A stretch of 64,000 bases of DNA from Oscillospiraceae bacterium (GTDB lineage Bacteria > Bacillota > Clostridia > Oscillospirales > Oscillospiraceae). The translations under genes and the position numbers were made by a program. Every line of letters begins with the position of its first letter. Position 1 is the stretch's first letter. The stretch is taken from positions 1 through 64,000 of the forward strand of contig SVKQ01000021.1 in NCBI GenBank assembly GCA_015068325.1. The letters are read 5' to 3'. The notes under the pieces are model-generated. The model was given only the letters and a program-made list of their open reading frames with translations, was not told the DNA's origin and did not search any database. This document shows positions 1 to 64,000 of this stretch, piece after piece.

Positions 1-1
1 G

Positions 2-178
2 CAGCCCATGCTGCCCTTCCTGAAGGAGATCGCCACCAAGGGCGTGGTCCAGGCGCTGAAGGACAACAAGTATCTGCGCACCGGCCTGACCACCTACAAC
101 GGCCTGCTGACCCTGAAGGAGACCGGTCTGAAGCAGAACCGCCCCTTCGTCTCTCCCGAGGAAGCCCTCGGTATGTGA
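2..178 (+). CDS. ald: Alanine dehydrogenase, C-terminal fragment (5' end outside window)
   Basis: Only the last 58 residues are in the window, read in frame from base 2 to the TGA at 176-178. The stretch PMLPFLKEIATKGVVQALKD, followed by YLRTGLTTYNGLLT, matches the C-terminal helix of alanine dehydrogenases, which normally read roughly 'LPYxLxLAxKG...ALxxxxxLxxGLNxxxGxxT'. The family reversibly deaminates L-alanine to pyruvate and ammonia with NAD. A strong hairpin terminator follows 60 bases downstream, so this gene ends its transcript. A second, more diverged member of the family lies at 5551-6678. Family assignment is fairly safe; the active site cannot be checked because it is outside the window. 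Confidence 0.75.
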   Translation, partial: QPMLPFLKEIATKGVVQALKDNKYLRTGLTTYNGLLTLKETGLKQNRPFVSPEEALGM

Positions 179-239
179 TCCCCCGTACATGGCCGATCCA
201 GTTTCCGCCAGCCATGTGCAGACATCTCTTACACGGAAC

Positions 240-277
240 AAGCACCACCCGCTCAGCGGGTGGTGCTTGTACTTTTT
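240..277 (+). terminator. Rho-independent terminator after the ald fragment
   Basis: AGCACCACCCGCT and AGCGGGTGGTGCT form a near-continuous 12-13 bp stem at 241-267, followed by TTGTACTTTTT. It ends the plus-strand gene at 178. The convergent kdgK ends at 310, and the minus-strand side lacks a T tract. Confidence 0.85.
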
Positions 278-309
278 ATGCAGGATGGCAGTGCTGCGGG
301 TCTCTGCTC

Positions 310-1335
310 TTACCGCTGCACACGGCCCGATGCGTTTCCGGCCGCCAGCAGCTCAACCTCCTCCACACTGACCAGATTGATGTCATGTTCAATGGTGTGC
401 TTCAGGCAGGATGCCGCTGCCGCAAAATTGATGGTGTCCTGGGGTGCCTTTTTCTGCAGCAGACTGTAGATCAGGCCGGCCCCAAAGCTGTCTCCGCCGC
501 CCACACGGTCCACGATATGCACATGGTATGTGGGGGAGAAATAGGCCCTGCCCTCACAGTAAAGCATGCCGCCCCAGTTGTTGTCGCTGGCGGAGAGAGA
601 CTCCCGCAGCGTAATGGCCACCATCCGGAAGCCGAATCTCTGTGTCAGCTGCTGTGCCACAGAGACATAGCCCTGCCGGTTCAGTTCACCCTTCTCCACA
701 TTCGAGTGCTCCGCCTCGATGCCGAACACATCCTTGGCGTCCTCCTCGTTGGAGATGCAGATGTCCACATAGGGCATCAGCCGTTCCATCACCTTTGAGG
801 CCTCCGCGCGGCTCCAGAGCTTCTTGCGGTAATTCAGATCGCAGGACACAGTCAGTCCCAAGCGCTTCGCCGCCTGGCAGGCCTCCAGACAAATCTCCGG
901 CAGCTGGCCGCCCAGCGCCGGCGTGATGCCGGTGAAGTGGAACCAGTCGGCACCATGGAAGATCTCCTCCCAGTCGAAATCCGACCGGTCCGCCAGGGCG
1001 ATGGCAGATCGTGCCCGGTCATAGATCACCTTGGACGGACGCTGCGAGGCACCCTTCTCTGTGTAGTAAAGGCCCAGCCGGTCGCCGCCGCGGACCATAT
1101 GCCGCACATCGACGCCGTACTGCCGCATGGCGTTGACCGCGCACTGCCCCACCTCATGGGCGGGCACCTTGGTCACATAGGCTGTGTCGATGCCGAAGTT
1201 GGCCAGTGACGCCGCCACGTTGGCCTCGCCGCCGGCAAAGGAGGTCTCCAGCCGAGACGCCTGCACCAGGCGGAAATATCCCTCCGGATTCAGCCGTAGC
1301 ATAATCTCGCCGAAGGTCACTACCCGTTTTGCCAT
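310..1335 (-). CDS. kdgK: 2-keto-3-deoxygluconate kinase, PfkB family
   Basis: 341-residue sugar kinase that phosphorylates 2-keto-3-deoxygluconate to KDPG using ATP. The PfkB fold is shown by the N-terminal GGEANVAASLANFG substrate motif and the C-terminal signature DRVGGGDSFGAGLIY, where GGGD replaces the usual GAGD and keeps the catalytic Asp. The start ATG is preceded by AGGAGG, which lies inside the last codons of the upstream aldolase gene; the two genes are 4 bases apart and so probably translationally coupled. The partner aldolase next door makes KDG the most likely substrate, but PfkB specificity cannot be read from sequence alone. Confidence 0.88.
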   Translation of the reverse strand: MAKRVVTFGEIMLRLNPEGYFRLVQASRLETSFAGGEANVAASLANFGIDTAYVTKVPAHEVGQCAVNAMRQYGVDVRHMVRGGDRLGLYYTEKGASQRPSKVIYDRARSAIALADRSDFDWEEIFHGADWFHFTGITPALGGQLPEICLEACQAAKRLGLTVSCDLNYRKKLWSRAEASKVMERLMPYVDICISNEEDAKDVFGIEAEHSNVEKGELNRQGYVSVAQQLTQRFGFRMVAITLRESLSASDNNWGGMLYCEGRAYFSPTYHVHIVDRVGGGDSFGAGLIYSLLQKKAPQDTINFAAAASCLKHTIEHDINLVSVEEVELLAAGNASGRVQR

Positions 1336-1339
1336 CGAT

Positions 1340-1996
1340 TCATCCTCCTATCGCCGCCACGTATTCCGCGGCCAGCGCCGCGATCTCTTCGAACCGCCCC
1401 TCTGCCACCAGCTTCTTGCTGCACAGATTGCCGCCGACGCCGACGCCCACCATGCCCGCATCCAAAAAGCTCTTGATGTTGGACACATTTACGCCGCCGG
1501 TGGCCATCAGCTTCACATGGTTGATGGGTGCCCGGATAGCCTTGATATAATCAAGCCCAAGGACACCGCTGGGGAACAGCTTCACGATATCCGCGCCCCA
1601 TTTGTCCGCGTTCATGATCTCCGTGGGCGTCATGGCGCCGGGGACCGATACCAACTCCAGTTCTCTGGTCCGGGCGATAACGGACTGATCGGTATTCGGA
1701 GAGATGATAAAGGCGGCGCCTGCTGCGGCGGCAACCTCCGCCATCTCCGGCGAGGTCACCGTGCCGGCGCCGAAGATCATCCGGTCGCCCAAACGCTCGT
1801 TCAGCAGACGCAGCGTCCCCGCCGTATCCTCTGCCGCCCGGGCGCTGCTCTGGTCAAAAGTGACCTCCAGCATATCCACTCCGCCCCGGTACAGAGCTTC
1901 CGCCAGGGACAGGCACTCCTGCGCATAGATGCCTCTGGCGATGGCCACGATCTTTCGATCCAGCATATGCCGCAGTACAGTTCCTCTTTCTTTCAT
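1340..1996 (-). CDS. eda: KDPG (2-keto-3-deoxy-6-phosphogluconate) aldolase
   Basis: 218-residue class I aldolase that splits KDPG into pyruvate and glyceraldehyde 3-phosphate, the last step of the Entner-Doudoroff route. Visible motifs are the general-base segment MLEVTF near residue 45, the phosphate and strand motif FGAGTVT, and the Schiff-base lysine in VKLFPS, with the closing ATGGVN. The start chosen is the ATG after GGGAGGAATCAAT; an in-frame TTG 15 bases upstream is rejected because it precedes the ribosome binding site. Fourth in the acnX-ridA-eda-kdgK order; a 104-base gap separates it from ridA. Confidence 0.9.
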   Translation of the reverse strand: MKERGTVLRHMLDRKIVAIARGIYAQECLSLAEALYRGGVDMLEVTFDQSSARAAEDTAGTLRLLNERLGDRMIFGAGTVTSPEMAEVAAAAGAAFIISPNTDQSVIARTRELELVSVPGAMTPTEIMNADKWGADIVKLFPSGVLGLDYIKAIRAPINHVKLMATGGVNVSNIKSFLDAGMVGVGVGGNLCSKKLVAEGRFEEIAALAAEYVAAIGG

Positions 1997-2101
1997 ATTG
2001 ATTCCTCCCAATTGGAAGCAACTGGAGTGAAGAAATCTGTAAAAATCTCCTCACCCCAGTCGTCACATCAGATCATGCGCCTATGGTACGCGCACACGCC
2101 C

Positions 2102-2494
2102 TTACACCGCGGCAAAGGCAGAGATCTCAAACAGATAACCCTTGGCCACAGGGCTGGCTACCAGCGAGTAGCGGGCCGGGCCCACGGGCATGTCACTGAA
2201 ATACTTGTCGTAAACCTTGTTCATCACCTTGATGTCCTCCATGTTGGCGATGAAGCACTGGCACGCCAGGACCTTGTCCAGGCTGCTGCCGGCGGCCTCC
2301 AGCACGCTCTTCAGGTTGAGGATGGCCTGCTCCACCTGGGCCTCCATGCCGCCTTCAACCAGCTTCTCATCAGCCGTCTCGCCCACCTGTCCGGCCACGA
2401 ACAGCAGGTCGCCGTATCTGACAGCCTGGGATACGTTGTGGTTGGGCTTGGCCACCAGCGGGGTGTAGATCTTCTCAATTTTCTTCTCGGACAT
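2102..2494 (-). CDS. ridA: RidA/YjgF-family enamine/imine deaminase
   Basis: 130-residue RidA-type protein. The family forms trimers that hydrolyse 2-aminoacrylate-like enamines and imines to 2-keto acids and ammonia. The conserved Arg in GPARYSL and the conserved Glu in FEISAF match the two carboxylate- and water-handling residues of active RidA, so it should be catalytic. The start is the ATG after AAAGGAG with a 7-base spacer. It lies between the aconitase-X dehydratase and the KDPG aldolase, which fits a role in hydrolysing an enamine made by the dehydratase. General housekeeping detoxification is the alternative. Confidence 0.88.
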   Translation of the reverse strand: MSEKKIEKIYTPLVAKPNHNVSQAVRYGDLLFVAGQVGETADEKLVEGGMEAQVEQAILNLKSVLEAAGSSLDKVLACQCFIANMEDIKVMNKVYDKYFSDMPVGPARYSLVASPVAKGYLFEISAFAAV

Positions 2495-2530
2495 GTCTAT
2501 TCTCCTTTCAAATCGATGCACTCAGTGCAT

Positions 2531-2971
2531 TTATTTGTTCTGCTCTTCCGCGGGGATCAGGATCTCCACCGTGCCCTTGTCTCCGTCCAGACGGACATAG
2601 TCGCCGTCGTGGATCAGCTGGCAGGGATCGCAGCCCTCCGGGAAATCCGCCACGCAGGGCCGCTGGGTGGCCAGGATCGCCGTGCCGCATTTGGAGTCCA
2701 TCTTGGTGAACACAAAGCCGACGGGCCCTACGCCGTTGCGCTGACAATCGTCAAAATAGTCCGACCAGGCGATGGAGCCGCGGGAGCAGGGCACCACCAG
2801 TACCTTGCCCTTGATGCTCTCGCCCTGATGGATGTGGCCGCTCTCGATGATCTCACCGGTCCGTGCGTCCAGGCCGTTCCAGCCCAGAATGCTGTTGGGG
2901 CAAACGAGGGCGTAGCCCTCCACCGCGGGGCCCTTCGCCGGCCTCGCCTGCAAAACCAAACCCTTACGCAT
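2531..2971 (-). CDS. Aconitase X small subunit (swivel domain, DUF126)
   Basis: 146-residue swivelling-domain subunit of an aconitase-X type hydro-lyase. Diagnostic features are VEGYALVCPNSILGWNGLD near the start, the VVPCSRGSIAWSDYF segment in the middle, and CDPCQLIHDGDYVRLDGD near the end. Known members dehydrate cis- or trans-3-hydroxy-L-proline or phosphomevalonate. The start overlaps the end of the large-subunit gene by 8 bases, which implies coupled translation and 1:1 assembly. The substrate is not known here; the neighbours argue for a sugar-acid-like compound. Confidence 0.85.
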   Translation of the reverse strand: MRKGLVLQARPAKGPAVEGYALVCPNSILGWNGLDARTGEIIESGHIHQGESIKGKVLVVPCSRGSIAWSDYFDDCQRNGVGPVGFVFTKMDSKCGTAILATQRPCVADFPEGCDPCQLIHDGDYVRLDGDKGTVEILIPAEEQNK

Positions 2972-4289
2972 GGCGCTTCACCTCCCAATAGCCTTTCACA
3001 GCCGCATCGCAGACCTCTTCATCCGTGCCGTAGTACAGGGGCACCGTCTGCTCAGACTTGCTGCTGATCGTCAGTTTGCCGGCCGACAGGCCGATGCCTA
3101 CGGCGCCTCTGGCCACGTTGATGGTGCGCAGGATGCAACCGCTGGTCAGCACCTTGGCGCCGGTCCTCTCCAGCCGGTCGATGATACCGGACTGCTTGGC
3201 CATGGCGTACTGGGCAATGTTGGTGAACAGGCAGAAGCGGACGCCCTCCTTCACCTTCTTGCCCTCCATATAGCGGGCGATGCGGGCCAGTTCTTCGGCC
3301 GACATGTTGGGGCAGCCCAGCTGCAGGAAGTCCACCGGACCGCTGACGGGATGGCACATATCGTCGATATGGGCGTTGATGATGTCATCGGTGATGGTGA
3401 ATTCGCCCTGTGGCTCATGGCCGCCCATGGCCATCTCATAGGTCTGCGCCTCGGGAGACACGCCTACGATCAGGCACATTTCACAGCCGCTGGCCACGGC
3501 CAGCGCCGTGAAGAAGGTCTTCAGCTTGACCAGATCCGGCGTTGGGAAGTCGCCGGTGACCACCGGGATGGCGTTGGGGACCAGCCGCTCGCCGATGGCG
3601 AATCCCAGCATATCCCACTGCTGCTTGGTATCCAGATGGCAGTCGATGTGGAACACATGGGTGCCGTGGCGGTTTTCGGGCAGATGCAGGCCCCACTTGG
3701 GTGTTCTGCCGCAGATGGCGGCGCAGAAGGTAGTGATGCCGCCGCCGCCGTTGCACTTGGCACCCAGCACCGAGTTGCAGTAGAGCACATTGGAGCTCTC
3801 CGTGGTGACCACATACTCGCCCATGGTGGGCAGCCAGCCCGCCAGATAAGGCGCGCAGGTACTGCCGATCACCACACCGTGGTCGGCCGCCGCCTTCAGG
3901 ATCTCCATGTTGTTGTCATAAAAGGACTTGGGCTGCTGCGTCCACTCCCAGCCGAAGGTGTCGGTGCAGTGCACGTCGTCAATGACATACGTGTCGGTAC
4001 AGAACTGGTGGAATTCCTTCGGATCCAGTCCGGTGCACTTGTGCTTCGTCTGATAGTCGTCGTAGCCCTTTGCCAGCGTCTCCGGCCGATCCAGCACGCC
4101 GTCCGGGAAGTCCGCCGGCGAAGCGGTAGAGCCGCAGCACAGGTGGGCCTTGGTGATAGGCACCAGCTCTTCTGCGCCGAGGATCTCCGCCAGCTCAACG
4201 ATCTTGCTCAGGGCAATGCGCTTTGCCTCGCCCCGCTCACCGTTCAGCATCCGCTGTTCTTCTTCCGTCAGTCTCACTCTCATATGCAT
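2964..4289 (-). CDS. Aconitase X catalytic large subunit (DUF521)
   Basis: About 440 residues, normal for the family. It carries the cysteine-rich active-site segments typical of aconitase X: AHLCCGSTASPADF, GSTCAPYLAGW, NSVLGAKCNGGGGITTF and, near the end, TSGCILRTINVARGAVG. These Fe-S enzymes remove the alpha proton and a 3-hydroxyl group. Start choice is uncertain: ATG at 4289 has an AGAG-type binding site, while ATG at 4283 has GGGA upstream; a GTG at 4295 is less likely. It is the first gene of the acnX-acnX-ridA-eda-kdgK operon and is divergent from an IclR regulator. Confidence 0.87.
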   Translation of the reverse strand: MHMRVRLTEEEQRMLNGERGEAKRIALSKIVELAEILGAEELVPITKAHLCCGSTASPADFPDGVLDRPETLAKGYDDYQTKHKCTGLDPKEFHQFCTDTYVIDDVHCTDTFGWEWTQQPKSFYDNNMEILKAAADHGVVIGSTCAPYLAGWLPTMGEYVVTTESSNVLYCNSVLGAKCNGGGGITTFCAAICGRTPKWGLHLPENRHGTHVFHIDCHLDTKQQWDMLGFAIGERLVPNAIPVVTGDFPTPDLVKLKTFFTALAVASGCEMCLIVGVSPEAQTYEMAMGGHEPQGEFTITDDIINAHIDDMCHPVSGPVDFLQLGCPNMSAEELARIARYMEGKKVKEGVRFCLFTNIAQYAMAKQSGIIDRLERTGAKVLTSGCILRTINVARGAVGIGLSAGKLTISSKSEQTVPLYYGTDEEVCDAAVKGYWEVKRHA

Positions 4290-4494
4290 TCCCACTCTCT
4301 TTCACAGCTTTTCTTCCGCCGCTTTTTCCGGGCGGAGTTGGCGGCTTATGTCAGACGTATATAAGAACGCGTCCCGCAATTTGCCTGACTCAAGGATACA
4401 AAAGTTCGCAGGAAAAGTCAAGGGGCTTTACGGCCCACAGGCGGCAAGTGCACTGCCGCCGCTCTCCGGATGGTTGGGAATACAAAGTTTTTTC

Positions 4495-4523
4495 TTGTTT
4501 TCCCCGCGGCTATGTCCTATAAT
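4495..4523 (+). promoter_or_regulatory. Sigma-A promoter of the IclR regulator gene
   Basis: TTGTTT at 4495-4500, a 17-base spacer, and a perfect TATAAT at 4518-4523. The gene starts 81 bases downstream. Confidence 0.75.
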
Positions 4524-4563
4524 AGATTTATACTTTGACGCATATCCAGGTTTCTTATAGCCG

Positions 4564-4577
4564 TGTCGGTACCGACA
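4564..4577 (+). promoter_or_regulatory. 14-bp perfect palindrome in the iclR leader, possible operator
   Basis: TGTCGGTACCGACA is a perfect palindrome located about 34 bases after the expected transcription start and before the AGGAGGT binding site. Its position would suit autorepression by the IclR protein as a roadblock; the assignment is inference. Confidence 0.45.
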
Positions 4578-4604
4578 GGCAGATGCAACAGGAGGTAACG
4601 AGTC

Positions 4605-5351
4605 ATGCAGATGCACCGCTCCACACAACGGGTCATCGATATATTAGACCTGTTGGCTTATCACGAACGGGCAGACGGCCTCTCCCTGACGGATATCGCC
4701 GGTCGGTTGGACGCGCCAAAAAGCAGCCTCTTCCCGATCCTGCGCACGCTGGCAGGCGCAGGCTATCTCCGCTATGATGCGACCACCTCAAAATACACGA
4801 TCGGGCGCCGCCTGTTCGAGGTCGGCAACAGCTTTGTGGCGAAGGACAATTTCTATCAACAGGCTCTGGTCATCATGCAGGGTATCGTCGACCAGTGCTC
4901 TGAGACCTGCCATATGGCGAATCTGTACGGTTCTGAGGTCCAATATATGCTGAAGATCGATTCACCGGAGACGATCCGCATGACCTCTGCGCCTGGAAAA
5001 CGCCTCCCCGCCAACTGTACGGCTCTGGGCAAGGCGCTGTTGAGCGAGGCGTCCTGTGCAGAGCTGCAGGCACTGTTCAGCGGCGGTTTGCCCCGTATGA
5101 CGGATAAAACCATCACGGATATGGGGGAACTGTACCGCCAGCTGCAGGGAGTCCGCAAAACCGGCCTCGCCTATGAGCAGGAGGAGAACTACAGCATGAT
5201 CCAGTGCATCGCCACGCCGATCATGAAGGGCGGAAAGCCTGTGGTAGCCCTGAGCGTCTCCATGCCTACCTTCCGCGCCGCGCCTGAAAAGCAGGCTCTG
5301 ATAGAGCAGCTCCTGCTCAGCGCCAAAAAGCAGATGGAGCTCATTTTGTAA
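4605..5351 (+). CDS. IclR-family transcriptional regulator
   Basis: 248-residue cytoplasmic regulator. The N-terminal winged helix (STQRVIDILDLL, then LSLTDIAGRLDAPKSSLF and LRTLAGAGYL) is typical of IclR, and residues from about 75 form the effector-binding GAF-like domain, with the conserved LPANCTALGKALLS segment. The start follows AGGAGGT with an 8-base spacer. It is divergent from the aconitase-X operon and upstream of the alanine-dehydrogenase-like gene, so it probably controls one or both in response to a pathway intermediate such as a 2-keto sugar acid. Confidence 0.9.
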   Translation: MQMHRSTQRVIDILDLLAYHERADGLSLTDIAGRLDAPKSSLFPILRTLAGAGYLRYDATTSKYTIGRRLFEVGNSFVAKDNFYQQALVIMQGIVDQCSETCHMANLYGSEVQYMLKIDSPETIRMTSAPGKRLPANCTALGKALLSEASCAELQALFSGGLPRMTDKTITDMGELYRQLQGVRKTGLAYEQEENYSMIQCIATPIMKGGKPVVALSVSMPTFRAAPEKQALIEQLLLSAKKQMELIL

Positions 5352-5405
5352 CAGCCGGATCTCACCAACCGTCGACCTCCCGCAGCAGATACACAAATCC
5401 CCGTA

Positions 5406-5438
5406 TGCCCGACAGAATCCCTGCCGGGCATCAAAGTT
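5406..5438 (+). terminator. Probable terminator after the IclR gene
   Basis: TGCCCGACAG and CTGCCGGGCA pair around a 5-base loop at 5406-5430, with one mismatch, followed by a T-containing tail ending in GTTTCTCTT. It lies just before the promoter of the next gene. Confidence 0.5.
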
Positions 5439-5442
5439 TCTC

Positions 5443-5471
5443 TTGACATTTACATGTGCCGGTGCTACATT
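5443..5471 (+). promoter_or_regulatory. Sigma-A promoter of the alanine-dehydrogenase-like gene
   Basis: Perfect -35 TTGACA at 5443-5448, a 17-base spacer, and -10 TACATT at 5466-5471. The expected start of transcription falls at about 5478, directly before a long inverted repeat. Confidence 0.8.
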
Positions 5472-5480
5472 GCAGGTAGA

Positions 5481-5514
5481 GATTACGAACGCATATAGGC
5501 ATGCGTTCGTAATC
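5481..5514. promoter_or_regulatory. Perfect 14-bp inverted repeat at the transcription start, likely operator
   Basis: GATTACGAACGCAT at 5481-5494 and its exact reverse complement at 5501-5514 are separated by six bases. The element begins 10 bases after the -10 box, a classic place for a repressor. It could also fold in RNA as a leader hairpin. The likely ligand-responsive protein is the adjacent IclR regulator, which is inference. Confidence 0.6.
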
Positions 5515-5550
5515 GGGAACAATCACTTTTTTGCAAAGGAGTATGCTGTT

Positions 5551-6678
5551 ATGATTATTGGTATCCCCCGTGAGTTGAAGGACCATGAGACCCGCGTCGG
5601 CGGCGGTCTGATCCCCCGCAATGTTGCCACTCTCGTTTCGCAGGGCCACACCGTTTATTTCCAAAAGGGCCTTATGGAGGCTGCCGGCATATCTGACCAG
5701 GAGTATCTGGATGCCGGCGCTCTTCGTGTCGACACCATGGAAGAGATCTATGAGAAGTGCGACTTCGTCAACAAATTCAAGGATATGACCGACGGCGACA
5801 TGAAGATGCCCTTCAAAAAGGGTCAGATCATCATGACCGCTTTCCATATGGCGGAGGGCACCGCAAAGCCGGAGCAGGTGAAGATCCTGGCCGATGCGGG
5901 CGTGACCTGCATCTCTGTGGAGACCTCCCGCTATCCCGACGGTACCCGTGCCATGACCCGTCCCATGGGCGAGATCGCGGGCCGCACCGCCCCTCTGCTG
6001 GGCGGCCAGTATCTGCAGCGCCAGTACGGCGGCAGCGGTGTGTCCATCGTGCCGGTCACCGGTGCGCGCCGCGCCCGCGTCTGCATCCTGGGCGGCGGCC
6101 ACGCCGGCATGTGTGCCGCACAGACGGCTGAGGGCCTGGGTGCCGAGGTCGTGGTGTTCGATGTCAGCATCCAGCGCCTGGAGTATCTGCGCACGGTGCT
6201 GAAGAACACCTCTCTGCGCTTTATGAGCAAGGACGCCTTCGCCGAGGAAGTGGCCAAGGCAGATATGCTCATCAACTGCATCTATGCTTATCCCGGCATG
6301 GCCGTCCCCATCGTCACCCGCGAGATGGTGCGCAGCATGCGCAAGGGCTCCGTCATCGTCGACCTGGAGGGCGAGGGCATCATCGAGACCGCCAACTACA
6401 CCACCATCAGTGACCCCTACTTCATTGAAGAGGGCATCGTCCATGTTGGCGTCACCAACATCCCCGCCATGGTGCCCGCCTCGGCCAACGAGAGCTATGC
6501 GGCCTATGTGTTCCCCGTGGTGCAGGACATTGCTACCTACGGCATCAAGGAGGCGTGCAAGCGCAATCCCGTTCTGAAGAGCTGTGTCATCATGGTCAAT
6601 GGTCAGGTCACCCAGCACGAGGTGGCCAGCAGCCAGCACCGGGAGTACATTCCTCTGGATCCCGACACAATGTTCTGA
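5551..6678 (+). CDS. Alanine-dehydrogenase-like NAD(P)-dependent enzyme, diverged
   Basis: 375 residues, the usual length of alanine dehydrogenase. The pyruvate-site Arg (KDHETRVGG), Lys (VNKFKDM) and His (TAFHMAEG) are kept, as is the Rossmann motif ILGGGHAGMCAAQTAEGLGA. The segment usually reading VDVAIDQGGCIE is VDLEGEGIIETA, so the catalytic Asp position is altered, probably to Glu. The substrate may therefore differ from alanine. The start follows AAAGGAG with a 9-base spacer; a longer reading from 5443 is rejected because it would run through the promoter. It has its own promoter, operator-like repeat and terminator. Confidence 0.82.
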   Translation: MIIGIPRELKDHETRVGGGLIPRNVATLVSQGHTVYFQKGLMEAAGISDQEYLDAGALRVDTMEEIYEKCDFVNKFKDMTDGDMKMPFKKGQIIMTAFHMAEGTAKPEQVKILADAGVTCISVETSRYPDGTRAMTRPMGEIAGRTAPLLGGQYLQRQYGGSGVSIVPVTGARRARVCILGGGHAGMCAAQTAEGLGAEVVVFDVSIQRLEYLRTVLKNTSLRFMSKDAFAEEVAKADMLINCIYAYPGMAVPIVTREMVRSMRKGSVIVDLEGEGIIETANYTTISDPYFIEEGIVHVGVTNIPAMVPASANESYAAYVFPVVQDIATYGIKEACKRNPVLKSCVIMVNGQVTQHEVASSQHREYIPLDPDTMF

Positions 6679-6754
6679 TCTCTCTTCTCGCTCTTTGACC
6701 ATCGACCGGCGGAGATATCTGTCCGCCGGCCGATGTCAGTTCTTCTCCATACGG

Positions 6755-6797
6755 CAAAGCCCCCTGCTGAAACAGCGGGGGGCTTTGTCGTATTTAA
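6755..6797 (+). terminator. Strong terminator after the dehydrogenase-like gene
   Basis: CAAAGCCCCCTGCTG pairs with CAGCGGGGGGCTTTG (one wobble pair, three-base AAA loop) at 6755-6787, followed by TCGTATTT. Confidence 0.85.
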
Positions 6798-6883
6798 CCA
6801 TTTGAAATAAGGCTTGTGGTTCTGCGCGGCATAAAACGGCCAGAGAGCCATATGGCGCCATATTCCGCCTCGTGCTCTCCCGT

Positions 6884-7843
6884 TTATGACTGTTGCTGCC
6901 CTGCAGTATTCGACTCCGCCCGGGGTTCCACCGGCTGCGCCGGCGCCCGGTTCACCAAATAGACGCCGGTCAGTGCCATGACCGTGCCGATGCCTTGAAC
7001 GATGGTGAAGGGATCCCTCATGATAAACACGCCGCTCAGCACAGAGATGATGGTGGTCAGCGCAGCAAAGGTGCAGGTGCGGGTAGATCCTAGGATGGAG
7101 ATAGACCGGTTGGAGAGGAAGAAGGCCGTGCAGCTGCACCCGATGCCCAGATAGGCGGCGGACAGCAGGAAATCGGGATTTACAAAGGGCATTGTCAGGT
7201 AAGTGCCGATAGACCCATTGATGCCGTTTTCAATAAACGCGCCGATGGTAAAGATCACCGCACCGGTAAGGCACATGGCATACGTCCGCTCAAATACGCT
7301 GAAATGCGGCGCGGCCTTGCGGGAGACGATATAGTAGGACGAGTTGCTTGCCACTGCGCAAAAAAGCAAGAGGTATCCCACCAGGCTGAAGGTGGGGCTC
7401 ATACCTTTCACCAGCGCGATCGTCAATATACCGGCCGTTGCCAATAAGACACCCAGGATCTGTGCCCGTCTGGGCGGTTCTTTCAGAAAGAGGTAGCTGA
7501 AAGCCATGGTAATAATCGGTGTGCAGGCAATGATGGTGCTGCTCTCACTGACGGAGACGAAGCGGACGCCGAAAGTCTCGAAAACAAAGTAGGATACCGG
7601 CTGAAAGAGCGCCAGCAGCATCAGCCAGCGGAGAGGCTTTCCCCTGAAATCCACCTTAAAGATTCCCAGCAGCAGGCAGATCGTCATAGCCAGCGCGCCC
7701 AATGTAAAGCGCCAGGACAGCAGTGTAAATGTAGACACCGTTCCTATGATACGCTTGGTAAACATATAGCTCAAGCCAAACAACAGCGAACTGCAGCAGG
7801 AACCCAGAATTGCGCTGATCTCACGCCAGGACTTTTTCTGCAT
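6884..7843 (-). CDS. EamA/DMT-family permease
   Basis: 319-residue inner-membrane protein with about ten hydrophobic segments arranged as two EamA repeats. The first has LLFGLSYMFTKRIIGTV; the second ends in the typical SVLSGVFIMRDPF and TGVYLVNR. DMT exporters of this type move amino acids or other small metabolites out of the cell. The start is the ATG after AGAGGGG with an 8-base spacer; an upstream in-frame codon is rejected. It is a monocistronic unit with its own promoter. The substrate cannot be inferred. Confidence 0.85.
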   Translation of the reverse strand: MQKKSWREISAILGSCCSSLLFGLSYMFTKRIIGTVSTFTLLSWRFTLGALAMTICLLLGIFKVDFRGKPLRWLMLLALFQPVSYFVFETFGVRFVSVSESSTIIACTPIITMAFSYLFLKEPPRRAQILGVLLATAGILTIALVKGMSPTFSLVGYLLLFCAVASNSSYYIVSRKAAPHFSVFERTYAMCLTGAVIFTIGAFIENGINGSIGTYLTMPFVNPDFLLSAAYLGIGCSCTAFFLSNRSISILGSTRTCTFAALTTIISVLSGVFIMRDPFTIVQGIGTVMALTGVYLVNRAPAQPVEPRAESNTAGQQQS

Positions 7844-7884
7844 AAATATCGCCCCTCTTTGCAAGTTTGGTAAATCCAGGTACG

Positions 7885-7912
7885 ATTATACTATCATCTC
7901 CCCAAAACGCAA
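7885..7912 (-). promoter_or_regulatory. Promoter of the EamA permease gene
   Basis: On the minus strand TTGCGT (7907-7912), a 16-base spacer and a perfect TATAAT (7885-7890), about 42 bases before the start codon. Confidence 0.6.
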
Positions 7913-7985
7913 ACGGGAAAACAAATCCTACAGATAAGTTTTCCGTATGGCTGTACCCTTCTCAGACGCCGCCGGGCCCGCCTGT

Positions 7986-8014
7986 TTGCATTGTCTCTTC
8001 ACCTGTGTTACAAT
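7986..8014 (+). promoter_or_regulatory. Promoter of the zinc-ribbon protein gene
   Basis: TTGCAT at 7986-7991, a 17-base spacer and TACAAT at 8009-8014, 40 bases before the start codon. Confidence 0.65.
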
Positions 8015-8053
8015 AAAAGAGACAACATTCTGGCCGGAGAAAGGAGCTGCACC

Positions 8054-8371
8054 ATGATGTACTGTGAAAAATGCCGGGTCCTCGTCTCGGACGGCGTGTG
8101 TCCCATATGTTCCGACAGCACCCTGCGGGTTCCGCTGGCCGACGACTTCTGCTTTCTGGCGGAAAAGGAGGCCCTTTGGAGTGCCCTGCTGGCCGATGTT
8201 CTGACACAGAATGAAATACCCTTCGTCCAGGAGAACGTGCTGGGCGCCGGCTTTGCGCTGAAAGTGGGTCCCATGTGGGAGAGGGTCCGGTTTTACGTAC
8301 CGTATGGCCGGCTGGAGGAGGCCCGCGGCCTGGTGGATGAACTATTTTCCGGTGAAATACCGGCGGAATGA
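8054..8371 (+). CDS. Small zinc-ribbon protein with a DUF2007-like domain
   Basis: 105 residues. An N-terminal CxxC plus CPIC pair (MYCEKCRVLVSDGVCPIC) forms a likely zinc ribbon. The rest, with 'LLADVLTQNEIPFVQEN' and a closing 'VPYGRLEEARGLVDEL', resembles DUF2007-type 'putative signal transducing' domains, in which a residue string is followed by a helix reporting membership of the ferredoxin-like fold. The start is the first of two ATGs after AAAGGAG. Monocistronic. The cellular role is unknown. Confidence 0.75.
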   Translation: MMYCEKCRVLVSDGVCPICSDSTLRVPLADDFCFLAEKEALWSALLADVLTQNEIPFVQENVLGAGFALKVGPMWERVRFYVPYGRLEEARGLVDELFSGEIPAE

Positions 8372-8406
8372 CCGACACCTTTGGCCTTGCATATCACAAA
8401 AAAACG

Positions 8407-8418
8407 CCCCCCCCCCCC
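8407..8418. repeat. Run of twelve C
   Basis: A homopolymer of 12 C downstream of the zinc-ribbon gene. It is outside any coding region and is a possible slippage or assembly-error site. Confidence 0.9.
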
Positions 8419-8491
8419 GAAAGAGACACTTCGTAAGGAAGTACATTCCTTCCGCTTTGCACGCAGGAGGATCGACTGCGCGGCTCAGTGA

Positions 8492-8535
8492 AATCCCCCT
8501 TGCACACGTCATGGCTTTGTGCAAGGGGGATTATT
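8492..8535. terminator. Bidirectional terminator between convergent genes
   Basis: AATCCCCCTTGCACA (8492-8506) and its exact complement at 8518-8532 give a 15-bp stem with an 11-base loop. It lies between the ends of the plus-strand gene at 8371 and the minus-strand gene at 8548. T tracts are short on both sides. Confidence 0.7.
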
Positions 8536-8547
8536 TCTGCCTTTCTA

Positions 8548-9531
8548 TTATCTTTGATCCCACAAAATATTTCCGTTCAGGTCTTGTATCTGTATAAATC
8601 CCTCCACTCCGGAATCGTCGCTATTGCCGCACACAAGTCTTTGATCCACGATCTTGAATCCGCTCTTTGTCAGGATCTCAATCCGGAACGTCAGATCTCC
8701 TTCCAACGGCAGGCCCTTCTCCAGCGTGATTTCTTCCTCTCCCACGGTTTTCTCTGTGATATCCAATGTCTTGATATCCCGACCGCCTGTCATATAAGTA
8801 AGCGACACGGATTCAATGTCATTCGGATGATCTGCCCAGACGGTATATGCTCCCTCACATTTCAACCTCCCCAGCATCGAGCGTGAAGAGATTTGGGGCG
8901 TCATACCCGGTAGCGGCAAACACTCCTGAAAAATCCACTCCGGGAAGACATCATAGACCGGTTCCAAAATGGTCTTCCCGTCATCGCTGATAGAAAGCGT
9001 GGGCTCTGTACAGGGTGCAAAGAGGTCGCCTGTAAAATACGCTCCGTAAACTCCCGGAGAGATTTCCTCAAACCGTATGCTCTGTCCACTGAAGCGCAGC
9101 GTCACAGCCGTGTCCTCCGAGTATTCCTCCAGTGTGACGGTCATATGGATTTTCCCTGTCCTGGCGGCGGAATCGGGATCCGAAACCTCAAGGGATACAG
9201 ACAAGACCCGCTTGTCGCTCTGTTCTACAAGATCCCTCAGCCTGTACAGCTCATGCTCAGCGAATTGCAGGTTGCTGATGCTGTGCTGCAAGTCAATCAC
9301 TTTTCCATGCAATGCGCTGATGCTCAGCAGAGCGATTACCACGACAACCATCAGAACCACTTTATAGACGCCGTTTACGGTTGCTTCAGGCGTGGGAATG
9401 GGGCTGTGCCTGTCTCGGAGCTCTCCCTTTGCAATCTTGTTGATTCGCCTGTTGTATACCAGGAATCCAATCACCGTCACAGTAATTCCTACGACCAAAA
9501 TGATGATTAAAGCGTATCCTATAATTGTCAT
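8548..9531 (-). CDS. Two-helix membrane protein with extracytoplasmic domain, partner of LytTR regulator
   Basis: 327 residues, family not recognised. There is an N-terminal membrane helix (about 3-26), a basic cytoplasmic loop, a second helix (about 57-77), then a short coiled-coil-like stretch rich in L, H and E (LQHSISNLQFAEHELYRLRD) and a beta-rich domain to the end that should lie outside the cell. It follows the LytTR gene by 16 bases, and its start has AGGGGG. By analogy with LytTR regulatory systems, in which a membrane protein restrains the regulator, it may be the sensor or inhibitor; this is inference. Confidence 0.75.
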   Translation of the reverse strand: MTIIGYALIIILVVGITVTVIGFLVYNRRINKIAKGELRDRHSPIPTPEATVNGVYKVVLMVVVVIALLSISALHGKVIDLQHSISNLQFAEHELYRLRDLVEQSDKRVLSVSLEVSDPDSAARTGKIHMTVTLEEYSEDTAVTLRFSGQSIRFEEISPGVYGAYFTGDLFAPCTEPTLSISDDGKTILEPVYDVFPEWIFQECLPLPGMTPQISSRSMLGRLKCEGAYTVWADHPNDIESVSLTYMTGGRDIKTLDITEKTVGEEEITLEKGLPLEGDLTFRIEILTKSGFKIVDQRLVCGNSDDSGVEGFIQIQDLNGNILWDQR

Positions 9532-9547
9532 TTTGCTGTCCCCCTTA

Positions 9548-9997
9548 TCAAATGTTGAAAAACCTGCGAAAGTCGTTATAGTAGCTTCTTGTCACGTCAA
9601 CCAGCGTGCCCTCTGTCATAGTAAGAGTATATTTCATAGACAGTGTGGGGCGGATCTTCTTTACGTGCCGCTTGGAAATGATGACCGATTTGCTGACACG
9701 GAGAAACTCCTTCGGATCCAAAAGGCGCTCCAACTGATACATTCGGTCTTGGGCCCAATAGGTTTCCCGGGTGGTATGCACCTCTATATCCTTCCTGAAT
9801 GACTCGATAAACACCACTTCGTTTACCGCTATATTCAACCGTTCCTTCCTTTCATTGCGCACCGAAAGAAACTCGGGGAAACCGTAAAACTCGGTGATGA
9901 GATATTCAGAATCATCGCTGATCTCAACACCATGAGACTCCAGATACTCCCTCACGGCATCTTGTTTTTCACGGGAAACGGATATTCGTATCTTCAT
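9548..9997 (-). CDS. LytTR-domain DNA-binding regulator without receiver domain
   Basis: 149 residues. A short N-terminal segment is followed by a LytTR domain from about residue 45: VVFIESFRKDIEVHT, then LLDPKEFLRVSKSVIISKRHVKKIRP and a C-terminal DVTRSYYNDFRRFF. It lacks a response-regulator receiver domain, like the regulators of LytTR regulatory systems. The start chosen is the ATG after AAAGGCGG; upstream in-frame starts are rejected. It is the first gene of a two-gene operon with the membrane protein downstream. Confidence 0.9.
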   Translation of the reverse strand: MKIRISVSREKQDAVREYLESHGVEISDDSEYLITEFYGFPEFLSVRNERKERLNIAVNEVVFIESFRKDIEVHTTRETYWAQDRMYQLERLLDPKEFLRVSKSVIISKRHVKKIRPTLSMKYTLTMTEGTLVDVTRSYYNDFRRFFNI

Positions 9998-10020
9998 TCG
10001 TTCACCGCCTTTCTGATTGC

Positions 10021-10048
10021 AGTATAGCAAAGTATTCTGGAATAGCAA
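10021..10048 (-). promoter_or_regulatory. Probable promoter of the LytTR operon
   Basis: Minus-strand TTGCTA (10043-10048), a 16-base spacer and TATACT (10021-10026), 24 bases before the start codon. Confidence 0.4.
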
Positions 10049-10254
10049 TGCTTTGGGAATAAGATGCACTGATTTGCAGAACAAGTTGCGACGCTCTCTG
10101 AAAAAGCTGAACGAAGCCTCCGCAAACCTCAGCGGACACAGTCGAAAAGCCCTTTATACGCATCTTCTATGGATTGTCACATTTGCAGAAAAAACTATCA
10201 TTGTCCATAAGTATAGTGGGCATCGGATTTTGCCCCACAAAATCCGTAACAGTC

Positions 10255-10292
10255 AGACAAAATCGGCGTGACCATTGTGGTCACGCCGATTT
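10255..10292 (-). terminator. Hairpin terminator downstream of htpG
   Basis: A perfect 15-bp inverted repeat (10260-10274 and 10278-10292, loop of 3), followed on the minus strand by TTGTCTG. It lies about 130 bases after the htpG stop. Confidence 0.65.
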
Positions 10293-10418
10293 CATATCCT
10301 TTTGAGCCGGTAATTGCCGCCTCAAAGCAACTTCCTTATGAAGTGTTTTGAGGTGCTACTTTTTCTGCTTCTCAAAAGCGTGAGGCTTCCTGTCCATCGC
10401 CGCCTTCCCACTCTCCGC

Positions 10419-12311
10419 TCACTTCCACAGCGAGCACAGCAGGTCCGTGTAGGCGCTGGGATCCTCGATGGGCAGCCCTGCGATCAGCAGCGCCTGGTGA
10501 TAGAGCACCTCTGCGTATTTCTTCGCCCGCTCCGGATCAATGATGCGAGTGGTCTCAAAGGTGACAAAGGCCGGGTGATCCACGTTGATCTCCAGGATGC
10601 GCTTGGCCTTCATCCCCAGCTCCGGCTGCACGGCGGTGAAATACTTCTCCATTTCAAAGGTGATACCTTGTCCGCTGGAGAGGCACACCGGGTGGCTCTT
10701 CAGGCGGGTGGAGGCCTTCACTTCTGTGACCCGGTCGCCCAGAGCAGCCTTGATGAAATCGAATCCCTCCTTGTAAGCCTCCGACTCGTCCTTTTTCTCC
10801 CCCTCATCCGGCAGATCCAGCTCCCCATCCACCACAGAGCGGAAGGGCTTGCCCTGATAGTCCCGAAACAGGTCTGCGATAAACTCGTCGGTACGCTCGG
10901 TGAAGTAGAGGATCTCCATGTCATGATCCTTCACCAACTCCGTCTGAGGCAGGCTGTCGATGGCGGAGACGCTGTCGCCGGGGGCAAAGTAGATGTACTT
11001 CTGCCCCTCCTTCATGCGGCCTGCATATTCGGCCAGCGTCACCTGCTTTTTCTCCGTGGAGGAGTAGAACAGCAGCAGATCCTGCAGCTTATCCTTCTTG
11101 GCGCCGTAGTTCTCCATGGCGCACAACTTCAGCTGGCGGCCAAAGCTGCGGAAGAATTTCTCATATGCCTCCCGCTCGTCCTTCAGCATTCGCTCCAGCT
11201 CGCCGCGGATCTTCTTCTCCAGGTTGCCGGCAATGATCTTCAGCTGCCGGTCATGCTGCAGCAGCTCACGGCTGATGTTCAGACTCAGATCCGGCGACTC
11301 CACCACACCGCGGACGAAGTTGAACTCATCCGGCAGCAGATCGGCGCACTTGTCCATAATCATCACGCCGGCGCTGTAGAGCTGCAGTCCCGGCTGGAAC
11401 TCATCGGTGCCGTAGAGTCCCGAGGCCTTGGAGGGAATGAACAACAGCGCTTTGTAGGTGACGGCGCCCTCCGCCGCCACGGTGATCACCGATTGGGGCG
11501 GTGCCAACTCGCCGAAGCGCTCCTGATAGAACTTGTCGTACTCCTCTTTCGTCACCTCGCTCTTCTTCCTCTGCCACAAAGGCACCATGGAGTTGAGCGT
11601 TTCATACTCGAAGACCTCCTCGTACTCCGGCTTGTCGTCAGGGGTATCCTCCTTCTTCACAGGGTGGGGCATCAGCATGCGGATGGGAAAACGGATATAG
11701 TCGCTGTACTTCTTCACCAGCTTGTAGAGGGGATACTCCCGCAGATACTGGCTGTACTCGTCCTGCTCCTCTCCGTCCGGCTTGAGGTGCATGATGACGT
11801 CGGTGCCCACGCCCGAGCGCTCGCAAGGCTCGATGGTATAGCCGTCGGCACCGTCAGACTCCCAGCGCCAGGCCTGTTCCTCGCCGTATTTTTTCGTCAC
11901 CACCGCCACATGGTCAGCCACCATGAAGGCGGAGTAGAAGCCCACACCGAACTGGCCGATTATGTCTGTGTCCCCCGTCTCGGCGGCCTCATCCAGCTCC
12001 CGGCGGAACTGGAGGGAGCCACTGGCCGCGATGACGCCCAGGTTGTTCTCCAGTTCCTCGTCGCTCATGCCAATGCCGTTGTCGCTGACGGTGAGCGTGC
12101 GGTTCTCTTTGTCGATGGTCAGCGTGATGGCGAAATCATCCCGGTTGAGCCCCACCTTCTCATCGGTCAGGCTGCGGTAGCACAGCTTGTCGATGGCGTC
12201 GGAGGCATTGGAGATGATCTCCCGCAGAAATATCTCTTTGTGCGTATAGATGGAGTTGATCATCATGTCCAGCAGCCGCTTGGACTCCGCCTTGAATTCC
12301 CTTTTTTCCAT
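10419..12311 (-). CDS. htpG: Molecular chaperone HtpG (Hsp90)
   Basis: 630-residue Hsp90 family ATPase chaperone of the cytosol. The N-terminal GHKL domain shows NASDAID, DNGIGM and GQFGVGFYSAFMVAD; middle and C-terminal dimerisation domains follow, with no MEEVD tail as expected in bacteria. The start is ATG (MEKREFKAESKRLL) at 12311, with GGAG 12 bases upstream; a TTG nine codons earlier is rejected. Single-gene unit with its own promoter. No CIRCE-type repeat is visible; the leader instead has a GC-rich hairpin (CAGCCGC/GCGGCTG). Confidence 0.97.
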   Translation of the reverse strand: MEKREFKAESKRLLDMMINSIYTHKEIFLREIISNASDAIDKLCYRSLTDEKVGLNRDDFAITLTIDKENRTLTVSDNGIGMSDEELENNLGVIAASGSLQFRRELDEAAETGDTDIIGQFGVGFYSAFMVADHVAVVTKKYGEEQAWRWESDGADGYTIEPCERSGVGTDVIMHLKPDGEEQDEYSQYLREYPLYKLVKKYSDYIRFPIRMLMPHPVKKEDTPDDKPEYEEVFEYETLNSMVPLWQRKKSEVTKEEYDKFYQERFGELAPPQSVITVAAEGAVTYKALLFIPSKASGLYGTDEFQPGLQLYSAGVMIMDKCADLLPDEFNFVRGVVESPDLSLNISRELLQHDRQLKIIAGNLEKKIRGELERMLKDEREAYEKFFRSFGRQLKLCAMENYGAKKDKLQDLLLFYSSTEKKQVTLAEYAGRMKEGQKYIYFAPGDSVSAIDSLPQTELVKDHDMEILYFTERTDEFIADLFRDYQGKPFRSVVDGELDLPDEGEKKDESEAYKEGFDFIKAALGDRVTEVKASTRLKSHPVCLSSGQGITFEMEKYFTAVQPELGMKAKRILEINVDHPAFVTFETTRIIDPERAKKYAEVLYHQALLIAGLPIEDPSAYTDLLCSLWK

Positions 12312-12385
12312 GGTACTCGTCGTCTCCTCGGTGTGCAAAATCGGCAGCCGCCGCCATGAGGCTGCGGCTGTTCTTGTCAGTTTCT

Positions 12386-12414
12386 ATTGTAGTCCTTTCC
12401 CCCGCTGCCGTCAA
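12386..12414 (-). promoter_or_regulatory. htpG promoter
   Basis: Minus-strand TTGACG (12409-12414), a 17-base spacer and TACAAT (12386-12391). Confidence 0.7.
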
Positions 12415-12450
12415 GGGGGCCGTATGTCAGAACAGCGCCCGTCTTTGCAC

Positions 12451-12482
12451 AGAAAAGAGCAACCGCCAACTGGCGGCTGCTC
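12451..12482 (-). terminator. Terminator of the 3-hydroxyacyl-CoA dehydrogenase gene
   Basis: Inverted repeat around GAGCA-CCGCCA / TGGCGG-TGCTC at 12457-12482, followed on the minus strand by TTTTCTG. Confidence 0.75.
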
Positions 12483-12507
12483 CCGTATTGCGGTGCTCGG
12501 ACAGGAA

Positions 12508-13470
12508 TCACTTGTAGTCGTAGAAGCCCTTGCCGGCGTTGACACCAGTCTCACCACGGTCGATCTTCTCCTTCAGCAGCTTGCCGATCAGGTTGCTGAC
12601 GGAGCCCTCCACCTGGGCGTCGGGCTTCATCTGGTTGATGTTATAGGCGGTCTCCAGCCCCACGATATCCAGGATCTTGAAGGGGCCGGCAGGAGCGCCG
12701 GTAGCCAGCTGCCAGGTACGGTCGATGGTCTCGTGATCCGCCACGCCGGTGGCCAGCAGGCCCTGGGCGGCGCTGAGGAACGGCACCAACATGGAGTTGA
12801 GGATATAGCCGGGCTGCTCCTTGTGCAGCTGCAGGGGGATCATGTTGATCTCATCGGCAAACTTGACCACCTCATTGTAGATCTCGGGATCGGTGCCGGG
12901 ATGACCCATGACCTCAGCGGTGTTGTTCTTCCAAATGGTGTTGGCAAAGTGCAGTGCCAGATACCGCTCCGGGCAGCCGGTGTAGGGCGCAAAGGTGCTG
13001 GGGAGCATAGTGGAGGAGTTGGTCAGCAGAACGGTTTTCTCATCCAGCAGATCCTTCATGGCGGTGTAAACGCCGATCTTGGCCTGAGGATCCTCAGACA
13101 TGGACTCGATTACCACGTCGGCGCCGGCAAGGGCCTTGCCCATGTCCAGCTCAATATGCACATTCTCGGCAAAACGTTTCTTCGCCTGCTCCGCCAACGC
13201 GTCGATCTGCTCAGCAGTAATGCCGTCCCACGTCCGGATCAAGCCCTTGGGATAGAGAAGCTTTCCCATGGGATTGCCGATGAGTGCCTTGGCCGCCAGG
13301 AGATCCTGCAGCATCAGCTGAGAATATCGCTGGATCTTGGGCTGGGTACGGCCGATCGAACTCTCAGACCGCAGCCAGAAAGTCACATCCTTGCCCGTAT
13401 AGGCGCACATGAGTCCGATCTGAGTACCCAAGACGCCGCCGCCTGCCACAACTACCTTGTTCAATTGCAT
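12508..13470 (-). CDS. 3-hydroxyacyl-CoA dehydrogenase family protein
   Basis: 320-residue soluble NAD-dependent dehydrogenase. It has the N-terminal Rossmann motif VVAGGGVLGTQIGLMCAYTG, the middle IESMSEDPQAKIGVY and NSSTMLPS segments, the catalytic His in YLALHFANTIW (usually HFFNP), and a C-terminal domain ending in NAGKGFYDY. The family oxidises 3-hydroxyacyl-CoA such as 3-hydroxybutyryl-CoA. The altered HFANTIW and an unusually long N-terminal insertion around residues 45-90 suggest a non-standard substrate. It stands alone, not in a butyrate operon, and has its own terminator. Confidence 0.85.
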   Translation of the reverse strand: MQLNKVVVAGGGVLGTQIGLMCAYTGKDVTFWLRSESSIGRTQPKIQRYSQLMLQDLLAAKALIGNPMGKLLYPKGLIRTWDGITAEQIDALAEQAKKRFAENVHIELDMGKALAGADVVIESMSEDPQAKIGVYTAMKDLLDEKTVLLTNSSTMLPSTFAPYTGCPERYLALHFANTIWKNNTAEVMGHPGTDPEIYNEVVKFADEINMIPLQLHKEQPGYILNSMLVPFLSAAQGLLATGVADHETIDRTWQLATGAPAGPFKILDIVGLETAYNINQMKPDAQVEGSVSNLIGKLLKEKIDRGETGVNAGKGFYDYK

Positions 13471-13652
13471 AGATCTACATCCTTTCGTGTAATGGGTCGT
13501 TATTAATTTAACACAGTTTTACATAGATTTCCATTGTATATTCTGCTGAAAAGAGAAGTCGGAAATTATATACTTTGCACACTCAGGCATACATGGTGCC
13601 GGGCCAGTGGTTCTTGCCGCACAGTATGCCTGTTCCCCCACCCATGCAATAA

Positions 13653-13681
13653 GACGGGGGCTGCATACAGCGACCCCCGTC
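13653..13681 (-). terminator. Terminator of the 2-hydroxyacyl-CoA dehydratase-like operon
   Basis: GACGGGGG-CTG and CAG-CGA-CCCCCGTC form a stem at 13653-13681 with a short loop. On the minus strand a TTATTG tail follows. It is 18 bases past the last small gene. Confidence 0.6.
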
Positions 13682-13699
13682 CCGTAAACGTTCAAAGTG

Positions 13700-13990
13700 T
13701 TATCTTTTTTTACCCAGCAGGAATCCGATCAGCGATGCAGCCATCAGCAGTCCAGACACCACCGCGCCGATCAGCAGCAGCGTCTGCCGATTGTCCCGTG
13801 TAAAGGTTTTTACCTTGCCCGCCACGGTTTTCACGGCGGTGCTGCCCGTGTTGGAAGCAAAGGCCACCACATGTCCTGCCGCCCGGCCCAAAAAGCTGCC
13901 GGCAGCATCTGCGCTGTCCTTCAACAACTGCAGTGCCGTGGTCAGGACCCGCCTGCCGGTTTCCACCAGCGTATCCTTCAGTTCCTCCAT
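13700..13990 (-). CDS. Small single-span membrane protein
   Basis: 96 residues, family not recognised. An amphipathic N-terminal half rich in A, T, V and K (for example GRRVLTTALQLLKDSADAAG) is followed by one hydrophobic helix (LLLIGAVVSGLLMAASLIGFLL) and a positive GKKR tail, so the C-terminus is probably cytoplasmic. It is the last gene of the operon, two bases after the preceding small gene. A role as a membrane anchor or accessory to the dehydratase-like enzymes is possible but not shown. Confidence 0.65.
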   Translation of the reverse strand: MEELKDTLVETGRRVLTTALQLLKDSADAAGSFLGRAAGHVVAFASNTGSTAVKTVAGKVKTFTRDNRQTLLLIGAVVSGLLMAASLIGFLLGKKR

Positions 13991-13992
13991 CG

Positions 13993-14199
13993 TTACTCCT
14001 CCTTCTCGCCGCCCACGTCATACGCCTTGGACAGCGGATCGCGCCGGGGCATTTTGTCGTAGTGCTTCACCAAAAACGGCTCTACCCCGTAGAACAGGGC
14101 CTTGCCGTCCAGATCAAAGAAGAACACGGCAAACAGCGCCGCATAGATGCCGCCGCAGATCAGCAGCAGTTTGAAAAGGAATTTACACACCTTACGCAT
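13993..14199 (-). CDS. Small single-span membrane protein
   Basis: 68 residues. A basic N-terminus and one hydrophobic helix (FLFKLLLICGGIYAALFAVFFF) are followed by a soluble charged tail ending in GGEKEE. It lies 15 bases after the 542-residue dehydratase-like gene, preceded by a plausible AGGAGGA ribosome binding site, so it is probably translated with that operon. No family is recognised. Confidence 0.65.
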   Translation of the reverse strand: MRKVCKFLFKLLLICGGIYAALFAVFFFDLDGKALFYGVEPFLVKHYDKMPRRDPLSKAYDVGGEKEE

Positions 14200-14214
14200 C
14201 GTATCCTGTCCTCC

Positions 14215-15843
14215 TTACCAGCTCTCGGAATCGTCAAAGTCCAGCAGGGACGGATCCAGCGGCTCCTCCTGCATGACAGTAGTCATATAGTCGTTGATGA
14301 TGCGCCGGATCTCCGCCCGGGAGACGGTGCGCTTGTCGGGCAGCGCATGGGGCATCCAGATGGCGTGGATATTGCGGGCGCGGAACTCATCCTCAAAGAG
14401 ACCCACCACGCCCTGCATGCCCTTGCACTGCAGTTGGTCATACATCATAACCATGTCGCAGTGGAAACGCTCCATGTTCTCCCACAGCTCGAAAATGTGG
14501 TGCATACCGCCCACGGCCATGCGGCGCATGGGCGCCCACTCGTGGTAGCGGGCCATATCCAGCAACGTATCATCCAGGTCGTCGGTGCGGATGGTCATGT
14601 CGAACATCAGCGAGTCCATGTTGATCACACAGTTGAGGCCCCAGCAGTTGTAGGCCCAGGTGCACCAATGGGAGTAGTACAGCGGCGCGCAGGACCAAGC
14701 GATGACCCGGTGGCGGGTCTTGGGGAAGGTCTCGATCTTCTCGGCCACGCACTTCTCCATGATCCGGCGCACCTTTTTGTCGGTGTCGTGCCAGATGGGG
14801 TGGTCGCCGTACTGGGTCTGGTAGATTCGGTACAGGGCCTGGGCCACGCCGTTGATGGGATAATAGGGTGTGTTGGCATCCACATCCCACTTCTCCCACT
14901 CGAAGCGCTGCAGCTTGTTTTGGCTCTCCAGCTTCTCCCTCAGCAACTTCAGGTTGGGCGCCACGCCGGTCTGCTCCTCCACGAATTTCCACAGCTCCCG
15001 GATCTCGTTGGCGCAATGCTCCTGCACCAGCGGATCGTCAAACTGCATGGGCTGGGGCATGGCGAACAAGGGCACGTCCATGAACCAGTCCTGCACCGCC
15101 GTGCTGGCCACGGAACCGTCGCAGGCCTCGTTTGTGGTCACCATGAAAGGCGCATAGTCGGGCATGTCATCCAATACGAAGAGGCCCGCCTCCGCCTGAC
15201 ACATGGGACAAGGATCACCCGGCAGACCGATAGACTGCACCGCGTCGATATAGTTGAGCACCGTGTGGTTATTGACGTGGCATGTGACGAAATAGGGGAT
15301 CATCTCCATGGGAATGTGCTTGAACCGGTCGGCCCAGGGATAGAACACGCCGCCCCAGACCGTCTCTTTGTGGGCGATGGCGTGGTACCAAGCATCGTTG
15401 TGCTCTCCACCGCGCAGGTTGCCGTCGGCCTTGAACATATCCATAAACTGGTTGATGCTCACATTCACCATGGCCCGGTAGTGCCAGGCGGAGGCACGCA
15501 GCGCCTCACCCCGCATGCCCTCCAGGCCGCGGTCAAACCAGTGAAGCACCGGCAGATATGTCTGGCCCATCCAGCGGTAGCGCCACAGCCCCCTGGCAAA
15601 TGTCACCGGCCCGCCGAAGCGCATGATGTCCATCACCATGTGGGCGTAGTTATAGAGCCAGATGTTGTGGAAATAATAGAAGGTGTCCTTGACGCCGCGC
15701 CATTCCCGGTGCTTATAGAGGCCGGTCTTGGACTGATACAGGTCGCCCAGCCGCTGCTCACCGTGGGGCTTGCCGTACCAGAAATCCTTCGCCAGCTTCT
15801 TCCAGTCGGTGCTTTTCAGCTTCTGCAGGTCGAGCTTTTTCAT
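14215..15843 (-). CDS. 2-hydroxyacyl-CoA dehydratase D-component family protein (large, 542 aa)
   Basis: 542 residues, longer than the usual 370-430. The C-terminal part shows the family hallmarks: VVGLFEDEFRARNIHAIW and PDKRTVSRAEIRRIINDY near the end, and several cysteines (GDPCPMCQAEAG, SCAPLYYSHWCTWAYNC). The family holds a [4Fe-4S] cluster and uses ketyl-radical chemistry to dehydrate 2-hydroxyacyl-CoA, or reduces aromatic CoA esters. It overlaps the previous gene by 4 bases (ATGA), indicating a heterodimer. The N-terminal 200 residues are unusual and aromatic-rich. Exact substrate unknown. Confidence 0.7.
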   Translation of the reverse strand: MKKLDLQKLKSTDWKKLAKDFWYGKPHGEQRLGDLYQSKTGLYKHREWRGVKDTFYYFHNIWLYNYAHMVMDIMRFGGPVTFARGLWRYRWMGQTYLPVLHWFDRGLEGMRGEALRASAWHYRAMVNVSINQFMDMFKADGNLRGGEHNDAWYHAIAHKETVWGGVFYPWADRFKHIPMEMIPYFVTCHVNNHTVLNYIDAVQSIGLPGDPCPMCQAEAGLFVLDDMPDYAPFMVTTNEACDGSVASTAVQDWFMDVPLFAMPQPMQFDDPLVQEHCANEIRELWKFVEEQTGVAPNLKLLREKLESQNKLQRFEWEKWDVDANTPYYPINGVAQALYRIYQTQYGDHPIWHDTDKKVRRIMEKCVAEKIETFPKTRHRVIAWSCAPLYYSHWCTWAYNCWGLNCVINMDSLMFDMTIRTDDLDDTLLDMARYHEWAPMRRMAVGGMHHIFELWENMERFHCDMVMMYDQLQCKGMQGVVGLFEDEFRARNIHAIWMPHALPDKRTVSRAEIRRIINDYMTTVMQEEPLDPSLLDFDDSESW

Positions 15844-17033
15844 CTCTTCGCCTCCCCCTGGATCTTCTTGATCTCCACGCTCTCGATAAAGGCCTGGAAC
15901 CGGGTGCGCAGCTGGCCGGAGGCGGAGTTGACGTATTCCTTTTCAATAGAGCAGGTGGGGATGCCGAAATCCCGCGGCAGGATCAGCGCGTCCATCATCC
16001 GCTCGTAGCTCCAGTACTCGCAGAACTTGTTGGAGGCCACAATCAAACCGTCCGCCTTGTACTCCCGCACGATGTCGGCCAGGTACTTCTTGCGGCCCCG
16101 CATCTCCTCCTTGGGCATGAAGCGCGGACACATGCTGGTGTTCAGATAGTGGTGGGCGATGGCGTCCAGCGGACTCTGGCCCTCTGCCACCGCGATCTCC
16201 TCCCGGCCCGGCAGACTGCCGTAGCAGTACCGATCGGCCACCACCAGGGCGCCGCAGCTCTCGATAAGGGCGGTGAAATTGGGATCATCGTTCTCCGCGC
16301 CGGCCAACACCACTTTGACGCGCCAGGCGGGCTTCCTGTCCGGCTCCCGGGTCCGCAGCTCCTCCGCCGTTTCCCGCAGATAGGGCAGGATCATGTCCTT
16401 GGGACAGGTCTGCGTCACCAACTGGATCACGTGGAACTCATAACCGGTGATGGTGGGCACGTCCAGCTTGCGATAGCTGCCGATCTCGGTGATCAGGCGG
16501 CAAACCTCGTTGTGCTGGGCGATGGCCGCCAGCAGCGTCTCGTCGGAGGTGTCGACGCCGAACTTCTCCGCCAGCTTGTCCAGTACATGGGCCTGTAGCT
16601 GCTTGCGGAAGTGCTCCATGCTGTTTTCCGACTTCTTGAAGGGCACATCTGTGAACTCGCAGAAAAAATTCGGGTTCTGGATGATATCCATCTGCTGCAG
16701 ATGCTCCTGAAAGCGGCAGGTGACGGTGCAGGTCTCAGTAGCCATCTGTGCGTCGATGAAATTGAAGCCTCCCTCCAGCGCCCGCTCCATCAGGCTGCGC
16801 CCATAATGGCAGGTGCGGCCGGACATGTAATAGGTGGCCATCTCAGGCGACGTGCTGCGGGGTGCCCGTAGCCGGACGGAGAAACAGCCGGACAGGTCCA
16901 GGAGAACTTCCGGCATGAAATAGCAGGTATAGCCCAGAGCCTTGCGTCCCTCCTCCCGCGCCCTCTTGACCAGGTCGTTGTTGGCCTCCTGCAGCAGATT
17001 CTCAAAGAAGATCAGGTGCTTCAGATCTCTCAT
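15840..17033 (-). CDS. 2-hydroxyacyl-CoA dehydratase (HgdB/BcrC-type) subunit
   Basis: 397 residues, normal for the family. Visible landmarks are GYTCYFMPEVLLDLSG (equivalent to the first cluster-ligand region), SGRTCHYGRSLME, ATETCTVTCRF, and LIVASNKFCEYWSYE followed by GIPTCSIEKEY and GQLRTRFQAFIESV. These Cys residues should bind a [4Fe-4S] cluster. The start is the ATG after GGAGGG; a TTG two codons upstream is rejected. First gene of the operon, driven by a perfect consensus promoter. No activase (HgdC) gene is in the window, so activation must be provided elsewhere. Confidence 0.82.
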   Translation of the reverse strand: MRDLKHLIFFENLLQEANNDLVKRAREEGRKALGYTCYFMPEVLLDLSGCFSVRLRAPRSTSPEMATYYMSGRTCHYGRSLMERALEGGFNFIDAQMATETCTVTCRFQEHLQQMDIIQNPNFFCEFTDVPFKKSENSMEHFRKQLQAHVLDKLAEKFGVDTSDETLLAAIAQHNEVCRLITEIGSYRKLDVPTITGYEFHVIQLVTQTCPKDMILPYLRETAEELRTREPDRKPAWRVKVVLAGAENDDPNFTALIESCGALVVADRYCYGSLPGREEIAVAEGQSPLDAIAHHYLNTSMCPRFMPKEEMRGRKKYLADIVREYKADGLIVASNKFCEYWSYERMMDALILPRDFGIPTCSIEKEYVNSASGQLRTRFQAFIESVEIKKIQGEAKR

Positions 17034-17094
17034 GGGCAAGCCCTCCTCTATTTCCAGCCGCCGTTTTCTGTCCCCGCCGACAGCTTACGGAAAA

Positions 17095-17123
17095 ATTATA
17101 CATAATCGTCCATTTTCTGTCAA
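17095..17123 (-). promoter_or_regulatory. Perfect consensus promoter of the dehydratase-like operon
   Basis: On the minus strand TTGACA (17118-17123), exactly 17 bases, and TATAAT (17095-17100): both hexamers match the consensus exactly. The start codon is 62 bases downstream. Confidence 0.9.
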
Positions 17124-17169
17124 TTATTCTTGTCGATTTTACTCAAAATTTCCATCTGCAGTGCTGCAA

Positions 17170-17198
17170 TTGACTTCCATCATGCGGCATGCTACAAT
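17170..17198 (+). promoter_or_regulatory. Promoter of the His-rich protein / CooT operon
   Basis: TTGACT (17170-17175), a 17-base spacer and TACAAT (17193-17198); the start codon is 28 bases downstream. Confidence 0.8.
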
Positions 17199-17225
17199 GG
17201 AAAAAATACGACAGGGGGCCTTATC

Positions 17226-17474
17226 ATGTGTGAGCAAAGCCACGACCATCTCCATGACCATCATCATGTGCATCAGGCGCCGTTTTCTCCGGAGGAACGG
17301 TTGGCGCTGCTGACCTATATGCTGAGCCACAACCGCCACCACGCTGAGGAGCTCCACGATCTGGCCCACGGGACAGAGGGTGAGGCCGCCCGGCTGCTCC
17401 ACGACGCCGTGGCCGCCTACGAGAGTGGGAACGACAAACTGGCCGAGGCCCTGTGTCTACTGAAAGGAGCGTAA
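17226..17474 (+). CDS. Small His-rich, probably metal-binding protein
   Basis: 82 residues. It begins MCEQSHDHLHDHHHVHQ, a histidine-rich string with nine His in about fifteen residues, followed by a predicted helical body with AEELHDLAHGTEGEAARLLHDA. Such clusters usually bind nickel, cobalt or zinc. It sits 4 bases upstream of a CooT-family nickel-binding protein, which supports a nickel-handling role. The start codon follows a GGGGG purine site by 6-7 bases. No known family is named with certainty. Confidence 0.75.
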   Translation: MCEQSHDHLHDHHHVHQAPFSPEERLALLTYMLSHNRHHAEELHDLAHGTEGEAARLLHDAVAAYESGNDKLAEALCLLKGA

Positions 17475-17478
17475 AGGG

Positions 17479-17694
17479 ATGTGCCTTTCCACCGTATATG
17501 CCATCAGGGGTAAGGATCGTCAACCGCTCCTCAGAAATGTAGCCTCCGTCCGCATGCAGGACGGCAGGCTGGTATTCACTGACATCATGGGCATCCCCAC
17601 TGTCGTGGACGCCGCCATCGAGCGTATCGATCTGATGGACAACTATATCTATATCCGCGAGACGACCGCCCCGGAGGCAGCGCAATCTCTTTGA
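17479..17694 (+). CDS. cooT: CooT-family nickel-binding protein
   Basis: 71 residues. The start MCLSTVYAIRG, the central VASVRMQDGRLVFTDIMGIPTVVDAAIERIDLMDNYIYIRE and the overall length match the CooT family, whose conserved N-terminal Cys2 binds nickel in known members and which helps deliver nickel to carbon monoxide dehydrogenase. No such dehydrogenase gene lies in the window. The start overlaps the AAAGGAG/GGG context of the preceding gene's end, implying translational coupling. Confidence 0.85.
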   Translation: MCLSTVYAIRGKDRQPLLRNVASVRMQDGRLVFTDIMGIPTVVDAAIERIDLMDNYIYIRETTAPEAAQSL

Positions 17695-17764
17695 TCGTGG
17701 GCCCCAATGTTTGGGTGACAAGGGCAGGACACCCCTCCTTACCGTGCCGCTTCGACCTGTGACA

Positions 17765-17805
17765 GTAAAAAAAGGAGCCGCTCCAGCCGGAGCGGCTTCT
17801 TATTA
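17765..17805. terminator. Bidirectional terminator between cooT and the M20 peptidase gene
   Basis: AGCCGCTCC (17776-17784) and GGAGCGGCT (17789-17797) form the stem. There are T-rich tails on both strands: TCTTATTATTC on plus, and CCTTTTTTTACTG on minus. Confidence 0.85.
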
Positions 17806-17907
17806 TTCTGTTCCAAGCGATCCTGCGCTTTCCTACGCTGTAAGCACAGCGAAATGTGGGGCTGTATCACAGCAGGCCCTGTGTCGTCCTTCCTCGCCTG
17901 CACACGG

Positions 17908-19200
17908 CTATTCTACCAGGGTCAGGATAAGCTGCGTCAGCGTCCGGACCGCCAGCGGCATGACTGCCTCATCAAAATCAAAGCGTTCACTGTGGTGGGG
18001 GGCGGCGATGGCAGAGCCCAGCATCAGTTCCGTGGCTTGGCCGCCCTGCTCCTGCACGCGGCGCATCATGGTTGTCACGTCCTCGCTGGCCCGGAAATGG
18101 AAGGCCGGCACCACCTCTATCACGCCAGGCTGCCGCCCCAGGAATTCACAGACCCGCTTCGCCAGCGCGCTGCTGCAATCCGCCGAGCCGGCGCGGCCCA
18201 TGATGCGGTGCTCCACCGTACAGCCGTACATGGCCGCTGCCGCCTCGCACACCCGCAGGGCGGAAGACTCCATGTATGCGTTGATGGTCTCCGTCTCGCC
18301 CCGGGTCTCCACACCCATCCGGGCCTCCGAGGGGATCACGTTTCGGCCCGCCACAGATACCAGCGAGCCCACGTTGACGCGGCTGGCACCCTGTCCGCTG
18401 CGGGAGATAGCCAGCAGATTGGTCACAGCCGTCGCGGCTGCCGCCAGCGCGTTGCGGCCCTCCTCCGGACACAGCCCCGCGTGGGCACCCCTGCCGTGAA
18501 AAGTCACATCCATCTTCGTGCTGGCCAGAAAACCGTAGGCGCTGGCCGCGATGGTCCCCACCGGCTCCAGTCCCAGGCCAATGTGCATACCCAGAAAGAT
18601 GTCCACACCGTCCAGTACGCCGGCGGCCGTCATGCTGGCCGCGCCGCCGGCCCCCTCCTCCGCCGGCTGGAAGATGATCTTCACCTGCCCGCGGAGCTCT
18701 CCCCGGCGTGCCCACAGCGATTCGGCCAGGCACACACCGATAGCGGTGTGTCCGTCGTGTCCGCAGCCGTGCATGCATCCCTCGTGGTGGGAAGCAAAAC
18801 CCTCCCGAACCGGCCGGTGAGCTTCGTCACCGCTCTCCGCCAGCCGGTTGCAATCCAGATCCACCCGCACGGCCACCGTCTTGCCCGGCTGATCGCCCCG
18901 GATCACGGCCACGCAGCCGGTATAGCCGCCGGTCAGCTGAGCCAGCAATTTCTCGTCGCAGCCCTCCTCCCGGGCCCGCTGCAGAGCTTCCCCGTGGTCG
19001 TCCGGCAAACCGTACATGGCCTTTGGGCAGTGCAGCGCCCGGCCGTACAGCACGGGAATCCCTTGCTGCTGTAGTTCCCGGATCACCCTGCAGGTGGTGC
19101 GGTACTCGTACCACGCGGGTTCCGGATACCGGTGCAGTTCCCGCCTAAGCGCCGTCAGGCGCTCCGCCAGCGGGTCGTATCCCATCACGTCAGTGTGCAT
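17908..19200 (-). CDS. M20-family amidohydrolase (AbgA/hippurate hydrolase type)
   Basis: 430-residue metallopeptidase of the amidohydrolase subfamily that removes acyl groups from N-acyl amino acids. Metal ligands are in GCGHDGHTA, and the bimetal Glu pair is in FQPAEEGAGG; the RVDLD strand and an insertion forming the lid domain (FHGRGAHAGLCPEEGRNALA) complete the family pattern. The start is the ATG after AGGAGG, eleven codons inside an earlier GTG-type frame. It stands alone between two terminators. Likely soluble. Possible substrates include N-acetyl amino acids, hippurate or p-aminobenzoyl-glutamate. Confidence 0.9.
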   Translation of the reverse strand: MHTDVMGYDPLAERLTALRRELHRYPEPAWYEYRTTCRVIRELQQQGIPVLYGRALHCPKAMYGLPDDHGEALQRAREEGCDEKLLAQLTGGYTGCVAVIRGDQPGKTVAVRVDLDCNRLAESGDEAHRPVREGFASHHEGCMHGCGHDGHTAIGVCLAESLWARRGELRGQVKIIFQPAEEGAGGAASMTAAGVLDGVDIFLGMHIGLGLEPVGTIAASAYGFLASTKMDVTFHGRGAHAGLCPEEGRNALAAAATAVTNLLAISRSGQGASRVNVGSLVSVAGRNVIPSEARMGVETRGETETINAYMESSALRVCEAAAAMYGCTVEHRIMGRAGSADCSSALAKRVCEFLGRQPGVIEVVPAFHFRASEDVTTMMRRVQEQGGQATELMLGSAIAAPHHSERFDFDEAVMPLAVRTLTQLILTLVE

Positions 19201-19292
19201 ATGCTCTCCTCCTGTCGTCGGGCCCATGCCCATGCACTCATATTAGTCCCCCCGGTGTCCCTTGTCCAGCCTTTTTTCCTCCTCGCCGGACA

Positions 19293-19327
19293 ACTGAAAA
19301 AGACGGCCCGCAGGCCGTCTTTTTTCT
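19293..19327 (-). terminator. Terminator of the uppP-ftsK operon
   Basis: AAAAAGACGGCC and GGCCGTCTTTTTT at 19297-19325 form a perfect stem with a 4-base loop and T tracts in both directions; it is positioned 14 bases after the ftsK stop. Confidence 0.9.
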
Positions 19328-19338
19328 GTGGTGATCTC

Positions 19339-21852
19339 TCAATCCAGCGCATCGTGACTGTCGAATATGTCGCTGATGGTGCCAGAGCGGTCGATCTCCG
19401 GCTGCGGCACGGTCTCACCGCCCCCCTGCTTCATCTGCATCTCCTGCCACTGGGCGCGGGTGATCAGCAGCTGTCGGGGTCTGGAGCCCTCGAAGGGACC
19501 CACGATGCCCCGCTCCTCCATCTGGTCCACCAGACGGGCGGCCCGGGAATAGCCCAGCTTCAGCCGCCGCTGCAGCATGGACACGCTGGCCGAGCCCACC
19601 TCCAGCAGTACCTCCACGGCGGCCGGCAGCAGCTCGTCGCCGTCGTCGCCGGCAGCCTCATCCTCGGCGGCGGCCTTGGAGCCCTTCTCCTCCTTCTTCA
19701 GCGCCGTCTCGATCTGGTCGATGACGCTCTGGTCATAGTGGGCCTCGCCGCTGTCCTTCACAAAGGCCACCACCCGCTCGATCTCCTCCGGGGTAATGAA
19801 GCAACCCTGCACCCGCAGGGGCTTCTGCATGCCCAGGGGGAAGTACAGCATGTCGCCCTTGCCCACCAGCTTCTCGGCACCGGTGGTATCCAGGATGATA
19901 CGGCTCTCCAGCGAGGAGGCCACCGCAAAGGCGATGCGGCTGGGGATATTGGCCTTCATGAGGCCGGTGATCACGTCGGCACTGGGCCGCTGGGTGGCAA
20001 TGACCAGATGCATGCCGGCAGCGCGGCCCATCTGAGCCACCCGACAGATGGACTCCTCCACTTCCTTGGCGGCCACCAGCATCAGATCTGCCAGCTCGTC
20101 GATGACCACCACCACGGTGGGCAGCTTCTTCAGTTCCGGATCGTTCTCCGCCAGCGCGTTGAAGCCCGCCAAATCCTTCACGCCCTTTTCCGAGAAGGTC
20201 TTGTAGCGCTTCATCATCTCAAATACCGCCCACTGCAGCGCGCCGGCGGCTTTTTTGGGATCGGTGACCACCGGGATCAGCAGATGCGGGATACCGTTGT
20301 ACGGTGCCAGTTCCACCATCTTGGGGTCCACCATGATGAAGCGCACCTCATCCGGCGTGGATTTGTAGAGCAGGCTGACGATCAGCGAATTGGTGCACAC
20401 GGACTTGCCGGAGCCGGTGGTGCCGGCGATCAGCACGTGGGGCAGCCGGGAGATATCGCCCACGATGTTGCTGCCGCCGATGTCCTTGCCCACGGCAAAG
20501 GCCACCCGGGACTTGTGCTCGGCAAAGGCGCGGGACTCAATCACATCCCGGATGCGCACGGCGGTCACGGCCCGGTTGGGCACCTCGATGCCCACCACGG
20601 AGATCTTGTTGGGAATAGGGGCGATACGCACGCCGCTGGCACCCAGGGCCAAGGCGATGTCGTCGGAGAGATTGGTGATCTTGCTAAGCTTGACGCCCTG
20701 ATCCAGCGTGAACTCGTAGCGGGTCACGCTGGGACCGTGTACCACCTCGCCGGGGGTGGCGTCCACGCCAAAGGAGCGAAGCGTCTCCGCCAGGCGTCGG
20801 GAATTGTTGCGCAGTTCGGCGCCCACCTCGGCCACGTTGCCGGAATCATTCTGATCCAGCAGTGTGATGGGCGGATACTGATAGACCTCCTCCGCCGCAG
20901 CCTGTCCGTCCTCGATCTCTTTCGTCACCTGTGCGGCGGCGTCGGCAACCTCTGCGGGGGAAGCCTCTTTCTCCCTGCGGCGGCGGCTCTTCTTCTCCTC
21001 CGGCTTGTCCACCGGCTGTGCCGGATCCAGCACATCGGCCGGGGTACGGACCTCCGCCGGCTTGCTCACATAAAAGCTCTTGCCCTCCCGCGGGCCCAGC
21101 TCCGTCTGCTTGTCCTGGACCGGGGTGTCGTCCAGTGGAAAGTCGATGACGGGCTTAGTGCGCCGGTGGGCTCGCTCCTCCTCGCTCTGCTGCCGTGCGG
21201 TGGCCGGCAGCTCCTGGCCGAAGCTCTCGTCCCCGTCGTCATCCTCCTCTCGGGCGGCGGTGCGCTGGCGCATCGCCTCAGCCACATCGCCGGGCGTCAC
21301 ATGCATGGCGCCCATCAGTGCCGCCAGCAGCAGCACGACCAACACGATGGCGGAGATCACCTTGCCGAAAACGGCACCGAGCCCCACGGCCACCGCGCCG
21401 GATACGACGCCGCCTCCCAGCAGCGCCTGCCCGTCGCGCCACAGCGCCTTGACCATATCCAGCAAGCCTGTCTCATAGCGGCCGTGGCTCAGCAGCAGAT
21501 GCATCAATGTGCCCAGCAGCGGCACCAGCAACAGCGTGCAGGTGACACGCAGGATCACCGGACGACCCTTGTGGTCAATCAGGAACACCCCCGCCGCCGC
21601 CAGTACAATGGCTGCCAGGTAGTAGCCGTAGCCAAAAAGGCCCTTCAGCAGCCGGGCGAAAAAGGTCAGGAACAGAGCGTCCACCCGGAAATAGCTCACC
21701 ACCACGCACAGCGCCAGCAGCAGGCACACCAGGCCCCCCACCAGGCGGGCCGTGGCGTTATAGGCCGGTCTGGACGGCGCAACGGTCTTCTTTTTCTTCT
21801 GGCCGGTCCCGGATTTGCCCTTGGTATCGGTTTTCTTCTGTTTTGTTGCCAT
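19339..21852 (-). CDS. ftsK: FtsK/SpoIIIE DNA translocase
   Basis: 837 residues. Four to five N-terminal membrane helices (about residues 30-200) anchor it; a charged linker of about 200 residues follows, then the motor domain with VVHGPSVTRYEF, Walker A AGTTGSGKS near residue 480, Walker B TVVVVIDELADLM, and ATQRPSADVITG. The C-terminal gamma winged helix (VSMLQRRLKLGYSRAARLVDQME) reads orienting DNA sequences. It pumps chromosome DNA through the division or sporulation septum. The start codon is the ATG after GAGG; a longer reading 59 codons upstream has no support. It follows uppP by 8 bases and is likely cotranscribed. Confidence 0.95.
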   Translation of the reverse strand: MATKQKKTDTKGKSGTGQKKKKTVAPSRPAYNATARLVGGLVCLLLALCVVVSYFRVDALFLTFFARLLKGLFGYGYYLAAIVLAAAGVFLIDHKGRPVILRVTCTLLLVPLLGTLMHLLLSHGRYETGLLDMVKALWRDGQALLGGGVVSGAVAVGLGAVFGKVISAIVLVVLLLAALMGAMHVTPGDVAEAMRQRTAAREEDDDGDESFGQELPATARQQSEEERAHRRTKPVIDFPLDDTPVQDKQTELGPREGKSFYVSKPAEVRTPADVLDPAQPVDKPEEKKSRRRREKEASPAEVADAAAQVTKEIEDGQAAAEEVYQYPPITLLDQNDSGNVAEVGAELRNNSRRLAETLRSFGVDATPGEVVHGPSVTRYEFTLDQGVKLSKITNLSDDIALALGASGVRIAPIPNKISVVGIEVPNRAVTAVRIRDVIESRAFAEHKSRVAFAVGKDIGGSNIVGDISRLPHVLIAGTTGSGKSVCTNSLIVSLLYKSTPDEVRFIMVDPKMVELAPYNGIPHLLIPVVTDPKKAAGALQWAVFEMMKRYKTFSEKGVKDLAGFNALAENDPELKKLPTVVVVIDELADLMLVAAKEVEESICRVAQMGRAAGMHLVIATQRPSADVITGLMKANIPSRIAFAVASSLESRIILDTTGAEKLVGKGDMLYFPLGMQKPLRVQGCFITPEEIERVVAFVKDSGEAHYDQSVIDQIETALKKEEKGSKAAAEDEAAGDDGDELLPAAVEVLLEVGSASVSMLQRRLKLGYSRAARLVDQMEERGIVGPFEGSRPRQLLITRAQWQEMQMKQGGGETVPQPEIDRSGTISDIFDSHDALD

Positions 21853-21860
21853 ATCGTTCC

Positions 21861-22688
21861 TCACTTGATGATATTCAGCACCAGTGTCAGCAGGCCCACG
21901 GCCCAGCAGTAGTAGGCAAAGGCGCCGAAGCGCCCCTTCTCGGCGATCATCCGCAGCAGTCTGATACACAGGTAACCCACCACCGCCGCCGTGATGACAC
22001 CCACCAGGTATACCGGCACCTGGCCCCAATCGATTCCGGTCTCCAGCGCGTCCTTCAGACTCAGGATATTGGCGCCCAGCACCGCCGGAATGGAGAGCAG
22101 AAAGGCAAAGCGCACGGCAAATCGTCTTTCAAAACCGCTGAAGCAGCCGGCGGTGATGGTCATACCGGAGCGGGAGATGCCGGGCATGGTCGCCAGCGCC
22201 TGCCCCACGCCCACCACCACCGCGTCCAGCCAAGTGGCGCTGCGCTCGTCCTTGCGGCCCTTGTGGATCAGGTCGCAGGCGAACAGCAGAAAACCGGTGA
22301 CGATCAGCGCCGCCCCCACGAAGGGCATGCTGTTGGCCAGCCCCTGCACCTTCTTGTGTACCGGCAGGACCAGAAACAGCGGCAGTGTGCCGATGATGAT
22401 CAGCAGGATCAGCCGGCGGGCCGGCGGCACGGGCGTGGGGGTACTGCGGTGCGCTGCATCACCGATCCCCCGGAAAAACTCCCGTACCATATCCTTGACA
22501 TCCCGCCAGTAGGCCACAAACACCGCCAGCAGCGTGCCCAGGTGCAGCAGCACGTCGAAAAACTCCGGCACCTCCGTCTCCAGGCCCAACAGATTCTGGG
22601 CGATGGCCAGGTGGCCGGAGCTGGAGATGGGCAGGAATTCCGCGATGCCCTGCACCAGGCCCAGCAGGATCGATGTAAACACAGACAT
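21861..22688 (-). CDS. uppP: Undecaprenyl-diphosphatase UppP (BacA)
   Basis: 275 residues with about eight membrane segments. It has the family hallmarks GIAEFLPISSSGHL near the N-terminus, the MPGISRSG motif in the second half and the closing WAVGLLTLVLNI. It removes a phosphate from undecaprenyl diphosphate to recycle the lipid carrier of cell-wall synthesis; loss sensitises cells to bacitracin. The start has AGGAGAG with a 6-base spacer. The gene precedes ftsK. Confidence 0.95.
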   Translation of the reverse strand: MSVFTSILLGLVQGIAEFLPISSSGHLAIAQNLLGLETEVPEFFDVLLHLGTLLAVFVAYWRDVKDMVREFFRGIGDAAHRSTPTPVPPARRLILLIIIGTLPLFLVLPVHKKVQGLANSMPFVGAALIVTGFLLFACDLIHKGRKDERSATWLDAVVVGVGQALATMPGISRSGMTITAGCFSGFERRFAVRFAFLLSIPAVLGANILSLKDALETGIDWGQVPVYLVGVITAAVVGYLCIRLLRMIAEKGRFGAFAYYCWAVGLLTLVLNIIK

Positions 22689-22829
22689 AGGACACTCTCC
22701 TGTCTCTCAGATTTCCCCGCGGCACGCCGACCTCGCTCGGCTGCCGATACTGCGCCAATGTTACTCTATCGTAGTAGTATACCATGGCCCGGAAGAAAAT
22801 GCCACCCTTATTTCTTCTGAAAGCGGCAA

Positions 22830-22868
22830 AAGGGATACCCGATCTCAACGGGGAGATCGGGTATCCAC
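22830..22868 (-). terminator. rnc terminator
   Basis: GGATACCCGATCTC at 22833-22846 pairs exactly with GAGATCGGGTATCC at 22853-22866. On the minus strand CTTTTGCC follows. Confidence 0.8.
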
Positions 22869-22872
22869 GTCG

Positions 22873-23559
22873 TTATTTCCGTGCCTGTAGGTATGCCAGG
22901 GCAGCCCCGGCGGCAGCCTGCTCAGCCTCCTTCTTGCTGCGGCCCTCGCCCCGGCCGAATTCCCGGCCGTTCAGTGTCACCCGGCAGGTGAACACCTTGG
23001 CGTGGTCGGGTCCGGAGGCGCCTACCAGCTCGTAGCGCAGCTCCTGGTTGGCCCGCTGCTGCACCAGCTCCTGCAGGGCGGTCTTGCAGTCCCGGCGGCG
23101 GCGTTCCACCGCCTCCTCCTGCTCCCGGTCCAGCAGCACGCGGTGGATCAGTGCCCGGGCGGCCTCCAGCCCTCCGTCCAGATACACCGCCGCGAATACG
23201 GATTCCACCGCATCAGCCAGGATGGAGGGCCGTTCACGGCCGCCGCCGCTCTCTTCACCCCGGCCCAGTTTCAGGTATTTGCCCAGGCCCAGACTCTGCG
23301 CCACCTCATACAGGCTTTCTTCGCACACCAGCGCCGCCCGGATACGGGTCAGATCCCCCTCCGGTGCGTCAGGGTGCTCCCGGTACAGATATTCGCCCGT
23401 CACCAAGCCCAGCACCGCATCTCCCAGAAATTCCATCCTCTCGTTGCTGTGCACGCCACTGCCCCGGTGCTCGTTGGCGTAAGAGCTGTGGTACATGGCG
23501 GCCTCCAGCAGCTGCCGGTCACGGAAGCAATAGCCCAACCGCTCCTCCAGTGTCTTCAT
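22873..23559 (-). CDS. rnc: Ribonuclease III
   Basis: 228 residues. The catalytic domain has the signature ERMEFLGDAVLGL and the downstream metal-ligand DAVESVFAAVYLDGG; the C-terminal dsRNA-binding domain (about 157-226) contains DCKTALQELVQQRANQ and GRSKKEAEQAAAGAAL. It processes rRNA precursors and structured mRNAs. The start follows AGGAGG. It sits downstream of acpP, with a terminator hairpin between them, in the order plsX-acpP-rnc commonly seen in Firmicutes. Confidence 0.97.
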   Translation of the reverse strand: MKTLEERLGYCFRDRQLLEAAMYHSSYANEHRGSGVHSNERMEFLGDAVLGLVTGEYLYREHPDAPEGDLTRIRAALVCEESLYEVAQSLGLGKYLKLGRGEESGGGRERPSILADAVESVFAAVYLDGGLEAARALIHRVLLDREQEEAVERRRRDCKTALQELVQQRANQELRYELVGASGPDHAKVFTCRVTLNGREFGRGEGRSKKEAEQAAAGAALAYLQARK

Positions 23560-23582
23560 GGGGTCCTCCTTTCCCGTTCGTT

Positions 23583-23612
23583 AAAAAAGGAAACCCCGCC
23601 TTTCAGCGGGGT
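23583..23612 (-). terminator. Terminator between acpP and rnc
   Basis: ACCCCGC (23593-23599) pairs with GCGGGGT (23606-23612), with TTTCCTTTTTT on the minus strand. It should stop or reduce acpP transcripts before rnc. Confidence 0.75.
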
Positions 23613-23643
23613 CGCTTTTTACAAGTCGATATGGATCCTCGCG

Positions 23644-23892
23644 TCAGTCGCTGAGCTTGGCGGTCAGATAGCGGACGCAGTCGCCAACTGTTTTCAGGGC
23701 GGGCAGATCGTCCTCATCGATCTCGCCGATGTCGAATTCCTCCTCCATGGCCATCACCAGCTCCATCAGATCCACGCTGTCAGCGCCCAGATCATCCACA
23801 AAAGAACTCTCCGCCGTGACCTCCTCGGTATCCAGCGCGAACTGCTCCGCGATGATCTCCTGCAGCTTTTGGTAGATCTCCTCCGTTGTCAT
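23644..23892 (-). CDS. acpP: Acyl carrier protein
   Basis: 82-residue acidic protein of fatty-acid synthesis. The phosphopantetheine serine is in the [13 protein letters not shown] motif (LGADSVDL). The N-terminus [18 protein letters not shown] is typical of ACP. The gene has a strong ribosome binding site, its own promoter, and a terminator directly after. It provides the carrier for plsX-linked acyl transfer next door. Confidence 0.97.
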
Positions 23893-23928
23893 GAGGCATC
23901 TCCTCCTTTCGGGCTTTTATCTTGGAAA

Positions 23929-23957
23929 ATAATACGGCAATTGCCCGGTCGTGTCAA
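23929..23957 (-). promoter_or_regulatory. acpP promoter
   Basis: TTGACA (23952-23957 on the minus strand), a 17-base spacer and TATTAT (23929-23934). It lies in the 80-base gap after plsX, giving acpP transcription separate from the upstream operon. Confidence 0.8.
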
Positions 23958-23972
23958 TAGCAATTTGCCAAA

Positions 23973-24995
23973 TTATTCTTTTTCCACTTTCATGTGCTCC
24001 ATGTTGGCCTCGATGTCGGCGATGAGGCCGCTCTCGGCAAACCGGATGGCCTGTCCCACCGCATTCTCCAGCGCCTCGGCATTGGAGGCACCATGAGCCT
24101 TGATCACCGGCCTGGAAATTCCGATGAAGGCGGTACCGCCCACCTTGTTGGGATCCATCATGGCCTTGAAGCTGTTGAGACCCGGCATCACCAGAGCCGC
24201 CGCCAGCTTTGTCAGCAGGTTTTTCTTGAAAAGTGACTTGATGGCGCTGCCGGCCAGAGAGCCGGTTCCCTCGATGCTCTTGAGCATGATATTGCCCGAA
24301 AAGCCGTCGGTCACGATCACGTCGCAACCGCCCTTGATGGCCTCCTTGGCCTCGATGTTGCCGATGAAGTGCAGGTGTCCCTCCCCGTCGGCCCGACGCA
24401 GCCAGGCCAACGTCTCCTTCTGCAGCTCCGTGCCCTTGCTGTCCTCGGCGCCGATGTTCAAAAGGCCCACGCGGGGATTGTCAATGCCCAGCACGCGGCG
24501 GGCATAAAAGCTGCCCAGATAGGCAAACTGCACCAGATATTCCGGCGTACACTCGGCATTGGCTCCGCAGTCGATCAGCACTGCCTTGCCCGTGGTGGTG
24601 GGGATCACCGGCGCCATGGCGGCCCGCCGGATGCCCCGCACCCGCTTCACGATCAGTGTAGCGCCGGTCAGCAGCGCGCCGGTGGAGCCGGCGGACACCA
24701 CCGCCTCGCCCTTTCCGTCCCGCAGAAGCTGCAGCGCCACTCCCATGGAGGAGTCCTTCTTGCGGCGGAACACCGTGGCCGGGTCGTCGCACATCTCCAC
24801 CGCCTCTGTGGTGTTGACGATCTCCATGCCGCTGGGCAGCGTGGTCTCCCCGCAGCTCTCCAGCGCCCTCAGAACAGCCACTGTATCGCCGGTCAGCGTG
24901 ATGTCCGCGCCGAAGCGCTTCTGCGCCGCCAGCGCACCCTTCACGATCTCCAGCGGCGCATTGTCGCCGCCCATGGCGTCAATGATGATCCTCAT
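23973..24995 (-). CDS. plsX: Phosphate acyltransferase PlsX
   Basis: 340 residues. It starts MRIIIDAMGGDNAP and carries SAGSTGALL, ANAECTPEYLVQFAYLG, VTDGFSGNIMLKSIEG and the C-terminal VGGTAFIGISRPVIKAHG, all family landmarks. The enzyme converts acyl-ACP to acyl phosphate for phospholipid synthesis at the membrane periphery. The start ATG overlaps the stop of trmFO by 4 bases (ATGA). A longer frame reaching 25454 merely reads through trmFO in another frame and is rejected. Confidence 0.96.
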   Translation of the reverse strand: MRIIIDAMGGDNAPLEIVKGALAAQKRFGADITLTGDTVAVLRALESCGETTLPSGMEIVNTTEAVEMCDDPATVFRRKKDSSMGVALQLLRDGKGEAVVSAGSTGALLTGATLIVKRVRGIRRAAMAPVIPTTTGKAVLIDCGANAECTPEYLVQFAYLGSFYARRVLGIDNPRVGLLNIGAEDSKGTELQKETLAWLRRADGEGHLHFIGNIEAKEAIKGGCDVIVTDGFSGNIMLKSIEGTGSLAGSAIKSLFKKNLLTKLAAALVMPGLNSFKAMMDPNKVGGTAFIGISRPVIKAHGASNAEALENAVGQAIRFAESGLIADIEANMEHMKVEKE

Positions 24996-26308
24996 AGGTC
25001 CATGATCTCCTCTTTTCTCTCTTCTATGATCTCCAGCGCCCGCCGGGACAGTTCCGCGTTCTTGTTGCGCTTGCCCTTGACCCGATAGTCCAGGGGCGGG
25101 ATGATGCCGAAGTTGATGTTCATGGGTTGAAAGTCCCCCACGCTGCCGCCGCTGACATACAGCGCCAGCGCACCGATGGCCGTCTCTTGGGGAAAGTCGA
25201 TCGGGGCTTGTCCCTTCAGCCGCCGGGCCGTCTCCACACCCACCAGGAAGCCGCTGGCGCAGGACTCCACATAGCCCTCCACGCCGGTCATCTGTCCGGC
25301 AAAAGCGATCCGCGGCTGGGCGCGCAACCGGTAGTAGCGGTCCAGCAGACGGGGCGAATCCAGATAGGTGTTGCGGTGCATGACACCGTAGCGCAGGAAG
25401 GCTGCGTTTCGCAGGGCGGGGATCATGGAGAACACCCGCCTTTGCTCCGGCCAACGCAGGTGGGTCTGGAAGCCCACCAGATTGTATACGCTGCCCTCGG
25501 CATTGTCCTTGCGCAGCTGCACTACGGCGTAGGGCTCCCGCCCCGTCCGGGGATCCGGCAGGCCGCGGGGCTTCAGCGGGCCGAACCGCAGGGTGTCCTC
25601 GCCCCGGCGTGCCATCACCTCCACCGGCATGCAGCCCTCGAAGACTCCGCCGTCATCAAACCCGTGGACCTCCGCCTCCTCTGCGGTGGTCAACTCCCGC
25701 CAGAAGGCGCGGTACTCCTCCTCCGTCAGAGGGCAGTTGATGTAGTCGGGTGTGCCCCGGTCATAGCGGCTGGCGAAATAAGCGCTGGACATGTCCACGC
25801 TGTCAAAGCTCACCAGCGGTGCCGCCGCGTCGAAGAAGTTCATGGTGCGGCCGGGGCCGAACAGTTCCTGCAGCCGCGCTGCCAAGGCGTCGGAGGTCAG
25901 CGGCCCGGAGGCCACCACCACCTCCCCCTCGGGAATCTCTGTCACCTCGCCGGGCACCACCGTCACGTTGGGGTGACGCCGCAGTTCCTCCGTCACCATG
26001 CGGGCAAAGCCGTGGCGATCCACCGCAAGAGCACCGCCGGCGGGGATCCGTGTGGCGTCGGCGCAGCGGAGGATCAGGCTGTCCAGCCGCCGCAATTCCT
26101 CCTTCAAAAGGCCCACGGCGTTCTCCAGCTGATCTGAACGCAGGGAGTTGGAGCAGCACAGCTCGGCAAAGTATTCGGTTATGTGGGCGGGAGTGGTCTT
26201 TTCGGGCTTCATCTCCCGCAGCGTCACCTCCACGCCCCGCCGGGCCAGCTGCCAGGCGCATTCGCTGCCTGCCAGTCCGGCGCCGATCACGGTCACGCGT
26301 TCCATCAT
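24992..26308 (-). CDS. trmFO: Methylene-tetrahydrofolate tRNA-uracil-5-methyltransferase TrmFO
   Basis: 438-residue FAD- and folate-dependent enzyme that makes m5U54 in tRNA. The FAD motif VTVIGAGLAGSECAWQLARRG, the 'FAELCCSNSLRSDQ' segment and the C-terminal TALGALALYVSGG-like region with NFGIIPPL match TrmFO/GidA-small. It overlaps topA by 4 bases and plsX by 4 bases, so the three are translated as a chain. Confidence 0.95.
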   Translation of the reverse strand: MMERVTVIGAGLAGSECAWQLARRGVEVTLREMKPEKTTPAHITEYFAELCCSNSLRSDQLENAVGLLKEELRRLDSLILRCADATRIPAGGALAVDRHGFARMVTEELRRHPNVTVVPGEVTEIPEGEVVVASGPLTSDALAARLQELFGPGRTMNFFDAAAPLVSFDSVDMSSAYFASRYDRGTPDYINCPLTEEEYRAFWRELTTAEEAEVHGFDDGGVFEGCMPVEVMARRGEDTLRFGPLKPRGLPDPRTGREPYAVVQLRKDNAEGSVYNLVGFQTHLRWPEQRRVFSMIPALRNAAFLRYGVMHRNTYLDSPRLLDRYYRLRAQPRIAFAGQMTGVEGYVESCASGFLVGVETARRLKGQAPIDFPQETAIGALALYVSGGSVGDFQPMNINFGIIPPLDYRVKGKRNKNAELSRRALEIIEERKEEIMDL

Positions 26309-28572
26309 TCGTTCGCTTTCCGGGCTCCTCTCCCGGCCGTCGTCCTTCCGGCGGTCTTTTTCTTTCCAGTCGCTCTCTTGGCTGTGGATTTCTTGGCCGC
26401 GGGCTTTTTCTCCGCCGTTTCGTCGGTGCCCGCTTTTTTGTAGTAGCCCCGTTTCTCCTCCGGGGTAAAGTTGCTACAGGCGGGATTGATGCAGAAGGGC
26501 CGCTTATAGCCCCGCCCCGCCCGCTTGAACATGGTCTGCCCGCACGCCGGGCAGTCGTCTTTCACCGGCACGTCCCAGGTCCGGAAGTCACAGGCACTCT
26601 CGCCGCCGCGGCTGTTGGCAAACTCGCAGCAGTAATAGGTATACTGTTTGCCGCTCTTCTGGCTGACGCCGGTACGCTTCATCAACCGCCCGCCGCACTT
26701 GGGGCAGCGGCCCGGCATCTGCACCACCAGCGGCATGGTGAAACTGCACTCCGGGAAGCCGGGGCAGGCCAGGAACGGGCCGAACCGGCCCTCCTTCTCC
26801 ACCAGATGGCGGCCGCACACCGGGCAGACCTCCTCGCTGATGGTGTCGGGGATCTTTACGTATTCGCTGTGCTCTGCCTGAGAGAGGTGGCTGCTGAAGT
26901 CGCCGTAGAAGTCGCGTACCACGCCCTTCCACGCGGTCTTGCCCTCCTCCACGCTGTCCAGCAGGCCCTCCATTTGGGCGGTGAAGCGCGTGTCGGCGAT
27001 GTCTGTGAAATACTGCTCCATCCACGCCGTTACGGCGCGGCCCAGATTGGTGATGCACAGGTATTTACCGTCCTTTTTCACATAGCCCCGGTCCAGAATG
27101 GTGGACACGGTGGGCGCATAGGTGGAGGGGCGGCCGATACCCTGCTCTTCCATGGCACGGATCAGCGTGGCCTCGGTGTAGTGGGCGGGGGGCTGGGTGA
27201 AATGCTGCCCGGCCTCGAAGCTCTGCAGGTCTACCACCTCGCCCTCGTGCAATTCCGGCAGGGGGAGTTCCTTCTCCTCCTTCTCCTCGTCCCGGCTCTC
27301 CTCATACACGGCGGTATAACCGGCGAACTTCAGGCTGCTGGCGCCGGCGCGGAAAGCGTGCTTCCCCGCTGTCACCTCCACACTGACGCTGTCATACACG
27401 GCGTTGGCCATCTGGCTGGCCAGAAAGCGGCTCCAAATCAGCCGGTACAGCCGATACTGCTCCCCGGTCAGGTCGCCCTTGACCTGCTCCGGCGTCAGTG
27501 CCACGTTGCTGGGTCGGATGGCCTCGTGGGCATCCTGTGCCCCGGCCTTGGTGCGGAACTGGCGGTAGCTGCCGGGCCGGTAGTCGCTGCCGTAGCGCCC
27601 GTCAATGAACCGGCGCGCCTCCCGCTGGGCCTCCGCAGAGATGCGCAGGGAGTCGGTACGCATATAGGTGATCAGGCCAACGGTGCCCTCACCGGTGATA
27701 TCCACGCCCTCATAGAGCTGCTGAGCGATAGCCATGGTGCGCCGGGGTGTCATGTTCAGGCGGCGGGAGGCCTCCTGCTGCATGGTGGAGGTGGTAAAGG
27801 GGGGTGCCGGGGAGCGCTGTTTATCGGCCCGCTTGACGCTGCTGACGGCAAAGATCATCTGCCGCAGTTCCTCCTGCAGCGCCTCCACCTCTTCTTGAGA
27901 GGACGGCTCGTACTTCTTACCGCTGCGGCCATAGTACCGCACGGTAAACGCCGCGCCGTCGCTATTTTTCAGCAACGCGTCCAGCGTCCAGTATTCCTTG
28001 GGTTCAAAGGCCTCGATCTCCCGGTCACGGTCGTCCACCATCCGGGCCGCCACGCTCTGCACCCGTCCGGCGCTGAGTCCGCGGCGGATCTTCTTCCACA
28101 TCAACGGTGAGATTCGGTAGCCCACGATGCGGTCCAGCACCCGCCGGGCCTGCTGTGCGTCCACCAGGTCCTGGTCGATGGACCGGGGCCGGGCGATGCT
28201 CTCTGTGACCACCTTCTGGGTAATCTCGTTGAAGGTGACCCGCTGTGCCTTGTCGTCCGGCAGCTCCAGCAGGCGCTGCAGGTGCCAGGAGATGGCCTCG
28301 CCCTCCCGGTCCGGGTCGGTGGCCAAGTACACGGCAGAGCTGCGCTCCGCCGCCTTCTTCAGCTCCCGGATGATCTCCTCCTTGCCCTGGATGGGCCGAT
28401 AATCCGGCTCAAAATCACTGTCCACATCCACGCCGATGCTGCTCTTGGGCAGATCCCGCAGATGTCCCATGCAGGCCCGCACCTCATAGCCCGGTCCCAG
28501 ATATTTGCCGATGGTCTTGGCCTTGGCCGGGGATTCCACGATCACCAAGGCCTTTTCCGTCTTCTTCGTCAT
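26305..28572 (-). CDS. topA: DNA topoisomerase I
   Basis: 755-residue type IA topoisomerase that relaxes negative supercoils. The N-terminal Toprim domain (ALVIVESPAKAKTIGKYLG, TDPDREGEAISWHL), the catalytic Tyr in LITYMRTDSLRIS, and three C-terminal zinc-ribbon regions (CPVCG...CPGFPEC, CPKCG...CC...C, CPACG...CINPAC) are visible; the second is irregular. A basic tail of about 40 residues rich in K, T, A and R closes the protein. It lies in trmH-dprA-topA-trmFO-plsX. Confidence 0.97.
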   Translation of the reverse strand: MTKKTEKALVIVESPAKAKTIGKYLGPGYEVRACMGHLRDLPKSSIGVDVDSDFEPDYRPIQGKEEIIRELKKAAERSSAVYLATDPDREGEAISWHLQRLLELPDDKAQRVTFNEITQKVVTESIARPRSIDQDLVDAQQARRVLDRIVGYRISPLMWKKIRRGLSAGRVQSVAARMVDDRDREIEAFEPKEYWTLDALLKNSDGAAFTVRYYGRSGKKYEPSSQEEVEALQEELRQMIFAVSSVKRADKQRSPAPPFTTSTMQQEASRRLNMTPRRTMAIAQQLYEGVDITGEGTVGLITYMRTDSLRISAEAQREARRFIDGRYGSDYRPGSYRQFRTKAGAQDAHEAIRPSNVALTPEQVKGDLTGEQYRLYRLIWSRFLASQMANAVYDSVSVEVTAGKHAFRAGASSLKFAGYTAVYEESRDEEKEEKELPLPELHEGEVVDLQSFEAGQHFTQPPAHYTEATLIRAMEEQGIGRPSTYAPTVSTILDRGYVKKDGKYLCITNLGRAVTAWMEQYFTDIADTRFTAQMEGLLDSVEEGKTAWKGVVRDFYGDFSSHLSQAEHSEYVKIPDTISEEVCPVCGRHLVEKEGRFGPFLACPGFPECSFTMPLVVQMPGRCPKCGGRLMKRTGVSQKSGKQYTYYCCEFANSRGGESACDFRTWDVPVKDDCPACGQTMFKRAGRGYKRPFCINPACSNFTPEEKRGYYKKAGTDETAEKKPAAKKSTAKRATGKKKTAGRTTAGRGARKANE

Positions 28573-28578
28573 GCTGTA

Positions 28579-29784
28579 TTATTCCTCCTCCGGCAGCCGC
28601 ACTGTGGGCACAAAGCGGCGGGCGCCGCTCTGCCGGGCATAGCCGTCTATTTCCAAAACTGTCAGGGCAGAGAGCACCCGCCGCACCGGGATCTCTGTCT
28701 GCTCAGCCACTTCGTCGGTCAGCAGGGGACAGTCGGCGCGCAGCAGGCGCAGGATGCTGATCTGGTCGTCGGTCAGGCCACGGAACTGCTCGCTTGTCAG
28801 CACCGGAAGCACCTCTGGTTCTTTCGCCGGCCGCACCTCTCCCGGCACTGCTTCCGCGGTCTCGCCCGCCGGCAGGTCCGGCAGCGTCTCGCCGCTGCGA
28901 TGCAGCCGGTGGGGAAACCGGTATGCGTACTCGCCCAGGATGTCCCAGGCACAGCTGACCAGCCCCGCGCCGCTGCGGATCAGCTGGTTGCAGCCCCAGC
29001 TGCCCGGTGCGTCGATGGGCCCCGGCACGGCGAACACGTCCCGTCCCTGGTCCAGTGCGGCGTTGGCAGTGATCAGCGCGCCGCTGCGTGCCGGGGCCTC
29101 CACCACCAACGCGGCCACACTCAGACCGCTGATGATGCGGTTGCGGGCGGGAAAGTGCCACCCCTCCGGCTCGCTGCCAGGCGGATACTCCGACAGCAAC
29201 ACACCGGTAGCGGCGATGTCGTCATACAGCCGGCGGTTCTCCTCCGGATAGGCCACGTCCACGCCGCAACCCAACACCGCCGCCGTAAAGCCGCCGGCCC
29301 GCAGGGCGCCCCGGTGGGCGGCCGCATCGATACCCTTCGCCAGGCCGGACACGATCAGCGCACCCTCCCGGGCCATCTGATAGCCCAGCTCCTCGGCGGT
29401 GTGGATCCCATAGGGCGTGGCCCGCCGGGTGCCTACCACGGCGATGGCCGCCTCCTCGTCGAAGAGGGGCATGGCCCCGCGGCCGTACAGCAGCACCGGC
29501 GGATCGTAGATGTTCCGCAGCCGGGCCGGATAGGCCGCATCGTCCATGGTCAGCACGAACAGTTCCTTCTTCGCGCAATCGGCCAGAATGGCTTCACAGC
29601 GGCCCATGCTCCGGTCAGCAAGCCGCTCCGCCTGCTCCCGGCTCAGCCCCGCCTGCAGCGCCTCCTCCGCGTCTGCGTAGTATACGTCCTCCGGTGAGGA
29701 AAAATGCGCCAGCAGCTGCAGTCGGCTGCGGTTGGTCAAGCCCGGCAGCGATGCCAGCCAGACCCAGTATTTCAGCGCCGCCAT
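28579..29784 (-). CDS. dprA: DNA-processing protein DprA
   Basis: 401 residues. N-terminal helical DprA repeats are followed by the Rossmann-like DNA-binding fold (IAVVGTRRATPYG, VSGLAKGIDAAAHRGAL, SEYPPGSEPEGWHFPARNRI) and a C-terminal winged helix after about residue 330. It protects incoming single-stranded DNA and loads RecA. The start ATG lies after GAGG; a GTG two codons earlier is rejected. It stands directly before topA. Confidence 0.95.
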   Translation of the reverse strand: MAALKYWVWLASLPGLTNRSRLQLLAHFSSPEDVYYADAEEALQAGLSREQAERLADRSMGRCEAILADCAKKELFVLTMDDAAYPARLRNIYDPPVLLYGRGAMPLFDEEAAIAVVGTRRATPYGIHTAEELGYQMAREGALIVSGLAKGIDAAAHRGALRAGGFTAAVLGCGVDVAYPEENRRLYDDIAATGVLLSEYPPGSEPEGWHFPARNRIISGLSVAALVVEAPARSGALITANAALDQGRDVFAVPGPIDAPGSWGCNQLIRSGAGLVSCAWDILGEYAYRFPHRLHRSGETLPDLPAGETAEAVPGEVRPAKEPEVLPVLTSEQFRGLTDDQISILRLLRADCPLLTDEVAEQTEIPVRRVLSALTVLEIDGYARQSGARRFVPTVRLPEEE

Positions 29785-29809
29785 GGGCACGTCCTCCTCT
29801 GCTCCCTCT

Positions 29810-30568
29810 TTATCGGTACGCCTCCCACAGCAGCACCGCTGCTGCGACAGCCGCGTTCAGCGATTCACACCGCTCGCTCATAGGTATGCGCACTGTTCCG
29901 TCGCACAGGGCCAGCACCTCCCGGCTCAGCCCGCTGCCCTCAGAGCCGATGGCAATGGCGGCTCCGCCGTAGTCCAGTTCCCTGGCATCCACTGCGCCGG
30001 AGCCCAGTGCCGCGCCGTACAGGCGCAGACCGCTACGCGCCAGCAGTTCCTTCAGCTCCGCCGCCGTACATTGCCACACAGGCCGCCGGAACACAGCCCC
30101 CATGGAGGCCCGCACCGTCTTGGGGCTGTAAGGATCGGCGCAGCCGGGCAGCAGGATCAGGCCGTCCGTCTCAAAGGCATCTGCCGTGCGCAGCACGGTG
30201 CCCACGTTGCCAGGGTCCTGCACACCGTCCAGCACCACATAGCGCCGGCCCTCCAACCGCGGCGGCAGCTCCGCCGTCGGCAGGCTACAGACGCACAGCA
30301 CGCCCTGGGGTGTCTTCACGGGGGATACAGCAGCCATCACATCCCCGCTGACCTCCACGCGCCGCACGCTCGCCGGCAGCGGCGGCAGCGCAGCGGCATC
30401 GGTACACACCACTGTGTATATGACGGCGTTCCAGCGCAGCGCCTCCTCCAACAGTTTGGGGCTGTCGCACAAAAACTGCCCCTGCGCCCGGCGATAACTG
30501 CCTGAGGCCGCCAGCGCCCGGAGGTGCTTCACCAGTGGATTGGTACGGCTGACGATCCGCTCCGCCAT
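29810..30568 (-). CDS. SpoU/TrmH-family rRNA or tRNA 2'-O-methyltransferase
   Basis: 252 residues with a substrate-binding N-terminal domain (IVSRTNPLVKHLRALAAS) and a SPOUT knot (DGVQDPGNVGTVLRTADAF, IAIGSEGSGLS, IPMSERCESLNAAVAAAVLL). These enzymes use S-adenosylmethionine to methylate a ribose 2'-oxygen, often in 23S rRNA. The chosen start follows GGGGGGAG. First gene of the long housekeeping operon and preceded by a good promoter. Confidence 0.92.
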   Translation of the reverse strand: MAERIVSRTNPLVKHLRALAASGSYRRAQGQFLCDSPKLLEEALRWNAVIYTVVCTDAAALPPLPASVRRVEVSGDVMAAVSPVKTPQGVLCVCSLPTAELPPRLEGRRYVVLDGVQDPGNVGTVLRTADAFETDGLILLPGCADPYSPKTVRASMGAVFRRPVWQCTAAELKELLARSGLRLYGAALGSGAVDARELDYGGAAIAIGSEGSGLSREVLALCDGTVRIPMSERCESLNAAVAAAVLLWEAYR

Positions 30569-30601
30569 GGTTTCTCCCCCCATTCTTGATACATGTTTCG
30601 C

Positions 30602-30630
30602 ATTGTAGCGTATTTCCCCGTGTTTTGCAA
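30602..30630 (-). promoter_or_regulatory. Promoter of the trmH-dprA-topA-trmFO-plsX operon
   Basis: Minus-strand TTGCAA (30625-30630), a 17-base spacer and TACAAT (30602-30607), 34 bases before the trmH start. Confidence 0.7.
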
Positions 30631-30651
30631 GACTTTCTTTTTATATAATGT

Positions 30652-30686
30652 ATAACAGGCTGTATCCAACTGATACAGCCTGTTAT
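30652..30686 (-). terminator. Perfect 15-bp hairpin after the XpaC-like gene
   Basis: ATAACAGGCTGTATC (30652-30666) and its exact complement (30672-30686) with a 5-base loop. It separates the end of the XpaC-like gene (30701) from the next promoter. The minus-strand tail ACATTATATAAAAAG lacks a strong T run, so termination would be partial or act through another mechanism. Confidence 0.6.
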
Positions 30687-30700
30687 GACCGGTCGTTTTC

Positions 30701-31915
30701 CTATTCGCCGTCCCACTCCTGCACGGCCGTGCCACCGTTCAGGCCGAAGTCGTCGGCCACCGTACCGGTGTCCCGCCGCAACATAGTCTCCATGACGCGG
30801 ATGTCGCTGTCCACGTCCATGGCATCAGCCCGATAGAGCTCATCCAACTGATGTTCAAAGCCGGAAACGATGTTGTCCATGGTCTTTTCGATCTTAGCCT
30901 TTGCCTGGCCCAGATTGGCACCGCTGACGCCTGCCTCCTCAAAGTCGGCGTAGCTGTCCAGTAGCTTCTGGGTGGTGGGCAGATAGTAGTTGAGGAAGGT
31001 ACTGGCCTTTTCCCTCCGGCCGGGATCGTCCTCGATAGCCTTGAAGATACGGGCTGTGATGTTCTCCAGCCGGTCGATCTTGGCCGACAAGCCCGGGTCG
31101 GCGATGCGGTCGTTGGCCCGGCGGATGTTGCGCAGTATACCGGAAAAGCCCTCGTCGGCCTGCTGCGGCGGCGGCGTGGATGCGGCCCGCTCCGCCGGCT
31201 TCTCCTTGCGCTGGAAGTACTCCTGTGCTCCCGCTTGGGTGCGGAACAGCATATCGCGGGTGTTGTCCACGTAGGCTTCCGGCCCCCACATGCCCTTTTC
31301 CACCATAATCTCCAGGTCCTTCTCGGCCTTACGCTCGCTGACCTCCGCCGCCTGGGCCAGCCAGTTGATGTCCACGGCGTCCTTTTTACCGGCAGCAGCC
31401 AGATACTTGACAAAACGGCGCTGCCGCCGCTTCATGCCCAAACCGCCCAGGAACAAACCCAGGCCGCCCGCCGTCATGCCCAGCGAGAAGAAGATGCTGC
31501 TCAGGTCGCTCCAGTAGAAGCCGAACTGGATGGCCTCGGCGATACCGTCCAATGCAGCGACGGCCCCCAGAATGCCCAGCACCGCTCCTACGATCTGCAT
31601 GATACGGCTGCCCTTATCACCGTATTGGGGCGTCTTGGTGACGCTGGCCACAGCGCTGGCCGTCCTGCTCTTGGCCGGTTCCGCCGCGGCAGACTGCTGC
31701 GCCGTGCTGCGCGCTGCACTGCGGGTGGATGAGGTACTCGTCTTCTTTCGCCCGCTGCCGTCGGACAGCTTGGAGATCAGCAGGATCAGCCCGATGGGCC
31801 ACAGACCCACCACGAAAAAGATGGCGATCAATCCCCAGGAGAGGAAATCCGTATTCTCCGGCTTCTTATTCCGATTGTTGTTCTGATAGTTGCCGTCGCC
31901 GTAATAGTACGCCAT
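30701..31915 (-). CDS. Membrane-anchored XpaC-like protein
   Basis: 404 residues. Two membrane segments (about 25-47, and a longer region at 108-160 with IMQIVGAVLGILGAVAALDGIAEA) flank a basic linker; the C-terminal half is soluble and helical (FSGILRNIRRANDRIADPGLSAKIDRLENIT) and resembles the XpaC (5-bromo-4-chloroindolyl phosphate hydrolysis) family by length, helical content and the central helix pattern. Usually XpaC pairs with a TelA-type gene; none is visible here. Overlaps the preceding gene by one base. Confidence 0.6.
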   Translation of the reverse strand: MAYYYGDGNYQNNNRNKKPENTDFLSWGLIAIFFVVGLWPIGLILLISKLSDGSGRKKTSTSSTRSAARSTAQQSAAAEPAKSRTASAVASVTKTPQYGDKGSRIMQIVGAVLGILGAVAALDGIAEAIQFGFYWSDLSSIFFSLGMTAGGLGLFLGGLGMKRRQRRFVKYLAAAGKKDAVDINWLAQAAEVSERKAEKDLEIMVEKGMWGPEAYVDNTRDMLFRTQAGAQEYFQRKEKPAERAASTPPPQQADEGFSGILRNIRRANDRIADPGLSAKIDRLENITARIFKAIEDDPGRREKASTFLNYYLPTTQKLLDSYADFEEAGVSGANLGQAKAKIEKTMDNIVSGFEHQLDELYRADAMDVDSDIRVMETMLRRDTGTVADDFGLNGGTAVQEWDGE

Positions 31916-32133
31916 CAGGACTTCAGCCCTCCTCTCGGTGCCAGCTTCCGCTTGTTGCCCTGCTCGTCCACCACCCAGGTGTGCTCCAGTTCGCTGCGCA
32001 GACTGCCCATCACTGCGTCCAAGTACTCCTTCCGCAGCGCTGTGCGTTCCCGCAGCTCGTCCTCGTTCAGGCCCTCCGGCGTCTTTGACTTGCGGGCCAG
32101 CTCGTTGATGCGCTCGATCTTCTTCCGCTCCAT
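31915..32133 (-). CDS. DUF896 (YnzC-family) small protein
   Basis: 72-residue basic protein. The pattern ERINELARKSKTPEGLNEDE, RTALRKEYLDAVMG and a short positively charged tail matches DUF896/YnzC. These small cytoplasmic proteins have no fully defined function, though a Bacillus member is induced with DNA damage genes. Translational overlap with the next gene (TGATG). Confidence 0.88.
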   Translation of the reverse strand: MERKKIERINELARKSKTPEGLNEDELRERTALRKEYLDAVMGSLRSELEHTWVVDEQGNKRKLAPRGGLKS

Positions 32134-32146
32134 ATATGCCCCTCGC

Positions 32147-32932
32147 TCACAGATATCGCTCCACAGTGATAAATATGCGTCCCTTGCGGGTGGTGCCGCC
32201 CACAGCGGCCAGCCGGCACTTGCCCAGCCCCCGCACGCTGATCACGTCTCCTTCACGCAGCAGCCGGTCCGGCTTCAGGCACACGGTCCAGTTCAACTGT
32301 ACCCGCCCGGCCTCCACGGCCTCGGCCGCCCGGCCCCGGGCGGTGGAAAATCCCACTGCCAGCACGCTGTCCAGCCGCAGGGAGGACACCGTGTCCCGCA
32401 GCTCCTTCACCTGCTGCCGCGGTACCGTCAGCTCCGTCAGTCCGATCTCCTGCACCTGCAGCGGCGTCCGTCCGGCAGCGGTCCACTCCCGCAGCAGATG
32501 GTCTGCCGCGGTGTCCACCGTCAGTACGTGGGCCTCGTTTTCCCCCACCAGTATATCGCCGATGGTCTCCCGGGTCAATCCCAGGCCCATGAGACTGCCC
32601 AAAAAATCCCGGTGGGTCAGCTTCCCCGCTTCATAAAAAGTACAGCGCAGGCAGCGGACGACGCCCAGTTCCGGCTCCTCCTGCCACTCCGGTAGAAAGC
32701 ACAGCCGCCGGCGCTCCGCACCCTCATAGCCACCCCACCAGACCCAGCCCTCCGCCGCGCCCAGTATGTGCAGCAGCCGCTCTGCCGCCGCCTGCTCCTG
32801 TGGTGACAGAAAGCCCGTATACGTCGGTATATTCCGCCGCCGGCACTGGTCATACTTATCCCAGACCCGTCCCAGCAGCAGCCGCTCCTCGCCGTCTGAC
32901 GCTGCCCGGTCCAGCAATTCCCGTCTGTCCAT
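32147..32932 (-). CDS. YlmH-like S4-domain RNA-binding protein
   Basis: 261 residues. The C-terminal S4 RNA-binding domain (about 175-255) contains SVLAVGFSTARGRAAEAVEAGRV and ISVRGLGKCRLAAVGG; the N-terminal part (GVVRCLRCTF, THRDFLGSLMGLGLTRETIGDI) matches the YlmH family. In other Firmicutes YlmH is encoded near division genes and associates with ribosomes or stalled nascent chains. The start follows GAGGTG and overlaps the ABC exporter stop (TGATG), so expression is linked to the transporter. Confidence 0.88.
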   Translation of the reverse strand: MDRRELLDRAASDGEERLLLGRVWDKYDQCRRRNIPTYTGFLSPQEQAAAERLLHILGAAEGWVWWGGYEGAERRRLCFLPEWQEEPELGVVRCLRCTFYEAGKLTHRDFLGSLMGLGLTRETIGDILVGENEAHVLTVDTAADHLLREWTAAGRTPLQVQEIGLTELTVPRQQVKELRDTVSSLRLDSVLAVGFSTARGRAAEAVEAGRVQLNWTVCLKPDRLLREGDVISVRGLGKCRLAAVGGTTRKGRIFITVERYL

Positions 32933-34686
32933 CAGCACACCTCGCCCAGGTTCTGGGTGTGGTACAGCCGGGCATAGGCGCCGTTGCGGGCCAGCAGCTG
33001 CTCGTGGGTACCCTGCTCGGCGATGACGCCGTCCTGCACCACCAGGATGCGGTGGGCCTTGCGGATGGTGCTGAGCCGGTGGGCGATGATCAGCGTGGTA
33101 CGTCCGGTGGACAGCTCGTCAAAGGCGTGCTGGATCCTGCTCTCGGTAACGCTGTCCAGATCCGAGGTGGCCTCGTCCAGAATGAGGATGGGCGGGTTCT
33201 TCAAAAAGATCCGGGCAATGGCCACCCGCTGCTTCTGCCCGCCGGAGAGCAAGGTTCCCCGCTCGCCCACATAGGTATCAAAGCCGTCCGGCATGGCCAT
33301 GATGTCGTCGTAGATCTCCGCCTTCTTCGCGGCGGCGGCCACCTCTTCGTCGGTGGCATCGGGCCGGCCGAAGCGGATGTTCTCCCGCACGGTGTCGGCG
33401 AACAGGAACACATCCTGCTGCACGATACCGATGCTGCGCCGCAGGGATGACTGCGTCAGGTGCCGCACGTCCTGCCCGTCGACGGCGATGGCGCCGGCCG
33501 TCACGTCATAAAATCGGGGCAACAACTGGCACAGCGTGCTCTTGCCGCCGCCGCTGGGGCCCACGATGGCCACGGTCTCCCCGGCCGCCACGTCCAGCGA
33601 CACGTCGTGCAGTACCTCGGTGACCGTGTCGTAGGTAAAGGACACATGGTCCACCGTCACCCGGCCCTCCACGTTCTCCAGTGCCACGGCGTCCGGCGCA
33701 TCCTGGATGGTGGGCTCCGTGTGCATCAGCTCGGCAAAGCGCTTGAGTCCGGCAAAGCCGTTGGAGAACATCTCGGCGAAGTTAGCCAGCTTGCGCACGG
33801 GGCTGACAAAGGTAGAGATATACAGGCTGAAGGTGATGAGGTCGATATAGTTCATCCGATCGCTCATGATGAGCCAGCCGCCCACGGCGATCACCGCCAC
33901 GGAGAGGATGTTGATGAAGAACTCCATGCTGGCGGTGAACAGGCCCATTTCCCGGTGGAAGCCCCGCTTGGCGGTCTTGAACACCTCGTTGGCTCCGTCA
34001 AAGCGCCGCTGCTGGGCCGCCTCATTGGCAAAGGCCTTGGTGGTACGCACGCCGCTGAGGCTGGACTCGATCTCAGCGTTGATGGCTCCGGTCTTCTGCT
34101 TGGAGATTCGGGCCGCAGCGCTCATCTGCCGCCGCCGGCGCATCACCACTGCCAGCAGGATAGGGATGATGCACATCACCACCAGCGCCAGTTCCCAGCG
34201 GATGGTGAACATGACGATCAGTGCGCCCACGATGGTGACCACGGAGATAAACAGGTCCTCCGGCCCGTGGTGGGCCAGTTCCGTCACCTCGAAGAGATCG
34301 GTGGTCAGGCGGCTCATCAGTTGGCCGGTGCGGTTACGGTCATAGAAATCAAAACCCAGGTCCTGCATGTGCTGGAACAGATCCCGCCGGATGTCGGCCT
34401 CCACCCGAATGCCGAAGGTGTGACCCCAGTAGCCCACCACGAAGTACAGGCCTGCCCGCAGCACGAAGGCCGCCACCACGGTGCCCATCACCACGAAGAA
34501 CACAGTGAATTTACGCTCCGGCAGCCACTGGTACATGGCCGTACGGGAGACCAGCGGAAAGGCTAGGTCGATCAGCGCGATAAGAAAGGCGCAGCTGATA
34601 TCCAAAAAGAACAGGCCCCTGTGGTTTTTGAAATAAGATAAAAACATACGGAGCAGCGACCTGGTCTGCTCATTGTCGTTTTTCAT
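32932..34686 (-). CDS. ABC transporter, fused permease and ATPase exporter
   Basis: 584 residues: an N-terminal six-helix ABC exporter domain (to about 320) and a C-terminal nucleotide-binding domain with Walker [11 protein letters not shown] near 380, the signature LSGGQKQR, Walker [13 protein letters not shown] and the H-loop IAHRLST. A single polypeptide acts as a homodimer in the membrane, exporting lipids, drugs or peptides. The start ATG has a GGGGAG ribosome binding site. Leads an operon with a YlmH-like RNA-binding protein, DUF896 and an XpaC-like protein. Confidence 0.93.
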
Positions 34687-34732
34687 GAGATCGCTCCCCT
34701 GTTTCAAGTCGTAACGCCATGGTTGGCGAATT

Positions 34733-34761
34733 ATTATACCATATCCCGCCGCCGATGGCAA
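34733..34761 (-). promoter_or_regulatory. Promoter of the ABC exporter operon
   Basis: Minus-strand TTGCCA (34756-34761), a 17-base spacer and perfect TATAAT (34733-34738). Confidence 0.75.
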
Positions 34762-34771
34762 GGCATTCCGC

Positions 34772-34806
34772 TGCAAAAAACAGGAGACGGATCTCTCCGT
34801 CCCCTG
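34772..34806 (-). terminator. nfnAB operon terminator
   Basis: CAGGGGACGGA / TCCGTCTCCTG (minus strand), one wobble, then TTTTTTGC. It lies 25 bases after the nfnB stop. Confidence 0.8.
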
Positions 34807-34830
34807 CTTCTGCTGTAAGGCTTTATTCCT

Positions 34831-36222
34831 TTACTTTGCGTTCAAATAGGCGTCGATGGAGCGGGCCGCTTGCTTGCCGGCGCCCATGGCCAGGATCACC
34901 GTAGCCGCGCCGGTAACGGCGTCGCCGCCGGCATACACGCCCCGGCGGCTGGTCAGACCGTCCTCGTTGACGAGGATGCAGCCTTTCCGGTTGACCTCCA
35001 GTCCTTCAGTGGTGCTCTTGATGAGCGGGTTGGGGCTGGTACCCAAGGACATAATCACGGCGTCCACCGGCAGCTCAAACTCGCTGCCGGCCTTCTCGAT
35101 GGGACGGCGGCGGCCGGAGGCGTCCGGCTCACCCAGCTCCATCTCGATGCAAGCCATGGAAGACACCCGGTCCTCACTGTCGCCCTTGATCTCCACGGGA
35201 TTGTTCAACGTTTTGAAGATGATGCCCTCCTCGATGGCGTGCTCCACCTCCTCCTTCCGGGCGGGGAGTTCCTCCATGCCGCGGCGGTACACCACGTACA
35301 CCTCGGCGCCCAGGCGCTTGGAGCAGCGGGCGGCGTCCATGGCCACGTTGCCGCCGCCCACCACGGCCACTCGCTTGCCCTTCAGGTCCATGATGGGGGT
35401 GTCACTGTCCGGGCGGTAGGCCTTCATCAGGTTGATGCGGGTCAGGAACTCGTTGGCGGAATAGACGCCCTTCAAATTCTCCCCGGGGATGTGCATGAAC
35501 ATAGGCAGTCCCGCGCCGGAGCCGATGAACACGGCCTCGAAGCCGTACTCATCCAGCAACTCGTCGATGGAGCAGACCCGGCCGATGACCATGTTGGTCT
35601 CCACCTTCACGCCCATGGCCTTCAGACCGTCCACTTCCTTCTGCACGATGGCCTTGGGCAGGCGGAACTCGGGGATGCCGTACACCAGTACGCCGCCGGC
35701 CAGATGGAGCGCCTCAAACACGGTGACCTCATAGCCCAGCTTGGCCAGATCGCCGGCGCAGGTCAGGCCCGCCGGGCCGGAGCCGATCACGGCCACCTTG
35801 TGTCCGTTGGAGGCGGGCTTCTCCGGCGCTTCGGTACTGTGCTCGTTGTGCCAGTCGGCCACGAAGCGCTCCAGTCGGCCGATGCCCACCGGCTCGCCCT
35901 TGATGCCACGGATGCACAGCTGCTCGCACTGGGTCTCCTGAGGGCACACGCGGCCGCACACAGCGGGCAGCGAGCTGGTCTCGCGGATCACCTGATAGGC
36001 GCCCTCAAAGTCCAGTTTCCGGATCCTGGCGATGAACTCGGGTATTTTCACGTTCACGGGGCAGCCGTTCACGCAGGGATGGTTCTTGCAGTTGAGGCAG
36101 CGAGCTGCTTCGTCCAGCGCCTGCTCCTCGGTATAGCCCAGCGCCACCTCCAGAAAATTGCCGTTGCGCACATTGGGGTCCTGGGAGGGCATCTCGTTTT
36201 TCTTCAAACTCATATTCGGCAT
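34831..36222 (-). CDS. nfnB: NfnB-type ferredoxin/NADPH oxidoreductase (glutamate-synthase small-subunit-like) subunit
   Basis: 463 residues of the NfnB/GltD-like family. The N-terminal dihydropyrimidine-dehydrogenase-like region carries cluster-ligand cysteines (CLNCKNHPCVNGCPV, CGRVCPQETQCEQLC), followed by FAD and NADPH Rossmann motifs (VAVIGSGPAGLTCAGDLAKLG and VAVVGGGNVAMDAAR). With the next subunit it should form NfnAB, which couples NADH and reduced ferredoxin to NADP reduction. Start is ambiguous: MPNMSLKK (36222) is chosen because AAGGAGG is well placed; a later ATG at 36213 is possible. Confidence 0.9.
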   Translation of the reverse strand: MPNMSLKKNEMPSQDPNVRNGNFLEVALGYTEEQALDEAARCLNCKNHPCVNGCPVNVKIPEFIARIRKLDFEGAYQVIRETSSLPAVCGRVCPQETQCEQLCIRGIKGEPVGIGRLERFVADWHNEHSTEAPEKPASNGHKVAVIGSGPAGLTCAGDLAKLGYEVTVFEALHLAGGVLVYGIPEFRLPKAIVQKEVDGLKAMGVKVETNMVIGRVCSIDELLDEYGFEAVFIGSGAGLPMFMHIPGENLKGVYSANEFLTRINLMKAYRPDSDTPIMDLKGKRVAVVGGGNVAMDAARCSKRLGAEVYVVYRRGMEELPARKEEVEHAIEEGIIFKTLNNPVEIKGDSEDRVSSMACIEMELGEPDASGRRRPIEKAGSEFELPVDAVIMSLGTSPNPLIKSTTEGLEVNRKGCILVNEDGLTSRRGVYAGGDAVTGAATVILAMGAGKQAARSIDAYLNAK

Positions 36223-36223
36223 C

Positions 36224-37066
36224 TCACTCGGCCTCCTTCTTGAACAGATTGCAGGCCTCGTCATGCTTGCGGGCCTCGAACTCCCTGTACATCTGGTTGC
36301 GCTTCACGGCCAGATCCCAGTCCACCTGGTGGCCGTCGAAGTCGGGTCCGTCCACGCAGGCGAACTTGGTCTCGCCGCCCACAGTCAGGCGGCAGCCGCC
36401 GCACATGCCAGTGCCGTCAATCATGATGGGGCTCATGGACACGGTGGTAGGCACGCCGTAGGGTTCCGTTGTCTTGGAGACGAACTTCATCATCACCATG
36501 GGGCCGATGGCAAAGATCTCGTCATAGCGATTGCCCTCATCCAGCAGTTCCTTCAGCGCGTCGGTCACCAGACCCTTCTGACCGTAGGAGCCGTCGTCGG
36601 TGCAGACCTTCAGCACGCTGGTGGCGGCGCGGAACTTGTCTTCCAGGATCACCAGATCCTTGTTCTTGAAGCCCACCACGGCGTGGACCTCAGCGCCGTT
36701 GTCGTGGAATTTTTTCAGCACGGGATAGGCGATGGCGCAGCCCACGCCGCCGCCCACCACGCAGACCTTCTTTTTGCCCTCGGTATCGGTGGGCTTGCCC
36801 AGGGGCCCCACAAAGTCCTGCAGGCAGTCGCCCTCGGCCTTGTGGCTCAGCTTCTCGGTGGTGGCTCCCACGGTCTGCACGATAATGGTCACAGTGCCCT
36901 TTTCCCGGTCATAGTCGTGTATGGTGATGGGCACGCGCTCGCCCAGCTCGTCCACCCGCAGGATGATGAACTGGCCCGGCTCCGCCTTTTTGGCGATCAT
37001 GGGGGCCTCAATCTCATACAGGATCACGGTGGGCTTCAGCGCTTCCTTTTTGACGATTCGATACAT
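36224..37066 (-). CDS. nfnA: NfnA-type NADH-dependent ferredoxin:NADP oxidoreductase alpha subunit
   Basis: 280 residues: an FAD-binding ferredoxin-reductase domain, an NAD domain (KVCVVGGGVGCAIAYPVLKKF), and a C-terminal [2Fe-2S] loop (GTGMCGGCRLTVGGETKFAC). The pairing with NfnB and the 2-base gap match known clostridial NfnAB operons, which bifurcate electrons. The start has an AGAGGG site. An alternative name for the family is SudB/GltB-like. Confidence 0.9.
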   Translation of the reverse strand: MYRIVKKEALKPTVILYEIEAPMIAKKAEPGQFIILRVDELGERVPITIHDYDREKGTVTIIVQTVGATTEKLSHKAEGDCLQDFVGPLGKPTDTEGKKKVCVVGGGVGCAIAYPVLKKFHDNGAEVHAVVGFKNKDLVILEDKFRAATSVLKVCTDDGSYGQKGLVTDALKELLDEGNRYDEIFAIGPMVMMKFVSKTTEPYGVPTTVSMSPIMIDGTGMCGGCRLTVGGETKFACVDGPDFDGHQVDWDLAVKRNQMYREFEARKHDEACNLFKKEAE

Positions 37067-37117
37067 CTCAGCTATCCCTCTTTCCTTTCCTATCCTCTCG
37101 GCACCCTCTCGGGTGCA

Positions 37118-37152
37118 GCAAAAACAGGCGGTCTGTGCCTGCCGTCTGTTTT
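37118..37152. promoter_or_regulatory. Terminator-like hairpin abutting the nfnA -10 box
   Basis: AAAACAGGCGG (37121-37131) and CCGTCTGTTTT (37142-37152) pair with one wobble on the plus strand or one mismatch on the minus, next to T tracts (GTTTTATTG on plus; TTTTTGC on minus). Its right arm directly touches the nfnA -10 box, so it can stop incoming readthrough without being fully contained in nfnA RNA. Confidence 0.5.
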
Positions 37153-37181
37153 ATTGTAGCACGCCGTTTTGCTCCCGTCAA
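37153..37181 (-). promoter_or_regulatory. nfnAB promoter
   Basis: Minus-strand TTGACG (37176-37181), a 17-base spacer and TACAAT (37153-37158); the expected leader is about 80 bases. Confidence 0.8.
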
Positions 37182-37242
37182 TTCCCGCAGCCACCGTATG
37201 TGACGGGGATCACGCTTCTTGTGTTTGCCACTCCACAGCAGG

Positions 37243-37284
37243 AGAGGACCTTCTTCCCGTCGGTCGGCGGGAAGAAGGTCCTCT
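37243..37284. terminator. 17-bp perfect hairpin after the PAP2 gene
   Basis: AGAGGACCTTCTTCCCG and its exact complement at 37268-37284 with an 8-base loop, four bases after the PAP2 stop. Its tails lack a T tract on both strands, so it may be an RNA 3'-end stabiliser or a weak terminator. Confidence 0.55.
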
Positions 37285-37288
37285 GCCT

Positions 37289-37960
37289 CTATTCTTGTGT
37301 CGACTCGTTCTGTCGGGCCAGATGCCTGTCCCGCCGGGGGCCAATGACGCCGTAGACCACCCAGCAGCCCAGGATGCCCACGACGATGCCAGCCACGATG
37401 TCGATAAAGGCGTGCTGCTTCACCAACAGCGTGGCGGCGATGATAACGACGCCCAGCACCGTGGCGGCCAGGTGCCAGCATCCCTGCCGCAGCCCCGGCG
37501 TGCGGTACACCGCGAACAGGGCTGATAAGACTCCCACCACGTGGACGCTGGGGAATACGTTGGTGTTGGTGTCGGCAGTGTAGGTCATCCGCACCAGCCA
37601 GGCGAAGAAGTCGTTGCCCTCCACCACCGCCGGCCGCAGATCCTGCCCGTTGGGTACCAGTACGCAGAAGATCGTGGACGCCGTGAAGGTGATGATCAGC
37701 GTCCACATGTACCGTCGATATCCTTCCGGGTCCTTTGCGATGAGATACAGGCCAGTCACCACCAGCAGCGGCGCCCAGGCGTCGTAAATCACGATGAAGT
37801 ACTTGCAGAAAGGGATACAATCGTCGATGGGCAGCTGTGTGGCCCAGTAGTTGTCGGTGATGAAGTGCTCGATGGTGAAGAACATCACCAGATACACCGG
37901 CACATACAACCCCCACCACACGTAGCGGTGGGTCTTGAAATACTGGATGATTTGCTTCAT
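37289..37960 (-). CDS. PAP2-family membrane phosphatase
   Basis: 223 residues with about six membrane helices. The signature split motif is present as FPSVHVVG (PSxH box) and KQHAFIDIVAGI (conserved His-x3-Asp type). The family removes phosphate from phosphatidic acid, diacylglycerol pyrophosphate or undecaprenyl pyrophosphate at the membrane surface. The start follows GGAGGG with a 5-base spacer. Stands alone, with its own promoter and a hairpin after it. Confidence 0.88.
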   Translation of the reverse strand: MKQIIQYFKTHRYVWWGLYVPVYLVMFFTIEHFITDNYWATQLPIDDCIPFCKYFIVIYDAWAPLLVVTGLYLIAKDPEGYRRYMWTLIITFTASTIFCVLVPNGQDLRPAVVEGNDFFAWLVRMTYTADTNTNVFPSVHVVGVLSALFAVYRTPGLRQGCWHLAATVLGVVIIAATLLVKQHAFIDIVAGIVVGILGCWVVYGVIGPRRDRHLARQNESTQE

Positions 37961-37996
37961 ACCATCCCTCCGGAGGGAATTTTGCGGCCAGGGCAT

Positions 37997-38024
37997 ATTC
38001 TACCACAACTATTTCAAAAAGCAA
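37997..38024 (-). promoter_or_regulatory. Promoter of the PAP2 gene
   Basis: Minus-strand TTGCTT (38019-38024), a 16-base spacer and TAGAAT (37997-38002). Confidence 0.5.
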
Positions 38025-38067
38025 GCGTTCCGGCGAAACGCAGACCGTTTGCCGCGGACTACAGCCG

Positions 38068-38099
38068 CAAAGACACCCCGGAGAGCGCTCCGGGGTGTC
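38068..38099 (-). terminator. Terminator of the OppA-like gene
   Basis: GACACCCCGGAG and CTCCGGGGTGTC pair exactly around a 4-base loop at 38072-38099; TTTGCGG follows on the minus strand. Confidence 0.75.
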
Positions 38100-38105
38100 G
38101 GGGTC

Positions 38106-39698
38106 TTATCCGTTTGCCACCATCCGGCGTACGCCGCCGAAGTAGAACACGCCCCGTCCGTCGGACAGCAGGCCCGTCAGTCCGCTCCGGATCTGCCAGG
38201 CGCGGCTGGTGAAATAGAGCGGTATGACGTTGCCCTGCTCCAGCAGCAGCCGCTCGGCGTCTGCCAGATAGGCGTCCCGTGCCTCGGCGCTGGAGGAGGC
38301 GTCCGCCACCCGCAGCAGCATGTCATAGGCGTCGGAATGGAACTGGGCCACATTCTCTGCGCCTCCGGAGCGCCACATGTTCAGAAATGCGCCGGCGTCG
38401 TTCCGGTCGGCAGTGGTGTCCATCAGCGCCACGCTGAAGGCCCCGCGGCGCAGCGCCTCTGCCATCTCCGCGGGCTCCACGCCCTGCAGTGCAGCTGTCA
38501 ATCCCAACTGCTCCTGCCATGCCGTCTGGATCTGCTGGGCCACTTGGGCGTTCACGCCCCTGTCAGCGTACAGGATCGTCACACCCGCCGCTGTCGGCAT
38601 CCTGGCCTGCGCCAGCAGTTCCCGGGCCCGGTCGCAGCCGGCTTCATAGTCATCGTTGTCAATCAGGCTGCCCGCCAGCGTGCGGAAAGCACTGCCGTCA
38701 TAGGCAGCGATGCCGTAGGGCACCAGCCCCTCGGCGGGACTTTGGAGCGCCGCACCGGCCAACTCAGCGAGCTCCCTGCGGTCCACCGCCAGCGACAGGG
38801 CCTGCCGCAGGCGCCGGTCCTCCAGCTGCTGGGACATCTGGTTCACCACCAGTAGCGCCGTCTCAGGATAGGGCTCGATGTCCCAAGTGCCCCGCTCGGC
38901 CACGGCCTCGTCTGTCAGACCGCAGACGAAGTCCACGGTGCCTGCCTCAAACAGGGCCGCCGCCCGTTCCGCTGTGTCGCAGTAGCGGATGGTGACCGTC
39001 TCCGGTCCCAGCCGCCGCCGGTCATAGTACTGCTCCGAGGCGGTCATGGTCAGCACGCCGTCGCTGTAACCGCCCCAGGCGTAGGGCCCGTTACTGACCA
39101 CGGCGCTGCTGCCCGCCAGATCCGCCCGGCGCGGCATGGTGGCCGCCACGGCGCACACACTGCGCAGGAAATAGTGGCAGCGGCAGGAGAGCACCACCTC
39201 CAGCGTGTTGCTGTCCTTGGCGCGCACCTGCAGCGCGTCCAGATCGCCCCGCCGCGCCTCCTCGTAGCCGGCCACCATATCCAGCAGCGCGGCATTTGGA
39301 GAATTGGAGGCGGGGTCCACCAGATGCTGCCAGGCGTACACGAAGTCGCCAGCCCTCACAGGCTTTCCGTCGGACCACCTGGCGTCGGAGCGCAGCGTAA
39401 ATGTATAGGTCTCCGTCCCGTCCAGATTGTCGACGCACTGCCAGCGACGGGCTACGCCGCCCACCACTTCGGCGCCATCCCCGCCGCTCTGCAGGCGCAT
39501 GAGATTTTCGTACAGATGCATCGCCGCCATCTGCTCGCCTTCTGAGGCGGCCAACGCCGGGTCAAAGCTGGTGGGCCGTCCCGTCACCGCAGCGGACAGG
39601 GCAATCCCATCCTCCTGTCGCTGTCCGCAGCCGGCGGCCAACGACGCCGTCATCAGCGCCGCCAGCGCCAGCGCGGCGATCCGTTTCCACTTTTTCAT
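38106..39698 (-). CDS. Peptide ABC transporter substrate-binding lipoprotein (OppA-like)
   Basis: 530 residues. A signal peptide and lipobox (ASLAAGC, Cys24) anchor it to the outer face of the membrane. The body carries SBP_bac_5 signs: NPLDGTETYTF-like 'DGTETYTFTLRSDARWSDGKPV', 'AGDFVYAWQHLVDP', 'LRQALSLAVDRRELAEL' and 'AFSVALMDTTADRNDAGAFLN'. Binds peptides or similar ligands. No permease or ATPase genes follow or precede, so it is an orphan binding protein. The start has GAGGAG. Confidence 0.9.
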   Translation of the reverse strand: MKKWKRIAALALAALMTASLAAGCGQRQEDGIALSAAVTGRPTSFDPALAASEGEQMAAMHLYENLMRLQSGGDGAEVVGGVARRWQCVDNLDGTETYTFTLRSDARWSDGKPVRAGDFVYAWQHLVDPASNSPNAALLDMVAGYEEARRGDLDALQVRAKDSNTLEVVLSCRCHYFLRSVCAVAATMPRRADLAGSSAVVSNGPYAWGGYSDGVLTMTASEQYYDRRRLGPETVTIRYCDTAERAAALFEAGTVDFVCGLTDEAVAERGTWDIEPYPETALLVVNQMSQQLEDRRLRQALSLAVDRRELAELAGAALQSPAEGLVPYGIAAYDGSAFRTLAGSLIDNDDYEAGCDRARELLAQARMPTAAGVTILYADRGVNAQVAQQIQTAWQEQLGLTAALQGVEPAEMAEALRRGAFSVALMDTTADRNDAGAFLNMWRSGGAENVAQFHSDAYDMLLRVADASSSAEARDAYLADAERLLLEQGNVIPLYFTSRAWQIRSGLTGLLSDGRGVFYFGGVRRMVANG

Positions 39699-39741
39699 GG
39701 AGTCACTCCTCTGTTCTCGAGGATGATGCTTCATCCGTTGC

Positions 39742-39761
39742 CCCGTTCCCCCCGGAACGGG
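39742..39761. repeat. Short hairpin in the gap before the OppA-like gene
   Basis: CCCGTTCC and GGAACGGG separated by four C. A second, GC-rich stem-like stretch follows at 39765-39792. It may be a terminator of the preceding small gene; no T tract. Confidence 0.35.
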
Positions 39762-39808
39762 AGATCTGCCCGGAGGCTTCGCCCCCGGCACTTGAGAAAA
39801 CACGGTCT

Positions 39809-39994
39809 CTACTTCCGCCGCCTCTGCCGCAGCAAAAACGCCTCCCGGATGCACAGTGCCGACATGCCCACCAGAGCGATGAAGCTCAACACCATCCGCC
39901 GGTCACGGGTCATGATGCAGTAGAGCGTGAACACCGCCGTAACCATCAGCAGCAGGATATACAGTACCAGACGAAAAGAACTTCTCTTTTTCAT
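39809..39994 (-). CDS. Small two-helix membrane protein
   Basis: 61 residues: a basic start, then two hydrophobic helices (VLYILLLMVTAVFTLYCIM and VLSFIALVGMSALCI) and an Arg-rich end, RQRRRK. No family is recognised. It begins after GGAGG within the end of the Nudix gene and is cotranscribed with it. A longer upstream reading frame without a ribosome site is rejected. Confidence 0.65.
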   Translation of the reverse strand: MKKRSSFRLVLYILLLMVTAVFTLYCIMTRDRRMVLSFIALVGMSALCIREAFLLRQRRRK

Positions 39995-40008
39995 TCCTCT
40001 ACCTCCGT

Positions 40009-40491
40009 CTATTCCCGCGTCACGATGCATCGGACGCCATGGCAGGGCCGCTCCAGCTCCTGCCGGAAAAACGCCGGGTAAAACGCTCTGGTCTCTGTGG
40101 CCGGATCGATCCACTCCAGCCACTCCCGGCAGCCGCCGAGAGCGGCGCTTCCGCACACCGGCTCAAAGTCCTCCGGTATGTCCATCTCATAGTAAAAGGC
40201 GATCTCATGCACACGCTTTCCCACGGCGGATGGCACATCTCCGTCAAAAAAGCACTCATGGATAAAGGCCAGCCCCTTCACAGCCATAGTCACGCCGGTC
40301 TCTTCCAACACCTCGCGTACCACGGCTTCCTCCGCGGTCTCACCGAAACGCACCCGTCCGCCCACGCTGTAGAGGTAGTCCACCCCGGCGTTGCCAGCCA
40401 TCAGCACCAGCCCGTCCCTCCGAAGGATCGCTCCCACGCGGATATTCAACAGTCCTTCTCCAGCGGGAACTGTCAAGTCAACGCCCTTCAC
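40009..40491 (-). CDS. Nudix hydrolase
   Basis: 160 residues. The Nudix box is complete: GRVRFGETAEEAVVREVLEETGV (the first 20 residues end in EVLEE; the G-x5-E-x7-REUxEExGU pattern holds). It hydrolyses nucleoside-diphosphate-linked substrates; which one is not visible. It starts with GTG, whose last three bases overlap the TGA of the DEAD-box gene by 4 bases, so the two are coupled. Confidence 0.9.
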   Translation of the reverse strand: MKGVDLTVPAGEGLLNIRVGAILRRDGLVLMAGNAGVDYLYSVGGRVRFGETAEEAVVREVLEETGVTMAVKGLAFIHECFFDGDVPSAVGKRVHEIAFYYEMDIPEDFEPVCGSAALGGCREWLEWIDPATETRAFYPAFFRQELERPCHGVRCIVTRE

Positions 40492-41651
40492 GCCCTTTCC
40501 TCCGGCCGCACATGTCCGTCCTCATCCAGCGTGGCCCGGACCACCTGGCTGCGGGTGTTGCGCACGATGGTGTCCAGCCGCATGCGGCTGGGAAAGTCGC
40601 TCAGCAGCGTGTAGGCCACGCCGTGCTTCCTGGCCCGGCCGGTGCGGCCGATCCGGTGGATGTAGTACTCGTTCTCCTCCGGCACCTCATAGTTGAACAC
40701 CGCGTCCACGTCATCCACGTCGATGCCGCGGGAGGCCACATCCGTGGCCACGAAAATGCGCAGCTTTCCGTCCCGAAACTGCTGCATGATCTCCTCTCGC
40801 CTCTTCTGGGGGATGTCGCCGTGGATACACTGGGCGTCCAATCCCCGCATCTGCAGGAACTTGGCCAACCGCTCGGCGCTGCCCTTGGTGTTGCAGAAGC
40901 AGATCACCCGGTCGTAGTCCTCAGCGGCCAGGATCCTCGCAATGGCCCCCACCTTGTCCTGGGCGGACACGTCGATGCGGTACTGAAGAATGTCTGGCTT
41001 GTTCTCCTTCGTGGCCTGCACGGTGATCTCCTCCGGATCCCGCTGATAGATCCAGGAGATGTCCATCACCTCACGGGAGATGGTGGCCGAGAACATCCCC
41101 AGGTTTTTCCGGGAGGGAATCTTGTCCAGAATGCGGGTCACATCGTGAATAAAGCCCATGTCCAGCATTCGGTCGGCCTCGTCCAGGATCACGGTGCGCA
41201 CCTCCTTCAGTGAAACGGTGCGCCGCTTCATGTGGTCGCTGAGCCGCCCCGGTGTGGCCACCACGATCTGTGGCTTGCGCTTGAGGGCGTTGATCTGCCT
41301 GCCGATGGGCTGGCCGCCGTACAGACACACCAGGCGTATCCCTTCATGGTATACGGCGATGTCCCGCATCTCGTCGGTAATCTGCAGCGCCAGCTCCCGG
41401 GTGGGGGCCAGGATCACCGCTTGCACCGCCTCACTGTCCGGGTCGGTCTGCTCAATGATGGGGATACCGAAGGCCATGGTCTTGCCGGTGCCGGTGGGCG
41501 CCTTGGCAATCACGTCCCGGCCCGCCATCATGGGCGGGATGCACCCCGCCTGCACGGGAGTGCTGAGTTCATAGTGTTTGTTTTCGACGGCGCGCAGAGT
41601 GGCCTCCGACAGGCCAAACTCCTCAAAGCGCACGCCCTGTGTCACTTCCAT
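40488..41651 (-). CDS. DEAD-box RNA helicase
   Basis: 387 residues, a minimal core helicase without a C-terminal extension. Motifs: Q-motif FEEFGLSEATLRAVENKHY, Walker A APTGTGKT, DEAD in ILDEADRMLDMGF, SAT in GMFSATISREV, and HRIGRTGR near the end. It unwinds RNA duplexes, for example in ribosome assembly or cold adaptation. The start is the ATG after GAGG; an upstream ATG pair with no binding site is rejected. Precedes the Nudix gene. Confidence 0.92.
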   Translation of the reverse strand: MEVTQGVRFEEFGLSEATLRAVENKHYELSTPVQAGCIPPMMAGRDVIAKAPTGTGKTMAFGIPIIEQTDPDSEAVQAVILAPTRELALQITDEMRDIAVYHEGIRLVCLYGGQPIGRQINALKRKPQIVVATPGRLSDHMKRRTVSLKEVRTVILDEADRMLDMGFIHDVTRILDKIPSRKNLGMFSATISREVMDISWIYQRDPEEITVQATKENKPDILQYRIDVSAQDKVGAIARILAAEDYDRVICFCNTKGSAERLAKFLQMRGLDAQCIHGDIPQKRREEIMQQFRDGKLRIFVATDVASRGIDVDDVDAVFNYEVPEENEYYIHRIGRTGRARKHGVAYTLLSDFPSRMRLDTIVRNTRSQVVRATLDEDGHVRPEERA

Positions 41652-41690
41652 AGCGTGTTCCTCGTTTTTCTTCATAATCATACAGTTTAT

Positions 41691-41720
41691 ATTATAGCAT
41701 ATCTGTCAACACGGCGTGAA
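41691..41720 (-). promoter_or_regulatory. Extended -10 promoter of the helicase gene
   Basis: Minus-strand TGCTATAAT at 41691-41699, with a TTCACG -35 (41715-41720) and an 18-base spacer. Confidence 0.6.
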
Positions 41721-41751
41721 AAGAGGGCCGGCAGGTCTCGCCTGCCGGCCC
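41721..41751 (-). terminator. Glycogen operon terminator
   Basis: GGGCCGGCAGG and CCTGCCGGCCC pair exactly at 41725-41751, followed on minus by TCTTTT. Confidence 0.85.
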
Positions 41752-41767
41752 CTGTTTTGGGAGCCGT

Positions 41768-44185
41768 TTATTGCTTGTGGGGCACATGCCAAATGTTGTC
41801 GGCGTATTCCGCCACAGCCCGGTCGGCGGCGAAAATGCCGCTGCGCGCGGTGTTGTGCAGGCTCATGGCGTTCCAGCGGCCCCGGTCGACGTAGGCGGTG
41901 TCCACGCGCTGCTGTGCCTCGCAGTAGGCTGGCAGGTCCGCCAGCAGCATATACTGGTCGGCGGGACTGTCGGTGTCTTGCAGCAGCCGCAGCCACAGAT
42001 CCTCGTAGCTGATGCCGTCGGCAAAGCCGGTCCGCAGCTGATCCACCACCCGCCGCAGCATGGGATCCCGGTCGTACAGCAGCTTGGGATCGTAGTTGAC
42101 TCGCAGGCGAGCCACCTCGTCGGCATGCAGGCCAAAGAGGAACATGTTCTCGTCGCCCAATACCTGGTGCATCTCCACATTGGCGCCGTCCAGCGTGCCC
42201 ACCGTCAGCGCACCGTTCATCATGAATTTCATGTTGCCGGTGCCGCTGGCCTCCTTGCCGGCGGTGGAGATCTGCTCGCTGACCTCGCTGGCCGGCATCA
42301 GCATCTCCGCCATGGACACGCGGTAGTCCTCCAGAAACACCACTTGCAGTCTGTCGCGGCAGATGGGATCGCTGTTGATCTGATCGGCCAGGGAGTTGAT
42401 GAGCCGGATGATCCGCTTGGCCACCGCATAGCCCGGCGCCGCCTTGGCTCCGAACAGGAAAGCACGGGGCACCATCTCCATGTCCGGGTCATCCTGCAGC
42501 TGCTGGTACAGGGCGATGATGTGCAGCGCGTTCAGCAGCTGCCGCTTGTACTCGTGCAGCCGCTTCACCTGCACGTCGAAGATGGCACCGGTGTTCAGCG
42601 TCACGCCTTGGTGGCGCTTGGCCCAGCGGGCAAAAGCAGCCTTGTTCTCCGCCTTCACCGCCTCCAGCCGTTGGCGCACCGCCGTGTCGCCGGCAAAATC
42701 GTCCAGCCGGCGCAGCTCCGCCGGCCGCAGCAGCCAGCCGTCGCCAATGGTGTCATGCAGCAGCTCTGCCAGTCCGGGGTTCGCCTGGGCCAGCCAGCGG
42801 CGGTGATCCACGCCGTTGGTGACATTCTTGAACTTCTCCGGCTCCATGGCCGCCGCTTCACGGAACACGTCACGGCGCAGGATGTCCGAATGCAGGGCGC
42901 TGACGCCGTTCACGGCCATGCCGCCGGCGATGCACAGGTTGGCCATGCGCACATGCCCGTCCCACACGACGGCCATTCTGGCCGTCGTCTCCCGGTCCCG
43001 ATAGCAACTCTCGATCCTCGTCTGATAGCGGCGGGAGATCTCCTGGATGATCTGCCACACCCGGGGCATCAGCGTCTCCAGCAGGCTCTGGGGCCATACC
43101 TCCAGCGCCTCGGCCAGCACCGTGTGGTTGGTGTAGGCCACCGACTGGGTGGTGATGCTCCACGCCTCGTCCCAGCCCAGGCCGGCGTCATCGACCAGGA
43201 TCCGCATCAGTTCCGGGATCACCAGCGCCGGATGGGTGTCGTTGATCTGTATCACATTCTTCTCGTGGAAATTCTTCAGCGTACCGTAGGTCTGGATGTG
43301 CTTGCGGGTGATAGACTGCACCGTGGCGCTGACAAAGAAATACTGCTGTTTGAGCCGCAGAGACTTCCCCTCATAGTGGTTGTCCTCGGGATAGAGCACC
43401 GTGGAGATGGCGTCGGCCATGGTACGCTCCTCCTGGGCCTGCAGGTATTGTCCCTGATTGAAGAGCGCCATGTCCACCGGCTTGGGAGACCTGGCCTCCC
43501 ACAGCCGCAGGGTGTTCACATGCTCGGTGTCGTAGCCGGCGATCTCCATGTCACAGGGAATGGCGATCACGCGTGTGTAGTCCTCGTGCACCACCATCAG
43601 GTGTCCGTTGTCCCAGCGGGTGCGGACACGGCCGCCGAAATGCACCTCCTCGGCATCCTGTGGCTTGGGCAGCAGCCACGCATCGCCCAGGTTCAGCCAG
43701 TCGTCCGGCAGCTCCACCTGCTGGCCGTCCACGATCTTCTGACGGAAGATGCCCAGCTCATAACAGATGGAGTAGCCGGCGGCGGGGATCTCCAGCGTGG
43801 TCATGCCGTCCAGATAGCAGGCCGCCAACCGGCCCAGTCCGCCGTTGCCCAGTCCCGCGTCCGGCTCCATGTCAAAGATATCCGCCGCCCGGAAGCCCAG
43901 CTCACCGATGGCGGCGTTCAGTTCCTCCAACAGTCCCAGGTTGTAGGCGTTTTTCATCAGGCTGCGGCCCATCAAAAACTCCAGCGACATATAGTGCACC
44001 TTGCGTCCGCCCGTCTCGGCGATGCGCTGACGGGTCTTCACGCCGCGCTCTGCCATGATGTCCCGCAGCACCATGGCGCAGGCCTTCAGCATCTCGCTGT
44101 CGCTGGCCTGACTCTCGGTGCAGCCGTAGTTGAGCCGCAGCTTCTGTACGATTTGTTCCTTCAGTTCCTCTTTGCTGTACTTCAT
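41768..44185 (-). CDS. glgP: Glycogen/alpha-glucan phosphorylase
   Basis: 805 residues. The PLP lysine is in EASGTGNMKFMMNG; MEPDAGLGNGGLGRLAACYLDG and THPALVIPELMRIL are further signatures. It releases glucose 1-phosphate from glycogen or maltodextrins. The start is the ATG after AGGAGGA. It is the last gene of the glycogen operon, so synthesis and breakdown enzymes are cotranscribed. Confidence 0.97.
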   Translation of the reverse strand: MKYSKEELKEQIVQKLRLNYGCTESQASDSEMLKACAMVLRDIMAERGVKTRQRIAETGGRKVHYMSLEFLMGRSLMKNAYNLGLLEELNAAIGELGFRAADIFDMEPDAGLGNGGLGRLAACYLDGMTTLEIPAAGYSICYELGIFRQKIVDGQQVELPDDWLNLGDAWLLPKPQDAEEVHFGGRVRTRWDNGHLMVVHEDYTRVIAIPCDMEIAGYDTEHVNTLRLWEARSPKPVDMALFNQGQYLQAQEERTMADAISTVLYPEDNHYEGKSLRLKQQYFFVSATVQSITRKHIQTYGTLKNFHEKNVIQINDTHPALVIPELMRILVDDAGLGWDEAWSITTQSVAYTNHTVLAEALEVWPQSLLETLMPRVWQIIQEISRRYQTRIESCYRDRETTARMAVVWDGHVRMANLCIAGGMAVNGVSALHSDILRRDVFREAAAMEPEKFKNVTNGVDHRRWLAQANPGLAELLHDTIGDGWLLRPAELRRLDDFAGDTAVRQRLEAVKAENKAAFARWAKRHQGVTLNTGAIFDVQVKRLHEYKRQLLNALHIIALYQQLQDDPDMEMVPRAFLFGAKAAPGYAVAKRIIRLINSLADQINSDPICRDRLQVVFLEDYRVSMAEMLMPASEVSEQISTAGKEASGTGNMKFMMNGALTVGTLDGANVEMHQVLGDENMFLFGLHADEVARLRVNYDPKLLYDRDPMLRRVVDQLRTGFADGISYEDLWLRLLQDTDSPADQYMLLADLPAYCEAQQRVDTAYVDRGRWNAMSLHNTARSGIFAADRAVAEYADNIWHVPHKQ

Positions 44186-44213
44186 GCAGGTCCTCCTATT
44201 GGAAACCGGGGCG

Positions 44214-45644
44214 TCACCCCAGCAGTTTTTCGTAGATATCGCGGTAGGCCGCCGCGCTGCGCCGCCAGCTGAAATCCTCCCGCATGCCGCGCTTCTGCAC
44301 AACGGCAAAATCCTCCGTGCGGTACAGCGCCGCCGCCTGGTGGATCACACACAGCATGTCGCCGGCGTCGTAGCGGGCAAACACGAAGCCCGTGCCGTCC
44401 TTCTGCCCCAGTTGACAGGAGCGCACGGAGTCGTTCAAGCCGCCGGTCTGGCGCACAATGGGCACTGTGCCGTACCGCATGGCGATCATCTGGCTCAGCC
44501 CGCAGGGCTCGCTTTTGGACGGCATCAGAAACAGATCCGCCCCGGCGTAGATTTGCCGGGCCAGCGCGTCGGAATAGGTAATACAGGCCGCCATCCGGCC
44601 CGGATACCGGCTCTGCATGGCACGGAAATAGTCCTCATACCAGGCATCTCCCATACCCAGCACCACCAGCTGCACGCCGCTGGCCATGATATCATCGGCC
44701 ACCTGGCACACCAAGTCCATGCCCTTGTGGCCCACCAGTCGGCTGACGATGGCCAGCACCGGCGTGTCCGGTTCCTGGACCAGCCCCAGCTGCTTCTGCA
44801 GCTCCTCCTTGCACACTGTCTTGCCGAAGAGATTGCGATAGCTGTAGCACAGGGGGATAGCCTTCTTGTTGCGGGGGCTGTAGCTACGGGTGTCCAATCC
44901 GTTCAGCACACCGGTCAGCTTGTAAGAGATCGTGTCGATGACCTTCTCCAGCCCGCAGGCGTAGTAGCTGTCATGGATCTGGCGGGCATAGGTGGGGCTC
45001 ACGGTGGTCACGGCGTCGGCAGTCAGCAGTGCCGCCTTCATCAGGTTCACGCCATCGCCCATCCGCAGCGTGCCGTCGTTCCACCAGCCTCGGTCCAGGC
45101 CCAGCAAATCGCCCACCGCACCCGGCTCCAGCCAGCCCTGATACTCGATGTTGTGTATGGTGAACACGCTGCGCACAGCTTTGTACTCGCTGCGCCGCAC
45201 GGCAAAGTCCTTCAGATAGACCGGTACCGCCGCCGTCTGCCAGTCGTTGCAGTGCACCACCTGCGGCATGTGCTCCAGGTGCGGCAGCAGCTCTGCCACG
45301 GCCCGGCTGAAAAAAGCGAACCGCTCGCCGTCGTCCCCCTCGCCGTACAGCCTCGACCGCCGGAAGTACCGCTCATTGTCCACAAAATACCAGGTCACGC
45401 CCTGATATTCTGTGGAAAACAAACCGCAGTATTCATGCCGCCAGGCCAGATCCACGTAGATGTATTTGCGGAAGGTCAACTTCTCCCGCCACTCATCCCC
45501 GATCTGGCCGTACAGCGGCAGGATCACCGCCACGTCGTCCTCTTCCCTTTTCGCCAGCGCCGGCGGCAGGCTGCCGGATACATCCGCCAGACCGCCCGTC
45601 TTGCAGAAGGGCACCGCCTCGCTGGTCACAAACAGGATATGCAT
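44214..45644 (-). CDS. glgA: Glycogen synthase (ADP-glucose)
   Basis: 476-residue GT5 enzyme that adds glucose from ADP-glucose. N-terminal HILFVTSEAVPFCKTGGLADVSGSLP includes the KTGGL ADP-glucose site; the C-terminal part has the SRLVGHKGMDLV and PSKSEPCGLSQMIAMRYGTVP loops that hold the nucleotide. The start follows GGGAGGAGAG. Confidence 0.97.
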   Translation of the reverse strand: MHILFVTSEAVPFCKTGGLADVSGSLPPALAKREEDDVAVILPLYGQIGDEWREKLTFRKYIYVDLAWRHEYCGLFSTEYQGVTWYFVDNERYFRRSRLYGEGDDGERFAFFSRAVAELLPHLEHMPQVVHCNDWQTAAVPVYLKDFAVRRSEYKAVRSVFTIHNIEYQGWLEPGAVGDLLGLDRGWWNDGTLRMGDGVNLMKAALLTADAVTTVSPTYARQIHDSYYACGLEKVIDTISYKLTGVLNGLDTRSYSPRNKKAIPLCYSYRNLFGKTVCKEELQKQLGLVQEPDTPVLAIVSRLVGHKGMDLVCQVADDIMASGVQLVVLGMGDAWYEDYFRAMQSRYPGRMAACITYSDALARQIYAGADLFLMPSKSEPCGLSQMIAMRYGTVPIVRQTGGLNDSVRSCQLGQKDGTGFVFARYDAGDMLCVIHQAAALYRTEDFAVVQKRGMREDFSWRRSAAAYRDIYEKLLG

Positions 45645-45740
45645 CTTCTCTCCTCCCAGGGAATGCCTCTCATCTGCCGAAAACGTTCCCGCGCTCCCGG
45701 CCGGGGGGCGGACCCGCAGGCCCGCCCCCGCCGCTGTTCT

Positions 45741-46853
45741 TTACACTTCCGTCCCTCTGGCGATTACCAGCGGATAGGCCTCGTGGCCCATCAGTGTGCC
45801 GTTCTCCTTCACGGTCACGTATTTGTCGGCGATGATGTTGCGCAGTATCGCGCCCCGCTTCACCACCGTGCCCTTGAACAGAACGCAGCCTTCCACCTGG
45901 GCGCCGGGCTCCACCCGCACGCCCCGGAACAGGATCGAGTTCTTCACCGAGCCCTGGATGTCGCAGCCGTCGGCGATCAGGGAGTTTACACACTGGCCGC
46001 TGGGGTCGATGTAACTGGAGGGTGCGTCGTTCTCCTTGCCGTAGATGGGCCGGTCGGGGCGGAACAGCTCCGCGCGCATCTCCGGCCGCAGCAGCTCCAT
46101 GCTGCGGCTGTAGTACTTCTGTATGGTGTTGATGCGGGCGGCATAGCCGTCCCACACATAGCCGTGGATATGGAGCGTGGTCCCCCGCTTCTGCAGCACA
46201 TCGCGCCGCAGGCTGTACTCGCTGTGGGCTGCGCAGTCCTCCACCAGCGCCAGCAGCAGCTCCGTGCGCAGCACGAAGATGTTCAGGCTGCGGAAGCCCG
46301 CCGGCTCCGGCAGGTTTCCGGCCGTGTCCGTCACGCGCCCGGTGTCGTCAAGCTGGAAGTAGGTGTCGCCGCTGTCGCCGGGGCGGGAGGTACACACCGC
46401 CGTCATGTCGGCGCCTGACTCCACGTGGGTCTGCAGCACATCCTGCAGCGGCAGGTTGATCACCAGGTCGCTGTCGCACAGCACCACATACTCCTGGCGG
46501 ATGTGGGCCAGATAGTCGCTCACGCAGCCCAAGGCCTCCATCCGGCCACGAAACTGTGCGGGTCCGCCCCGCCGCTCGGTGTAGGCAAAGGCCGGCAGCA
46601 GCGTCAAACCGCCATTCTTCCGGCTCAGATCCCAGTTTTTTCCGCTGCCCAAGTGATCCAGCATGCTCTGGCACTTGCCATGCATGATCACACCCACGTC
46701 GGTGATGCCGGCGTTGACCATGTTGGACAGGATGAAGTCCACCACCCGGTAGTCACCGGCAAAGGGGATAGACCCATGGACCCGATGCTCGATCAGTTCC
46801 CGCAGTCCGGTCTTTTTCTCATAGGAGAAGATGATCCCGTGCATCCCGTTCAT
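45741..46853 (-). CDS. glgD: GlgD, ADP-glucose pyrophosphorylase regulatory subunit
   Basis: 370 residues related to GlgC but without the catalytic GGxGxRL start; instead [15 protein letters not shown] is present, as in clostridial GlgD. The nucleotidyltransferase fold is shown by [24 protein letters not shown] and a C-terminal left-handed beta-helix. It should form a heterotetramer with GlgC and modulate its activity. ATGA overlap with glgC. Confidence 0.93.
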
Positions 46854-48064
46854 GCTTCCACCTCCTCGCTGTGGCGCCGGTCCAGCATGGTCCCGGGCGT
46901 CACGATCTCCCCGGGTGCCACCACCGTGCCCGGCCCCAGTACGGCGATGCCCCACTGGTCCGGGTCCTCTGCCGTCTCCGGCGGTGCGCCCACCCGGGCT
47001 CCGGCGCCGATGTGGCAGCCTTCTCCCACGATGGCGTAGGCTACCCGGGCCCCCGGCTCGATCACGGCATCCGGCATCACCACCGAGTAGCCCACCCCGG
47101 CACCCTCACCCACGGAGGTGCCGGTGCTCAGCACGCTGTTTTTCACCTCGCCCAGGATGGTGCAACCCCTGGCCACAGCACTGTTGCCCACATCGGCCTC
47201 CGGCCCCACGAAGGCTGGCGGGCAGACAGGGGTGCGCCCGTAGATGGGCCAGCGCCTGTCCAGCAGATTCAGTCCCGAGCCGGGCAACAGCATATCCATG
47301 TTGGCGTCCCACAGGGAGTCCAGAGTACCCACGTCCTTCCAGTATCCCTCGAACCGGTAGGCCACCATGTTCTCCCCGTTTTGCAGCATCTGGGGGATGA
47401 TGTTCTTGCCGAAGTCATTTTCCGAGGCGGGGTCCGCCTCGTCCTCGATCAGGTACTGGCGCAGCTTACGCCAGGTGAAGATGTAGATGCCCATGGAGGC
47501 CAGATTGCTCTTGGGCTCTTTCGGCTTCTCGGCGAACTCGGTGATGCGGCCCTCTTCATCCACGGCCATGATGCCGAAACGGCTGGCCTCGGCCCAGGGC
47601 ACCTCCATCACCGATATGGTGCAGGCGGCGCCGGCTGCCTTGTGGCGGCGCAGCATGTCCGAGTAATCCATCTTGTAGATATGATCGCCGGACAGCACCG
47701 CCACATAATCGGGGTCGTAGAGATCCACAAAGCCGATGTTCTGATAGATGGCGTTAGCGGTCCCCTTGTACCAGGAGGCACCGCTGGCGCTTTGGTAGGG
47801 TGGAAGGATATGCACGCCGCCGTTGGCCCGGTCCAACTCCCAGGGCTGTCCGTTGCCGATGTAGCTGTTCAGCTCCAGCGGGCGGTATTGGGTCAGCACG
47901 CCCACCGTATCGATGCCGGAGTTGGTGCAGTTGGACAGGGGAAAGTCGATGATGCGGAATTTGCCGCCAAAGGGGACTGCCGGCTTGGCCATGTCGCCGG
48001 TGAGGACATACAGGCGGCTGCCCTGTCCTCCCGCCAACAGCATGGCCACGCACTCTTTTTTCAT
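46850..48064 (-). CDS. glgC: Glucose-1-phosphate adenylyltransferase
   Basis: 404 residues. The active site [15 protein letters not shown] and substrate sites [25 protein letters not shown] and FAEKPKEP are complete. It makes ADP-glucose, the committed step of glycogen synthesis. The start ATG follows AAAGGATGG. Next to glgD, its usual clostridial partner. Confidence 0.97.
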
Positions 48065-48117
48065 GGTGCATCCATCCTTTCTGCCTCTGTTGCCCGTGTT
48101 TCCCGTTCGCTCCGTTT

Positions 48118-49974
48118 TTATCGCCCGCTGCGGCGCTTCCTGCCCCGCAGGATCACCGCGCCCAGCGGCGGCAGCCGCACCGCCACGGACTGCTCCTGTC
48201 CGTGGGCGGGAATGGCCTCCACCGGAATCGGCCCGCTGTTCACCACGCCGCTGCCGCCCCAGGCGGCGGCGTCGGTGTTGAACACCTCCTCGTACTCCGC
48301 CCGGAGGGGCACGCCGAAGCGATAACCCTCCCACGGCTGCGGCGCAAAATTCGCCGCGCAGATCAGCTCGTTCCCGCTGCGGTCCCGCCGCAGAAAGACG
48401 ATCACATTGTTGTGGTTGTCATCGGCCACCAGCCACTGGAAGCCATCCCAGTCATCGTCGTTCTCCCACAGGGGGCGGTTCTTTTGATAGAACCGGTTCA
48501 GCTCCCGGATGCAGGCGTGGGTGGCGGCGGTGCTCTCCCGCTCCAGCAGGTACCAGTCCAGCTGTCCCCGGAAATCCCACTCGTGCCACTGGCCCAACTC
48601 CGCACCCATAAAGGTCAGCTTCTTGCCGGGATGGCACAGCATGTAGGCATAAAAACCCCGCACACCGGCCAACTGCTGCCACTCGTCGCCGGGCATCTTG
48701 CCCCGCAGCGAACCCTTCATATGTACCACCTCGTCGTGGCTCACCGGCAGTACGAATCGCTCGGAAAAGGCATATACCATGGAAAAGGTGATGTCCCTGT
48801 GGTGGTGCTGGCGGAAAAACGGATCCATTTTGAGATAGTGGCACACGTCGTTCATCCAGCCCATGTTCCACTTCAGGTCAAAGCCCAGGCCGCCCTCCGC
48901 CGTGGGATGGCTCACCTTGGGCCAGGCGGTGGACTCCTCCGCGATGGTCAGTGCGCCGGGCACGGCGGTGTGGACCGTGTCGTTCAGCTGCCGCAGAAAG
49001 GCAATCGCCTCCAGATGCTCCCGTCCGCCGTAGCAGTTGGGCCGCCACCGGCCGTCGCTGCGGCCATAGTCCAGATACAGCATGGACGCCACCGCATCCA
49101 CCCGCAAGGCATCGACGTGGTACTCCCGCAGCCAGAAGACCGCCGAGGACAGCAGAAAGCTGCACACCTCGTTCTTGCCGTAGTCGAACACCCGGGTGCC
49201 CCACCCGGCGTGCTCCCACTTGAGCGGATCGCCGTACTCATAGAGGCAGGTGCCGTCGAACTCGATGAGTCCCTGCTCATCCTTGCAGAAGTGGGCGGGC
49301 ACCCAGTCCAGGATCACCGCCAGGCCGGCCCGGTGCAGCCGGTCCACCAGATACAGAAAGTCCTCCGGCGTGCCGTAGCGACTGGTGGGGGCAAAGTAAC
49401 CGGTGCACTGGTACCCCCAGCTGTCGTCCAGAGGATATTCCGTCACCGGCAGCAGCTCCACCGCCGTATAACCCATGTCCTTCACATATCGCGCCAGCGC
49501 ATCTGCACTGTCCCGGTAGCTGTATGTCTCGCCGTTTTCGTGGCGGCGCCAGGAGCCCAGATGCACCTCGTAGATGTTCAGTGCGCCGGCGTACAGCGGC
49601 GTCTCCGCCCGGCGACGCAGCCACCCCTCGTCCCGCCAAGGGAAAGCGGGCAGCTCGTAGACCTTGCTGGAGCTCTCCGGCCGTGTCTGGGCGTGGAGCG
49701 CGTAGGGATCGGCCTTCCACCGTATCCGCCCGTCGGCGCCGGTGACGATATACTTGTAAGCGTCATAGATCTGGACCGAGGGGACCGTCAACTCCCACAC
49801 GCCGTCGCGGCAGACCATCTCCTGCCCCTGCCAGCCGTTGAAATCCCCGGCCAGCGCCACGGAGCGGGCGTGGGGTGCCCACACCCGGAACACCCACCCG
49901 CCGTCGCAGCGGTGAGCGCCGAAATACTCGTAGGCCCGGTCCCAGGTGCCCTGATAGAAGCTCTCTTGGATCAT
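48118..49974 (-). CDS. glgB: 1,4-alpha-glucan branching enzyme
   Basis: 618-residue GH13 enzyme that makes alpha-1,6 branches. N-terminal CBM48 region ([21 protein letters not shown]), catalytic barrel with the nucleophile in [18 protein letters not shown], the acid/base in [11 protein letters not shown] and the [15 protein letters not shown] site. The start MIQESFYQG is chosen for its GGAG site; an ATG 21 bases upstream is less likely. First gene of the glycogen operon. Confidence 0.97.
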
Positions 49975-50049
49975 ATCCCACTCTCCGTCCCGCATCCCGG
50001 CAGGGCGTGCCTCTGGGGCACGTGCCGGAGCGTCCGCACCTTTTTGTTC

Positions 50050-50078
50050 ATTATACTGTTTTTTTCCTCTACCGTCAA
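50050..50078 (-). promoter_or_regulatory. Glycogen operon promoter
   Basis: Minus-strand TTGACG (50073-50078), a 17-base spacer and perfect TATAAT (50050-50055), 76 bases before glgB. Confidence 0.85.
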
Positions 50079-50116
50079 GAAAACCATGGCGTATTCCGCC
50101 AGCGCGTCTCCGGCGA

Positions 50117-50155
50117 ACAGGGAGATCCGGCGCCGCCGGCGCCGGATCTCCCTGT
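50117..50155. terminator. 18-bp perfect hairpin terminating the ABC transporter operon
   Basis: ACAGGGAGATCCGGCGCC (50117-50134) and its exact complement at 50138-50155, loop of three. It sits 30 bases after the permease stop and insulates the glycogen promoter. The minus tail has only a short TTC. Confidence 0.75.
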
Positions 50156-50184
50156 TCTTTCTATAGCCTATAGCCGCCGCACCC

Positions 50185-52905
50185 TTACAGGTTCTCCTGC
50201 TTCAGTGCGTCGATGGGGTTGTCTCTGCGGATCATACTGGTGGCGTACAGCATGGTGGCGAACACCACGGCAAACACGCTGCCCACCGCGATGACTACGC
50301 TGGCCCAGGGGATATAGAAGCTACGCACCACCAGGTCGCCAGTGATGCGGTAGATCACATAGGTCAGCGCCACAGAGGCCGGCAGGCCCCACAGCAGGCC
50401 CTTGCAGCCGTAGATGATGCACTCGTAGTTCATCATCTTCCGGAAGCCCTTCTCCCCCAGTCCGATAGACTTGAGCATGGCCAGCTCCCGCCGCCGCAGC
50501 AGCACGTTGGTGGAGATGGTGTTGAACACATTGGCCATGGCGATCAGGGAGATGAGGATGATGAAGCCGTAGGAGAACACCCGCACCACCAGCACCAGCA
50601 TCCGCATACTCTCAGCGTCATCCGCGTGGTCCACCAGATAGGTGTAGCTGATGTCGTCCGCCGCAAGCTGCTGCCGGATCGTCTCGGTCACCCGGGCGTG
50701 CTCCGCGGCCATAACGCCGTAGCTTTGCTCGAAGTGCAGCTCTCCGTCACCGGTCACAGCCCCTTTGGCGCTTTGAGGATAGAAGATGGCCGTCAGGCCC
50801 TCGGGCAGCAGGAAGTGGGTTTTCTTCACCGTGGCGGCCACCGGCAGATCCGTGGGGATCTCGGCCTCTTCCGGCGTCTTGACCAGCGCTTTTTCCCGAT
50901 CGAACACGATCTTCTCTTCGCCCGTCGCGGCACTGTATACTTCCTTCAGGTACTCCTCTGGGTAGTAGTAATAGCCGTCGTCCATGACCTCCACCAGCGT
51001 GTAGCCCTCGATCTGCAGCGTGGTGGTCAGGTAGGCCTTCAGCGGCAGGGCACCCTCCCGCACCACTGGCACGTCCACGTAGATGTTCTCTCCGGAGGCC
51101 ATGGTAATGGTCGTCACCATGCGGTTATAGAGCAAGCCGGCGGGCGCCGCGGCGTCCATATACGGGGCGGGATCCAGACCGTTTTCGGTGCAGAGGGCCC
51201 GGAAGGACTCGTCGTCCAGAAAGACCACCGCCGCGCTCTGGGGCAGGTCCGTACGGTGCTCCGCCGTCTCACGCCAGCTCTCCGCCGCGTTGATATAGTC
51301 TTTGGACAGCGCTTCACTGGGGAAATAGACCAGGCTGGAGATCGTCTCACCGCAGGCGGCCTGGTCCACGCCGGCGATGCCCCGCAGCCGCTCCAGCATA
51401 TCCGCCGTGGATACGCCGCTGTCCCCGGGCAGCGACAGCGCGATGTCCACCCGACTCTCGCCGGCGGTGACGCTCTTCACCGTGTCGGTCAGATACGTAC
51501 AGAAGCTGGAGGCCGCGATGAACAGCGTCACACTCAGGAACAGCGACACCACCGTGGCCCGGTAGCGTTTACGGTTGCGCTTGAAGTTCTTGGAGGCCAT
51601 CATTCCCTCAAAGCCGAACAGCTTCTTTGTCAGGGAAGATACCTTTACATCTCTCGCCCGCACACGCACGTCGGCGGTCTGGCGGATGGCGTCGATGGCG
51701 CTGACCCGATTGGCCCGCTGGGCGGGGATCCATGCGGAGATCAGCGTAGTGACCAGGCACACCGCCGCCGCCACGGCCATGCCTGCCGGGCTGACCACCA
51801 GCTTCATCTGCACGCCGGTGCCCATGGCGAAGGCCACGAAGGCATCCCGCAGGGCCCACAGCGTGATGCCGATGCCGGCGCAGCCCACTGCGGCGCCGGC
51901 CAGAATGCCGGCCCCGCCCAGCAACAGCGCCTCATAGAGCACGCTGCCCCGGATCTGCTTTTTCGTGGCACCCACGGATTTCAGAATACCGAACTGCCGC
52001 GTCCGCTCGCTGACGGAGATGGCGAAGGAGTTGTAGATCAGCGAGATGGAGCCGAAGGCGATCAGGAAGATCAGCACGCCGGCAAAACCGTAGATCACCG
52101 TGGAGATGTTCGCTGAGCGCACCGAGCCGCTGAGGCGCAGCAGGTCGTCGTGGGTCCGCCAGCTCTCCGACACGGGGTTGCCGTTCATGTCATCATAGAA
52201 CCGGCCTGTGTTCCTCACAGTGAAGAACACGCTCTGTACCCCCGTTCCCTGTCCGTCCCAGCCGGTCAGGGCAGTGTAGCCGGGGCAGCCATAGTCCTCC
52301 AGCAGGTTGTCGAACCGGTCGTAGAAGCCCACCACCGTATAGGTGCGCTCCGTCGCGTCGGCGATCTCCTCGCCGTCCGCCATCGGATCCACAGGGTTGG
52401 CCTCGCCCAATTCATACCCGTCCATCATGCGGCGACCCACGGCCAGCGTCAACCGGTCGCCCTCCTTGTAACGGACGTCACCATTGGCAGCCAGGTGGGT
52501 GGGCAGCAGCAGTTCCTCCGGCGTCTCCGGCATCCGCCCGCTCACCAGCTTCACGCTCACCAGGTCGGTAAAGTTCTTGTCCACCGCACGGATCAGCAGA
52601 TAGGGCTTGTATTCGTTCAGACTGCCGATCTCCGCCCAGCCCACCGTCTGCCATACGGCGGACTTTTTCACAAAGCCCAGTTGCCGCGCCTGGATGGCCT
52701 CGCCCTCGGTGAGGTCGTAGAAATAGCCGTGGAAGGCGCCCACACGCGTCTCCTCACTGCGCACCAGAAAGTGGATGCCGCTGTAGGCACCCTGGATCAC
52801 CGCGGTGACCAGCGCCATGGATAGCATGATGCCGATGATCGTCACCAGCGTGCGGCTGGGGTTTTCCCGCAGGGACGCCCGGGTAAAGCGGTGAAATACG
52901 TTCAT
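50185..52905 (-). CDS. FtsX-like ABC transporter permease (two FtsX domains)
   Basis: 906 residues with a large extracytoplasmic domain after the first helix and a second between helices in the middle. The architecture is one N-terminal helix, about 220 external residues, three helices (near 265-400, with VSERTRQFGILKSVGATKKQI), a helix near 460, a second external domain, and three C-terminal helices with LLRRRELAMLKSIGLGEKGF. Typical of peptide-sensing or detoxification ABC transporters. The start overlaps the ATPase gene by 4 bases. Confidence 0.92.
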   Translation of the reverse strand: MNVFHRFTRASLRENPSRTLVTIIGIMLSMALVTAVIQGAYSGIHFLVRSEETRVGAFHGYFYDLTEGEAIQARQLGFVKKSAVWQTVGWAEIGSLNEYKPYLLIRAVDKNFTDLVSVKLVSGRMPETPEELLLPTHLAANGDVRYKEGDRLTLAVGRRMMDGYELGEANPVDPMADGEEIADATERTYTVVGFYDRFDNLLEDYGCPGYTALTGWDGQGTGVQSVFFTVRNTGRFYDDMNGNPVSESWRTHDDLLRLSGSVRSANISTVIYGFAGVLIFLIAFGSISLIYNSFAISVSERTRQFGILKSVGATKKQIRGSVLYEALLLGGAGILAGAAVGCAGIGITLWALRDAFVAFAMGTGVQMKLVVSPAGMAVAAAVCLVTTLISAWIPAQRANRVSAIDAIRQTADVRVRARDVKVSSLTKKLFGFEGMMASKNFKRNRKRYRATVVSLFLSVTLFIAASSFCTYLTDTVKSVTAGESRVDIALSLPGDSGVSTADMLERLRGIAGVDQAACGETISSLVYFPSEALSKDYINAAESWRETAEHRTDLPQSAAVVFLDDESFRALCTENGLDPAPYMDAAAPAGLLYNRMVTTITMASGENIYVDVPVVREGALPLKAYLTTTLQIEGYTLVEVMDDGYYYYPEEYLKEVYSAATGEEKIVFDREKALVKTPEEAEIPTDLPVAATVKKTHFLLPEGLTAIFYPQSAKGAVTGDGELHFEQSYGVMAAEHARVTETIRQQLAADDISYTYLVDHADDAESMRMLVLVVRVFSYGFIILISLIAMANVFNTISTNVLLRRRELAMLKSIGLGEKGFRKMMNYECIIYGCKGLLWGLPASVALTYVIYRITGDLVVRSFYIPWASVVIAVGSVFAVVFATMLYATSMIRRDNPIDALKQENL

Positions 52906-53594
52906 GCCCGCGCCCCCCGGATCCGCTCGTCCCGCACGATGCGGCCGTCCTCGATGGCGATGATGCGGTCGGCCTGCAGGGCGATGCTCTCATCGTGGGT
53001 GATGACGATCAGTGTCTGGCCGTACTTGCGGTTGGAGTACTTCAGCAGCTCCACGATCTCCTGGCTGTTCTTGCTGTCCAGGTTGCCAGTGGGCTCGTCG
53101 GCCAGCACCACGGCGGGGGCGTTCATCAGCGCCCGGCCGATGGATACACGCTGCTGCTGGCCGCCGGAGAGCTGGTTGGGCAGGTTCTTCTGCCGGTCGG
53201 ACAGGCCCAACGTATCCAACAGCTCTTGCAGCCGCTCCTCATTGACCTTCCGTCCGTCCATCAGCACCGGCAGCGTCAGGTTCTCCACCACGTCCAGCAC
53301 CGGGATCAGGTTGTAGAACTGGTATATGAGCCCCACCTGCCGCCGGCGGAACACGGCCAGCTGCTCCTCATCCTGGGCGTATACGTCTTGCCCGTCCATC
53401 CACACCTTGCCGCCGGTGGGCCGGTCCACACCGCCCAGGATATGCAGCAGCGTGGACTTGCCGGAGCCGGAGGGCCCGATGATGGCCAAGAACTCCCCCT
53501 TCTCCACCGAGAAGGACACACCGTCCAGCGCCCGCACCTGGTTTTCTCCGCTGCCGTAGACCTTGGTCAGATTTTCGATCTTCAATATCTCCAT
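52902..53594 (-). CDS. ABC transporter ATPase (MacB/BceA type)
   Basis: 230 residues: Walker A GPSGSGKSTLLHILGGVDRP, signature LSGGQQQRVSIGRALM, Walker B VVLADEPTGNLDSKNS, H-loop VITHDES. It powers the FtsX-like permease encoded next. The pair lies downstream of a two-component system and has its own promoter with a direct repeat, which suggests induction by that system. Confidence 0.95.
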   Translation of the reverse strand: MEILKIENLTKVYGSGENQVRALDGVSFSVEKGEFLAIIGPSGSGKSTLLHILGGVDRPTGGKVWMDGQDVYAQDEEQLAVFRRRQVGLIYQFYNLIPVLDVVENLTLPVLMDGRKVNEERLQELLDTLGLSDRQKNLPNQLSGGQQQRVSIGRALMNAPAVVLADEPTGNLDSKNSQEIVELLKYSNRKYGQTLIVITHDESIALQADRIIAIEDGRIVRDERIRGARA

Positions 53595-53626
53595 GGATAG
53601 ATGCTCCTTTCGCGGTTTCTGTCCCC

Positions 53627-53661
53627 AGTATAGCAGACCAAAGTGACAGCTCGGTGACAGT
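53627..53661 (-). promoter_or_regulatory. Promoter of the ABC transporter with 11-bp-spaced direct repeat
   Basis: Minus-strand extended -10 TGCTATACT (53627-53635). Two copies of GTGACAG (plus-strand reading) at 53644-53650 and 53655-53661 are offset by 11 bases and straddle the -35 region, where no good -35 hexamer exists. This is the usual layout of an OmpR-family activator site. Confidence 0.6.
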
Positions 53662-53689
53662 TACAAAAATTTTTTCATCTTTTTTGACA

Positions 53690-53722
53690 GGGAAAAAAGG
53701 ACGGCCCGCAGGCAGGCCGTCC
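53690..53722 (-). terminator. Terminator of the two-component system operon
   Basis: GGACGGCC (53699-53706) and GGCCGTCC (53715-53722), followed on minus by TTTTTTCCC. Confidence 0.85.
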
Positions 53723-53768
53723 GTCGACTTATAAGCTCTATACGGTGTACAAATCTACTCTTACGCGC

Positions 53769-54776
53769 CTATACCACGCTCTTATAGAACCGTATCGTGA
53801 ACTGCGCGCCGCCGCCGGGCGCGTTGGCGGCGGTGATGGTGCCGTCCTGGGAGGCAATGACCAGACGGCTCATGGCCAGTCCGATGCCGATGCTGCCCTC
53901 CCCCGCGTTTCCGCCCCGGTAGAACCGCTCGAACAGGTGGGGGATGTCCGCCGCCTCGAAACCGGGTCCGGTGTCCTGCACCGTGAGTTGGGTGTAGATC
54001 GCCGTCTCCTCCGCCGTCAGTGTGACTGTACCGCCGGCCGGGGTATGCTCCATGCAGTTCTTCAGCAGGTTGCCGATCGCCTCCGCCGTCCACAACAGAT
54101 CAGCTGTAAGGCGTTCTTCCCTTACATCGATTTGCAGTGTCTGGCCCCGCAGCTCCATGGGGATGACCAACGGCTCGGCAGCCCGCAGGGCCAACTCCCG
54201 CACAGATATGTCGTCGCGGTGCAGGGGTGCGGTGCCGGCATCCAGCTGGGACATCTTCAGCAGCGTCTCCACCAGCCAACTGATGTGTTCCAGTTGGCGG
54301 CGCATCCCGCGGACCAACTCCATCCGCCGCTCATAGGACAGCTCCTCCGCAGCCAGCAGCGACAACTGCAGGTTCATGGTCGTCAGCGGCGTGCGCAGCT
54401 GGTGAAAGATATCCTCCATGGCACGGGTCAGGTACAGCTTGTCGGCCTGCAGCGCGGCGGCGTTCTCTTTCAGCCGCAGCGTCATCTTCCCGATTTCGCT
54501 GCGCAGGATGGCCAACTCTCCTTCGTCGCTGTGCCCGATGGCCAATATCTCCTGTCCGTGCAGGATCCGATCGATTTGCCCATTCAGCTCCGCAATAGCC
54601 CGATAGCGGCGTCCCGTAAAGACGGCGTGCAGCAGTATGAACACAGCGCCGGACAGCAAGGCCGCCACGACGCCCGGCCACGACACTGCCATCCAGCCGG
54701 CGATGGCGGCAGCCAGCGTCACCGCCGCATAGGCACCCAGTTCCCGGCAGAAATCCGGATTTCGCAGCTCTCTCAT
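53769..54776 (-). CDS. Sensor histidine kinase
   Basis: 335 residues. Two N-terminal membrane helices (about 12-55) with almost no external loop, then HAMP-like linker, dimerisation helix with the phospho-acceptor His in EDIFHQLRTPLTT, and an ATPase domain with NLLKNCMEHTP, DTGPGF and GIGLAMS. The short loop suggests intramembrane sensing, often through a partner ABC permease. Starts 3 bases after the regulator gene. Confidence 0.93.
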   Translation of the reverse strand: MRELRNPDFCRELGAYAAVTLAAAIAGWMAVSWPGVVAALLSGAVFILLHAVFTGRRYRAIAELNGQIDRILHGQEILAIGHSDEGELAILRSEIGKMTLRLKENAAALQADKLYLTRAMEDIFHQLRTPLTTMNLQLSLLAAEELSYERRMELVRGMRRQLEHISWLVETLLKMSQLDAGTAPLHRDDISVRELALRAAEPLVIPMELRGQTLQIDVREERLTADLLWTAEAIGNLLKNCMEHTPAGGTVTLTAEETAIYTQLTVQDTGPGFEAADIPHLFERFYRGGNAGEGSIGIGLAMSRLVIASQDGTITAANAPGGGAQFTIRFYKSVV

Positions 54777-54779
54777 GGC

Positions 54780-55454
54780 TCACTCCACCCGATAGCCCAG
54801 GCCCCGTACCGTGCGGATGATGGTGGGGTCCTGTGGATCGTCCTCGATCTTCTCCCGCAGGCGCTTGATATACACCGTCAGCGTATTGTCGTTGACGAAG
54901 TCGCCCGCCGCATCCCAGATCTCCTCCAGCAGGCGGCTGCGGGACAGCAGCCGCCCCCGGTTGTTCAGGAACACCGTCAGCAGGCGATACTCCAATGCTG
55001 ACAAGGGGATCTCCCTGCCGTTTTTTGTCACAACACCCTTCTCCGTGTCCACCGACACGTTTTGCAGCTGCACCACCGCGCCATATCCACCGCTGCGGCG
55101 CAGCACGCCGCGGATGCGGGAGAGCAGCTCCCGGGGGCGGAAGGGCTTGGCCACATAGTCGGCGGCGCCCATGTCCAGCCCCGCCACCACGCTGCCCTCA
55201 TCGGCGCTGGCGGTGAGGAAGATCACCGGCAGGCCCCGCTGCCCGGCGGCGGCGCACACGCCGTAGCCGTCACCGTCCCGCAGGGACAGGTCCACCAGCA
55301 GCAGATCGAAATGCTGCTGTGTCAGCAGCTGCTCTGCCTCCTGTTGGCCGGACGCCGCAGTCGTTTCAAAGCCCTCGGCCGTCAGGTACGCCTGCAGGTT
55401 CTCCACAATGGCTCTGTCGTCCTCCACCAGCATGATCCGTGCCACGGCTGTCAT
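54780..55454 (-). CDS. OmpR-family response regulator
   Basis: 224 residues: receiver domain with acidic pair (IMLVEDDRAIV), phospho-Asp in LLLVDLSLRDGDGYG, Thr/Lys switch (FLTASAD, YVAKPFRP), and a C-terminal winged helix (ALEYRLLTVFLNN, NDNTLTVYIKRLREKI). Start chosen as ATG after GGAAGGGG; two upstream in-frame ATGs are rejected for lack of a site. It probably activates the downstream ABC transporter. Confidence 0.94.
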   Translation of the reverse strand: MTAVARIMLVEDDRAIVENLQAYLTAEGFETTAASGQQEAEQLLTQQHFDLLLVDLSLRDGDGYGVCAAAGQRGLPVIFLTASADEGSVVAGLDMGAADYVAKPFRPRELLSRIRGVLRRSGGYGAVVQLQNVSVDTEKGVVTKNGREIPLSALEYRLLTVFLNNRGRLLSRSRLLEEIWDAAGDFVNDNTLTVYIKRLREKIEDDPQDPTIIRTVRGLGYRVE

Positions 55455-55476
55455 CCCCTTCCGCTTCGTTTTGTTC

Positions 55477-55505
55477 AGCATATCACAAACGGCCGGCGGA
55501 TGCAA
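55477..55505 (-). promoter_or_regulatory. Probable promoter of the two-component operon
   Basis: Minus-strand TTGCAT (55500-55505), a 17-base spacer and TATGCT (55477-55482). Confidence 0.55.
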
Positions 55506-55535
55506 TCACTCCGACAGCAGGCGACCATTTTCCTA

Positions 55536-55565
55536 TCGACAAGTCTCCTGCTTTCAGGGTATAAT
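55536..55565 (+). promoter_or_regulatory. Promoter of the nitroreductase-like gene
   Basis: TCGACA (55536-55541), an 18-base spacer and perfect TATAAT (55560-55565). Confidence 0.6.
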
Positions 55566-55586
55566 ACCTGTGACAGCTATTTGCCC

Positions 55587-55612
55587 TGCGGGCCGGGTCA
55601 GTTCGGCCCGCA
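55587..55612 (+). repeat. Leader hairpin of the nitroreductase-like gene
   Basis: TGCGGGCCG and CGGCCCGCA pair exactly around an 8-base loop in the leader; no T tract follows, and the AAGGAGGT ribosome site is 11 bases downstream. Confidence 0.55.
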
Positions 55613-55636
55613 ACGACACCGAAGGAGGTTGAGCAA

Positions 55637-56305
55637 ATGGATATTTACGAGGCCATGCTCTCGCGACACAGCGTGCGGCGCTATCTGGACAGGCCTATAC
55701 CCGCCGCCATCCGCGAGCGCCTGCAGCAGGAGATCGACACGTGCAACTGCGAGGGCGGGCTCCACCTGCAGCTGGTCACAGAGGAGCCGGGCGCCTTCAC
55801 CGGCGTCATGGCCCGCTACGGCAGCTTCTCCGGCGTACGGAACTACATCGCCGTGGTGGGGAAAAAAGCGGACGATCTGGAGGAGCGCGGCGGTTACTAC
55901 GGCCAGCGGGTGGTGCTCCTGGCCCAGCAGTTGGGGCTGAACAGTTGCTGGGTAGCGCTGACCTTTTCCAAGCGGCGAGCCCGCTTCACTCTGGACGAGG
56001 GGGAAAAGCTGGTGCTGGTGGTGGCTTTGGGCTACGGCGCCACCCAGGGCGCACCCCACCGCAGCAAGCCCATGTCGGAACTGGTGCGCTGTCTCAACCC
56101 CATGCCCGACTGGTTCCGGCGAGGCGCTGAATACGCCCTGACCGCCCCCACCGCCATGAACCAGCAAAAGTTCCTGCTGGAACTGGCCGACGGAAACAAT
56201 GTGCGGGCCACCGCGCTGCGGGGTCCCTACGCCAAGCTGGATCTGGGCATCGTCAAGTATCAGTTCGAGTTGGGTGCCGGCCGGGAAAACTTCCGCTGGG
56301 CATAA
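55637..56305 (+). CDS. Nitroreductase-family protein
   Basis: 222 residues. The FMN-binding start MLSRHSVRRYLDRPIP and the later ERGGYYGQRVVLLAQQLGLNSCWVAL and LVLVVALGYGA segments fit nitroreductases, flavoproteins that use NAD(P)H to reduce nitro, quinone or other substrates. The C-terminal half (DWFRRGAEYALTAPTAMNQQKF) matches a subfamily common in Clostridia. The start follows GGAGGT. Confidence 0.9.
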   Translation: MDIYEAMLSRHSVRRYLDRPIPAAIRERLQQEIDTCNCEGGLHLQLVTEEPGAFTGVMARYGSFSGVRNYIAVVGKKADDLEERGGYYGQRVVLLAQQLGLNSCWVALTFSKRRARFTLDEGEKLVLVVALGYGATQGAPHRSKPMSELVRCLNPMPDWFRRGAEYALTAPTAMNQQKFLLELADGNNVRATALRGPYAKLDLGIVKYQFELGAGRENFRWA

Positions 56306-56307
56306 GC

Positions 56308-56346
56308 GCAAAAAAGAGCCGTTCCCGTGGGGACGGCTCTTTTCTG
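56308..56346. terminator. Bidirectional terminator between nitroreductase and symporter genes
   Basis: AAAAGAGCCGTTCCC and GGGGACGGCTCTTTT at 56312-56344, with A/T tails on both sides. Confidence 0.9.
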
Positions 56347-56375
56347 TTTGGTCTGTCTGCTTGTGGATCGGTCCG

Positions 56376-57614
56376 TTACTTCTTGGCGGGCTTCAGGTCG
56401 CCGGACTCCCACTGGTGGACGCAGACGGAGCAGGACACATCGCCGATGACGTTCAGAGCAGTACGGCCCATGTCGAACAGACGGTCCACACCGTAGATGA
56501 TGCCGATGAAGGTGGTGGGAACGCCCACAGCCTCCAGCACCATGGCCAGCATGATCATACCGGCGCCGGAGGTGCCGGCGGTACCGATAGAGGCCAGGGT
56601 GGCGGTGATGACGATGACAACCATCTGGGTCAGCGTCAGGTCGAGACCCACGCACTTAGCCAGGAAGATGGCGGCTACGCACTGATAGATGGCGGTACCG
56701 TCCATGTTGACGGTAGCGCCCAGAGGCAGCACGAAGGAGCTGATCTCACTCTCCACGCCCATGTCGTCAGCGCACTCCTTGGCGATGGGCAGCGTGGCCA
56801 CAGAGGACGTGGATGCGAAGGCAAAGGCGGCGGCGGGGAACACCTTCTTGAAGAAGGTCAGCGGGGACATCTTGGCGAAGGCCTTGACGGACAGGCTGTA
56901 CACCAGCACCACATGGATGATGTAGCCGATGTAGGCAGCCAGCAGCACCAGCGCCAGAGACTGCAGGATCTTGGGACCCTGAGCGGCCACGACCCAAATC
57001 ATCAGAGCGAACACGCCGTAGGGAGACAGGGCCAGGATGAAGCCCATGACCTTCTGGGTGACCTCGTTGAAGGAAGAAATGAAATTGCCGAAGGGCTTAC
57101 CCTTGTCGCCGGCCACCAGGATGCCGCAGCCGAAGAACAGCGCGATGACGATGATCTGCAGCATGGAGGCGTTGGCCAGCGGAGCGATGGCGTTGCTGGG
57201 GAAGATGTTGACCAGGGTATCCATCAGGTTGGCGGTCTTTGCCTCATAGGCAGCGTCCTCCGCCAGCTGCAGCACCGGGAAGGCCCCCTTGAAGAGGTTG
57301 GCCACGATCAGGCCGATGATGCAGGCGATGGCGGTGGTAACCAGGAAGTAGGCCACCGTCTTCCAGCCGATCTTGCCCACCTTGCTGATATCGCCCATGG
57401 AGATGACACCGTCCATAATGCTCAGCAGCACCAGCGGCACCACGATGAACTTCAGCAGGTTGACAAAGATATCGCCGAAAGGCTTGATCCACTTGGCCGT
57501 GAAATCACCGGCGGCCTCCGCGCCCATGGCCAGCCAGAAGATGGCACCCACGATGATGCCGGCCACCAGGCCGATCAGGATCTTGGCACCAAGGCCGAGT
57601 TTCTTCTTTGACAT
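56376..57614 (-). CDS. Dicarboxylate/amino acid:cation symporter (DAACS)
   Basis: 412 residues. Eight helices plus two re-entrant loops, with the serine-rich first loop (AFAFASTSSVATLPIAKECAD) and the NMDGTAIYQ cation motif; GTAGTSGAGMIMLAMVLEAVGVP forms the second loop. Imports glutamate, aspartate or serine/threonine with Na+ or H+. The start has AGGAGGA. Its downstream neighbour in the same orientation is an aspartate/glutamate racemase. Confidence 0.95.
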   Translation of the reverse strand: MSKKKLGLGAKILIGLVAGIIVGAIFWLAMGAEAAGDFTAKWIKPFGDIFVNLLKFIVVPLVLLSIMDGVISMGDISKVGKIGWKTVAYFLVTTAIACIIGLIVANLFKGAFPVLQLAEDAAYEAKTANLMDTLVNIFPSNAIAPLANASMLQIIVIALFFGCGILVAGDKGKPFGNFISSFNEVTQKVMGFILALSPYGVFALMIWVVAAQGPKILQSLALVLLAAYIGYIIHVVLVYSLSVKAFAKMSPLTFFKKVFPAAAFAFASTSSVATLPIAKECADDMGVESEISSFVLPLGATVNMDGTAIYQCVAAIFLAKCVGLDLTLTQMVVIVITATLASIGTAGTSGAGMIMLAMVLEAVGVPTTFIGIIYGVDRLFDMGRTALNVIGDVSCSVCVHQWESGDLKPAKK

Positions 57615-57671
57615 ACAATGTCCTCCTTATTTTTTGGATTTCTGTTCTCGTAACAGACCACTACCATGATT

Positions 57672-57700
57672 ACTATACCAAAATATGAACTTTTTGTAAA
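57672..57700 (-). promoter_or_regulatory. Promoter of the DAACS symporter gene
   Basis: Minus-strand TTTACA (57695-57700), a 17-base spacer and TATAGT (57672-57677). Confidence 0.7.
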
Positions 57701-57759
57701 GACGCCTTCGCAATTTTGTTTGATAACCTTTTGTCAATCTCCCGCTGTTTTGTATAATA

Positions 57760-57801
57760 TGACTAAAATGACCGCTGCGGCGTAACGCCGCGCGGTCATT
57801 T
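57760..57801 (-). terminator. Terminator of the racemase operon
   Basis: AAATGACCGC-GCGGCGT and ACGCCGC-GCGGTCATTT at 57766-57801; TTTTAGTC on the minus strand. Confidence 0.75.
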
Positions 57802-57819
57802 CCCGGCTTTACATACGTA

Positions 57820-58527
57820 TTATTTTTCCGCCGCCTCATAACCGCAGAAGCGGATGGCGGCACGGGCCAACTCCGCCGTTGGGTCCACAAAGGGGCCGGG
57901 CACGGCCAGCGTGTCGGCCAGGATGGGCAGTTCCGTACAGCCCAGGATGAAATAGTCGGCGCCCCGGGCTCGCAGGCCGGCAAGCAGGTCGCGCCAGACA
58001 TCCGACTCCGGCGTCAGCGGGCGAGAGGCCTTCACCACGTCATAGATCAGGTACATCAGCGTGTCGCGCTCCTCCTCGTCCGGCAGGAGAAAATCCACAC
58101 CCGCCGCCGCCAATGCCCGGTCATAGAGGCCCGTGGTCAGCGTGCCGCGGGTGGCCAGCACCGCCGGACGCTCTCCCGGATACCGTCTGGCGCAGCATCG
58201 GGCTGTGGCCTCCAGCATGCTGAGGACAGGCGTATCCGTAGCCGCCTGCAGCCGGGACAGGAAGTAATGGGCCGTGTTGCAGGGCATTACGATGCAATCG
58301 GCGCCGCAGGCCTCCAGGTGACGCAGGGCGGAGAGCATCTCCGGCACCGGGTCCGGCCCGCCGCTGAGGATGGCCGCCGTCCGGTCCGGGATGGCGGCGT
58401 TGCTGTCGATATAGACGCGGATGTGGTCGTTGTCGCGATCCGCCCGCGTGAGCGTGACAATCTTGCGGAACAGATCCGCCGTGGCCAAAGGGCCCATGCC
58501 CCCCAGGATACCGATGGTCTTTTTCAT
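57820..58527 (-). CDS. Aspartate/glutamate racemase family protein
   Basis: 235 residues. The two catalytic cysteines are visible in MPCNTAHYF and LGCTELPIL, with the usual start TIGILGGMGPLATADLF. The family interconverts L- and D-aspartate or glutamate, or similar acids. Cotranscribed with the TauE/SafE permease upstream; close to an acidic amino acid symporter, which supports aspartate or glutamate as substrate. Confidence 0.92.
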   Translation of the reverse strand: MKKTIGILGGMGPLATADLFRKIVTLTRADRDNDHIRVYIDSNAAIPDRTAAILSGGPDPVPEMLSALRHLEACGADCIVMPCNTAHYFLSRLQAATDTPVLSMLEATARCCARRYPGERPAVLATRGTLTTGLYDRALAAAGVDFLLPDEEERDTLMYLIYDVVKASRPLTPESDVWRDLLAGLRARGADYFILGCTELPILADTLAVPGPFVDPTAELARAAIRFCGYEAAEK

Positions 58528-58537
58528 ATGCGCCTCC

Positions 58538-59320
58538 TCATACGATCAGCTCATAGATCACCCGGGCGGCCAGCAGACCCAGTACCGTCAGCACCACCGG
58601 CCGGACGATGCGGGAACCGTCCTTGATGGCCAGGCCGGCGCCGATGTAGTGTCCCGCCACAGAAGCCACCGCGCCGATGAGGCCCAGGACGATGAACACC
58701 TTGCCGTGGAGCAGAGAGGTGAACAGCGATCCGACATTGCTGGCCAGATTCACCAGCTTCACATTACCGGAGGCGGTGCGCAGATCCATCTTGCCCAGAC
58801 TGCAGAAGATCAAGAGGAGAAAGGTACCGGTGCCGGGGCCGTAGAAGCCGTCGTAGGCGCCCACGATCAGCGAGGCAGTCAGCACGATGCCGGTCTGCCG
58901 CACCGGTGCGATGTCGCCCCGTTCCTCCGGGAAGGTTCGCTGCCGCAGAACCACCACTGCCACCACAGGCAGTACGATCAGCAGCAGCCACTTGAGATAC
59001 CGCTCATCCAGCGCCAGCTGCAGCCGCGTGCCCAGATGTGCGCCCGCCAGCGCCAGCGCGATGGAGGGAATGCCCAACTTCCAGTCCACATATCCGCTCC
59101 GGACAAAGCGCCCGGCAGAGACCACCGTGCCGATACAGGCAGACAGCTTGTTGGTGCCCAAGGCCAGGTGAGCCGGCAAGCCCGCCAGGAAATAGGTGGG
59201 CACGGAGATGATACCTCCGCCGCCGGCAACCCCGTCCACAAAGGAGGCCAGAAACACACCCACCACCACGATAAGCACCATGTGGAGCGACAGCTCCATG
59301 GGAAACAGCATTGCCTGCAA
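58538..59320 (-). CDS. TauE/SafE (TSUP) family permease
   Basis: About 260 residues and eight membrane helices. The two repeat motifs are LASFVDGVAGGGGIISVPTYF and IVGAYDGFYGPGTGTFLLLIF. Moves sulfite, sulfonates or organic anions. Start is unsure: TTG (59320) has a GGGGAG site 8 bases upstream; an ATG at 59311 is better as a codon but poorly spaced. Ten bases upstream of the racemase gene. Confidence 0.88.
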   Translation of the reverse strand: MQAMLFPMELSLHMVLIVVVGVFLASFVDGVAGGGGIISVPTYFLAGLPAHLALGTNKLSACIGTVVSAGRFVRSGYVDWKLGIPSIALALAGAHLGTRLQLALDERYLKWLLLIVLPVVAVVVLRQRTFPEERGDIAPVRQTGIVLTASLIVGAYDGFYGPGTGTFLLLIFCSLGKMDLRTASGNVKLVNLASNVGSLFTSLLHGKVFIVLGLIGAVASVAGHYIGAGLAIKDGSRIVRPVVLTVLGLLAARVIYELIV

Positions 59321-59361
59321 ACTTCTCTCTCCCCTCCGCGCCGCCGGATACGGCGCGTTGT

Positions 59362-60237
59362 TTAATCAAACCAGATGTTTCGATCCACCGGCGCGCCGAT
59401 TCCCGGCACGGTGCCGGAGAAGCTGTACTGCCACACGTCAACGGCGTAATAGAAATTGGGCCAGACGCCGGGATCCGACACCCACAAGACATAGTCCTTC
59501 AGCCGCGACAGGTCGTAAACATAGTAGCCCTGCTGGCGGTTGAAGTAAACGCCTGCTGACAGGCCGGTCTCCGCGATGCGGCCGCAGAAAGCGGCGGCAC
59601 ACTCCGTCACCGCCTGCGCCCCCAGGCCGGCGGTACGGGCACCCTCTGTATCCACCGGCTCCCAGTCGAACATCACCGGCAGATCCAGGGTGCGGCCGTT
59701 CAGCACATCCAGGACGAACTCAGCCTCCCGGACAGCCTCCTCCCCATCCAGCGCCTGGGAGAAGAAGTAGACGCCCACCGACACGCCCGCCCCGGCGGCT
59801 CCGGCCAGGTTCTCCTCAAAGCGCTCGTCGGTATAGAGGCCTCCCTCGGTGCTGCCCCGGTAGCCCAGGCGCAAAAAGGCAAACTCCACGCCGCTGTCAG
59901 CCGCCTGCTCCCAGTCGATCTGCCCTTGGAACTCCGACACGTCGATCCCTTGGCGGGAGGGACCGCTGTAGAGGACCCAGTCCTCCGAAGCGGTGAAATC
60001 CTCCGCCGACAGCGTGGCGGCCGGTATATCGCCGTGGGGCGTAATGGTGACGGTGTTGACGCCGTCGTCCACCGTCACCGTATCCGGTGGGACGGAGGAA
60101 CGGTCCGCAGGCGGCTGCTGGCGCAGCTGGCGGAGCACGGCCATCATCACCAGCGCCGCCATCACCAGCAGTGCCAGAGGGATCCGGCCCATCCCTCCGC
60201 GTGCCGCTCTCTTCGGTTTTTCTTTCAGCTTAGTCAT
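59362..60237 (-). CDS. Membrane-anchored GH25 lysozyme
   Basis: 291 residues. An N-terminal basic end and one membrane helix (about 18-36) are followed by a linker, then a GH25 barrel with GIDVSEFQGQIDW, the acidic VMFDWEP catalytic motif and VYFNRQQGYYVYDL. Cleaves the glycan strands of peptidoglycan; the anchor keeps it at the cell surface. No other wall genes are adjacent. Confidence 0.92.
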   Translation of the reverse strand: MTKLKEKPKRAARGGMGRIPLALLVMAALVMMAVLRQLRQQPPADRSSVPPDTVTVDDGVNTVTITPHGDIPAATLSAEDFTASEDWVLYSGPSRQGIDVSEFQGQIDWEQAADSGVEFAFLRLGYRGSTEGGLYTDERFEENLAGAAGAGVSVGVYFFSQALDGEEAVREAEFVLDVLNGRTLDLPVMFDWEPVDTEGARTAGLGAQAVTECAAAFCGRIAETGLSAGVYFNRQQGYYVYDLSRLKDYVLWVSDPGVWPNFYYAVDVWQYSFSGTVPGIGAPVDRNIWFD

Positions 60238-60316
60238 GGCGCATTCCGTCGCAATCGATCGTTTTTTTCGTTGAAAGCATTATACCATGCCTAACACGCC
60301 GCCGTAAACCCCGCCG

Positions 60317-60353
60317 CACAAAAAAGCGCCGCGGCCCCTCGAGGCCGCGGCGC
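60317..60353 (-). terminator. Terminator of the DUF3298 lipoprotein gene
   Basis: GCGCCGCGGCC (60326-60336) and GGCCGCGGCGC (60343-60353), followed on minus by TTTTTTGTG. Confidence 0.9.
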
Positions 60354-60365
60354 GGATCCGCGTTC

Positions 60366-61256
60366 TCAATTCAGTCCCAACAGCATCCTGCCGTAGTCGT
60401 TCAGATACGGACGCAGCAGGTCATAGGGAATCAGGAAGCTCTGCTCGCCGGCGGCATAGGGTGCGATATCATACACGCCGAAGATCACCGTCATGCCGTC
60501 ATCGTCAAAGACCACGGAGCGCTCTGTCCACGCGGACAGCGTTTCGGCGTAGTCCTCATAATAGGCGTCCTCGCCGGCCTCCCCAGCCTGGCGCAGCAGC
60601 TCCTGCTCGATCGCCGCCTGCAGCTTCGTCATGTCGGCGGTCAGGTCGGATACCACCACTGGCTTGCCGGTGCGCAGATCAAAAGTGACACAGGAAGTCC
60701 AGACGATGGGATGGGGCCCGCCGGTATAGCTGTAACGGGTGGTATTGACGCACAGAGCGCGGCCGTTGCTCCAGAATTCCAGCGTGGCCTCGTCACTGTA
60801 GCAGAACATCTCGTCCTGCCAGACGCTGTCCCCCTGATGGCCCACAGCAGCGTAGTCCTCGTCGGCGGTGGCGGCCATCTCATCGAACCAGGCCACCTCG
60901 TTCTCCAGCTCCTGGGCAAAGTAATCGTTGAAGGCATCTGCCGCCTGGGCGGCACTGTCGCTCGCCTTTCCCTCTGCCGGATACACCGTCATCAGCGGAA
61001 GCTGGTAGCTGTGCCGCGTCAGCACATGGGAGGACTCGTCGGAGGCACAGTGCTCGCCGGTCACGGTGTAGGTGGTGATTTCATAGTCCCACGCATCCTC
61101 ACCGGCGGTGATCGTGCCGCTGAGCACCAGATCCTGCGTCGTATCCAGATCCACATGGTCGGCGCTGTCCGGCATGGAGACAGCGGGCGCTTTACAGCCC
61201 GTCATCACCACGGCTGCCAATGCCAACAGGATCGGCAATATGCGCAGTTTCTTCAT
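60366..61256 (-). CDS. DUF3298/RsiV-like lipoprotein
   Basis: 296 residues. Signal peptide and lipobox (VVMTGC, Cys21). The body has two related domains with the DUF3298 pattern (TTYTVTG, SYQLPLM, GGPHPIVWTSCVTFDLRTGK, and TVIFGVYDIAPYAAG), as in the outer domain of the anti-sigma factor RsiV, which binds lysozyme. Here no sigma factor is adjacent, so it is not an anti-sigma by context. The start ATG follows GAGGGAAGG. Confidence 0.88.
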   Translation of the reverse strand: MKKLRILPILLALAAVVMTGCKAPAVSMPDSADHVDLDTTQDLVLSGTITAGEDAWDYEITTYTVTGEHCASDESSHVLTRHSYQLPLMTVYPAEGKASDSAAQAADAFNDYFAQELENEVAWFDEMAATADEDYAAVGHQGDSVWQDEMFCYSDEATLEFWSNGRALCVNTTRYSYTGGPHPIVWTSCVTFDLRTGKPVVVSDLTADMTKLQAAIEQELLRQAGEAGEDAYYEDYAETLSAWTERSVVFDDDGMTVIFGVYDIAPYAAGEQSFLIPYDLLRPYLNDYGRMLLGLN

Positions 61257-61273
61257 GGTCCTTCCCTCTTTTC

Positions 61274-62452
61274 CTAATCCGATACCAGGATCGGGGTCAT
61301 GCGCCAATCCTCGCCGCAAGGTGCCACTACCGGACAGGCCAGCGTGTACAGATCGCTCCAGCGGCTCTCCTGCCGGAACAACTCCGCCGCCTCTGCGCCC
61401 AGCCGCGTCACGTCCGCCGCCTTGGTCAGCACCGGAGCGGACATCTGCCGCAGCAGGCGGCGGCCCGTGCCACTGGCGCCCAGCAGGCGCAGATACGGCA
61501 CGTGCGCCGATGGGGCCGGCAGTTCCAGCCACGCCGAGAGCACCATGCGCCGCAGCCGAGCCATGGGATAGCGCTTCGTCTTGGCCCGCTGCAGCACTTC
61601 GTCCACGGAGGCAGACTGCTGCACCGCCTGATACAGCCGGCGATAGAGTCCCTCGCCGCCGCCGTCATAGCGGGCCCATTCCTCTTCTTCCATCCGCCGC
61701 AGCCGGGCCAGGATCGCCCGGTCGCAGCGGCGCATATCCGCCGGGGCGCGGCCCGACGCCAGCTCGCGGCGCAACACCACAGCCGCGCTCTCCGGCATGT
61801 AGGAGAGCGCCTGCTCTGTCTCCCCCGACAGCAGCAGCTGCCGCACACGGGAGGCCGAGGCGATGCCGTCTGCCGTTTGAGGCGCATCGTGTCCGGCGCC
61901 CTGTCGCGGCAGGGCCAGCGCCTTGATCCCCGTGCCGCGCAGACAGCGGAGATACTCCACCGCCAAGGTGTTGTTGGGCTGCGCCAGCACCGCCGCCCGC
62001 TCCGGGCCCAGCACCGCCGCCACCGCCCGCTGCCGACGCGCGGCAAAGGTAACGCCGTCGTCCGCCGCATCGCACAGCGCAGCACGGTATTCCCCGCTGT
62101 CCAGCGTGTCGGCCACCGCCGTCAGTTCCACCGCATCGGCACACTCGGCGCCGAAAGCCAGCGTGTCCACCACGCCGGTTTGACGCAGCACCTCCACGCC
62201 GCCCCGGGCAAATCGCTCCGCCGTGGCGGCGGCCCAGGGGGTGGGGATCTCCAGCACTAAGTCGGCGCCGCAGCGCAGCGCCATCTCGGCCCGGGCCAGC
62301 TTGCCGACCACCGCCGCCTCACCGCGCTGGACGAAGTGGCCGCTCATGGCGCATACGATGCCTTCATATCCCTGCTGGCGCAGCAGGTGCAGCATCCGCT
62401 CGTGGCCCCTGTGAAGGGGATTGTATTCACATATTATACCGACAACCGCCAT
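61274..62452 (-). CDS. tmcAL: tRNA(Met) cytidine acetate ligase (TmcAL/YlbM)
   Basis: 392 residues. The nucleotidyltransferase start VVGIICEYNPLHRGHERML with the HxGH site, then MSGHFVQRGEAAVVGKLARAEMAL and LVLEIPTPWAAATAERFARGGVEVL, identify the family, which uses ATP and acetate to make N4-acetylcytidine at tRNA(Met) C34. Start chosen at 62452 by its position directly before the NTP site and an AGGGA ribosome site; a very long upstream reading frame is rejected. Confidence 0.93.
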   Translation of the reverse strand: MAVVGIICEYNPLHRGHERMLHLLRQQGYEGIVCAMSGHFVQRGEAAVVGKLARAEMALRCGADLVLEIPTPWAAATAERFARGGVEVLRQTGVVDTLAFGAECADAVELTAVADTLDSGEYRAALCDAADDGVTFAARRQRAVAAVLGPERAAVLAQPNNTLAVEYLRCLRGTGIKALALPRQGAGHDAPQTADGIASASRVRQLLLSGETEQALSYMPESAAVVLRRELASGRAPADMRRCDRAILARLRRMEEEEWARYDGGGEGLYRRLYQAVQQSASVDEVLQRAKTKRYPMARLRRMVLSAWLELPAPSAHVPYLRLLGASGTGRRLLRQMSAPVLTKAADVTRLGAEAAELFRQESRWSDLYTLACPVVAPCGEDWRMTPILVSD

Positions 62453-62576
62453 GGCATTCTTCCCTGTTCCATTACAAAAGGTTACAATCTGCACACAAAC
62501 CGGCCTGTGATACCCGCTGCCTTGGCGCTTTTGCCGCATAGTAACGGCATACCGTACAGAAAGGTATATTTTTATT

Positions 62577-62605
62577 ATTATATCCGATTTTTGCGCTAAA
62601 TGCAA
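62577..62605 (-). promoter_or_regulatory. tmcAL promoter
   Basis: Minus-strand TTGCAT (62600-62605), a 17-base spacer and perfect TATAAT (62577-62582). The leader is about 120 bases. Confidence 0.7.
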
Positions 62606-62611
62606 CTGCCC

Positions 62612-62641
62612 TTGACAGCGGCGCCCCGGGGCAGATAGAAT
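62612..62641 (+). promoter_or_regulatory. Promoter of the small cysteine protein gene
   Basis: TTGACA (62612-62617), an 18-base spacer and TAGAAT (62636-62641). Divergent from the tmcAL promoter, 7 bases apart. Confidence 0.65.
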
Positions 62642-62659
62642 ACAAGCGAGGTGAGCGCC

Positions 62660-62833
62660 ATGAACGGCAAATGCGAGAGCTGCAACTTCTATAATTATGA
62701 TGAGGCCTTCGACAACTACATCTGCGAGATGGACCTGGATGAGGACGAGATGACCCGCTTTCTGGCGGGTCGTGCCGACGACTGCCCCTTCTGGCGGCCC
62801 GGCGACGAATACCGCACCGCGCGGCGGCAGTAG
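62660..62833 (+). CDS. Small four-cysteine protein (DUF6472-like)
   Basis: 57 residues. The pattern NGKCESCNFYNYDEAFDNYICEMDLDEDEM plus DDCPFWRPGDEY gives four Cys in a CxxC-C-C layout, consistent with a single zinc site, resembling the small DUF6472 proteins seen in Clostridia. The start ATG lies after GAGGTGAG. The role is unknown. Confidence 0.75.
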   Translation: MNGKCESCNFYNYDEAFDNYICEMDLDEDEMTRFLAGRADDCPFWRPGDEYRTARRQ

Positions 62834-62885
62834 ACTGTTTGCCCAATGCCCGTGCTCCAGGCCCCGGAGAGGCAGGACAGCTACC

Positions 62886-62914
62886 TTGACGCGACGGGGG
62901 TTTTCCGCTAAAAT
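62886..62914 (+). promoter_or_regulatory. obg promoter
   Basis: TTGACG (62886-62891), a 17-base spacer and TAAAAT (62909-62914). Confidence 0.75.
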
Positions 62915-62962
62915 GAGGAGCAAACCGATATAAAATGCGTGTTCCAAGGAGGATCGGCACAG

Positions 62963-64000
62963 ATGGCGAGCGGATTTATCGACAAGGCCCGGATCACCTG
63001 CCGCGCCGGCAACGGCGGCAACGGTGCGGTGGCCTTTCACCGGGAGAAATATGTGGCCGCCGGCGGCCCGGACGGCGGCGACGGCGGCGACGGCGGCTCC
63101 ATCATCCTGCAGGTGGATGACAACATGTCCACCCTGATGGACTTCCGATACAAGCGCAAATACGTGGCCTCCAACGGCGTGGACGGCCAGGGCGGACGCA
63201 AGTCCGGCAAGGACGGCCAGAGCCTCATCATCCGCGTGCCCCGGGGCACGCTGGTGCGAGACGCCGAGACGAACGAGATCATCCGCGACATGTCCGGTGA
63301 TGAGCCCTTCGTCCTTTGCAAGGGCGGCCGGGGCGGCTGGGGCAACCAGCACTTCGCCACCCCCACCCGCCAGGTGCCCCGCTTCGCCAAGGCGGGACTG
63401 CCCGGCGAAACCCACGACGTGGTGCTGGAGCTGAAGCTGCTGGCCGACGTGGGGTTGGTGGGCTTCCCCAACGTGGGCAAATCCACCTTTTTGAGCGTGG
63501 TCAGCAAGGCGCACCCCAAGATCGCCAACTACCATTTTACCACCCTGTATCCTAACCTGGGCGTGGTGTATGTGGACGAGGGTATCAGCTTCGTCATGGC
63601 GGACATCCCAGGCATCATCGAGGGTGCCAGCGTGGGTGCCGGTCTGGGCCACGACTTCCTGCGCCACATCGACCGCTGCCGGTTGCTGGTGCACCTGGTG
63701 GATGTGTCCGGCAGCGAGGGCCGCGACCCCGTCGCAGATTTTGAGGCCATCAATGCCGAACTGCGGGAATATAACGCCGACCTAGCAGCCCGGCCCCAGA
63801 TCGTGGTGGCCAACAAGACCGATCTTCTGTACGATACCGCGCCGCTGGACGCGCTCCGCGCCCACGTGGAGGCACAGGGCTACGAGTTCTTTACCATGTC
63901 CGCCGCCACCCACCAGGGCACACGGGAGCTGGTGCAGTGCATCGGCCAGCGGCTGGCCGACCTGCCGCCGGTAGCAGTCTACGAGCCGGAGTACGTGCCC
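62963..64000 (+). CDS. obg: GTPase Obg (3' end outside window)
   Basis: 346 codons are present and the frame is still open at the window end; full-length Obg is about 420-430 residues. The glycine-rich N-terminal Obg fold (DKARITCRAGNGGNGAVAFH, GGPDGGDGGDGGSI) and the G domain (GFPNVGKSTFLS, DIPGIIEGA, NKTDLL) are clear. It acts late in assembly of the large ribosomal subunit and in stress signalling. The start follows AAGGAGGAT. Its L21/L27 neighbours are not seen upstream. Confidence 0.96.
   Translation, partial: MASGFIDKARITCRAGNGGNGAVAFHREKYVAAGGPDGGDGGDGGSIILQVDDNMSTLMDFRYKRKYVASNGVDGQGGRKSGKDGQSLIIRVPRGTLVRDAETNEIIRDMSGDEPFVLCKGGRGGWGNQHFATPTRQVPRFAKAGLPGETHDVVLELKLLADVGLVGFPNVGKSTFLSVVSKAHPKIANYHFTTLYPNLGVVYVDEGISFVMADIPGIIEGASVGAGLGHDFLRHIDRCRLLVHLVDVSGSEGRDPVADFEAINAELREYNADLAARPQIVVANKTDLLYDTAPLDALRAHVEAQGYEFFTMSAATHQGTRELVQCIGQRLADLPPVAVYEPEYVP

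Follow-up and report, generated by a model that had tools for sequence, protein, structure and literature searches.

What compound is degraded by a bacterial operon that joins an aconitase X (AcnX) pair to a putative imine hydrolase and to the kinase and aldolase of 2-keto-3-deoxy sugar acids? The question is raised by positions 310–4289 of the window, by which we mean the whole stretch of 64,000 nucleotides analysed here, from an Oscillospiraceae genome of 1.96 Mb that is 95% complete. According to the original prediction, the operon may encode a PLP-free route from an amino sugar acid to exactly KDG and ammonia. Open reading frames and family matches confirm the gene order acnX large, acnX small, ridA, eda and kdgK, all on the minus strand, with an IclR-family regulator divergent from them (4605–5351, plus strand; PF01614 and PF09339). 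The large AcnX subunit (2964–4289, 441 residues) comprises aconitase X catalytic domains 1–3 (PF04412, 315 bits against a cut-off of 31.5), and the small subunit (2531–2971) is the swivel domain carrying the putative base Ser66 (PF01989, 59.9 bits; cut-off 27). They are followed by ridA (2102–2494; PF01042, 93.5 bits), whose ATG lies behind AAGGAG and which encodes a diverged imine hydrolase, by eda (1340–1996), a KDPG/KDPGal aldolase gene (PF01081, 128.2 bits; TIGR01182, 162.9 bits with a cut-off of 156), and by kdgK (310–1335), encoding a PfkB-family 2-keto-3-deoxy sugar acid kinase (PfkB, 122 bits). The best NCBIfam match of the latter is NF041633, a KDPG aldolase/sugar-kinase fusion, with 583 bits against a cut-off of 700.

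The acnX genes overlap by 8 nt, and the spacing is 36 nt between acnX small and ridA and 4 nt between eda and kdgK. The gap between ridA and eda measures 105 nt and holds a 20-bp hairpin on the minus strand (2019–2062; fold z-score −4.85) without a T tail, possibly a processing or attenuation element; given this gap, eda and kdgK may constitute a second module. A search at up to 3 mismatches found the hairpin in a single copy in the window, which excludes a repeated element. Downstream of kdgK stands a terminator-like stem with 15 pairs (238–270, no strand assigned), in a region where such sites number 10 in 7 kb against 3.6 expected. Promoter-like sites were not used because their number, 4, compares with 2.9 expected.

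The AlphaFold model of the large AcnX subunit (pLDDT 87) matches 7d2r, 7cnq and 7cnr in Foldseek with E-values of 8e-32 to 8e-29, and the best PDB match by sequence is TkAcnX (7cnr, 128 bits), the type IIb mevalonate-5-phosphate (MVA5P) dehydratase of the archaeal modified mevalonate pathway. By alignment, the core is retained: the Fe-S cysteines Cys145, Cys326 and Cys385 in the type II pattern, Glu164, Ser165, Lys405 and Ser66 of the small subunit, whose likely roles we take over from AtAcnX and TkAcnX. Like TkAcnX, the window AcnX consists of two such subunits; Cys110, Cys283 and Cys342 of TkAcnX correspond to its cluster cysteines, and the Glu, Ser and Lys are shared. Unlike TkAcnX, it is bacterial, lies beside sugar-acid genes and carries extra cysteine-rich sequence inserted between its substrate loops; this segment measures 62 residues, compared with 36–40 in those AcnX rows outside its clade that could be measured in full. 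Within the reach of the alignment, Asn79 and the phosphate-loop positions of TkAcnX also appear to differ: Gly48, Val49, Ser50, Asn53 and Asn79 fall by position on Cys52, Gly53, Ser54, the insertion and Asp105, the alignment across the insertion being uncertain.

With the cis-3-hydroxyproline (C3LHyp) enzyme AtAcnX, the window AcnX shares the fold (E 8e-32 to 7d2r), the core and Trp35, present as Trp31 of the small subunit. However, the AtAcnX residues that bind the substrate nitrogen, Asp203 and Thr72, are replaced by Cys51 and Ala68, and Tyr534/Tyr365, near the carboxylate water, by Ser409. At least 90% of 40 rows agree in this last column, which holds Cys in two relatives (loci L003 and L004) and Gly in a third (L002). 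The loss of the nitrogen-holding residues and the cysteine-rich insertion make 3-hydroxyproline an unlikely substrate. In the tree, the window AcnX falls in a separate clade of 8 rows (support 100/99), apart both from the type I/IIa branch and from TkAcnX. Dehydration of cis-3-hydroxy-L-proline is the known activity of bacterial type I/IIa AcnX in the available text of PMC8184944 and PMC5144071, and NF051439 matches both subunits (172.6 and 44.1, far under the cut-off of 700); yet residues, clade and the insertion in the pocket region speak against it, the cluster ligands follow the type II pattern, the gene context is another one, no genes of such a pathway were recognised by eye in the window, and we regard this activity as very improbable. 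MVA5P was rejected on the clade. The enzyme belongs by clade to neither the 3-hydroxyproline nor the phosphomevalonate type, and its pocket agrees, less certainly for the latter; these types are those which the original prediction had named as the cases that would count against it.

The AcnX pair is thus apparently, from sequence, an Fe-S dehydratase of an uncharacterised AcnX type. In the available literature two AcnX substrates are known, and the authors of the AcnX crystal structures state that types IIc–IIf carry the landmark residues of neither known enzyme (PMC8184944). For a subclass outside both characterised branches, the locus offers genomic surroundings from which the range of substrates can be narrowed. 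AcnX matches found across the order in 37 genomes, which served as controls only, score 62–89 bits against the window protein and, by the rows placed in the tree, form another clade, encoded behind a flavin oxidoreductase.

RidA shares the family and the catalytic Arg of the Rid imine hydrolases (available text of PMC4433059 and PMC7311433), Arg108 in its PAR motif aligning with the conserved Arg105; it differs in having HNVSQA instead of GPYSQA, so that the conserved Tyr is gone, in lacking the second Glu of EIE, and in a partner that would be an Fe-S dehydratase rather than a PLP or FAD enzyme. In salmon RidA, Tyr21, Arg107 and Glu122 coordinate acetate (PMC7311433, available text); the Arg and the Glu are kept here and the Tyr is missing, and Glu124, a further conserved position, is Ser. 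The retained Arg and the recurrence of RidA beside this AcnX clade (see below) support its predicted role as an imine hydrolase, and the lost Tyr and Glu count against it. The RidA beside the L002 AcnX is 61% identical to that of the window, whereas other RidA-like proteins of the L002 genome and of the window's own share 29–37%. A structure prediction made without an alignment was discarded (mean pLDDT 46). The words aconitase, hydroxyproline and glucosaminate are all absent from the available main text of a comparative-genomics study of the Rid family (PMC4433059).

We surveyed 80 AcnX and 40 KdgK loci on called genes, and 81 and 40, respectively, in a recount at the DNA level; genome searches covered AcnX, Eda, UxaC, RidA and KdgK. 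Left out of the counts were L123, in which no AcnX was called, the six lower-scoring of 28 genomes and 155 of 159 plasmid records. Rather than a random draw, the 40 KdgK loci are for the most part the top scorers among 190 genomes, and several neighbouring gene names, like the UxuB/SDR tree labels, were assigned by eye. Contrary to the expected conservation, the five-gene set occurs at one of the 80 AcnX loci, the window itself, and neither AcnX nor RidA lies near KdgK at any of the 40 KdgK loci. Of the five AcnX genes most similar to that of the window (71% identity or more), two have RidA next to them and one has Eda-KdgK; in three genomes with AcnX at 80–82% identity (G907, G908 and G1025) no RidA, Eda or KdgK adjoins it, one of these contigs being short. 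RidA lies beside AcnX at 3 of 9 loci of the window's clade versus 2 of 112 others at the DNA level, or at 2 of 8 without the window (Fisher p 0.022), a statistic of two to three loci, two of them related. The first count had applied looser limits to AcnX than to KdgK loci, whereas the recount used one limit; called genes give the same picture. This recurrence weakly favours an imine-forming, nitrogen-bearing substrate.

Several members of the clade also have nitrogenous neighbourhoods. In L003, AcnX is immediately preceded by genes for an amino-acid permease and a carbon-nitrogen hydrolase; L115 and L116 have a BCCT transporter and an MttB methyltransferase, and L161 has octopine-dehydrogenase-type, agmatine-deiminase-like and amino-acid-permease genes. 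These contexts agree with a reading in which AcnX and RidA form a unit of their own that dehydrates and deaminates a different substrate, a beta-hydroxy amino acid or an N-methyl amino acid (for example an acid of the hydroxy-asparagine or -glutamine type, or a hydroxylated betaine product), and in which eda-kdgK is a separate module that chance has joined to them in this genome. Eda is adjacent to KdgK on the same strand at 29 of the 40 KdgK loci, where AcnX is missing, the L002 genome has its Eda-KdgK (L163) on a contig apart from AcnX, and in the window the hairpin gap separates ridA from eda. Against this, the only Eda found in the window's genome sits in this operon, the terminator-like stem stands only at the operon end, and no one substrate accounts for all contexts; we consider such a self-contained pair less likely than not, yet slightly more probable than our main reading (below). 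Another acid altogether, for example a dicarboxylic hydroxy acid, is suggested by a CitM-type transporter gene that adjoins AcnX in G908 and lies close to it in G1025 (L004 and L160). Only two genomes of one family have this gene there, and in G1025 it is encoded on the other strand and separated from AcnX by a gene; we regard such a substrate as improbable.

The Eda of the window falls in a clade of 8 rows (support 100/100) in which galactonate dehydratase (609–662 bits; cut-off 311) lies beside 4 of the 7 other members and UxuA beside none. A keto acid reaching KdgK and Eda would therefore more likely be 2-keto-3-deoxygalactonate than KDG, and the forecast of exactly KDG becomes doubtful. 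No UxaC was found in a search of the genome, which speaks against Eda-KdgK serving a UxaC hexuronate route there. Orthologues of KdgK, up to 73% identical, are kinases of uronate or galactonate clusters; UxuA neighbours 12 of the 40 loci, UxaC 6 and an MR/MLE dehydratase 5. The window shares KdgK and Eda with DeLey-Doudoroff and hexuronate modules and has AcnX and RidA where those have galactonate dehydratase or UxuA. Of the 40 related loci, which hold KdgK with or without Eda, 17 have UxuA or an MR/MLE dehydratase nearby.

The aconitase and IlvD/Edd families perform the same chemistry on an alpha proton and a beta hydroxyl. AcnX might then be a plain sugar-acid dehydratase, forming 2-keto-3-deoxygalactonate from a galactonate-like acid in place of galactonate or mannonate dehydratase, as IlvD/Edd do with an Fe-S cluster, with RidA a bystander or speeding enol/imine steps. 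The shared chemistry, the Eda clade and the missing UxaC fit this, but the recurrence of RidA in the AcnX clade and the nitrogenous contexts of relatives do not, nor does G907, with AcnX at 82% identity and no Eda found in a genome whose completeness is not known; we consider it unlikely.

Our main reading, to which we assign a probability of roughly 0.3, is a route through AcnX, RidA, KdgK and Eda from a 2-amino-2-deoxy-hexonate, galacto- likelier than gluco-configured. The heterodimeric Fe-S dehydratase would abstract the alpha proton of this nitrogen-bearing beta-hydroxy acid with Ser66 and remove the beta hydroxyl with the cluster iron, Lys405 acting as acid. The enamine would tautomerise to the imine, which RidA would hydrolyse to a 2-oxo acid and ammonia, and KdgK and the galactonate-branch Eda would yield pyruvate and glyceraldehyde 3-phosphate. 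Pyruvate and ammonia could then be used by the product of the alanine-dehydrogenase-like gene behind IclR. The tight gene spacing up to the terminator-like stem, the intact core and separate clade of AcnX, the recurrent RidA with its L002 counterpart, the sole Eda found and the missing UxaC, the Eda-clade galactonate dehydratases and the dehydratases at KdgK loci favour this route, as does L002 (AcnX 71% identical), where a divergent operon encodes a PfkB kinase together with a DapA-type aldolase. The replaced Asp203 and Thr72, the residues lost from RidA, the hairpin gap, the 80–82% relatives and the KdgK loci devoid of AcnX and RidA weigh against it. The predicted amino-sugar-acid route thus stays possible, sustained by AcnX type, RidA and sole Eda, and undercut in the conservation of the set, the KDG product and the amino-group residues.

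The known D-glucosaminate route of Salmonella would end alike, in a keto-deoxy sugar acid phosphate and ammonia followed by an aldolase step; in the available text of PMC9529869 it comprises the DgaABCD PTS, a PLP ammonia-lyase acting on the 6-phosphate and the aldolase DgaF, whereas here an Fe-S dehydratase and RidA would act on the unphosphorylated acid. A literature search, beyond whose reach most subscription papers lie, returned no paper on galactosaminate and none on aconitase X with a sugar acid. If the substrate bears nitrogen, Fe-S chemistry with RidA would amount to PLP-free deamination of beta-hydroxy amino acids, and AcnX-RidA may represent a novel means of releasing ammonia from a hydroxylated amino acid; RidA would then be a pathway enzyme, beyond damage control, if the PLP-free route is true. 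In its most specific form, a galacto-configured 2-amino-2-deoxy-hexonate would give 2-keto-3-deoxygalactonate and ammonia through AcnX and a dedicated RidA, feeding KdgK and Eda, with pyruvate and ammonia taken up by an alanine-dehydrogenase-like enzyme, a scheme we hold to be rather doubtful as a whole.

Three features of the surroundings had no place in the original prediction. An alanine-dehydrogenase-like fragment at the contig end, which is the window start (2–178), matches TIGR00518 with 22 bits and no Pfam family. Behind the IclR gene lies the alanine-dehydrogenase-like gene itself (5443–6678, plus strand; PF01262/PF05222), with 260 bits to TIGR00518, below the cut-off of 391.85. An EamA-family transporter gene lies beyond it (6884–7864, minus strand; PF00892).

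The five-gene arrangement first noticed in the sequence is confirmed by open reading frames and family profiles, which place genes for the large and small subunits of aconitase-X (AcnX), RidA, Eda and KdgK in the noted order on the minus strand. The gene for the AcnX large subunit (2964–4289) overlaps that for the small subunit (2531–2971) by 8 nt; ridA starts at an ATG at 2494, preceded by AAGGAG, and eda at an ATG at 1996, preceded by GGGAGGA. The 105-nt gap between ridA and eda contains a 20-bp hairpin whose folding stands far above that of shuffled sequences (z −4.85). The kdgK gene (310–1335) follows eda by 4 nt, with a terminator-like stem of 15 pairs (238–270) after it. An IclR gene diverges from the operon, and an alanine-dehydrogenase-like gene lies behind it. 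The left edge of the window is a contig end, where a C-terminal fragment (2–178), convergent with kdgK, resembles a further alanine-dehydrogenase-like protein, albeit at a low score.

The model of the AcnX large subunit (pLDDT 87, from 40 sequences) matches AcnX structures. In the alignment, the catalytic core is complete, comprising three cysteines in the type II pattern, Glu164, Ser165 and Lys405, as well as the small-subunit base Ser66; the roles of these residues are those assigned in PMC8184944. In the tree, however, the protein falls into an eight-row clade (support 100/99) outside both characterised branches. In AtAcnX, the cis-3-hydroxyproline enzyme, the substrate nitrogen is held by Asp203 and Thr72; the window protein has Cys51 and Ala68 in their place, and Ser409 instead of Tyr534, a nearly invariant residue. 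At this last position, its three nearest relatives have Cys, Cys and Gly. The segment between the two substrate-holding loops of known AcnX enzymes counts 62 residues in the window protein and its three nearest relatives and 50–52 in the remaining four clade members, as opposed to 36–40 in other AcnX rows, and contains 4–7 cysteines rather than 0–2; this comparison leaves aside AtAcnX and the mevalonate-5-phosphate dehydratase TkAcnX, each represented by a partial sequence. The sole badly predicted part of the model lies in this segment (residues 54–86, pLDDT <50). Because of its separate clade, the replaced nitrogen-holding residues and Tyr534, and the long cysteine-rich segment, the substrate pocket looks rebuilt, and the known AcnX substrates are unlikely for this enzyme. 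As far as the searchable literature goes, the subclass is uncharacterised, and it is worth an assay.

The RidA of the window shares 61% identity with that encoded at L002, the AcnX locus of genome G906; for the remaining RidA-like proteins from the two genomes, identity to the window's RidA drops to 29–37%. According to PMC7311433, a Rid Arg is believed to be enough to predict imine hydrolysis. In the alignment, this Arg and the EIE motif's first Glu are conserved in both proteins, but the Tyr and second Glu typical of ordinary RidA are missing. A RidA gene occurs in three of nine loci of the AcnX clade (the eight rows and G1025) versus 2/112 others (72 AcnX loci outside the clade plus 40 KdgK loci); without the window, the recurrence is 2/8 versus 2/112 (p = 0.022), a weak statistic given the small number of loci, some of them related to one another. 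It weakly favours an imine-forming reaction and, therefore, a nitrogen-bearing substrate. The part of the original prediction in which AcnX and RidA deaminate a β-hydroxy amino acid has modest support.

Of 394 genomes of the order, 40, that of the window among them, carry AcnX above the Pfam cut-off; in 37 of the remaining 39, the score against the window protein is only 62–89 bits. At phylum level, 13 of 398 genomes, again counting the window's own, encode relatives at E 1e-40 or better, and AcnX proteins at least 71% identical were found in four other genomes, namely G906 (L002), G907 (L003), G908 (L004) and G1025. We read 80 AcnX loci of 4.6–30 kb, with genes called by script and some loci truncated by contig ends. 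RidA was present near AcnX in five, Eda in two and a KdgK-like gene in two; all three occurred together only in the window, so that the proposed conserved five-gene set is not borne out. L002 displays the order acnX-acnX-ridA, as in the window, with a divergent operon encoding RpiB, transketolase halves, a transaldolase-like protein, a DapA-type aldolase and a PfkB kinase. At L003, an amino-acid permease and a carbon-nitrogen hydrolase lie directly upstream of AcnX; at L004 and in G1025, a CitM-family transporter is encoded close by. Neither RidA, Eda nor KdgK was found within the stretches read for L003 (a contig of only 10.7 kb), L004 and G1025, and a search of the G907 genome for Eda found none. 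In G1025, the AcnX large subunit is in two frames (L160, C36:55033-56350), owing to a faulty assembly or to decay of the gene.

Orthologues of KdgK are widespread, occurring in 190 of the 394 order-level genomes. In 40 KdgK neighbourhoods, mostly from the best-scoring of these genomes and with neighbour identities checked on reference proteins, Eda was adjacent in 29, UxuA in 12, UxaC in 6 and an MR/MLE dehydratase in 5; none contained AcnX or RidA. The window Eda belongs to an eight-row clade (support 100/100), in which the placement of L164, on a very long branch, is unsure. Four of the seven other members adjoin an MR/MLE dehydratase scoring as galactonate dehydratase (609–662 bits, cut-off 311), and none of the clade has UxuA beside Eda, versus 11 of 27 rows in the other clade. 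The window genome yielded one Eda and, on searching, no UxaC. Given this tree context, and with one Eda and no UxaC found, the eda-kdgK pair of this genome probably receives its substrate from a source different from the UxaC uronate route, the dehydratase slot may be taken by AcnX-RidA, and the keto acid is more likely 2-keto-3-deoxygalactonate than 2-keto-3-deoxygluconate (KDG). That AcnX is a plain sugar-acid dehydratase, a reading to be weighed with these dehydratase neighbours on one side and the RidA recurrence on the other, we consider unlikely. In G906, the eda-kdgK pair (L163) and AcnX are on different contigs; the pair is therefore portable, which runs counter to AcnX-RidA filling the slot. 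A separate eda-kdgK module, with AcnX-RidA acting on another nitrogenous acid, is a reading to which we give only marginally more weight than to the whole chain. To that chain, in which AcnX and RidA would convert a 2-amino-2-deoxy-hexonate to a 2-oxo acid and ammonia for KdgK and Eda, we assign a probability of about 0.3; other AcnX substrates take up the rest. For a dedicated, conserved route from an amino sugar acid to KDG, as originally proposed, the support is insufficient. At L163 (5160-7491), KdgK is flanked by two different Eda genes, of which the first belongs to the galactonate branch and the second to the other branch.

Further AcnX settings were met. Window-clade AcnX lies beside a BCCT transporter and an MttB-type methyltransferase at L115 (9091-14382) and L116 (1813-10926), the latter with an additional B12-binding protein and a pterin-binding methyltransferase-like protein, a quaternary-amine demethylation setting. 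Most order-level loci (L037–L073) represent another AcnX clade that is frequent in the order. In many of them, AcnX directly follows a gene whose product has about 690 aa, at L066 (7356-9410) a flavin oxidoreductase of the Old-Yellow-Enzyme type (PF00724, 196 bits), with an AcnX small subunit of 147 aa; the two form an uncharacterised dehydratase-reductase pair. L134 and L137, of a sister AcnX group, have an IlvD/EDD-type dehydratase directly upstream and downstream a gene that by eye resembles a uroporphyrinogen-decarboxylase relative, with no NCBIfam match for that of L134. Near AcnX at L120, L124 and L147 are two or three consecutive genes of about 220–290 aa resembling RraA-type aldolases, a label checked by Pfam for one gene in L120 and by eye for the rest.
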